Part shown: positions 1-28,836 of the stretch, piece by piece
Position numbering within the stretch: position 1 is the stretch's first letter
Layout: each line of letters opens with the position of its first letter
Virus record (IMG/VR): IMGVR_UViG_3300041809_003454
Coordinates: 1-28,836 of that record
DNA: 28,836 nucleotides
Strand: one strand, 5' to 3'
Source: a virus
The notes under the pieces: generated by a model
The model's database searches: none
Told to the model about the DNA's origin: nothing
Seen by the model: only the letters and a program-made list of their open reading frames with translations
Position numbers and translations under genes: made by a program

Positions 1-216
1 ATGACCGCGCTTGAACAAGCAACCGAACTCCAGGAGAAAGCCATCCTCATCCTCATGACCGAGCGCGAGATCATCGACGCGCGCCTCACCCAGTTGGGAT
101 ACGGGCAAGAAAAAGCCCCGAACGGTAAACGCCGGGGCAGACCATCTAAGCTCTCTTTCCATTCCGATACGACTCAATCAGGAGCTTCTTTATCTGATTC
201 AGCAGACGCTTCCTGA
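1..216 (+). CDS. Small AT-hook-like basic protein (possibly 5'-truncated by the window edge)
   Basis: This is a 71-residue reading frame starting with ATG at the first base of the window, so a start further upstream cannot be excluded. The N-terminal half is a predicted amphipathic helix rich in Glu, Leu and Ile. Residues 44-50 (RRGRPSK) match the core of an AT-hook minor-groove-binding motif. The tail is Ser/Asp-rich. The last 71 bases overlap the 3' end of the convergent primase-like gene, so part of the C-terminus may be constrained by that gene. A DNA-binding or nucleoid-type role is an inference from one short motif, and no family is recognised. The frame could also be a chance extension past base 145. 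Confidence 0.5.
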   Translation: MTALEQATELQEKAILILMTEREIIDARLTQLGYGQEKAPNGKRRGRPSKLSFHSDTTQSGASLSDSADAS

Positions 217-718
217 GTGCTTCCTCGGTTTCGCCATCGCGCCGTTCAATTGCCTCTTTGAACCACGCGTCCACCTGTTCCATGTACTTGCCCGGAGGCT
301 CCGCCAGGGGCTTGACGCTATCGCTGGCGGGTGTAGAGTCTAGAGAGTCCTTTACAGGTTTCTCTCTGTGAGATTCCGACCCCTGCTCCATGTGAGTGGG
401 GGTTTTGTTTTGTCCGACGCCGTACCAGTCGGCCAGCTTTTGCGCCGCGTCCTTTTCCCGGCAGCCATCCATCAGCGCGACGAAGTTGATGACATCCCCG
501 CCCTTTTTGCCGCCGTTGTTCGCGTTGCAGGAGTCGGAGAAACAGCGCCAGTAGTTCCCGGCCAGAGTGATCGAGAAACTCTTGGAGTTGTCGCCCTGTT
601 TGTGGGTTGGCAGCGGACATGAGCACACGGCGTATTCGCCCTTGAACCGCAAGGGGATCTTGTACCGCGCGAGCACGTCCGTCAGTTTGATTTCCTTGAT
701 GCGCGCAAAGTCGAGCAT
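146..718 (-). CDS. Stand-alone CHC2 zinc-finger (DnaG-type primase N-terminal domain) protein
   Basis: The protein has 190 residues. Residues 32-75 carry a CHC2-type zinc-binding domain: C34-P with H39, a Lys-Ser-Phe segment at 46-48, then C59-F and C64, followed by a Gly-Gly-Asp at 73-75, the usual end of this domain in DnaG. In DnaG this module binds zinc and recognises the template. Here the TOPRIM catalytic core is absent. Residues 100-150 are polar linker and 150-190 a charged helix. The protein is therefore either a primase accessory factor or the first half of a split primase whose other half lies outside the window. It is transcribed leftward from a promoter at 748-775, divergently from the gene at 837. 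The zinc-domain call is firm; the function is inferred. Confidence 0.82.
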   Translation of the reverse strand: MLDFARIKEIKLTDVLARYKIPLRFKGEYAVCSCPLPTHKQGDNSKSFSITLAGNYWRCFSDSCNANNGGKKGGDVINFVALMDGCREKDAAQKLADWYGVGQNKTPTHMEQGSESHREKPVKDSLDSTPASDSVKPLAEPPGKYMEQVDAWFKEAIERRDGETEEALRKRLLNQIKKLLIESYRNGKRA

Positions 719-747
719 ATCGCCCTACCTTTCTTAGTGCCTCTTTA

Positions 748-775
748 AGCGTAGGCAATCGTCGCGATAATTCAA
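748..775 (-). promoter_or_regulatory. Predicted sigma70-type promoter for the CHC2 gene
   Basis: Reading leftward, TTGAAT (770-775) and TACGCT (748-753) are separated by exactly 16 bases. The predicted start lies about 25 bases upstream of the ATG at 718. A TGTGGATAG box lies just upstream (about 782-790). Confidence 0.45.
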
Positions 776-782
776 GGTCCGC

Positions 783-810
783 TATCCACACCCCATAACC
801 TAGCTATAAT
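783..810 (+). promoter_or_regulatory. Predicted promoter with perfect -10 for the gene at 837
   Basis: A perfect TATAAT lies at 805-810. Sixteen bases upstream is only TATCCA (783-788), which belongs to the recurrent CTATCCACACCCC box rather than to a normal -35. The intergenic stretch 719-836 thus holds divergent promoters and otherwise nothing recognisable. Confidence 0.4.
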
Positions 811-836
811 CCTCACGATGTGCTTAGGTTAAAGCA

Positions 837-1001
837 ATGGCAAATCTCCAGAGCTACATCAATAAGTACGGAAGGCGGGAGGGCAAGAAAAAGTACAACG
901 CATGGCACCGCGAATATCGGCAATTAAACATCGAGAAGATGCGCAAGTATTGGAGGACGTATCGCGCGGCCCGCAAGGCCGCTGAAATAGGGGCTAAATA
1001 G
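837..1001 (+). CDS. Small basic protein with YR-rich helical repeats, unknown function
   Basis: This 54-residue protein begins at ATG 837 and ends at TAG 999-1001. It is strongly basic and aromatic, with a recurring pattern of Lys/Arg followed by Tyr or Trp (KKYNAWHREYRQ, then MRKYWRTYRAAR). This pattern resembles the helical DNA-contacting linkers that precede zinc ribbons or HNH domains in many phage nucleases, but no catalytic domain follows. Nucleic-acid binding is an inference from charge and pattern. A perfect -10 box lies 27 bases upstream of the start, and no Shine-Dalgarno sequence is seen. Confidence 0.55.
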   Translation: MANLQSYINKYGRREGKKKYNAWHREYRQLNIEKMRKYWRTYRAARKAAEIGAK

Positions 1002-1027
1002 GGTTATAGAGTTATCCCCAGATTCGC

Positions 1028-1055
1028 TTGACGTGGGTTATAGCTTTGCTACTAT
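1028..1055 (+). promoter_or_regulatory. Strong predicted promoter upstream of the structured RNA leader
   Basis: TTGACG (1028-1033) and TACTAT (1050-1055) are separated by 16 bases. A TTATCCCCA box (1012-1020) lies 7 bases upstream of the -35. Transcription would begin near 1062, about 20 bases before the structured element at 1083-1197. Confidence 0.65.
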
Positions 1056-1082
1056 TAAGGGGCAGTAAGGATGGTTCGTTGA

Positions 1083-1197
1083 TGGGGAGGAAGTAGTAAA
1101 AGGGATTAACGAGTTAATTCCGAGAATGCAGAGAGAGTCAGGCAACGATTAATCCCTGTTGACCTTTCCTCTCGGAATAACTTCTGCTTTCTCCCCA
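1083..1197 (+). ncRNA. Structured leader RNA with a predicted pseudoknot (RNA element 1)
   Basis: Three long complementary pairings are visible. The closing stem pairs 1083-1096 with 1184-1197 (14 bp, two G-U). A second stem pairs 1111-1125 with 1170-1183 (14 bp, one bulged A at 1116) and stacks directly on the first, with no unpaired base between 1183 and 1184. A third helix pairs 1101-1109 with 1149-1157 (9 bp, AGGGATTAA with TTAATCCCT) and crosses the second stem, making an H-type pseudoknot. A competing local hairpin, GGGATTAAC-GA-GTTAATTCC (1102-1121), uses the same strands, so two mutually exclusive folds exist. No known riboswitch or ribozyme core was recognised. Its place between a promoter and a 45-codon gene suggests a cis-regulatory leader or a small RNA. 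Confidence 0.6.
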
Positions 1198-1213
1198 CCA
1201 GCGAGTCATCCAA

Positions 1214-1224
1214 AAAGGTCGAAC
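1214..1224 (+). promoter_or_regulatory. Leader element AAAGGTCG-AAC (copy 1)
   Basis: AAAGGTCGAAC lies between RNA element 1 and the start codon at 1248, 23 bases before the ATG. It is one of six copies in the window, and its function is unknown. Confidence 0.4.
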
Positions 1225-1247
1225 ATATAAACCATTACCTTAGAACC

Positions 1248-1385
1248 ATGAACGAATCGGAATTGATCGGCGACGAGATTTATTCGAATGGAATCTCAAA
1301 GCGCCGCGCACTCATCGAAGCGGTCCTCGGAGCATTGGCAATCGCCGCGTTCGTCGCATTCATGATCTGGTTCGCGTCACTGTAG
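1248..1385 (+). CDS. 45-residue single-pass membrane protein
   Basis: The frame runs from ATG 1248 to TAG 1383-1385. Residues 1-20 are polar and contain Lys18-Arg19-Arg20. Residues 21-44 form one continuous hydrophobic helix (ALIEAVLGALAIAAFVAFMI and beyond), giving an N-in, C-out topology by the positive-inside rule. No family is recognised. It lies directly between two structured RNA elements and has no Shine-Dalgarno sequence. Small early phage membrane peptides of this type often modulate host envelope functions, but nothing here fixes a role. Confidence 0.6.
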   Translation: MNESELIGDEIYSNGISKRRALIEAVLGALAIAAFVAFMIWFASL

Positions 1386-1399
1386 CGAAGAACGGTTGC

Positions 1400-1489
1400 A
1401 TTCGGGAGGGGGTTGGTTCGTCTAAACGAATAATGATGTATACCCCAATCAGCGAGAAGTCAGCAACGGTTCCTCGCACCCTCCCGAAT
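1400..1489 (+). ncRNA. Structured leader RNA (RNA element 2)
   Basis: A perfect 11-bp closing stem pairs 1400-1410 (ATTCGGGAGGG) with 1479-1489. Inside are a 6-bp stem (1411-1416 with 1445-1450, one G-U), a 5-bp hairpin with a CTAA loop (1417-1421 with 1426-1430) and a 5-bp hairpin (1452-1456 with 1473-1477). Element 1 and this one share GTCAG(G)CAACG in the terminal loop of the 3' helix (1137-1147 and 1459-1468), and both have closing stems that contain GGGAGG or GGGGAGG. A small alternative hairpin, CCCGA-ATA-TCGGG (1483-1495), would break the closing stem. It ends 29 bases before the next start codon. Confidence 0.55.
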
Positions 1490-1518
1490 ATCGGGAATAA
1501 ATCTAATCATCAATCACC

Positions 1519-1656
1519 ATGAGCAAAGAACAAATTATGGAGTTGCTCGCCGACGATCAGATGAAACATGGCGAGCCGCCGGACGAAGAGTTGTTGGATT
1601 CGATGTATGACGCATTGGTCGAAAGTGCGCCGAGAGAATATCAGATCGCACATTAA
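1519..1656 (+). CDS. 45-residue acidic protein, unknown
   Basis: The frame runs from ATG 1519 to TAA 1654-1656. The product is acidic, with Asp/Glu-rich helices (residues 2-12 and 21-36) and no Cys or hydrophobic segment. It could be a small inhibitor or DNA mimic, but this is only suggested by charge. It follows RNA element 2 and is separated by one base from the next gene, which points to translational coupling. There is no Shine-Dalgarno sequence, and the leader ATCATCAATCACC is unstructured. Confidence 0.55.
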   Translation: MSKEQIMELLADDQMKHGEPPDEELLDSMYDALVESAPREYQIAH

Positions 1657-1657
1657 G

Positions 1658-1867
1658 ATGACCCAGGACGAGATCATCGAAGCGAACAAGCGGAGTGCCC
1701 AAGACGCGGAGCACGATTGGGCAAAGGAAGAGCGCCGCGTGGAGGTTCGGACCGACGAGCAGTTCGGGTATGTGCCCGGACGACACATCGGGAATCCGGA
1801 GAATTATCCGGGGCAGGAATTGAACGAGATCGAACGGGAGAACGTCGAAGCCTCCCGAAATAAATAA
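1658..1867 (+). CDS. Small charged protein, unknown
   Basis: The product is 69 residues. The start at 1658 is chosen because it lies one base after the preceding stop codon. An upstream ATG at 1568 would overlap the previous gene and add 30 residues of unrelated composition. The N-terminal half is a charged helix (MTQDEIIEANKR onward); the C-terminal half is richer in Gly, Pro and Asn. No family is recognised. It lies 12 bases ahead of the coiled-coil gene and is probably co-transcribed with it. Confidence 0.6.
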   Translation: MTQDEIIEANKRSAQDAEHDWAKEERRVEVRTDEQFGYVPGRHIGNPENYPGQELNEIERENVEASRNK

Positions 1868-1879
1868 CAAATCACATTC

Positions 1880-2761
1880 GTGGAAAACATCACTGAGTTG
1901 GTCAAGTACAGCGTGACGGATGAAGCGCTTGCACAGTATCGCAAGGAGTTCCTTCCGCTCACGGTTAAGGGGTTGGACGATCAGGAGGGATACGAGAAGG
2001 TCAGGGAAGCGCGGCTCTTCATCAAGGGCGAGCGCGTGAACGTGGAGAAGAAGCGCGTCGAGCTGAAAGCACAGAGCCTCGAATATGGCCGCGCGGTAGA
2101 CGCGGAAGCCAAACGCATCACGACCGCAATTGAGGAGATCGAGGGCCACCTCATGGCAGAGCAGAAGAAGATCGACGACGAGAAAGCCCGCATCAAGTTC
2201 GAGAAGGAACAGCGGGAGAAACTCCCGGAGCGCATCGAAAAGCTTGTCGCCATCGGTGTTACCCAGGAAGCCGTCTCAGCCGATGAACTCTTGAAGCTGG
2301 ACGATGCGACATTCTTGGAACTTCTCAACCGGCTCACGGCAGAGAAGCTTGAGAAGCAGCGCATTGCACAGGAAGAAACGGAACGCGCACAGCGCGCCGA
2401 AGCGGAACGGATCGAGGCGGAGAAGAAGGCCATCGAGGACAAGCGGCTTGCCGAAGAGCGCGAGAAGCAACACCAGGCCGAAGTCGAGCAGGCCCGGAAG
2501 GAAGCCGCAGAGCAGGCAAGGATTCAGGCAGAGATCGACGCTAAGCGCAAGGAGGACGAGCGCATCGCAGCCGAGGCAGCGGCCAAAGCCGAAGCGGAAC
2601 GGATCGAGGCGGAACGCCCGGACAAGGAGAAACTCCACGTGTTCGCCGGCACCTTCAGGGCAATTACGTTCCCGGAGGTCACGAGCAAGAAAGCGCAGGC
2701 AAAGGTCGTACGGGTAAAGAAGCTCATCGACGAGATTGTGAGCGAATTGCAGGCAGCGTAG
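1880..2761 (+). CDS. Long coiled-coil protein, DUF1351-like architecture
   Basis: The 293-residue protein uses a GTG start at 1880. Residues 30-110 form helices with the pattern KVREARLFIKGERVNVEKKR, then residues 160-250 form an uninterrupted Ala/Glu/Lys/Arg coiled coil with several near-repeats of AEAERIEAE. Residues 251-293 form a separate, probably globular end. The layout resembles phage DUF1351-type proteins that sit beside recombination and SSB genes. That similarity is from memory of the pattern, not an alignment. Its position directly upstream of an SSB-like gene fits a replication or recombination accessory role. Confidence 0.75.
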   Translation: MENITELVKYSVTDEALAQYRKEFLPLTVKGLDDQEGYEKVREARLFIKGERVNVEKKRVELKAQSLEYGRAVDAEAKRITTAIEEIEGHLMAEQKKIDDEKARIKFEKEQREKLPERIEKLVAIGVTQEAVSADELLKLDDATFLELLNRLTAEKLEKQRIAQEETERAQRAEAERIEAEKKAIEDKRLAEEREKQHQAEVEQARKEAAEQARIQAEIDAKRKEDERIAAEAAAKAEAERIEAERPDKEKLHVFAGTFRAITFPEVTSKKAQAKVVRVKKLIDEIVSELQAA

Positions 2762-2815
2762 CCGGAGCGCATCGAACGCTTCGCATATAAACAAAATCAT
2801 TTCATTTACAAAAGC

Positions 2816-3328
2816 ATGACACTTGCAAAGCAGATCGCAGAGAAGGCGCGTGCGAATGGCGCGATAGCGGATAAGAACCAGTTCTTCAGCGTGACAGACA
2901 AGAAGAAGGTCAACGCCGGAGGAGGGCAGATGGTGGACGTGGAGGTTCCGAACGGTCAGCACCGGGTGAAGATCGTTTCGCAGAAGATCGGCAAGGGAAA
3001 GAGTTTCAACGGCACGGAGCAGGAGGAACTCCAGATGGTCATCTCGGACAACGGCGTGGAAAAGCAGTGGAACATGCCGCTCAAGAACGAGGATGGCAAT
3101 CTGTATTACCTCATCGAGGATTTGGAGGACATCGAGATCGGTGAGGAGTTCTTTGTCGAAGCGTTCAAGCTGAAGAACGGGAAGTATGGCAAGCGGATCA
3201 CAAAGGTCGCTGGGAAGGAATCGGGAGAAAGCATCCCGACCATACAACTCGATGAGCCAACTGGTGAAGAAGATCGTCCAGGATTGGACGAGGGAGCGGA
3301 TATTTCGGTCGAAGACATTCCGTTCTAG
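2816..3328 (+). CDS. Single-stranded DNA-binding-like protein with DIPF tail
   Basis: The protein has 170 residues, close to the usual SSB length. Residues 40-130 look like an all-beta core (alternating hydrophobic strands including VEVPNGQHRVKIV and EEFFVEAFKLKNGKYGKRI), consistent with an OB fold. Residues 145-170 form a low-complexity acidic tail that ends exactly in Glu-Asp-Ile-Pro-Phe. This is the SSB C-terminal tip that docks onto partner proteins such as RecO, PriA and exonuclease I. The OB fold itself is inferred; the tail is seen directly. The last 77 bases overlap the next gene in another frame. There is no Shine-Dalgarno, and the leader (about 2790-2815) is A-rich. Confidence 0.75.
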   Translation: MTLAKQIAEKARANGAIADKNQFFSVTDKKKVNAGGGQMVDVEVPNGQHRVKIVSQKIGKGKSFNGTEQEELQMVISDNGVEKQWNMPLKNEDGNLYYLIEDLEDIEIGEEFFVEAFKLKNGKYGKRITKVAGKESGESIPTIQLDEPTGEEDRPGLDEGADISVEDIPF

Positions 3329-3554
3329 CAAGGACGCGTCGGTCGTATACACGACGACGATCTACTGGGGCGGGACGATGAACAATCCGCACATTACGTG
3401 CACCTGCCCCACGTCCATCTTTCAGCATAAGGCGTGCCACCATGCCGATGAAATGTGGAACGAGTTGAGCAATTTCACGAAGAACGACGTTATTCACCAC
3501 GACGAGATAGTCGCAAAACCGTGGTATCGGGCACCAAAGCATTCAGATCAATAA
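3252..3554 (+). CDS. SWIM zinc-finger protein
   Basis: The frame encodes 100 residues from ATG 3252. The segment at about 53-67 reads CTCPTSIFQHKACHH, matching the CxC-x(n)-CxH signature of SWIM zinc fingers, which bind DNA or proteins. The preceding beta-strands (SVVYTTTIYW) are typical of the SWIM fold. The start lies inside the SSB-like gene, a 77-base overlap. An alternative ATG at 3378 would remove those strands and is less likely. The stop overlaps the ParB start in TAATG, so these two genes are probably translationally coupled. Confidence 0.65.
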   Translation: MSQLVKKIVQDWTRERIFRSKTFRSSKDASVVYTTTIYWGGTMNNPHITCTCPTSIFQHKACHHADEMWNELSNFTKNDVIHHDEIVAKPWYRAPKHSDQ

Positions 3555-4948
3555 TGAACAAATCAACATTCCAAAACGTCAGCGTAAAGGACATTGCAGA
3601 GTCGAAGACCAACCCGCGCGGCACCTCGTTCGAAGGACCGGAGTTCAACGACCTCGTTGCGAGCATCAAGGAAAAGGGCATCATCGTTCCCTTGATCGTT
3701 CGCGCCGTCGAAAAGGGATACGAGCTCGTCGCCGGCAGCCGCCGGTTCCGGGCCGCGCAGAAGTTGAAGTTCACGGAAGTTCCCGCGAACATCCAGGAAC
3801 TCACAGACGCCGAAGCGCAGGAAGTGCAGATCATCGAGAACCTTCAGCGCGCCGATGTACACCCACTTGAAGAAGGTCAGGCGTACTGGAAGCTTGTGGA
3901 GGAATCGCATTACGAGGTTCCATCGGTTGCCGCGAAGGTGGGTAAATCGGAAACGTACGTGCGCCAGAGGATCTTCCTTACCCGGCTTGAAGAGGCCGTT
4001 GCGACGGCATACCGCGAGGGAAAGATGACGGACGGTCATGCAGTGCTCATCGCGCGGCTTTCCGCGAACGACCAGCGCGCTGCGCTCAAGTACGTTACCG
4101 GGCCGTATTCTCCGAGCATCAGCGAACTGAAGGACCACATCGACCGCGAGTTTTATAAGCCCATGGAGTTCCAGCCATGGCTGAAGGATTCCGCCGCGCT
4201 TCTCGCCGTCGGCCCGTGCAAAGAATGCCCACCGAACGTGCCCAGCCTTTTCGGTGCGGTCAAGGAAGGTGCGTGCACGGATCGCAAGTGTTGGAAGCGG
4301 AAGATGGGCAAGTACATCGATTACCGGAAAGAGAAAGACCCGGACCTCGTGCTCATCTCCAAGGAATACAGCTACAGCGTGAGCGGAGAAGATAAGGATG
4401 ATCGCAAGGGCGTCATCACGGCGAATAACTATACGAACGTCGGCCCAAAGGATAAATGCACGAAGGCGGTTCTGGCGCTCGTCGCGAAAGGCCAGGGACT
4501 CGGCTCGCAGATTCGTATCTGCGTCGCCACGGATTGCAAGGTCCATGGCAAGCGCCATTCAGCCTCTTCCCGTTCACTGACCCCGGCGGAGAAAGCGAAG
4601 CGCGAGAAGGAAGCCGCCGCCGCGAAAGCGAAAGAGGAAAAGCGTAAAGCGACCGAGCGCCAGGAGATCGCCGACGCCTTAAAGAAGGTCAAGTGGCCGA
4701 TCACTCGGAAGACGCTTGACGTGCTGTTCGAGTCGGCTTTGGAGGACCCGCGAGACCTTGAAGAGATCCTCATTCGCCGGAACATCGTAATTCCGCAAAG
4801 AGAAGGCGGATACAACGACGAGGAGAAAGGAATCCGCAAAGCGGCAGAGAAGATGAGTGACGTGGAATTGGCCCGGCTCGTGGTCGAGCTCGCTGTCATG
4901 AACACGTGGAACATCGACACTCAGAAGAAACGTATCAAGATGCTCTAG
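3554..4948 (+). CDS. ParB-like DNA-binding protein with cysteine-rich C-terminal region
   Basis: The protein has 464 residues from ATG 3554. The N-terminal ParB/Sulfiredoxin domain shows SKTNPRG at 17-23, the GSRRFRAA box at 61-68 (the nucleotide-contacting GERRxRA motif of ParB) and ENLQRADVHPLEEG near 96-109. A helix-turn-helix follows (VAAKVGKSETYVRQRI, about 130-145). Further on is a Cys cluster, CKECPP...CTDRKCWKRK (about 217-245), as found in many plasmid and phage ParB homologues. A Lys/Ala/Glu-rich coiled coil and a C-terminal helical domain follow. No ParA is seen in the window, so a role in segregation is doubtful. A CTP-dependent DNA clamp or regulator serving replication or packaging is an alternative. 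Confidence 0.88.
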   Translation: MNKSTFQNVSVKDIAESKTNPRGTSFEGPEFNDLVASIKEKGIIVPLIVRAVEKGYELVAGSRRFRAAQKLKFTEVPANIQELTDAEAQEVQIIENLQRADVHPLEEGQAYWKLVEESHYEVPSVAAKVGKSETYVRQRIFLTRLEEAVATAYREGKMTDGHAVLIARLSANDQRAALKYVTGPYSPSISELKDHIDREFYKPMEFQPWLKDSAALLAVGPCKECPPNVPSLFGAVKEGACTDRKCWKRKMGKYIDYRKEKDPDLVLISKEYSYSVSGEDKDDRKGVITANNYTNVGPKDKCTKAVLALVAKGQGLGSQIRICVATDCKVHGKRHSASSRSLTPAEKAKREKEAAAAKAKEEKRKATERQEIADALKKVKWPITRKTLDVLFESALEDPRDLEEILIRRNIVIPQREGGYNDEEKGIRKAAEKMSDVELARLVVELAVMNTWNIDTQKKRIKML

Positions 4949-4950
4949 CC

Positions 4951-5679
4951 ATGAAACTCTATTTAATCGCAGGCAAGCATTACGCAGTATCCGGAGACGA
5001 CCTCTTCGAGAAAGTCCCGGAGTTCGATCCACTTGAGGCACTCGTTGACAACGGGACTATGGTTGCCACCGCGCACATCGTGCCCCCGCTCCCACTCCGG
5101 AAAAAGCCTCTCACGAAAGCGAAGAAGCCGGTCCGTCAATACGTTCCCCAAAAAGGCTACAAGAAAGGAACGTGCGGGAAGTGTGGTCAGGAAGGACATA
5201 GCGCCTGGCATTGCCCGGAGCGCGCGGCGAAGAAGCACGGCGGGTCTGCACCCAAGACCGCGCGAACAACGAAGGTCTTGAATCGGGCGGTAGTGAAAGC
5301 GAAGACGAAATACAACCCGGATGAGATCGTGACACTTGCGCGTCGTGTGGCGAACAAGGGAATGACTCCCCAGGAAGCGGCCGATAAACTCGGCGTGAAT
5401 GTCGGCATGTGGTATTACCTTCGTGGCCGATACGCTAAAGGGGTTCAAGCGGCCAAGAAGGAATCGGCAGAAAAGGTGATCATCACTCCGGATGAGATCC
5501 ATGAGCAAGTAGTCGAATTGCAAAACATGGGTCTCACATCGCTTCGTATCGCGCAAAAGCTGAAGATTCCCCTTTCTATGGTGAACAAGTACTGGCAGAG
5601 AGAAGTCCTTGCACCAGCGACGGAGGAAGATATTTTGGATGCCGAAGACGTGGAGGAAGAAGAAGACGAAACCATTTAA
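4951..5679 (+). CDS. CCHC zinc-knuckle protein with two helix-turn-helix segments
   Basis: The protein has 242 residues from ATG 4951, two bases after the ParB stop. Residues 75-88 are a perfect CX2CX4HX4C zinc knuckle (C75, C78, H83, C88), embedded in a very basic region. Two helix-turn-helix-like segments follow (about 136-158, TPQEAADKLGVNVGMW, and about 188-210, TSLRIAQKLKIPLSMV). The tail from about 222 is almost entirely Asp/Glu. The acidic tail resembles the partner-docking tails of SSB and histone-like proteins. CCHC knuckles bind single-stranded nucleic acid and are unusual in bacterial viruses. The HTH calls are pattern-based. A DNA- or RNA-binding regulator is the best inference. 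Confidence 0.72.
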   Translation: MKLYLIAGKHYAVSGDDLFEKVPEFDPLEALVDNGTMVATAHIVPPLPLRKKPLTKAKKPVRQYVPQKGYKKGTCGKCGQEGHSAWHCPERAAKKHGGSAPKTARTTKVLNRAVVKAKTKYNPDEIVTLARRVANKGMTPQEAADKLGVNVGMWYYLRGRYAKGVQAAKKESAEKVIITPDEIHEQVVELQNMGLTSLRIAQKLKIPLSMVNKYWQREVLAPATEEDILDAEDVEEEEDETI

Positions 5680-5685
5680 CCAACC

Positions 5686-6012
5686 ATGGGAAGCGCCGAT
5701 ACATCACTCTGGGCCTACGCCGAAGCTACCAAGAACCTCGGGGCGAAACAGAAAGCAGTTCTGGACGCCCTCCGGTTCTTCCCGGACGCAACGAACGCGG
5801 AGATCGCCGCGCACCTTGAGTGGCCGGTGAACAGGATCACGCCCAGGATATTGGAACTGCGCACGCTCGACAATCCGCTTGTACTTGAATCATGTCGCCG
5901 CCGGTGCAAAGCAACAGGAGGCATGGCGTGGGCATGGAGGGCAAAGCATCCGGTATTGCCGCCCGCGTTCGAGCCGCCGAAAGAACTTAAACCATTAGAA
6001 CTATTCAAATGA
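5686..6012 (+). CDS. Winged helix-turn-helix protein
   Basis: The product is 108 residues. Residues 18-62 show a winged-HTH pattern: a first helix (AKQKAVLDALRFFP), then TNAEIAAHLEWPVNRITPRILELR, where the recognition helix follows a short turn. The remaining residues form a strand-rich, Trp-containing wing and a proline-rich tail. Its likely role is transcriptional control or DNA binding at an origin. The stop overlaps the next start (ATGA), which suggests coupled translation. There is no Shine-Dalgarno, and the leader is AACCAACC. Confidence 0.7.
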   Translation: MGSADTSLWAYAEATKNLGAKQKAVLDALRFFPDATNAEIAAHLEWPVNRITPRILELRTLDNPLVLESCRRRCKATGGMAWAWRAKHPVLPPAFEPPKELKPLELFK

Positions 6013-6188
6013 ACATTCGCGCTGAGATAAATCACATTATCGTGCAGAAGATGATCCACCGGCAGATCGAGATGGACCGCAAAGGCGTGGGAGACATCGG
6101 GGCCATGAAATCGAAAGAGGATCTCGCGCTGGAGGCGACCGACGAGATAATCGAACTCGTCAAAAAGCAATTCAGGCCAGAGAAATAG
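6009..6188 (+). CDS. Small helical protein, unknown
   Basis: The product is 59 residues, starting within an ATGA overlap with the winged-helix gene. The sequence is almost entirely helical, with a Met/His/Ile-rich first half and an acidic second helix ending in LVKKQF. It has no Cys and no membrane segment. No family is recognised. The overlap and continuous spacing (13 bases to the next gene) show that it belongs to this operon. Confidence 0.6.
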   Translation: MNIRAEINHIIVQKMIHRQIEMDRKGVGDIGAMKSKEDLALEATDEIIELVKKQFRPEK

Positions 6189-6201
6189 AACCAATCCTCC
6201 C

Positions 6202-6339
6202 ATGCAACCCAAGTACATCAGTAGCGAATGCAAGCGCCGGCGCCACCGCCATTGCGAGGGGTATGTGCTGCGCGGATACGACGAGCCCCACGATCATGAC
6301 TGCGATTGCGACTGCCATAAACCACAACGCGAGGAATGA
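6202..6339 (+). CDS. 45-residue His/Cys-rich metal-binding peptide
   Basis: This is a very small protein with Cys10, Cys18 and the striking run HDHDCDCDCH at residues 30-39. The spacing of Cys10 and Cys18 with this terminal cluster would allow one or two zinc (or other metal) sites. The middle contains an Arg/His-rich stretch (KRRRHRH). Its start is 13 bases after the previous stop, and its stop overlaps the nuclease start in ATGA. A role as a metal-stabilised DNA- or nuclease-binding cofactor is inferred only from composition and from coupling with the nuclease gene. Confidence 0.6.
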   Translation: MQPKYISSECKRRRHRHCEGYVLRGYDEPHDHDCDCDCHKPQREE

Positions 6340-6668
6340 AAGAAAGCGCCACACAAAAGGCCATCCTCGAATATCTCGCATGGAAGCACATCTTCCATTA
6401 CCGGAACAACAGCGGCGCGTTCGTGGACTCTCAGAAGCATTTCTATCGCTTTGGAGCCGTGGGAAGCCCGGACATCGTGTGCGTGATCGGGGGACAGTAC
6501 GTCGGCATCGAGGTCAAAGCGCCGAAGGGCAGGCAGAGCGACAACCAGAAGGAGTTCCAGCGACAGCTTGAAGCAGCGGGCGGTAGGTACATCCTTGCGT
6601 ATTCGATTGACGACGTGGAGAGTGCCCTGAATTTCCGACCTAAGGCCGCATCAGTTTTCGATGGATAG
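6336..6668 (+). CDS. VRR-NUC family nuclease
   Basis: The protein has 110 residues, the usual length of a stand-alone phage VRR-NUC domain. It shows the PD-(D/E)XK-type active site: GSPD (Asp46), IEVK (Glu59, Lys61) and a downstream Gln in the SDNQKEFQ segment (about 68-75). The strand GGRYILAYSIDDV follows, as is typical. Such enzymes cut branched DNA, including Holliday junctions, and can clear packaging intermediates. It begins in an ATGA overlap with the metal-binding peptide and ends inside the 3' end of the convergent minus-strand gene (29-base overlap). Confidence 0.88.
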   Translation: MKESATQKAILEYLAWKHIFHYRNNSGAFVDSQKHFYRFGAVGSPDIVCVIGGQYVGIEVKAPKGRQSDNQKEFQRQLEAAGGRYILAYSIDDVESALNFRPKAASVFDG

Positions 6669-7143
6669 TCTTGAACGGTCCTAATTCCTCGTACGTCCCC
6701 ATCTCGACGATAAGCTCTTTGAGCTTCGAAACGCCTTCCATTTGCTTCTCGTAATTATGGTCCTTTGTCTGGCCCGCAATGACCGCGATCCATTTCTCTA
6801 AGATCCCCGCCTCACGTACATCATTCGCAATGAACAATCGGTCATGGACTATCTTATGGAAAGCCGCGTTGAGTGCCTTGAACTCTATTGCCGCTTTGCT
6901 TGAGAGATTAATTCCTTCGCCTTTTTCGATCAGTGTGTCAATCTCGGCCCACCAGTAGGCAAGAGCAAGGGAGGCGTCGGATAACGCAGTGAGAAGTTCC
7001 CGCGCCTCTTGTTTTCTGTTGTCTGCGACCCATTGGCGTCTTTGGGACTTCCGTGCCATGAGTTGAGAACTCATTCCGCCCCATAGCGTTCCCGCGATTC
7101 CCATACCGGCGACGATGAGGGTGACCGTTTCCTGTTGCATCAC
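6640..7143 (-). CDS. N-terminally membrane-anchored helical protein, unknown
   Basis: The protein has 167 residues. Residues 7-29 form one transmembrane helix (VTLIVAGMGIAGTLWGG and beyond), followed by a basic segment (ARKSQRRQW). The rest is a helical cytoplasmic domain with Trp-rich helices (about 62-68). It is alone on the minus strand between two plus-strand operons, which is typical of a moron-type cargo gene. A possible promoter (TTGATG, 18 bases, TACAAT) reads leftward from about 7180-7210. A host-interaction or superinfection-exclusion role is conceivable, but nothing in the sequence proves it. Confidence 0.7.
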   Translation of the reverse strand: MMQQETVTLIVAGMGIAGTLWGGMSSQLMARKSQRRQWVADNRKQEARELLTALSDASLALAYWWAEIDTLIEKGEGINLSSKAAIEFKALNAAFHKIVHDRLFIANDVREAGILEKWIAVIAGQTKDHNYEKQMEGVSKLKELIVEMGTYEELGPFKTIHRKLMRP

Positions 7144-7157
7144 GCGCCCCCTGTGGA

Positions 7158-7185
7158 TTGACAGAAGTTGGCATCATTGTACGAT
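7158..7185 (+). promoter_or_regulatory. Predicted promoter for the terminase operon
   Basis: A consensus TTGACA (7158-7163) and TACGAT (7180-7185) are 16 bases apart, about 20 bases ahead of the start at 7206. TGTGGAT overlaps the upstream edge of the -35. Confidence 0.65.
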
Positions 7186-7205
7186 TAACGTAACCCACCC
7201 ATCAA

Positions 7206-7310
7206 ATGAGCGACAAGCATTACAAGGCAGGTATGCGTATGGCGAAGTTCTCTCTTGCCGTCGCCGCGACCGTTTATACAATCATTGAACTCTATACCCA
7301 CTTTTTCTAA
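7206..7310 (+). CDS. 34-residue membrane peptide
   Basis: The frame runs from ATG 7206 to TAA 7308-7310. A short basic start (KHYKAGMRMAK) precedes a hydrophobic helix, SLAVAATVYTIIELYTHFF. It is the first gene after the promoter at 7158, and its stop overlaps the next start in TAATG, which supports it being translated. The leader ACCCACC (7193-7199) recurs before two other genes. No function is assigned. Confidence 0.55.
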   Translation: MSDKHYKAGMRMAKFSLAVAATVYTIIELYTHFF

Positions 7311-7507
7311 TGAGCCGCAAATACAACCAATATCTGAAAGTAAACCAGAAGGTAGTCGAGATCCTCGAAGACCCGAACACCATGCACTATCTCGCCGGCA
7401 AGCTTATCCGCAGGAGGCCGAAATATCTCCCGTGGTTCATTTGGAAAGGATTGCTCTCAATTGTTCTTGCCCCGGCAGCGAAAAAGAAACACGAAGTAAA
7501 TGGCTAA
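7310..7507 (+). CDS. Small basic protein with a hydrophobic C-terminal helix
   Basis: The product is 65 residues and begins in a TAATG overlap. The N-terminal part is basic and helical; residues 41-57 (LPWFIWKGLLSIVLAPA) are amphipathic or membrane-associated, followed by Lys-rich KKKHE. It overlaps the next gene by 8 bases. It is not a recognised family. Its location upstream of the terminase suggests a virion or membrane peptide. Confidence 0.55.
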   Translation: MSRKYNQYLKVNQKVVEILEDPNTMHYLAGKLIRRRPKYLPWFIWKGLLSIVLAPAAKKKHEVNG

Positions 7508-7748
7508 GACCCAGGTATTCAACCTCGTCATGGAGCTCGGGGACACGAACATTCCGTGCGATCCTTGCAAGCTTCCCTGCATCGACAAGCATTTCATCGT
7601 CGTGCGGCCCAAGGACTACGACAAGCGCAAGAAGGTCCTCAAGCATGGCGCGCTGTTCGTGGCGTTCACGATCAAGGGAAAGACCAAGAAGGACGACGTA
7701 GACGCGATCATCGAAGACGCGAAACGATACCAGTTCAAGAATGGCTGA
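7500..7748 (+). CDS. Small Cys-containing alpha/beta protein, unknown
   Basis: The protein has 82 residues. Residues 18-27 contain IPCDPCKLPC, three closely spaced Cys that could bind a metal or form a disulfide. The following strands (HFIVVRP, ALFVAFTIKG) and the helix VDAIIEDAKRY suggest a compact alpha/beta fold. It overlaps its neighbours by 8 bases on both sides, so the three genes are packed as one translation unit ending at the small terminase. Function is unknown. Confidence 0.6.
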   Translation: MAKTQVFNLVMELGDTNIPCDPCKLPCIDKHFIVVRPKDYDKRKKVLKHGALFVAFTIKGKTKKDDVDAIIEDAKRYQFKNG

Positions 7749-8220
7749 CGATAAGCCGCTCAAACCACAGCATGAACTCTTTTGTCAGCTCTACGTGAAG
7801 AACGAAGAGCTTTTTGGTAATGGGACCCTGTCCTATGCAGAGGCATACAACTACAAGCTTGAAACGTTGTCACACGAAGAGACGCGCGACGAAGGAGGCG
7901 AATTGATTGAGCAAAGTGAATATACGAAAGCTTATAACGTATGCAGTGTGCAGGCTCATGCGCTCCTAAGAATGCCTAAGATTCAAGACCGAATTACCAT
8001 CCTGTTGAACGAGATGCTTAAAGACCATATTGTCGATGCGCAACTCGCAAAGGTCATTCTTCAAGACGAAAAGCTTGAGCCAAAAATCTCGGCGATCCGC
8101 GAGTACAACAAGATCCGGCAACGCATCACAGAAAAGGTTGATGTAACCTCCGGCGGTGAGCGAGTGACCGGCTTCCAACTCATCCCGCCCAATGGTAGTC
8201 CAGATAAAACCAACAGCTAA
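7741..8220 (+). CDS. terS: Terminase small subunit
   Basis: The protein has 159 residues. The N-terminal KPQHELFCQLYV segment followed by SYAEAYNY and a helix with AHALLRMPKIQDRITILLNE matches the DNA-binding HTH region of terminase small subunits, which recognise the packaging site. A helical oligomerisation region and a flexible tail follow. The gene lies immediately before, and overlaps by 29 bases, the large terminase, the usual arrangement. The family assignment rests on the characteristic N-terminal pattern and context. Confidence 0.82.
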   Translation: MADDKPLKPQHELFCQLYVKNEELFGNGTLSYAEAYNYKLETLSHEETRDEGGELIEQSEYTKAYNVCSVQAHALLRMPKIQDRITILLNEMLKDHIVDAQLAKVILQDEKLEPKISAIREYNKIRQRITEKVDVTSGGERVTGFQLIPPNGSPDKTNS

Positions 8221-9565
8221 ACAGTACATCGCATGGCAGTATTGGCTTGATTCCATTACGCGCTTCGTGTTTTTCGGGGGCGGCGCCGGCGGTGGAAAGT
8301 CTTGGCACATTTGCGAAAAGCGTTTGTACGAAGCCTACGCCTATCCAGGCATTCGCTCGTTCATCGGTCGTAAGGAACTCAAGCGCCTGATGCAGAGCAC
8401 GTTCATCACGTGGACGAAGGTATGCGCGTTCCACAATATCCCCAAAAGCGATTGGTGGCTCGATGGCAAGTACAACGTCATTCACTTCAAGAATGGCTCG
8501 ACCATTGATCTATTGGACCTTGATTATCAGCCATCAGATCCGGAGTTCCAGCGGTTCGGCTCGCTCGAATACACGAACGGCGACATCGAGGAAGCCGGCG
8601 AGATCCAATTCAAAGCATTCGACGTGCTCAAGTCGCGCGTCGGCAGGCATCGCAACGAAGAGTTCGGCCTGCTCCCGAAGATCGGCTTGACGGCAAACCC
8701 GGACAAGAATTGGCTCTATACGCTGTTCTACAAGCCGTGGAAGATTGGAACGCTGCCCAAACAATATGCATTCATCCAGGCGCTCTACGATGACAACCCG
8801 TTTACGCGGGAGATCTACGGTAAACAGCTCGCCGAGATCACGGACAAGGTCACGCGTCAAAGGCTCATGCAAGGAGTATGGGAGTACGAATCGACCGGCT
8901 CGCTGATGGATTATGACGCGCTTACCGATCTTGCCACGAACACCGTTGTTGAATCTCCGGACAAGTTCCTTGTCGTAGACGCGGCGCGATTCGGCGGCGA
9001 CCGCATCGTATTTACGTTCTGGAAGGGATTGCACAATTACAAGACGGTTATCAAAACGATGCAGGGTACGGACCGTACCGAGGAAGATATACGCCAGTTT
9101 GTCATCCAGGAAGCGATTCCTTATTCGCGCATTCTCGTGGATGAGGATGGTATCGGCGGCGGCATTGTTGACCACCTCAAGGGCATCAAGGGTTTCACTG
9201 CGAACCATCGGCCGTTCGATAATCCGGTCACGAAGCAGCCCGAGAATTTCGAAAGCCTCAAGGCCCAGTGCGCGTACAAGCTTGCCGAACTTGTGAACAG
9301 CCATCAACTCAAAGTCACGAATCCGAACGAATCGGAGGTCCAGGCGCTTATCGAGGAGCTTGAGCAGGTCAAGAGCAAGGACGGTGACAAGGACGGCAAG
9401 CGCAAGATCGAGCCAAAGGACGAGGTGAAGCGGACAATCGGCAGATCACCGGACTATGGCGACTGCTTCATCATGCGCATGTTCTTCGAACTTCAGAAAC
9501 CAATCGGCTTCATGCCTGCGCCAACGACCGGCCTCGTCAAGAATTTCCCCGGAATGCCGGGTTGA
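8192..9565 (+). CDS. terL: Terminase large subunit (packaging ATPase/nuclease)
   Basis: The protein has 457 residues. A Walker A loop, GGAGGGKS, lies at 30-37. A C-terminal RNase H-like nuclease domain has acidic motifs VVDAARFGGD (about 263-272), LVDEDGIGGG (about 314-323) and DYGDC near 430. This enzyme powers DNA translocation into the capsid and cuts concatemers. The ATPase domain is somewhat compact but all expected regions are present. It overlaps the small subunit, is followed by a promoter and then the portal gene. There is no Shine-Dalgarno; the start is inside terS, consistent with coupled translation. Confidence 0.95.
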   Translation: MVVQIKPTAKQYIAWQYWLDSITRFVFFGGGAGGGKSWHICEKRLYEAYAYPGIRSFIGRKELKRLMQSTFITWTKVCAFHNIPKSDWWLDGKYNVIHFKNGSTIDLLDLDYQPSDPEFQRFGSLEYTNGDIEEAGEIQFKAFDVLKSRVGRHRNEEFGLLPKIGLTANPDKNWLYTLFYKPWKIGTLPKQYAFIQALYDDNPFTREIYGKQLAEITDKVTRQRLMQGVWEYESTGSLMDYDALTDLATNTVVESPDKFLVVDAARFGGDRIVFTFWKGLHNYKTVIKTMQGTDRTEEDIRQFVIQEAIPYSRILVDEDGIGGGIVDHLKGIKGFTANHRPFDNPVTKQPENFESLKAQCAYKLAELVNSHQLKVTNPNESEVQALIEELEQVKSKDGDKDGKRKIEPKDEVKRTIGRSPDYGDCFIMRMFFELQKPIGFMPAPTTGLVKNFPGMPG

Positions 9566-9566
9566 G

Positions 9567-9607
9567 TTATCCACACCCCTTGCACAATTTCTAAACCGCT
9601 TCATAAT
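9567..9607 (+). promoter_or_regulatory. Late promoter with DnaA-box-like sequence ahead of the portal gene
   Basis: TTGCAC (9580-9585) and CATAAT (9602-9607) are 16 bases apart. A perfect DnaA-box consensus, TTATCCACA (9567-9575), lies four bases upstream. The spacer and flanks closely resemble the promoter at 12157-12184 (AATTTC...CATAATTAA), so these two are probably co-regulated. Confidence 0.6.
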
Positions 9608-9618
9608 TAACACAAACG

Positions 9619-9627
9619 AGGTCGAAC
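9619..9627 (+). promoter_or_regulatory. Leader element AGGTCG-AAC (copy 2)
   Basis: AGGTCGAAC lies 12 bases before the portal start codon and about 10 bases after the predicted transcript start. Confidence 0.4.
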
Positions 9628-9639
9628 GTTTCCCTTTTA

Positions 9640-11376
9640 ATGGTTCAACCGCTCGACATCTCATCCATCCAAAAGAACTACCAAGCCGACCTGAACTGGC
9701 GGCTTCGTCGCCATCCGCAGGTAACGACCAATTACGAATTGCATCGGGATACGGTCATCATCAACCGCTTGACCCAACGGCAGAGCGTGAACGTGCCGTA
9801 CATGAAGAAGACGCTCAAGACGTACCTCACGCAGACGAATTGGCCGGTTGATAACGAATACGAGGACAAAGGCAACGACGGGCAAAAAGAACTGTTCCTG
9901 AACGCGTACTGGGAAGCGTGCGCGGAACGCTTGCGCCTCGACATCTTGGAGGAGGTTGACCGGAAGCAGGAATGGCTCGCGGGCCGTTCGTACATGAAGG
10001 TCAATATCATCGACGGCTGGTTCCACATGGAGGTCGTGGACTGGTTCAACGTGCTGCTCGACCGCTATATGCGCCCGTGGGATCTCCAGTCTGCCCGGCG
10101 CATCACGCACATCGGCATCTTCCGTACGCTATCGGACGTGGAGCGCAATCCGTTGTACGACGCGGAGGCTATCAAGCGGCTAAAAGAGTTCTTTGCTACC
10201 AAAGCAGGCTTGATACTCGCCGGCCAGAACGCCTTAGCCGCAGCGGACGCGGCACAGCGCATGAACGACCTCGGCGTTCCGGATGTGCAGCATCCGCTCG
10301 TCGGCGAAACGTACGTCGAGCTGAACGAATGCCAGCAGAAGGTTTGGGACCCGGCGCGCGGCGAAGACGTCGTCATGGTGATCGTCACGGCGAACGGTAA
10401 CGAGATCCTTATGCAAAAGCCGCTGGAGGATATTCTCGGCATCAACAAGTTCACATGGGCATCGTGGGCCGGCGACGTTGACCAGCTCGACGTGTACACA
10501 GACGGCGGCGCTGATTCGGTGCGCGGCTTGAACCTCGTCGCGAACGCGCGCTGGAGCCAGAAGGTGGAGAATGGCACACTTGCGAACTATGGGATGTATT
10601 TCTATGATTCGACCGCCAAGGAAGGATGGTCACCCGTCGGCTACGATCCTTCGCCATTCGGTTTCTATCCGCTTCCCGGCGATCCGAACAAGGTGCTTAC
10701 GCCGATCAAAATTCCGGAGATGGCAGACGTGTTCAACGAGCTCAATTTCATCGACGGCGAGATCCAGGGCGTGTCCGGTGCGACCGCAATCGAGAACGGC
10801 GACAGCGACCCGAACCCGAACGGCGCGCCGCAGACCGCACAGGAGATTCAGATACTCGCAAACAAGGCGAAGCAGCGCGCGCAGAACATCTCGAAATATC
10901 ACAAACGGTATTGGGAGGACATCGGGAACCTGTTCGTCGCGCTCGTAATGGCGAACGGCTCGACCATGACGAAGCCCACGCTCCACAAGAAAGGCGCGAG
11001 CGGCAAGTTCTACCCGAAGTCGCTCGACCTCGCCAAAGTCTATTCGAAAGAAGGCTACAAGGTGACCGTAGGCTCGAAGGCCGACAAGGAATCTGACAGC
11101 TTGCAGACCGTGCAGAAATTGCAGGTTGCGACCGCGCAGTTCCCGAACAACATCCCGCTCCAGAAGATCCAGAAGAAAAAGACGCTCGATTGGTTGCAGC
11201 TTACGCCGGAGGAAACCGCCGAGGTCATGAACTTCGACGATCAGCAGCAGAACGCGCTTCCACCAGGCCAACCGCCAGCCGGAATGCCGCCGGGAATGCC
11301 GCCTACGGCTTCAAAACTGCCCCCCGCGCCCGCCATGCCGATTAAAGGCCCGATGCCTCAACCTATCGCCCAATAA
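9640..11376 (+). CDS. Portal protein
   Basis: The protein has 578 residues and follows terL. A podovirus-type portal (P22-like in length class) is suggested by the mixed helical wing (KTLKTYLTQTNWPVDNEYEDKG region), a long stem/clip region around 200-400 and a C-terminal helical barrel. It ends with a Pro/Met/Gln-rich tail from about 545 (LPPGQPPAGMPPGM). The portal dodecamer forms the DNA entry vertex and docks to the terminase and the head-tail adaptor encoded at 19481. The assignment uses length, gene order and overall pattern, not a single diagnostic motif. Confidence 0.9.
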   Translation: MVQPLDISSIQKNYQADLNWRLRRHPQVTTNYELHRDTVIINRLTQRQSVNVPYMKKTLKTYLTQTNWPVDNEYEDKGNDGQKELFLNAYWEACAERLRLDILEEVDRKQEWLAGRSYMKVNIIDGWFHMEVVDWFNVLLDRYMRPWDLQSARRITHIGIFRTLSDVERNPLYDAEAIKRLKEFFATKAGLILAGQNALAAADAAQRMNDLGVPDVQHPLVGETYVELNECQQKVWDPARGEDVVMVIVTANGNEILMQKPLEDILGINKFTWASWAGDVDQLDVYTDGGADSVRGLNLVANARWSQKVENGTLANYGMYFYDSTAKEGWSPVGYDPSPFGFYPLPGDPNKVLTPIKIPEMADVFNELNFIDGEIQGVSGATAIENGDSDPNPNGAPQTAQEIQILANKAKQRAQNISKYHKRYWEDIGNLFVALVMANGSTMTKPTLHKKGASGKFYPKSLDLAKVYSKEGYKVTVGSKADKESDSLQTVQKLQVATAQFPNNIPLQKIQKKKTLDWLQLTPEETAEVMNFDDQQQNALPPGQPPAGMPPGMPPTASKLPPAPAMPIKGPMPQPIAQ

Positions 11377-11378
11377 CC

Positions 11379-11696
11379 ATGCTTGACCTTATTTTGCAAA
11401 AACTCGGGTTGACGAGCATCGATCAATTGAAACCCGCCGAGAAAGCGACGTGGATGCAATGGACCACGATCCTCGGGAAGGGTGACGTATCGATTGACGA
11501 TCTCAAGAAGTTTTTGCCGCAGGAATTGGAACGTGCCACCGTTGAACTTCGCAAGCATGAGAATTCCGCGCAGAAGGATGCGTACTACAAAGCGTATGGC
11601 GACATTCTCGCCACGATCACAAAGTTCATTACCACTCCCGAAAAGGAGCGCGAATCACTGAAGGCCATGCTGAAACAAAAGTATGGAATCGAATAA
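11379..11696 (+). CDS. Small helical protein between portal and scaffold, unknown
   Basis: The protein has 105 residues, starting two bases after the portal stop. It is an all-helical, charged protein with a Trp-containing motif (KATWMQWTTILG, about 23-34) and a long amphipathic helix near the C-terminus. Proteins at this site in podophages can be portal chaperones or minor head components. That is inferred only from location, and no family is recognised. Confidence 0.65.
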   Translation: MLDLILQKLGLTSIDQLKPAEKATWMQWTTILGKGDVSIDDLKKFLPQELERATVELRKHENSAQKDAYYKAYGDILATITKFITTPEKERESLKAMLKQKYGIE

Positions 11697-11707
11697 AAGG
11701 TCGCAAC
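11696..11707 (+). promoter_or_regulatory. Leader element AAAGGTCG-N-AAC (copy 3)
   Basis: AAAGGTCGCAAC begins at the stop codon of the preceding gene and ends 13 bases before the ATG at 11721. No promoter was recognised nearby. Confidence 0.4.
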
Positions 11708-11720
11708 CAACATTAACCCT

Positions 11721-11951
11721 ATGACACCGAACCAAGTGAACATCCTCGTTACCCTTATCGGAGCCGGTGCGGGCCTTACGACCGACGGCACGAACTACAT
11801 TCTCCCGAACGGAGAAGTAATCGCGCCGGCAGACGTGAACGATGCGCTTCTCGCGCTTCACCTCTTGCTCACGTCAACGCAGAGCGCGCTTACCGATGCC
11901 CCGAACGTTGGCGCGTTGACGCCGCTCTTGCAGGCGCTTCAATCAATATAG
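11721..11951 (+). CDS. Small Gly/Ala/Leu-rich protein, unknown
   Basis: The product is 76 residues. Residues 6-20 are hydrophobic (VNILVTLIGAGAGL), then a short Gly/Asn turn and a long Ala/Leu-rich helix (VNDALLALHLLLTSTQSAL). It lies between the portal and scaffold genes. It could be a membrane-associated head protein, but nothing specific is recognised. The leader contains the repeated AAAGGTCGCAAC element. Confidence 0.55.
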   Translation: MTPNQVNILVTLIGAGAGLTTDGTNYILPNGEVIAPADVNDALLALHLLLTSTQSALTDAPNVGALTPLLQALQSI

Positions 11952-11953
11952 CC

Positions 11954-12145
11954 ATGGACAAAGATTCACAGGCTCTATTCGACGAACTGATGCGCAAGCA
12001 ACCGCACGAACTGCGTCAGTCGGACATCGAGTTCTTGCGCGCGCGGCAGACGTACCTCAACGAGGAGCAGCGCGATCTATTCGGAGAAGCCATCGGCCTT
12101 GAGACGCCAAAGGTCGAGAGGAAGAAAGCAGCCAAAGCAGAGTAG
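11954..12145 (+). CDS. Small charged helical protein, unknown
   Basis: The product is 63 residues, two bases after the preceding stop. The sequence is hydrophilic and helical (residues 20-40, LRQSDIEFLRARQTYLNEEQ), ending in a Lys/Ala-rich tail (ERKKAAKAE). A strong promoter follows, so this is the last gene of its transcription unit unless there is read-through. No family is recognised. Confidence 0.6.
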   Translation: MDKDSQALFDELMRKQPHELRQSDIEFLRARQTYLNEEQRDLFGEAIGLETPKVERKKAAKAE

Positions 12146-12156
12146 CTGCGCACACC

Positions 12157-12184
12157 TTGCCGAATTTCGAAAGGCAAGCATAAT
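12157..12184 (+). promoter_or_regulatory. Predicted promoter for scaffold/capsid genes with dyad spacer
   Basis: TTGCCG (12157-12162) and CATAAT (12179-12184) are 16 bases apart. The -35 and spacer form an inverted repeat: CTTGCC (12156-12161) with GGCAAG (12173-12178), which could bind a regulator. Downstream, 12193-12216 can fold into a small hairpin with a GAAA tetraloop. Confidence 0.6.
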
Positions 12185-12225
12185 TAATTCATTGCCAAAC
12201 CCCGAAAGGGACGGCACAAAATCCA

Positions 12226-12906
12226 ATGCCAGAAGATCCTAACCTCCTTATCGAGACGGACCCCGTATCGCCGGTCACGACAGAACCAGCGCAGCCGCCC
12301 GTTGGGACGACTGTAGCCAAACCCGAAGACACCGTTGATTTCTGGAAACAGAAGTTCTCGGATTCATCGAGAGAGGCTCAATTACTTGTTGAAGCTGAAA
12401 AGCGGAGACAGGCCCAGCAGGAATTGACAAAAGAACCAACCGATTCGGATCTCAGGACAGCATTCCCGGAATGGGACGCCATGAGCGATACCGAAAAGAG
12501 TTTGGCGCGCCGCACTATGCGCGCGGAACGGATCGGAGGAAATGCAGCGCAACTCGCGCAATCTATCCAAGCTGAACGTTCGTGGAACACGAGCATCGAA
12601 CTCGAACTCACCTCGAACAATGCCTTACAAGGCAAAGAGCAAGCTTTCCGACAATTCGCTTCCCGCCCACAGTACAAGAACGTTCCTATGGAACTTCTTG
12701 TGGACGCGTTTCTCTCCAAGAACGTAACGCCCCCGGCTCCCGCACCGACACCGCGACCAGGCTTAGAAACCGGCCAAGGTGGTCCGCGCGAGACACCGAC
12801 ACCTACTGTTGGTCTTACGATGGCAGAGCTTGCCGCACTCCGTAAAACCGATCCAAAAGCTTACGAGAAGTACATCAAGACGCACGACATCGCGATAGAC
12901 GAGTAG
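12226..12906 (+). CDS. Capsid scaffolding protein
   Basis: The protein has 226 residues and lies directly before the major capsid gene. The composition is typical of scaffolds: a Pro/Thr-rich N-terminus, a charged helix (KQKFSDSSREAQLLVEAEKRR region), a Gln/Ala-rich middle and a C-terminal helix-turn ending LAALRKTDPKAYEKYIK. Scaffolding proteins direct procapsid assembly and leave before DNA packaging. The motifs are not diagnostic, so the call rests mainly on position and composition. Confidence 0.78.
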   Translation: MPEDPNLLIETDPVSPVTTEPAQPPVGTTVAKPEDTVDFWKQKFSDSSREAQLLVEAEKRRQAQQELTKEPTDSDLRTAFPEWDAMSDTEKSLARRTMRAERIGGNAAQLAQSIQAERSWNTSIELELTSNNALQGKEQAFRQFASRPQYKNVPMELLVDAFLSKNVTPPAPAPTPRPGLETGQGGPRETPTPTVGLTMAELAALRKTDPKAYEKYIKTHDIAIDE

Positions 12907-12944
12907 GCACAGCGACGGTTGGGGTTTAACAATCACCCACCAAT

Positions 12945-14060
12945 ATGCCTAGCGCATACGCAACTAAAGTAGCGGAAGCATTTTCCGCGAAGCTGATGAA
13001 GGAGGTGTACTCCATTTCGGTCTTCGATTTCATCGTAAATCGGGACTATGAAGGAGACATCAACGAAGTCGGCAGTATTGTGAACATCCTTAGCCTCGCA
13101 AAGGTTACGGAGCAGTTCTACACTGGCGCGAACTTGACCCCCCAGAGCCTCTACGAGGTAAACGGCCAGCTCAAGATCACCCAGTTCAAATCGTTCTATT
13201 GGGCGGAAAAGACGCTTGACAAGTGGAAGTCCTACATCAAGGAACCGAAAGGCACTGTCATCGAACAGACCGCACAAGAACGGAAGAAGAACGTGGACAA
13301 ATACGTCCTCGGATTCTGGAACCGCATCGCCGCAGGGAATCGCGTTGGCACTGATTACACTACCGGCACTGTCTCAATCGACGTGAATGGTAATGTGACC
13401 GGCTCCGGCACCACGTTCACCTCGGCAATGGTCGGCAAAGGCTTCACCTGCGTCGGTCTCCCCCTCGCCGCGAACGGCTTGACGAAGTGGTATCGTATCG
13501 CCTCTTACACGAGCGCGACCGCGATTGCCATTCAGCTCGACGTTTTCGACGATGTGGTCACGGCCTACGACGGCGGAGTAATTACGAGCGCGACGTACAC
13601 GATCCAGGCGGTAACGCCTCTCGCGATCACGGGAGCGAACATCATGCAGAGCCTTTTGAAACTTCAGAAGGTTTTGGATGACAACGAAGTCCCGGATGCA
13701 GATCGTTTCGTCGTTGTTCCTCCGTCCATCTCGCAATACATCCCGGTTGGCACGAACATCGCGATCAACGTTCCTGCGGTCTATGACGAGCTCATTAAAA
13801 AGGGCTTCATGACCGAGATCGTTGGCTTCAAGATCTTCAAAGCCTCGGGACAGCGCGTGAACGGCGACAACGTCAACGGTTGGCACGTCATTGCAGGCCA
13901 GCGAAACTGGCTCACGTTCGCGGACAAGGTGCTTAACGTCGGTATGGAAGAAGACCTCATCGGTAACTTCGGTACTGCCTATAAGGACCTCTACGTGTAC
14001 GACTGCAAAGTGACAGACAATCGCTTACGGTTCGCCGCAGAACTCTTCTGCACCGGATAG
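12945..14060 (+). CDS. Major capsid protein (HK97 fold) with inserted beta domain
   Basis: The protein has 371 residues. The N-arm and E-loop region (residues 1-130) and the P-domain and A-domain from about 227 (ITGANIMQSLLKLQKVLDDNEVP, then VVVPPSISQYI) match a podovirus-type HK97-fold coat. Residues about 137-226 differ: TTGTVSIDVNGNVTGSGTTF, then WYRI...TAIAIQL, is the pattern of a beta-sandwich module seen in phage tail and fibre proteins, apparently inserted in the shell domain. It would probably be displayed on the capsid surface. A stable hairpin follows at 14068-14098. Confidence 0.9.
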   Translation: MPSAYATKVAEAFSAKLMKEVYSISVFDFIVNRDYEGDINEVGSIVNILSLAKVTEQFYTGANLTPQSLYEVNGQLKITQFKSFYWAEKTLDKWKSYIKEPKGTVIEQTAQERKKNVDKYVLGFWNRIAAGNRVGTDYTTGTVSIDVNGNVTGSGTTFTSAMVGKGFTCVGLPLAANGLTKWYRIASYTSATAIAIQLDVFDDVVTAYDGGVITSATYTIQAVTPLAITGANIMQSLLKLQKVLDDNEVPDADRFVVVPPSISQYIPVGTNIAINVPAVYDELIKKGFMTEIVGFKIFKASGQRVNGDNVNGWHVIAGQRNWLTFADKVLNVGMEEDLIGNFGTAYKDLYVYDCKVTDNRLRFAAELFCTG

Positions 14061-14067
14061 TCCGATT

Positions 14068-14098
14068 GAAGGGGCAAGTCTTGTGACCTTGCCCCTTC
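14068..14098 (+). terminator. Strong hairpin after the capsid gene (terminator or mRNA stabiliser)
   Basis: An 11-bp perfect stem pairs 14068-14078 (GAAGGGGCAAG) with 14088-14098, with a 9-base loop. The downstream run is TTCAAAAC rather than a U-tract, so read-through is likely. It may be a stabiliser or partial terminator. Confidence 0.6.
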
Positions 14099-14106
14099 TT
14101 CAAAAC

Positions 14107-14118
14107 AAAGGTCGCAAC
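14107..14118 (+). promoter_or_regulatory. Leader element AAAGGTCG-N-AAC (copy 4)
   Basis: AAAGGTCGCAAC lies 8 bases after the hairpin and 17 bases before the ATG at 14136. It is identical in 12 bases to the copy at 11696. Confidence 0.4.
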
Positions 14119-14135
14119 ATCTCAAAATAAATCTA

Positions 14136-14636
14136 ATGGGTATGAGAACAAAATCTATCGGATTTCCGAACAGCGAGGCAGAATTGTCCACGTTGCTCGA
14201 CAAGCTTCAGCGGTCCACGTTGCAGCAGATGATGGTTTCCGGCACTCTCGCGATCCACGGCGCAAGCTCTCCGCTCGCCAAGATCTCGAACGCGATCTAT
14301 TACCAGATCGACGGTTCCGTCTATACTGCCGCCGCCGCTGACTTGTCGGCACTCGTCGGTACGGTCGTGAACGCGACCTACAACGTGTTCATGTTCACCG
14401 TGAACGCGGCTGGCGCTTTCCATACATATATGGGAACTGCCGGCGCAACGCTCGGCGCAGTCGTTTTCCCGTCCGCTCCGGACGGTGAAGTGGTCATCGG
14501 GTTTGTCATCATCCACCCCACGGGATCGGGCAACTTTGTCGGAGGTACTACCAACCTCGACGACGCGACCTCCGTTCCGAACGCGGTGTATGTGAACAAC
14601 CTCGGGGAATTCTTCCCGCAGTACGCGACACTCTAG
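14136..14636 (+). CDS. Capsid-proximal structural protein, probably decoration or minor head protein
   Basis: The product has 166 residues. After a short helical start, the sequence is Ala/Gly/Thr/Val-rich with alternating strands (NATYNVFMFTVNAAGAF, EVVIGFVIIHPTG), pointing to a beta-rich structural protein. It follows the coat gene directly and is bracketed by two strong hairpins, consistent with high expression. I recall similar unnamed proteins in phage head clusters but cannot name a family. Decoration is the inference. Confidence 0.65.
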   Translation: MGMRTKSIGFPNSEAELSTLLDKLQRSTLQQMMVSGTLAIHGASSPLAKISNAIYYQIDGSVYTAAAADLSALVGTVVNATYNVFMFTVNAAGAFHTYMGTAGATLGAVVFPSAPDGEVVIGFVIIHPTGSGNFVGGTTNLDDATSVPNAVYVNNLGEFFPQYATL

Positions 14637-14641
14637 TCGCA

Positions 14642-14680
14642 CGTCTCTTCGCTCTCCCGGTCAGGGAGGGCGGGGAGATG
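14642..14680 (+). terminator. Long 17-bp hairpin (terminator-like)
   Basis: Bases 14642-14658 pair with 14664-14680 (17 bp, several G-U) around a 5-base loop GGTCA. The following bases are CCCCTTATAAA, with no U-tract. This is the second of three consecutive hairpins after structural genes. Confidence 0.6.
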
Positions 14681-14720
14681 CCCCTTATAAAGGCCGGCAA
14701 ACACATAATCAAATAATTCA

Positions 14721-15128
14721 GTGGCAGCTTACAACAAATTCAATACGTTCGTCGGAGACCTGGCGGCGAAGGTCCACAACCTCGGTTCGGACCAGCTCGC
14801 CGTCGCTTTGACGGATACCCTGCCGGTTTCGACGAATACCGTGATCGCGAACATCACGCAGATCTCCTACACGAATCTTTCGAGCAGGAACATCACGCTC
14901 ACGAGCTCGGGCCAGACCTCGGGGACGTACACCCTGAAGCTCACGAATCTCACGCTCACGGCGTCCGGCACGGTCCCGCAGTTCCGCTATATCGTGATCT
15001 ACAATTCGACGGCCTCGGGCGGACCTTTGATCTCATGGTTCGACAATGGCTCCGAAGTGAACATGGGTTCGGGCGATACGTATCTTGTGAACTTCGACGC
15101 GACGAACGGTCTTCTTCAGTTAACGTAA
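14721..15128 (+). CDS. Phage structural protein, head/decoration type
   Basis: The product is 135 residues, with a GTG start. The opening AAYNKFNTFVGDLAAKVHNLGSD is a pattern common in phage virion proteins. The body is beta-rich and Thr/Ser-rich (YTLKLTNLTLTASGTV). Such proteins are often annotated only as hypothetical structural proteins, and the sequence does not settle head versus tail placement. There is no Shine-Dalgarno sequence. A short hairpin follows its stop. Confidence 0.7.
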   Translation: MAAYNKFNTFVGDLAAKVHNLGSDQLAVALTDTLPVSTNTVIANITQISYTNLSSRNITLTSSGQTSGTYTLKLTNLTLTASGTVPQFRYIVIYNSTASGGPLISWFDNGSEVNMGSGDTYLVNFDATNGLLQLT

Positions 15129-15150
15129 CCTCTGGCAATCGCGCCGGAGG
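15129..15150 (+). other. Intergenic hairpin that sequesters a GGAGG
   Basis: An 8-bp stem (15129-15136 with 15143-15150, one G-U) has a 6-base loop. The 3' arm contains GGAGG, eleven bases before the next ATG. This is the only SD-like site among the structural genes, and it is base-paired. Confidence 0.5.
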
Positions 15151-15161
15151 TTTGAGCAACA

Positions 15162-16256
15162 ATGGCGAAACACTTTCAGATCGACACCGGCGGCACGCTC
15201 ACGACGAGCCTTGCCCATTATTGGAAGCTTGACGAAGCGGCCGGAACGACCCGCGTTGATTTTGTCGGCTCCGATAATCTCACCGATACCAATACCGTCG
15301 GCCAGGGTACGGGAGTGGGAAGCACCGGCAACGCCGCGCTATTCACACGCACATCGAACCAGAACCTTGCGCACGCGACAGCGACCGACCTTGAAATCAA
15401 CAGCGCCGATTGGAGTTTGGCATTGTGGGTAAAGACGACGAACGCCGCGACCTACCAAGTCCCCATCGGAAAGTGGACGAACTCTTGGCTCATCGACCTT
15501 AACGGCTCGAAACTTGACTTCTACATCAACGGCGGCTCGACGTATGTGACGACCACGGGCAGTCTCAGCTCGAACACGTGGTATTTCATTTACGTCTACT
15601 ACAAGCACGGAACGGGTATCGGGATCTCCATCAATAATGGAACGGCGAACACCGCTTCGTACACTGGGTCTTCGAACTCCGGCTCAGACACGTTCTACGT
15701 TGGACGCGACCAGAGCGTTTCGGACAACTGGGACGGCTTGATCTGCCAGGTGGGAATGTGGAACAAGGTGCTTGTCGCGCAGGAATTGACCGACCTTTAC
15801 AACTCGGGGAATGGTCAGACGATGATCGCGGGAACTGCGTACACATTGACCGCCGTAGCAGGATACTACTCGCTCGTCGGAGAAGCGGTTACGTTCATCA
15901 AGAACCTCCACGCGACGATTGTTTACGGCGCGTACGCGCTTACCGGGTACGCCGTCACACTCTTCAAATCAAAAGGGCTTCTCCTTGCATCCGGAGCGTA
16001 TACCGTGACCGGAGAGACCGTCTCATTCATAAAGAACATTAGCGTTGTCATCACGCACGGCGCGTACGCGCTTACCGGGTACGCCGCAGCGATGTTCAAG
16101 GCACGGGTATTGAACGCCGTGACGGGGATATATACGCTCCTCGGGAATTCGGTCGGCATTACAGGGTTCTTGAGCAAGTATCGACCGCAGGGAACATCAT
16201 TCGGAAGCAAGTACGCGCCGCAGGGAACAACGTTCCAAGATAAATATCACTCATAA
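15162..16256 (+). CDS. LamG/concanavalin-like domain protein with 22-residue repeats (adhesin or fibre)
   Basis: The protein has 364 residues. Residues about 17-215 show a LamG/concanavalin-type lectin pattern (LAHYWKLDEAAG, SWSLALWV-like strand, TFYVGRD, WDGLICQVGMWNKVL). From Gly234 there are five units with exact 22-residue spacing (Gly234, 256, 278, 300, 322), each starting GxYxLxG. They are followed by two KYxPQGTxF units near the C-terminus. The lectin domain probably binds glycans and the repeats form a stalk. At DNA level, 30 identical bases recur at 15925 and 16057, 132 bases (two units) apart. A receptor-binding or head-fibre role is inferred. Confidence 0.82.
   Translation: MAKHFQIDTGGTLTTSLAHYWKLDEAAGTTRVDFVGSDNLTDTNTVGQGTGVGSTGNAALFTRTSNQNLAHATATDLEINSADWSLALWVKTTNAATYQVPIGKWTNSWLIDLNGSKLDFYINGGSTYVTTTGSLSSNTWYFIYVYYKHGTGIGISINNGTANTASYTGSSNSGSDTFYVGRDQSVSDNWDGLICQVGMWNKVLVAQELTDLYNSGNGQTMIAGTAYTLTAVAGYYSLVGEAVTFIKNLHATIVYGAYALTGYAVTLFKSKGLLLASGAYTVTGETVSFIKNISVVITHGAYALTGYAAAMFKARVLNAVTGIYTLLGNSVGITGFLSKYRPQGTSFGSKYAPQGTTFQDKYHS
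15925..16086 (+). repeat. In-frame DNA repeat within the fibre-like gene
   Basis: A 30-base sequence is identical at 15925-15954 and 16057-16086, separated by 132 bases, two 22-codon units. This indicates recent duplication or gene conversion among the repeat units. Confidence 0.75.
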
Positions 16257-16258
16257 CA

Positions 16259-16453
16259 ATGCCGCCCTCCTACGAAGAACTTCAGAACGAAAACGCCGAG
16301 TTCCAAAAACAAAAAGAACAGGAGACTTTCATTTCAACGCTCCGCAAGGAGTTCTCCGCAAAGTGGGTGGAACGCGCGGCGATATTCCTCATCGGGGCGA
16401 CGGCGTCCGCGCTTATCGCGTACATCGTCGAGAAACTACTCTTTTCAAAATGA
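16259..16453 (+). CDS. Small coiled-coil plus single transmembrane protein
   Basis: The product has 64 residues. A charged coiled segment (about 5-34) is followed by one hydrophobic helix (about 40-60, AAIFLIGATASALIAYIVEKLLF). Such a layout is found in small phage membrane proteins including holin-like and spanin-like ones. It starts three bases after the adhesin stop, and its stop overlaps the next start in ATGA. It may form a pair with the next membrane protein, and the location among tail genes is unusual for lysis. Confidence 0.6.
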   Translation: MPPSYEELQNENAEFQKQKEQETFISTLRKEFSAKWVERAAIFLIGATASALIAYIVEKLLFSK

Positions 16454-16971
16454 AATTGCATCACCGCATCATCGTTTTACTATCGTTAGCCGTTATAGTT
16501 CTCGGCAGCCTTTACATCGCGTATGAAACGTTCCTTGACGGGACCATCATCAGCCCCGCTGTCGTGTACAACATGACCCAGGTCACCTCGACCGTCGAGC
16601 CGACAGGCAACTTCTCATTGATCTCCGGAACTGTCGTCAGTTCGTATTACATGGCGACCGACCGCACGTTCTACAAACCGGGTGACGTGATCTATGGGAT
16701 ATGGAGCGGCTGCAAATACCGGCAGATGAACGTCGTCGTCCAATGGGCGTTCGTGAACGACATCGCACAGACGCTTCCCGCGCGCCCAGGAGCGCTCATG
16801 GTACTCGGATGCTATACGCAAGTGAAGGTTCCCATTGCCATTGTGCCGCAGGAGTTCCAATCCGCAGACAAGGGCGCAAAATACCGCCTCTATGGATTCG
16901 TCACGGGCCAGCCGAACCCATTCCGGACCATAAGTTATACGTTCATCACTAACCAATTCACCGTCAATTAA
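16450..16971 (+). CDS. N-terminally anchored extracytoplasmic beta protein
   Basis: The protein has 173 residues. Residues 6-24 are a hydrophobic signal-anchor (IIVLLSLAVIVLGSLYIA). The remainder is beta-rich, with two Cys (in GCKY and GCYTQ) that could form a disulfide outside the membrane. The start at 16450 overlaps the preceding stop (ATGA), pointing to coupling of the two membrane proteins. A second longer start upstream was rejected because it lies deep in the previous gene. The function is unknown. It may sit at the envelope during infection. Confidence 0.65.
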   Translation: MKLHHRIIVLLSLAVIVLGSLYIAYETFLDGTIISPAVVYNMTQVTSTVEPTGNFSLISGTVVSSYYMATDRTFYKPGDVIYGIWSGCKYRQMNVVVQWAFVNDIAQTLPARPGALMVLGCYTQVKVPIAIVPQEFQSADKGAKYRLYGFVTGQPNPFRTISYTFITNQFTVN

Positions 16972-18669
16972 ATGGCATTACGCGTCGTCCCATTCGGTGC
17001 AGCAGAAGGGTTTTCCGATCTTCCCATCGTCGGCACGCATTTTTACTCTCAGGGTTTCACGCCTACGAAGTTCGGCATCGGGACGATGTATTCGATAGTC
17101 CAGAAAGCATCAAGCGCCGGCATCACGGGCTTGGGTTCGATCAACGCCATGACGACGCTCAATGGTTTCCTCACGGTTCAGGATTCGAACGGCGTCATCT
17201 GGCAGGAAACGTCGCGCGGCAATTACGTGCTTGCCACCGTTCGCTCGCCGCTTGGCAACGGCGCGGGAATGATGACTGACCAGTACGGCAATCTTCTCTA
17301 CGCGTGCGGCGCGAGCAACAACCAACTTGGCTTGTACAACGGCACGACGTGGAACGACACCTATCAATCGTTGAGTTCCAACCAACATCCGATGGACACG
17401 TACGAGGATCTCCGGCTCATCGCGGACGGGTACAACGTCGCGTGTATTTACAACGACAATTCTTATAACGGCTCCGCGTTCACTATCCCGAGCCAGATGA
17501 CCATAACGGCCATCAAGGGCGGTCCGAACGGAATCCTCATCGGCGCGCACCTGAACGGCGTGGGATGTTTGATCCTTTGGGACGGCAATGCGTTGCGCTC
17601 GAAAGTGCCTTGGAAGTGGGTATCCGGCGGGAAGATTCTCTCGATTGACACCTATGGCCAGGAGTGGATAGTGAAGACCCAGCGCCAAACGCTCGTGACC
17701 AACGGTTCGACCGTCAGTGAATTGTTCGGGATGTTCGATGACCCGTTGGCGTTCAATAATTTCGATTCCACGCAGATCATTCCGCATCAGATCGCGCTCG
17801 TGGGAGACATGCTCCTCTTCACGATCACTTCGACCACCGGTAATCTTGCACAATACGGCCGCATGAAGCCGGGAGTTTACCTTTACTCGTTCTCGCGAAA
17901 GGCATGGGGATATATCCCTATGGGCGGCGGCGTAACATTCAACCTGCAAGTCAATTGCGTTTTCTTCGATGTGGCGAACGACCGTATCCTTATCGCCTAC
18001 AGTGCCGGAGGAATCAATTACGTCGGCGCGCTCACGAACACGCCACCCGCCCAGGCGGTCTACGTCTCGGAAGAACTCGGACTTGGAAAGATAAAGTACC
18101 AGCGCACGTTCTTCGGGCCGACCGACAAGACCGTGGAAGCCGTGGTGCTGAACCTTACGACGCTCAATTCCAATACAACGGCAACGCCGATCACGTTCAA
18201 TGCTTCGCTCAAGATTTACAACTTCAAACGGCAGCTTTGGGGACATTGCATCACGAGCGCAACGTCCGGCGCGAGCAATCAGGTTATCGTGGATGGGACG
18301 GTCGCTGGAACATTCGACGCGCAGGTTGGCGACGAAGTGACGGTGCTCGAAGGTCCGAACGCCGGAGCAATCGCGCACATCACGGGAATCACGAACGACG
18401 GCTTGAGTAACGAGACATGGGCGCTCGATACCGGCTTGGCGAATCTCACGCAATCGGGCGTGAACCTTCAAGTCCAGCCGTTCACCCTCGTAAAGCGGCA
18501 AACGTTCACATCTCTCGCCCAGCTCAAAAACATCTTCTTCAGCGTGAACAGCATCAGGGGCAAGCAGTTCCTCATCAAGATCGTTTTTGACGGAATCACG
18601 GCTGGCCTCGGGTTGGAACTCCTCACGTCGTACTGGGTATTCAACGATATTGGCTACGATCAAACATGA
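16972..18669 (+). CDS. Large beta-propeller-type tail protein
   Basis: The protein has 565 residues. It has repeated strand-turn elements such as GNLLYACG, CLILWDGNALRSK, YSFSRKAWGYIPMGGG and RILIAYSAGG, plus repeated Gly-Asn-Thr turns, typical of a propeller. The C-terminal 100 residues look like an all-beta domain. In short-tailed phages such propeller proteins form the tail nozzle or hub below the portal. That function is inferred from fold pattern, size and gene order. It is adjacent to the tail fibre-like gene, with which it shares a four-base ATGA overlap. Confidence 0.75.
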   Translation: MALRVVPFGAAEGFSDLPIVGTHFYSQGFTPTKFGIGTMYSIVQKASSAGITGLGSINAMTTLNGFLTVQDSNGVIWQETSRGNYVLATVRSPLGNGAGMMTDQYGNLLYACGASNNQLGLYNGTTWNDTYQSLSSNQHPMDTYEDLRLIADGYNVACIYNDNSYNGSAFTIPSQMTITAIKGGPNGILIGAHLNGVGCLILWDGNALRSKVPWKWVSGGKILSIDTYGQEWIVKTQRQTLVTNGSTVSELFGMFDDPLAFNNFDSTQIIPHQIALVGDMLLFTITSTTGNLAQYGRMKPGVYLYSFSRKAWGYIPMGGGVTFNLQVNCVFFDVANDRILIAYSAGGINYVGALTNTPPAQAVYVSEELGLGKIKYQRTFFGPTDKTVEAVVLNLTTLNSNTTATPITFNASLKIYNFKRQLWGHCITSATSGASNQVIVDGTVAGTFDAQVGDEVTVLEGPNAGAIAHITGITNDGLSNETWALDTGLANLTQSGVNLQVQPFTLVKRQTFTSLAQLKNIFFSVNSIRGKQFLIKIVFDGITAGLGLELLTSYWVFNDIGYDQT

Positions 18670-19421
18670 TAGAGTCCGAATTCAAATCCGCGATAAATAG
18701 CGGTGCTATAAAGGCAGAAGTGGACAGCCAATCGGCGCAGGGCGAACCGGAGGGTGGCGCGGGGCTTCCGGTTCAGCAGTCCTTCGACCTTACGCAGTTC
18801 TTGCCGATGCTCATTCAGCTTCAAAGCACGCAAGCCGTTTTGACCGCCCCGCCGACCTACATCCCCCGGACGTTTCAAGAGCAGATTCAATTCGTCTTTA
18901 CGGGCGGCGTGTATTATCTCTATCTCTATTTCAACAACCAGTGGAACAAGGTAACGCTCGGGGCGACGGGCGTCACGCAGATTCTCGCCGGATCGGGAAT
19001 CTCTGTCAGTCCCGTGGGAGGAACGGGAGCCGTCACGGTCACGAACGCCATTGCTTTCAAGACGGGTTCCTCAACACGCATTATGAATGCCTCATCGGGA
19101 ACGCAAACGATTGCCCACGGATTGGGCAAAGTACCGAGCATTGTAAGGATAAGCGGAGCATGGGGCGGCGGTTCTGCGGTACTCGCATGGTCGTCGGGGA
19201 ACTACAACGGTACGACCATGAATGTCGCGTCTATTTCCTACTACGCTGGCGCGTCGGCATCAAATAATGGCGGGACATTTGATGTCGTTTATCTCAATTC
19301 AAATGGCGCTGGACAAGCAGCGACAATAACAATGGACGCAACGAATATATACCTCGCGTGGTCAGTGCTTGGAGGCGGCGGGAGCGGAACCGCCAATCTC
19401 ATCTGGGAGGTCGAAGGATGA
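18666..19421 (+). CDS. Tail fibre/receptor-binding-like protein
   Basis: The protein has 251 residues. The N-terminal 70 residues are polar and probably attach to the tail. The segment TGVTQILAGSGISVSPVGGTGAVTVTN (written here as two parts: TGVTQILAGSGI and SVSPVGGTGAVTVTN, about 100-127) and the motif TIAHGLGKVPSIVRISG (about 149-165) are common in phage fibre C-terminal domains. The end is Gly/Ser-rich, with strands. It overlaps the propeller gene by four bases, so the two are probably expressed together. Receptor binding is inferred from these motifs. Confidence 0.75.
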   Translation: MIESEFKSAINSGAIKAEVDSQSAQGEPEGGAGLPVQQSFDLTQFLPMLIQLQSTQAVLTAPPTYIPRTFQEQIQFVFTGGVYYLYLYFNNQWNKVTLGATGVTQILAGSGISVSPVGGTGAVTVTNAIAFKTGSSTRIMNASSGTQTIAHGLGKVPSIVRISGAWGGGSAVLAWSSGNYNGTTMNVASISYYAGASASNNGGTFDVVYLNSNGAGQAATITMDATNIYLAWSVLGGGGSGTANLIWEVEG

Positions 19422-19424
19422 TGC

Positions 19425-19463
19425 TATCCACACCCTAGACATAAAACATTAAACACCTACACT
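19425..19463 (+). promoter_or_regulatory. Predicted promoter ahead of the adaptor/ejection genes
   Basis: TAGACA (19436-19441) and TACACT (19458-19463) are 16 bases apart. The box TATCCACA (19425-19432) lies just upstream. An ACCCACC leader (19471-19477) precedes the start at 19481. Confidence 0.5.
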
Positions 19464-19480
19464 TAAAGTAACCCACCACC

Positions 19481-20233
19481 ATGCAACTCTCTGAAGCAGA
19501 AATCGCCCTTTGCCGAGAACTCAATACCAGCGTCGCCGACGTGCTCGCCGGAACGAACCAGCTCTTTTCGCAGTCCGACATTGACGGATATATCAACGAC
19601 GGTGCGAAGCGCGCATGGGACTACAAGCCGTGGACGTTCAGCGAGAAGACGTACATGCTCACGATCCCCTCGGGATTCATCGGGTACATTGACTACCCCA
19701 ACACGTTCGGGGACGAGAGCGTGTTCCGCCTGGAGGTTCCCGCGCAGAACGGCGGCACGGCAGAGTTCAAGAAGGTGCTCTTTGCCGATTATCAAAAATG
19801 GTTCTCGGACAATCCGACCGACACGTCGAACATCTGGACCGAGCACGAGCGGTTTATTTTCATCAACCCGAACGCCGTGACCGTCGGACAGGAGGTGGAC
19901 ATCTCGGGAAAGCTTCGTGCGCCGACGCTCGTGAACCCGACCGACCTATTGCCGTTTTCCCCGACGACCGACAATCAGGAGAGTTCCGGGAACAAAGCGA
20001 TCATCTTGCTCGCCTATGCCGACGCGCTCGCAAGCGAAAAGAAAGGGAACACCGTTGGAGCAAAAGACCAGGAAGCCCGCGCGATGATGTTGCTCGATAC
20101 CGTGTGGAAGCCGATTGGCGAACTGCGCGCGCAGAAGGCTTCGCAGAACCGGCCATTTTTCAATACCACCGATATGTTCAACTCGAACCGCGCCCGAAAC
20201 AATCAAGGTCCGATAGGAAACTTTAACTTCTAA
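19481..20233 (+). CDS. Head-tail adaptor (podovirus tail-connector type)
   Basis: The protein has 250 residues. An N-terminal helix is followed by FSQSDIDGYINDGAKRAWDYKPW, then beta-strands, then TLVNPTDLLPFSPTTDNQESSGNKAIILLAYADALASE (split here into TLVNPTDLLPFSP and TTDNQESSGNKAI) and a long helix. This overall pattern, together with repeated Trp and acidic residues, matches podophage adaptors that dock to the portal and seal the head after packaging. It has its own promoter and is followed without a gap by the ejection protein genes. The family call is by pattern, and the position after the tail genes is a less usual order. Confidence 0.8.
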   Translation: MQLSEAEIALCRELNTSVADVLAGTNQLFSQSDIDGYINDGAKRAWDYKPWTFSEKTYMLTIPSGFIGYIDYPNTFGDESVFRLEVPAQNGGTAEFKKVLFADYQKWFSDNPTDTSNIWTEHERFIFINPNAVTVGQEVDISGKLRAPTLVNPTDLLPFSPTTDNQESSGNKAIILLAYADALASEKKGNTVGAKDQEARAMMLLDTVWKPIGELRAQKASQNRPFFNTTDMFNSNRARNNQGPIGNFNF

Positions 20234-20234
20234 C

Positions 20235-22196
20235 ATGCCACCGCAAACAGCAACCCCAACCGTCGTCACCCCTACAACTCCCGTAACGCCGCCCGCGCCG
20301 GTTGTGACGAGTCCCGTCACTCCTACCACGCAACCCGTCGCGACCGCTACGCCGGCGGCAGTTGCCACTCCCGCCATTCCCTCAGCGCCGGCAGCGCCGA
20401 CCGATACTCAGAGCGCCGAAGATATTGCGGCGCAGGGCCTCGGGTACAAATCATACGCAGATGCGCTTTCACAGCTCACGGCGACCCCAACGCAAAGCGA
20501 ATCCGATCTCTACAATTCGGCATATTCAGCCGCCGGATTGGACGGCTTGCAAAACACGATCACTTCGCGGCAGAACGACCTTGCCACCGCGCAGAACAAG
20601 ATCAACGACAATCCGTGGCTCGATGAGGCGAGCCGCACCGGACGAAACCAGACCGTCACCACGCTTGCGAACGCCGACATCAAGAACTACCAGGACGAGT
20701 ACAACGCGAAGCTGAAAGAAGTCGAGGATTTGGTCACGCGTCAATCGGCAGACAACACGGCAGGCACCGAAGCGAACAAGGCGAAGCTCGCCGCGCTGGA
20801 GGATCAGGCAAAGGCGCTCGCCGCGCAAGCGACGACGCAGGGCGCAGCGCCCAAGACGATCACAGGACCAGACGGCACCGTGTACGCGTGGAACGGGACC
20901 TCATTTGACACCCTCAATTTGCCAGGGTCGAGTGATTCGAGCATCTTCAACACGCCAACCACTTCCGGAACACCGAGCGGAATCAATACCTACGGCATCA
21001 AATCAACGTCTACCACGCAGTCCTATGGCGGCGTCCCGAGCACAGTGACGGCAGCCGACGGAGGCACATTCCTTGCCTCACAAGGTGATGCGGCAGATCG
21101 AGCCGTCGCCCAGAAGCTTTTGACATCCGGCCTCTACAGCAACCTTACCGTTGACCAGGCATTGCGGCAGTGGAGCAATAACGGCTACAACGCGAGCATC
21201 CTTCAGGGCAAAGGCGTTGACCCCCAGGCGAAGATCGGCGATCTCACCAAGGGCGCACCGCAACAGATCCAGACGATCTTGGACGCCATCAAGCAGCAGG
21301 AGGGAATAACGAATAACAATGCGGCCCCCACGGGGTCCGACGGACGACCCACGGTGACGATGACCGCGAACAACGTGCCCGACCCGACGCAACAGTCGCA
21401 ATTCCTTTCCGCGATAAAGAGCCCCGATCTCCAGACCATCGTCAAAGGATTGGCGGACTACACGATCAATCCCGCATCGCTCCCCACGCGCAATTACAAA
21501 GGCGTCGGAGGCGTGACGCAGGCGCAAGCGATCGCACTCGCGCAGCAGTACGACCCGTCCTACGATTCGAAGCAGTACTCAACACGTCAGGCGACGATGA
21601 AAGCGTTCACGTCCGGCCAATACTCCCAGAACATCAATTCGCTCAATACCGCGATTGGACATATCTCCGACATTCTCTCGAATACCAAGAGTCTCGCAAA
21701 CAGCAACATTCCGGCATGGAACGCACTTGCCAATTCTGTTAAATCCGCTTTGGGCGCAGGCGGCGTGACGCGAGCGAGCACGAACCTTAGCGCGGCCACG
21801 AGCGAGCTCGCCTCGACGTTCAAGGGTTCCGGCGCTACGGACGCGGAGATCAAGCAACTTGGCACGATAGACGCGAACTCGTCGCCGGAGCAGGTGCAAG
21901 CGTACATCGAAACGGCCGCGCAGCTTCTCGCTTCGCGCTTACAGGCACTCACCGACACGTACACTTCGGGAATGGGCAAAGCGCCGGCGAACTCATTCCT
22001 CAGCCCGACAAGCGTCGCCGCACTGCAAGCACTCCAGAAAGCAGGATTGAACATCCAGGTACCCGGAATTGGAGGCAACACCCCGGCGGTTGGAGCGACA
22101 GTCTCGGACGCTTCCGGTGTCCCGGATGGAGCGACGGCTCAAGGCGATGATGGCAAGACATACGTCGCGCAAGGAGGCCAATGGGTCGCGCAATAA
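20235..22196 (+). CDS. Large internal virion/ejection-type protein I
   Basis: The protein has 653 residues, one base after the adaptor stop. Residues 1-55 are Pro/Thr/Ala-rich and disordered. Residues 90-215 are helical, with Gln/Ala coiled segments. The C-terminal half contains the segment YDPSYDSKQYSTRQATM (about 435-451) and SLNTAIGHISDI (about 465-476), which recur in unnamed phage internal proteins. No lytic transglycosylase motif was recognised. Because it lies after the adaptor and before another large protein, delivery of DNA across the envelope is the inferred role. Confidence 0.65.
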   Translation: MPPQTATPTVVTPTTPVTPPAPVVTSPVTPTTQPVATATPAAVATPAIPSAPAAPTDTQSAEDIAAQGLGYKSYADALSQLTATPTQSESDLYNSAYSAAGLDGLQNTITSRQNDLATAQNKINDNPWLDEASRTGRNQTVTTLANADIKNYQDEYNAKLKEVEDLVTRQSADNTAGTEANKAKLAALEDQAKALAAQATTQGAAPKTITGPDGTVYAWNGTSFDTLNLPGSSDSSIFNTPTTSGTPSGINTYGIKSTSTTQSYGGVPSTVTAADGGTFLASQGDAADRAVAQKLLTSGLYSNLTVDQALRQWSNNGYNASILQGKGVDPQAKIGDLTKGAPQQIQTILDAIKQQEGITNNNAAPTGSDGRPTVTMTANNVPDPTQQSQFLSAIKSPDLQTIVKGLADYTINPASLPTRNYKGVGGVTQAQAIALAQQYDPSYDSKQYSTRQATMKAFTSGQYSQNINSLNTAIGHISDILSNTKSLANSNIPAWNALANSVKSALGAGGVTRASTNLSAATSELASTFKGSGATDAEIKQLGTIDANSSPEQVQAYIETAAQLLASRLQALTDTYTSGMGKAPANSFLSPTSVAALQALQKAGLNIQVPGIGGNTPAVGATVSDASGVPDGATAQGDDGKTYVAQGGQWVAQ

Positions 22197-22199
22197 GAA

Positions 22200-23942
22200 A
22201 TGAATTTCAACATAACGTCACTTCCCAATTCTCCTAGTCCCACACCGACACCCACACCGGCTCCTTCGCCATCCTCACCCGGAACCGCGAAATCTTTCAC
22301 GGTCACGAGCATTCCGCAAGGTTCGTCTACGCCGAGCCCCGCGCAGCCTACAACGCCCCAGCCGACACAGCCCAGCGGCAAGGGCGTGCTGTGGGACGCC
22401 GCCGGAGGCTTAATTAAGGGCATTACGAACAGCGAACAGGAATTCGGAAAGGATCTATCCACCATCGGATCGAGCGCGCCGGCGACCGCAGCCGCGGCCA
22501 ACGCGCAAACGAGCGCGGGGGAAGAAAAGCTTTTGGAAGCCGCCCACAACGAGACCGACCCGACGAAGAAAGCGCAGATTCTCGATTCGTATTCCAAGAT
22601 CTACGGAAAGGCCGCCCCGGTGACTGCCGGAGACATCAACCCGGCGTTCAACAAGACGCCCACGGAAGTCGCTGGAGACGCCGCAGGCGTCGCTTTGGAC
22701 GCGGCGTCGGCAGGAACCTACGGTGACGCGGCGAAGGGCGCTGAAACGGGCAAACTTCTCGCGACAGGAGCCGAAGCCGCCGCGCCCGCTGTCGCAGATG
22801 CAACGAAATCGACCGTCGGACAAACACTCAAGGACATTGGCACGAAGACCGCCGCGCGGACGGCGGTAGGGGCAGGAACGGGCTATGGATATGACGTTTC
22901 CCAGAATCTACAAAACGGAAAGACTGGCACGGCCGCATTCGCACCGGGCATGGGTACCGCTCTCGGCACGGTCATTCCTTTGGGGATCGGGGGAATTGAA
23001 GCAGGAGCCGCGATCACAAAAGGCATGGCACCTCGATTCATCAACAGCCTCATTAAGCCGAACGCGGCGAGCTTCTCCTATGGCAAGGACCCCGGCAGGA
23101 CGGTATCCGCGATGGGCATCACTGGGAACAGTCTCAGCGACTTTGCCGACAACATCGAAAAAGCGAAGAACGACGTCGGCAGCAAGATCGGCGACATCAT
23201 ATCCAAACCCGAGAGCGCGGATGTGAAGATCGATGCGACACCGACGATTGCAAGGCTAGATGACGCCATGGCGAATGCTGCGAAGGGAGGAAAGAACAAC
23301 CAGGGCATCGTTACCACACTTCAGAACATCAAGGACTCTCTGCTTTACGAGCACGGCGTTGATAAAGACGGGAACATCACTAAGGTTCTCGATACGAACG
23401 GAGCGGCGATTCCAAGAGATCTGACGAATCTCTCGCCCCAGGAAGCGTTCGACCTCAAGAAAGAGATCGCCACGCAGACGAAATTCACCGGCAAGCCCTC
23501 GGACGACAAGACGGTAAATGCGATTCTGAAATCGATGTATGGCGACCTGAAGGAGAAGCTTAACGGTGCTTTGTCGCCTGCCAGTCCGGAGATAAAGGAC
23601 CTCAACCAGAAATATGCCGATCTGACTTCCGCCGAGCTCGCCACGAGGAATCGCGATGCGATTGTCCAACGCTCGAACATGATCGGTATGCCGATCAAGG
23701 TTGGGACCGCAGCCGGCATCATCACGGCGCTCAGTTCCGGAGGCGCGGCAGTTCCCGCTATCTTGGCCGGCGCAGGCGCGGCGGCGCTCGACAAAGCTAT
23801 GGGAAGCACCGCAGTGCGAACACGAGTGGCCGCATGGTTGGGCAACGAATCGCCCGGCGTGATTCAACAGGTACTCCAGACCAACCCCGGCATCAAGACG
23901 GTTCTCTATCGCGCACTGCCGAAGTTTGCGAGTCAATTATAG
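22200..23942 (+). CDS. Large internal virion/ejection-type protein II, Ala/Gly-rich
   Basis: The protein has 580 residues. Residues 1-60 are a Pro/Ser/Thr-rich disordered arm much like the start of the preceding protein. Residues 150-275 and 490-540 contain long Ala/Gly-rich helices (LGTVIPLGIGGIEAGAAI; VPAILAGAGAAALD) that could insert into membranes. Helical, charged segments lie between. The two proteins are adjacent with a 3-base gap and likely form a complex ejected with the genome. It ends two bases before the A-tract region that leads into a bidirectional terminator. Confidence 0.65.
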   Translation: MNFNITSLPNSPSPTPTPTPAPSPSSPGTAKSFTVTSIPQGSSTPSPAQPTTPQPTQPSGKGVLWDAAGGLIKGITNSEQEFGKDLSTIGSSAPATAAAANAQTSAGEEKLLEAAHNETDPTKKAQILDSYSKIYGKAAPVTAGDINPAFNKTPTEVAGDAAGVALDAASAGTYGDAAKGAETGKLLATGAEAAAPAVADATKSTVGQTLKDIGTKTAARTAVGAGTGYGYDVSQNLQNGKTGTAAFAPGMGTALGTVIPLGIGGIEAGAAITKGMAPRFINSLIKPNAASFSYGKDPGRTVSAMGITGNSLSDFADNIEKAKNDVGSKIGDIISKPESADVKIDATPTIARLDDAMANAAKGGKNNQGIVTTLQNIKDSLLYEHGVDKDGNITKVLDTNGAAIPRDLTNLSPQEAFDLKKEIATQTKFTGKPSDDKTVNAILKSMYGDLKEKLNGALSPASPEIKDLNQKYADLTSAELATRNRDAIVQRSNMIGMPIKVGTAAGIITALSSGGAAVPAILAGAGAAALDKAMGSTAVRTRVAAWLGNESPGVIQQVLQTNPGIKTVLYRALPKFASQL

Positions 23943-23947
23943 GCAAC

Positions 23948-23981
23948 AAAAAACAGCACCGTGAGGGAGTGCTGTTTTTTT
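23948..23981 (+). terminator. Bidirectional intrinsic terminator
   Basis: The stem CAGCAC (23954-23959) and GTGCTG (23969-23974) has a 9-base loop, preceded by six A (23948-23953) and followed by seven T (23975-23981). It can end transcription from both sides between the convergent ejection gene and the minus-strand gene. Confidence 0.92.
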
Positions 23982-23985
23982 ATTC

Positions 23986-24609
23986 TTAGAACTGAACGTC
24001 GTCCCCGTTCAGGTCTACGATGCTCCCCGTCTGATACGTCACCTTTGTCGGGTTGCCCGTATAGCGGAGGATCATCGTCTCGCCCGGTTGGAGTTCGTTC
24101 TTCGCAACATTCGCGTCCCGGCGTACGCATGGATCAACCATGCCGCTTGACCCGAGGTTTGCGGTTCCAATCGAATCCAAACCGTTGCACGTGAACACAT
24201 CGAAGGACTTTCCCTGCGTATCCGTGAACGATTGCGGATAGACGAAGCCCTGTCCGTATTGCGTCCCAATCGTGAACCCCGCGAGCGTCCCGTCCACATC
24301 GAGGTTCTTGATTCTCACGGTGATCGGAGAATTGTTCTTGACCGTCACCAATCCCTCGCCCTCTACCGACGGCGCGAACGATACCGCGACCAATGGCGTT
24401 GTCGTTGCCTCTTGTGTATCTGGCATACTGCTTTGTCCTAAAGTTTGATTCACCGGATCGACAGCCGGTGTTGAGGTATCGGTTACCGTGCTCGATGGCG
24501 CAACCATTTGCACTTCCGCTGCCTGCAACTGCGATAACTGGAGTTCGAGCGCACTCACTTCCTGCGAGAGCGCCTGAATCAATGCCAGTATGACTAATTG
24601 ATTTCCCAT
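23986..24609 (-). CDS. Exported or surface-type protein with Leu/Gln coiled N-terminus
   Basis: The protein has 207 residues. ATG 24609 is chosen because it follows a promoter and the AAAGGTCG leader element; upstream extensions lack both. Residues 4-30 (LVILALIQALSQEVSALELQ and following) form a hydrophobic coiled helix, followed by a Thr/Ser-rich linker and a beta-sandwich-like domain from about 75. Two Cys are present near 130-155. This layout resembles surface proteins of Patescibacteria, but that comparison is impressionistic. It is the only gene of its unit and is bounded by a terminator. Confidence 0.7.
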   Translation of the reverse strand: MGNQLVILALIQALSQEVSALELQLSQLQAAEVQMVAPSSTVTDTSTPAVDPVNQTLGQSSMPDTQEATTTPLVAVSFAPSVEGEGLVTVKNNSPITVRIKNLDVDGTLAGFTIGTQYGQGFVYPQSFTDTQGKSFDVFTCNGLDSIGTANLGSSGMVDPCVRRDANVAKNELQPGETMILRYTGNPTKVTYQTGSIVDLNGDDVQF

Positions 24610-24624
24610 TTTCGTATAAAGTAT

Positions 24625-24637
24625 GTTTCGACCTTTT
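24625..24637 (-). promoter_or_regulatory. Leader element AAAAGGTCG-AAAC (copy 5)
   Basis: On the minus strand the element spans 24637 to 24625, 15 bases before the ATG at 24609. Confidence 0.45.
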
Positions 24638-24645
24638 ACCCCTTT

Positions 24646-24673
24646 ACCATAACCCTTCCACGGAATAGCGCAA
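24646..24673 (-). promoter_or_regulatory. Leftward promoter for the gene ending at 23986
   Basis: Reading leftward, TTGCGC (24668-24673) and TATGGT (24646-24651) are 16 bases apart. The AAAAGGTCGAAAC element lies just downstream of the predicted start. Confidence 0.55.
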
Positions 24674-24695
24674 GTAGTTATCCCCAGCCCCGTGC

Positions 24696-24723
24696 TCGAC
24701 ATTTTCCTTGAATGTTTCACAAT
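24696..24723 (+). promoter_or_regulatory. Rightward promoter for the peptidase-holin gene
   Basis: TCGACA (24696-24701) and CACAAT (24718-24723) are 16 bases apart. A TTATCCCCA box (24678-24686) lies between the divergent promoters. The predicted start, about 24730, almost coincides with ATG 24731, so a leaderless message is possible. Confidence 0.45.
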
Positions 24724-25840
24724 GAGAGTAATGCCCATCAACCTCGGTGCGATAGAGCGACCGAAGGACGAACGAGATTTCCTCCTTGGAGCGATTCAAG
24801 CGCCAATTACAATCCCCGCGCAGTACATCCCTGATATTTCATGGCTCACCCAGAACTGGCAGAGCCAGATACCCGCGTGCGGTTCTCATGCGGGATCTCA
24901 CTTTCAGGCGATTCTCGAACATCAATTGACCCCGACGGTAAACCAACGGTATACCCCCCGTTATTTATGGATTCGCATTAAGCAGATCGACGGATTTCCG
25001 CTCGAATCCGGGACGGATATGCGGTCGATCTTCAAGACGCTTCAAAACAACGGAGCCGATGACTTCGAGCCGCTTGAGAACGACGTATCGCTTCCGCTCG
25101 CAACCTATTCCGACCCGTCCGTCATCACTCCGGCCATGGACGCGGACGCCGCAAATCAGAAAATCACTTCGTACGCGTTCGGGAACACGGACTTTGAATC
25201 GCTGTGTCAGCACATCTACCAGAACAAGGCGGTCCTCTTGCTTATCAAGTGCGACGACGCATGGTGGCAGTCAGCGACGCCGACGTTCACGAACCCCTTG
25301 TACGGACATTTCATTTGCGCCTACGGTTACGACCCGAATTCCATTTACATCATTGATTCAGCCGACCGGGTGAACCCGTTGAAGCAGATAAACAAACAGT
25401 ACATTGTTTCTCCATTCATCGTTGAATCGGGAACGGCCATCGACATTTCTCCGGAACAGGTTCAGAAGATACTCCAGACCACTCAGGCAGTCCAGACGCT
25501 GGTGACCGCCGCCCCGATTCCGACCGCACAGAAGATAGATCTCCTCGCCCAGATTGTCGCGCTTCTCAAATCCCTCACTTCATTACTTTCCCCAAAGGTC
25601 GGAACATCAGCACCACCTATGAATACAAAACCTTGGTACGCATCAAAGACGATTTGGTTTAACGGCTTGACCGTTATCGTCGCCGCCGCAACCATTTTCG
25701 GTTGGACGTTAAATCAGGACTTGTTCAATCAGATCACTGCGGGCCTCTTGGCGATTGCCCCGCTCGTGAACATAGTGCTTCGGCTCTATACCAATAAGGC
25801 AATTGCTCTCCCCGCAAATCCCACCCAAACCACCACATAA
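24722..25840 (+). CDS. Papain-like cysteine peptidase fused to a two-helix holin-like domain
   Basis: The protein has 372 residues from ATG 24722 (ATG 24731 is also possible). Residues 1-250 resemble bacterial C1-type peptidases: LGAIERPKDERDFLLG near the start, the segment QIPACGSHAGS (Cys53 as likely nucleophile) and GHFICAYGYDPNSIYIIDSAD, carrying the His and an Asp where papain has Asn. A helical linker follows. From Met300 (KPWYASKTIWFNGL and onward) two transmembrane helices resemble phage holins. A combined lytic protein, cutting envelope peptides and crossing the membrane, is the inference. Similar linkers occur between fused lysis modules, but this exact fusion is not one I know. Confidence 0.75.
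   Translation: MRVMPINLGAIERPKDERDFLLGAIQAPITIPAQYIPDISWLTQNWQSQIPACGSHAGSHFQAILEHQLTPTVNQRYTPRYLWIRIKQIDGFPLESGTDMRSIFKTLQNNGADDFEPLENDVSLPLATYSDPSVITPAMDADAANQKITSYAFGNTDFESLCQHIYQNKAVLLLIKCDDAWWQSATPTFTNPLYGHFICAYGYDPNSIYIIDSADRVNPLKQINKQYIVSPFIVESGTAIDISPEQVQKILQTTQAVQTLVTAAPIPTAQKIDLLAQIVALLKSLTSLLSPKVGTSAPPMNTKPWYASKTIWFNGLTVIVAAATIFGWTLNQDLFNQITAGLLAIAPLVNIVLRLYTNKAIALPANPTQTTT
25594..25605 (+). promoter_or_regulatory. Leader element AAAGGTCG-N-AAC inside the fused gene (copy 6)
   Basis: AAAGGTCGGAAC lies 13 bases before the in-frame ATG at 25619, the same distance as in other leaders. It marks a possible internal translation start. Confidence 0.35.
25619..25840 (+). CDS. Possible separately translated two-helix holin (internal start)
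   Basis: This alternative product would be 73 residues from ATG 25619 in the same frame as the peptidase fusion. It begins exactly at the domain border: a Trp/Lys-rich start (KPWYASKTIWFNGL) and two transmembrane helices (about 14-31 and 39-57), a class II holin layout, then a Thr/Pro-rich tail. The leader element copy at 25594-25605 supports an independent start. If real, the cell would make both the fused protein and free holin. If not, only the fusion is made. Confidence 0.35.
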   Translation: MNTKPWYASKTIWFNGLTVIVAAATIFGWTLNQDLFNQITAGLLAIAPLVNIVLRLYTNKAIALPANPTQTTT

Positions 25841-25868
25841 ATAACTCGGCGTCCTCCCACCCGAATAA

Positions 25869-26633
25869 ATGCAAGCACAAGCCGGAATTATCCTCGCAGA
25901 CCTACAGTTTCCGAACGACAATCCGGTACTGCTGAACAACGTTGAGAGATATATGGCATCCAGGCGTTGGGACTTCCTCGTGTATCTCGGGGACATGCTC
26001 GACATGGATGCCATCTCTCATCACGCTATGCAGTCCGGCGAACAGCGTTCGCTCGAAGGCAAGCGGTTGAAGAAGGACTACGAGGCGTTCGAGAAGATCC
26101 TCCGGCGTCATCGCAAGATCGTCGGCAAGCAATGCCAAATCTATTACTTCTTTGGCAATCACGAGGAATGGGCCGAACGGCTCATCGATCATCTCCCGAC
26201 ACTTGAGGGATTCATCGAGCCGGAGAACAATCTCCCGTTTCAAGAATTAGGCATCAAGATAATCCCGCCGCGTGGCGTGATGAAGATCGGCAAGCTCTAT
26301 TTCATCCCCGGCGACATCGACAAGGGCGCGTACGGATCGGTCCATCACGCGAAGAAGACCGTTGAGCTTTACAACAAGAACATCGCCTACGGCGATAAGC
26401 ATACTCAACAGTCCTTTACAAAGGTTTCTCCCGCCGGCATGGACGAGACGCACACCGGCTACGCGATCCCGTGCCTTGCAACCCTCACGCCGAAATGGAA
26501 TCGGGACAAACCGACCGCGTGGCTGAACGGCTTTGGCGTGTTCTTCGTCCGGGACGACGGCGCATTCAATCTCTACACCATCGTCGCTATCCACAATCAG
26601 TTCACCGCGCCAGACGGCTATTCATTCGGCTGA
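25869..26633 (+). CDS. Calcineurin-like metallophosphoesterase
   Basis: The protein has 254 residues. Metal-binding motifs appear in order: ADLQ (Asp11; Gln replaces the usual His), LGDML (Asp42), GNHEE (Asn97, His98) and a later GDKH. These residues coordinate two metal ions in phage and bacterial phosphoesterases that act on nucleotides or nucleic acids. The first motif has the variation often seen in phage members, and its effect is unknown. The gene follows the lysis fusion and is the last gene before the accessory cassette. The substrate cannot be read from sequence. Confidence 0.88.
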   Translation: MQAQAGIILADLQFPNDNPVLLNNVERYMASRRWDFLVYLGDMLDMDAISHHAMQSGEQRSLEGKRLKKDYEAFEKILRRHRKIVGKQCQIYYFFGNHEEWAERLIDHLPTLEGFIEPENNLPFQELGIKIIPPRGVMKIGKLYFIPGDIDKGAYGSVHHAKKTVELYNKNIAYGDKHTQQSFTKVSPAGMDETHTGYAIPCLATLTPKWNRDKPTAWLNGFGVFFVRDDGAFNLYTIVAIHNQFTAPDGYSFG

Positions 26634-26640
26634 ACGTCCC

Positions 26641-26691
26641 GCTCTGGGGGCCAAGGTGTTGCTTCGACCCAGCACTGAACACCTCCGGAGC
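26641..26691 (+). ncRNA. Structured leader hairpin before the DUF932 gene
   Basis: Bases 26641-26647 pair with 26685-26691 and 26654-26660 pair with 26678-26684, giving 14 bp with a 6-base bulge on the 5' side and a 17-base loop. No U-tract follows, so a leader or attenuator is more likely than a terminator. The region 26634-26736 holds no gene. Confidence 0.5.
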
Positions 26692-26736
26692 AGGGCGCTT
26701 ACCACGTCCTAATCCGCTCTTTGAAAGGAAAGTCCC

Positions 26737-27450
26737 GTGACCCTCATGGCACACACAGGCACGGAATTAATCTCCCGCGCCCAACTCGCCGAAATCCTCC
26801 CGCCGGAATCCACCGACACCCACAAGCCTATCGCCCATTCCGTCCTCGTGAACTCACTCCTTGAGACACTCTCTTTCCGGCATATCAATGTCGTGAAAGA
26901 CGAGTACGCAGTCTCGACCGACGGCATGAAACTCTTTGGCGTCCTCGACCTCGAAACCCTCGGAGACGGATTCCGCTTTTCCATCGGACTGCGGAACGCC
27001 AACGACAAATCCATGCGCCTCGGCCTCGTGGTCGGGGTCAGGGTTCTCGTATGCGACAACATGGCGTTCTCCGGCGACTTCTCGCCCCTGCTCGCCAAGC
27101 ACTCAAAGCATTTCCAGCTTCAAGACGCGTTGGCCGTCGGCGTTGACCAGATGCAAAGGCACTTCAAGCCGATGTCCGACCAGATCGAGAACTGGCGGCA
27201 AGCCCAGCTTACCGACGGTCAGGCCAAGCAGACGATCTACCGGGCGTTCATCGAGGACGAACTCGACGCACCCAAGCATCTCGCCCGCGTCGTCCATGAC
27301 TGCTATTTCAATCCGGCATACCCGGAGTTCGCGCCGCGCACGTCATGGAGCCTCAACAACGCCTTTACGTCGGCCTTCAAGACCCTCGACCCGATACCCC
27401 AATTTCGGGCGACCGCAAGTCTCGGAGAGTTCTTTAATTCCCTGAACTGA
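26737..27450 (+). CDS. DUF932 family protein
   Basis: The protein has 237 residues with a GTG start at 26737, six bases after AAGGAA, a usable Shine-Dalgarno sequence (an ATG at 26746 is too far from it). The features of DUF932, found in phages and plasmids, are present: a central strand-rich block with GFRFSIGLRNANDKSMRLGLVVGVRVLVCDNMAF (split as GFRFSIGLRNANDKSM and RLGLVVGVRVLVCDNMAF) and a helical C-terminal part ending in ASLGEFFNSL. Its biochemical function is not settled; members have been linked with anti-restriction or plasmid maintenance. It heads a three-gene cassette that differs from the rest of the window in having SD sites. Confidence 0.85.
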   Translation: MTLMAHTGTELISRAQLAEILPPESTDTHKPIAHSVLVNSLLETLSFRHINVVKDEYAVSTDGMKLFGVLDLETLGDGFRFSIGLRNANDKSMRLGLVVGVRVLVCDNMAFSGDFSPLLAKHSKHFQLQDALAVGVDQMQRHFKPMSDQIENWRQAQLTDGQAKQTIYRAFIEDELDAPKHLARVVHDCYFNPAYPEFAPRTSWSLNNAFTSAFKTLDPIPQFRATASLGEFFNSLN

Positions 27451-27459
27451 GGAGGAGCC

Positions 27460-27621
27460 ATGAAGAAGTGTCCTCGTTGCAAAACCGAGAACCCCGAACA
27501 CCAGGTCATCTGCAAGGGAACGGGATGCGTCCACGTTTTCCGCACCGATGGCCCCGAATCCCTCCCGCCACCATTTCTCATCCGTACCTATCCCGTAGGC
27601 ATCGTCTACGAGGGGAGGTGA
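27460..27621 (+). CDS. 53-residue zinc-ribbon protein
   Basis: The protein has 53 residues with Cys4, Cys7, Cys18 and Cys23, forming a CxxC-x10-C-x4-C metal site, typical of a small zinc ribbon. A Shine-Dalgarno GGAGGAG lies a few bases before ATG 27460. The start is 9 bases after the DUF932 stop, so the two genes are co-transcribed, and a terminator follows. Its function is unknown; such ribbons often bind nucleic acid or proteins. Confidence 0.7.
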   Translation: MKKCPRCKTENPEHQVICKGTGCVHVFRTDGPESLPPPFLIRTYPVGIVYEGR

Positions 27622-27669
27622 TCGACAATCTAAGGGCATACGCCTGGCGCGGGCCAATCCCCCTCGCTC

Positions 27670-27698
27670 GACACGTCAAACCAGGCGTGTCTTTTTTT
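27670..27698 (+). terminator. Intrinsic terminator with a competing upstream arm
   Basis: GACACG (27670-27675) pairs with CGTGTC (27686-27691) and is followed by seven T (27692-27698). ACGCCTGG (27640-27647) can instead pair with CCAGGCGT (27681-27688), which would break the terminator. The rest of 27622-27746 shows no gene. Confidence 0.75.
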
Positions 27699-27746
27699 GC
27701 GTAATCACATCATTCTCCCGATGCTAAACTGGACACGGAGATTCCA

Positions 27747-28508
27747 TTGGAACCGATACTGAAAGTCAAAGAAAAGCGTAAAGCGGCCAATGGCGTCGCG
27801 ACAAACGAACTCGTTCATTCCGCTTGCGTTGGGAATAACGACGACCTTTTTCCACAGATTCTCTCCCTCTATGTCGCCGAAGGAAGTACCGTTGCCGACG
27901 TGACGTATGGGAAAGGGGTGTTTTGGCGCAAGGTTCCCCAGGGCACGTACAACCTCTTGGCGACCGATTTGAAGTCAAAGGTCAACGCGCTCGCCCTTCC
28001 CTACGAACCCGAGACGATTGATTGCGTCGTCTTCGACCCGCCGTATATGCACACCCCTGGTGGAAGCGCACATAAAGATCATCAGAATTATGAAGACTAC
28101 TACCAGAACAACGCCATCAATAGCACGAAGAAATATCACGACGCGGTGTTGGACCTCTATTTCCAACAGGCGAAGGAAACCTACCGGGTTCTTCGCAACG
28201 AAGGTTTTTATATTGTGAAATGCGGCGATGAGGTATGCGCCAACCAGCAGAGATTGACCCACATTGAGATTATCAACGAACTAAATACCTATGGATTCGT
28301 TACCGAGGATCTATTTGTTCTGATGCGGAACAACCGCCCAGGCGTCAGCCGCGTCCTCACGCAGGCCCACGCCCGGAAGAATCATTCGTTCTTTATCGTG
28401 TTCCGCAAATCGAATGGCAAGACACGATGGAAGGGCGTTCCCAACCGCCCACATATCAAGCGCGAAACCCCCGCCGAGCTTCTTCTATTTCCAGAAAGAA
28501 CGCACTAA
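27747..28508 (+). CDS. DNA methyltransferase with DPPY motif
   Basis: The protein has 253 residues, using a TTG start with GGAG seven bases upstream. The catalytic motif DPPY lies at 97-100. A divergent SAM-binding loop, DVTYGKG (51-57), and an acidic LATDLK (71-76) precede it, giving the order SAM-loop then catalytic motif. DPPY suggests N6-adenine or N4-cytosine methylation. The target site cannot be read. It could protect phage DNA or act as a regulator. It overlaps the convergent gene by 53 bases. No cognate restriction endonuclease was recognised. Confidence 0.82.
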   Translation: MEPILKVKEKRKAANGVATNELVHSACVGNNDDLFPQILSLYVAEGSTVADVTYGKGVFWRKVPQGTYNLLATDLKSKVNALALPYEPETIDCVVFDPPYMHTPGGSAHKDHQNYEDYYQNNAINSTKKYHDAVLDLYFQQAKETYRVLRNEGFYIVKCGDEVCANQQRLTHIEIINELNTYGFVTEDLFVLMRNNRPGVSRVLTQAHARKNHSFFIVFRKSNGKTRWKGVPNRPHIKRETPAELLLFPERTH

Positions 28509-28836
28509 ACGGTTTCAAAGAGATCGTCGGGAATTGAGCGCAGAGGTCCGCGTACCGTTTAGGAATATCGAAGTAGTAGATTCGTTCCATCCTTGCGAGT
28601 TTCGTCTGATAGGCGAGCCATTGGTCAGGGACGCAAATCTCTACAACGGTCCGCGTCTTGAGGTCGAGTTTCGTCTCGGAGAACACGACGAGCGTGCCGG
28701 TATAGTATCCCTCTCCATAGGAGGCATCCAGGATGCGCTGATGCGACCATGCCTGGACAACCCGTTCGCGGGTTGAGGTCTTGACGGGCAGATGGATCTT
28801 CGCACGTCCCTCACCGAGATCGAATAGGAAGTCCAT
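28456..28836 (-). CDS. Protein of unknown function at the window edge
   Basis: A 126-residue frame starts with ATG at the last base of the window; it may begin further upstream outside the window. The sequence is alpha/beta with many aromatic residues (residues 35-65, including GEGYYTGTLVVFSE, and 85-100). No motif for a nuclease or DNA-binding domain was found. It is convergent with the methyltransferase gene and overlaps its 3' end by 53 bases. It could be a partner of the methyltransferase, but nothing except location supports that. Confidence 0.6.
   Translation of the reverse strand: MDFLFDLGEGRAKIHLPVKTSTRERVVQAWSHQRILDASYGEGYYTGTLVVFSETKLDLKTRTVVEICVPDQWLAYQTKLARMERIYYFDIPKRYADLCAQFPTISLKPFSAFFLEIEEARRGFRA

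Follow-up and report, generated by a model that had tools for sequence, protein, structure and literature searches.

A predicted 5' leader stem with a variable head and a putative covarying RNA element at the stop codon of a phage miniprotein gene

Does the stretch that separates a predicted early promoter from the gene of a tiny membrane protein specify a new family of pseudoknotted RNA, as the first-pass annotation proposed for positions 1083-1197 of a phage sequence? We studied this locus in a window of 28,836 nucleotides (the whole stretch of DNA analysed, from a 28.8-kb virus record; its phage is called W here). On the plus strand it carries a sigma-70-like promoter (TTGACG-16-TACTAT, 1028-1055), the structured stretch (E1), a gene for a 45-aa miniprotein with a single hydrophobic segment at its extreme C-terminus (1248-1385), a second element (E2, 1390-1489) and a 45-aa ORF (1519-1656), at whose place several relatives have unrelated ORFs. 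A comparison at the DNA level with isolated phages found no close relative of W; its terminase is ~40% identical to those of Bacteroides and Flavobacterium phages, a similarity that points weakly to a host of the Bacteroidetes type. Scans of viral contigs gave 14 other phages with a readable start of the miniprotein operon. E1 occupies the same site in seven of them (L003, L005, L018, L054, L153, L157 and L162) and is absent from the other seven (L004, L148, L151, L154, L156, L180 and L185). Exact-pattern scans for further E1s returned mostly chance matches and yielded L018, L054 and L162; both matches to E1 patterns among genome contigs were discarded as chance. Upstream of the promoter, a 54-aa basic ORF (MANLQSYINKYGRREGKKKYNAWHREY..., 837-1001) is conserved in five phages and had no family match, and a gene on the minus strand (146-718), which relatives also conserve and which diverges from the early operon, encodes a 190-aa DnaG-type CHC2 zinc-finger protein without a recognised catalytic domain. 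In L157 an Rfam tRNA match barely over the threshold (30.2 bits; 9468-9520, minus strand) lies between the zinc-finger gene and E1.

In the window phage itself, every pairing that the first-pass annotation had described is present. The closing one (1083-1096 with 1184-1197) consists of 14 contiguous pairs, each with a pair probability of at least 0.98. The internal one, between strands 1111-1125 and 1170-1183, also has 14 pairs (1111-1116 with 1178-1183 and 1118-1125 with 1170-1177, A1117 being bulged), the crossing one (1101-1109 with 1149-1157) has nine contiguous pairs, and the competing hairpin at 1102-1121 exists as well, at -4.8 kcal/mol. The stretch 1083-1197 folds with a minimum free energy of -46.3 kcal/mol (z -5.25), a stability equalled by none of 200 shuffles, and the fold of the wider span 1069-1210 reached z -6.1. 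The closing stem turned out longer than first stated: past one A.C mismatch it gains 13 pairs, formed by the foot strands GGATGGTTCGTTG (1069-1081), conserved in homologues, and CAGCGAGTCATCC (1199-1211), and we therefore define E1 as 1069-1211. The foot includes at 1070-1081 a three-codon frame, AUG GUU CGU UGA, in W, L003, L018 and L153; the frame starts with GUG in L054 and L157, has no start codon in L162 and is probably a coincidence.

A consensus promoter scan gave one match against 1.4 expected by chance, which is unconvincing alone; a TTGACx-16-TATTGT-like box lies just 5' of E1 in L003, L018, L054, L153, L162 and L005. From the promoter at 1028-1055, which we take not to be of the Bacteroidetes type, we infer transcription with a start site near 1062, so that E1 is placed at the 5' end of the predicted mRNA. 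The proposal that a structured leader RNA lies between an early promoter and the gene of a tiny membrane protein is supported. The leader 3' of E1 (AAAAGGUCGAAC...AUG) is A-rich, without a well-placed Shine-Dalgarno sequence, and the motif AAAAGGTCGAAC (1213-1224) is conserved with or without E1. Such a leader resembles those of Bacteroidetes, in which unstructured start regions and an adenine at -3 matter for initiation (PMC6847099). Wherever it was measured in the homologues, the 3' foot of E1 lies 45-49 nt from the first start codon, also in cases with a different first gene. Relatives lacking E1 pass from the promoter or an upstream gene to a GGTCG motif and then to the start codon; three of them (L148, L154 and L185) have a 5-6-bp mini-hairpin with the loop AGGUCGA or GGGUCGA at the expected 5' end. 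Since in half of the relatives the same gene begins from such a bare or mini-hairpin leader, E1 appears to be dispensable. The sequence AGGTCGAAC or AGGTCGCAAC occurs 21-32 nt upstream of the start codons of four genes, early and structural (window positions 1216, 9619, 11698 and 14109); the window has no plus-strand match besides these four, and in relatives, too, the majority of matches have this placement. It is a possible initiation or leader signal.

Comparison among the seven homologues showed that they keep only the outer stem of E1 and its spacing to the first start codon. Of the three pairings from which an RNA family was proposed, then, the closing stem stood, while the internal 14-bp and the crossing 9-bp pairings are broken in the homologues. 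Counts on the six sequences that align without gaps showed that 93% of the cells of the stem pair and that 10 of 19 pairs are invariant; the variation is mostly of the G-U kind, with pairing preserved, and three pairs changed on both sides. The consensus of the foot is GGAUGGUUCGUUG/CAGCGARUCAUCC, and the pairs beyond it vary, partly with compensation. The stem of L157 is divergent yet still paired, and L005 has a stem of other sequence at the E1 site. The interior, 54-181 nt long, differs in every homologue in sequence, length and predicted fold, and its alignments are mostly near random, whereas the flanks are 55-86% identical. All eight E1s are nevertheless more stable than their shuffles (z -2.2 to -6.5). 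The variable arm of the L153 E1 (reverse complement of 9250-9383) contains a T-loop-like hairpin, GGG-TTCAACT-CCC.

These comparisons bear directly on the original reading, in which 1083-1197 is a pseudoknotted regulatory RNA whose three pairings form a single functional unit and may switch with the hairpin 1102-1121. When the E1 interior was searched for its best H-type pseudoknot, the window phage beat 300 of 300 shuffles; L003 and L018 show crossing pairs that are weaker but ordered alike, and the motif AGUCAG(G)CAACG is common to the E1 interior and to the b' hairpin of E2 (see below). In the seven homologues, however, the crossing helix is at chance level (the nearest being L018, with 28/300 shuffles), and a conserved pseudoknot in E1 heads was rejected by this shuffle test outside the window phage; the interiors, as said, do not align. 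Moreover, the crossing helix (~-10.3 kcal/mol) is about equal in strength to a competing nested inner hairpin (-9.8 kcal/mol), so that the pseudoknot has no advantage over the nested fold in nearest-neighbour energy. Pairing of the E1 head with the 5' flank or with the AAAAGGTCGAAC motif was suggestive in the window phage alone (p 0.076) and is not conserved. Because the crossing helix is significant in the window phage only, a pseudoknot family is unsupported for E1: the pseudoknot is a possibility in one phage and does not define a family, and we consider the unit as originally proposed unlikely.

The patchy occurrence of E1 among phages that share the miniprotein gene (present in W and absent from L185, present in L003 and absent from L004) would also suit a mobile or exchangeable cassette, in which the foot strands would be crossover points or the ends of repeats and RNA folding would be secondary. 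The sequence is GGGTAGTCA-GGTCGAAC in empty leaders and GGGGCAGTCA-GG...AAAA-GGTCGAA in filled ones, and the head is swapped between conserved edges. The differences between foot strands are, however, of the G-U-preserving kind, which suggests selection on RNA, and E1 always lies right after the promoter at a fixed distance from the start codon; nor was a second copy found in the contigs read. We regard exchange as the primary role of E1 as quite unlikely.

A stronger case for a conserved RNA comes from the other end of the miniprotein gene. The stretch 1400-1489, flagged earlier for comparison, belongs to a genuine new covarying RNA, E2, which adjoins the miniprotein stop codon in 14 phages, i.e., the window phage and 13 relatives; L156 is without it. 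The stop codon (1383-1385 in the window) is followed by a 9-10-nt strand b (GAACGGTTGC, 1390-1399), directly by the 5' strand of stem c (ATTCGGGAGGG, 1400-1410), then by b' (GCAACGGTTC, 1463-1472), which pairs with b around one central mismatch, and by c' (CCCTCCCGAAT, 1479-1489), which pairs with c. Between c and b' lie a variable arm (1411-1450), different in every homologue of the same subtype, and a hairpin that presents b' (1452-1477). In the L003 arm there is a T-loop-like hairpin, GCGG-TTCGAAT-CCGC (8130-8150). The helix b/b' takes the forms AAC-G-GUUGC/GCAAC-G-GUU (W, L003, L018 and L162), AAC-G-GAUGC/GCAUC-G-GUU (L154), AACC-C-GUGC/GCAC-A-GGUU (L148 and L054), AGACC-C-GCUC/GAGC-A-GGUCU (L005), AAAG-A-CUCUC/GAGAG-C-CUUU (L004, L153, L180 and L185), AAAG-G-UGGAC/GUCCA-G-CUUU (L151) and, unbroken, AAAGGCGCAC/GUGCGUCUUU (L157); the lone central mismatch recurs everywhere except in L157.

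In the E2 alignment A7, 92.8% of the cells are paired against 63.8% in shuffled alignments, and 16 of 19 pairs include a change on both sides (8/10 and 8/9 by helix). Covariation was 0.780 against 0.215 in shuffles, none of 500 reaching the observed value, and pairing dropped to 38-56% when partners were slid. Note that the strands were excised by hand before alignment, which biases the figures towards structure, a bias that the shuffle and slide controls limit and do not remove; the p values of b/b' in single sequences are just 0.002-0.12. Descriptor scans for b-c-b'-c' modules ranked E1 and E2 among the top plus-strand matches in the window and, beyond E2, gave only scattered matches in single phages. 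Crossing helices backed by covariation, one mark of an H-type pseudoknot family, are found in E2 and not in E1. By comparative sequence evidence, E2 is an undescribed, strongly covarying putative RNA fold fixed to the stop codon.

The position of E2 relative to the stop codon is nearly constant: stem c starts 8-11 nt past it in 13 of the 14 phages and 14 nt past it in the window phage. The miniproteins encoded upstream of E2 have 45-59 residues and are tail-anchored, with the hydrophobic segment at the very end; their stop codons are UAA or UAG only, and for the miniprotein of the window a family search gave no PHROG or Pfam match. In toeprints, a ribosome that holds a stop codon in the A site protects some ten nucleotides beyond it, a stretch that corresponds to strand b. 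Linker L1, from b to c, is zero in 12 of 14 phages, and L3, from b' to c', is zero in L151 and L157; with linkers so short the two helices probably alternate. By pseudoknot-free energies, b/b' is the best fold before c' is transcribed in 9 of 14 phages, and c/c' is better by 7-18 kcal/mol in all 14 once c' is made. As modelled, E2 is probably a translation-sensitive switch or a strained pseudoknot. E2 showed no visible sequestration of the next start codon and no U-tract after c', where the sequence is AUAUCGGGAAUAAA. Inspection for stop-codon readthrough or -1 frameshifting at E2 found no conserved extension product and no slippery site, and both were set aside. The ORFs downstream of E2 differ between phages, and those searched had no family match; a small conserved ORF with the motif RAGMCGACISEAMAE, also without a Pfam match, was seen near the position of 1519-1656 in L153, L018, L054, L151 and L154.

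From the pairings, their conservation or loss, their positions and their spacing, all directly observed, we infer two functions: insulation by E1, as a 5' leader with a sequence-indifferent head, and ribosome-driven switching by E2, anchored to the stop codon. We hold this reading tentatively, and it could well prove wrong. On this view an early phage mRNA would begin with E1 as its leader, a long hairpin in which the foot is conserved and the head changes freely. With the 5' end buried in its stable stem, E1 would insulate the mRNA, and it would keep the A-rich leader single-stranded for ribosomes independent of Shine-Dalgarno pairing. An insulating stem is proposed because four features fit it: the 5'-end position, selection on the foot, the lack of constraint on the head and the constant spacing from foot to start codon; a stable 5' stem alone does not prove insulation. 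E2 marks the opposite (3') edge of the miniprotein gene. A ribosome terminating on this gene would cover strand b and so restrict b/b' to times without a ribosome at this site, and c/c' would then be delayed or strained, which would make E2 a translation-sensitive switch or barrier at the 3' edge. A bolder version, possible and yet doubtful, would have E2 as a new class of ribosome-gated switch that reports how frequently the miniprotein is completed, each terminating ribosome opening b/b', which competes with the second helix, and E1 as a head-diversifying RNA, possibly escaping host recognition.

E2 could also belong to an attenuator of the MifM/SecM kind, in which ribosomes stalled on a tail-anchored arrest peptide remodel the RNA and turn on the next gene. 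Right behind a short membrane ORF there is indeed an RNA structure that would be opened by a ribosome on the stop codon, and SecM acts via such an intergenic stem-loop controlled by the ribosome (PMC7897499). The hydrophobic segment, however, is C-terminal and not N-terminal, the downstream gene is neither conserved nor recognisable as a secretion gene, and no sequestered downstream localisation gene was found, the start regions after E2 appearing open. Arrest is, in our judgement, very unlikely. Least probable of all is a processed free small RNA (a decoy, a sponge or a defence-evading RNA) with a head under diversifying selection, a role that the hypervariable head on a conserved stem and the T-loop-like hairpins of L153 E1 and L003 E2 would fit and against which stand a head with no conserved functional motif or recognised target and no evidence of processing.

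Neither element matched a known RNA class, as the first-pass annotation had surmised for 1083-1197: the window and the E1 and E2 of eight relatives had no Rfam 15 match at the gathering score, and a permissive threshold added only a chance match to a plant miRNA (E 4.6). A tRNA or tmRNA, suggested by the CCA after the E1 stem, was not found by ARAGORN in the window or in the E1 and E2 of relatives. An intrinsic terminator or attenuator, sought as a G+C-rich hairpin with a U-tract, had no plus-strand site in 600-3500. The antitoxin RNA of a type III toxin-antitoxin system, expected as short direct repeats in tandem, each a pseudoknot, ahead of an endoRNase gene, was rejected, as there was no tandem repeat and no toxin gene was recognised among the neighbours searched.

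Covariation support is rare for structured RNAs in phage mRNAs, and E2 supplies such evidence locked to a stop codon; it also makes one question cheaply testable, namely whether the terminating ribosome decides which helix forms. E1 presents a convincing fold in a single sequence, yet its relatives keep only the outer frame, which warns against RNA families drawn from one genome and hints at leaders for which shape matters rather than sequence.

Among known systems, E1 most resembles the stable 5'-terminal stem-loops that stabilise bacterial and phage mRNAs: judged from sequence and predicted fold, it has a long stem within ~10 nt of the predicted 5' end and, after the stem, an unstructured site where ribosomes can land, and differs in joining a conserved foot to a hypervariable head. 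For E2, trp-type transcription attenuators combine a leader ORF with four segments that allow two mutually exclusive pairings. E2 likewise follows an ORF with four segments and two competing pairings, but has no U-tract terminator past c'. The leader of T4 gene 32 is another precedent for a pseudoknot in a phage mRNA; the present case differs in having no known repressor protein, and E2 lies at the 3' edge of its gene with near-zero linkers. By analogy, SecM and MifM would be the nearest functional models for E2, with a short membrane-directed ORF, an RNA structure that touches its stop codon and one helix that cannot form while a ribosome occupies the site; E2 departs from them in its two crossing helices, its variable downstream gene, the C-terminal hydrophobic segment and the lack of visible Shine-Dalgarno sequestration. 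In our assessment E1 is a leader of an ordinary kind, unusual in its hypervariable head, whereas E2 is a candidate new variant of ribosome-responsive mRNA structure.
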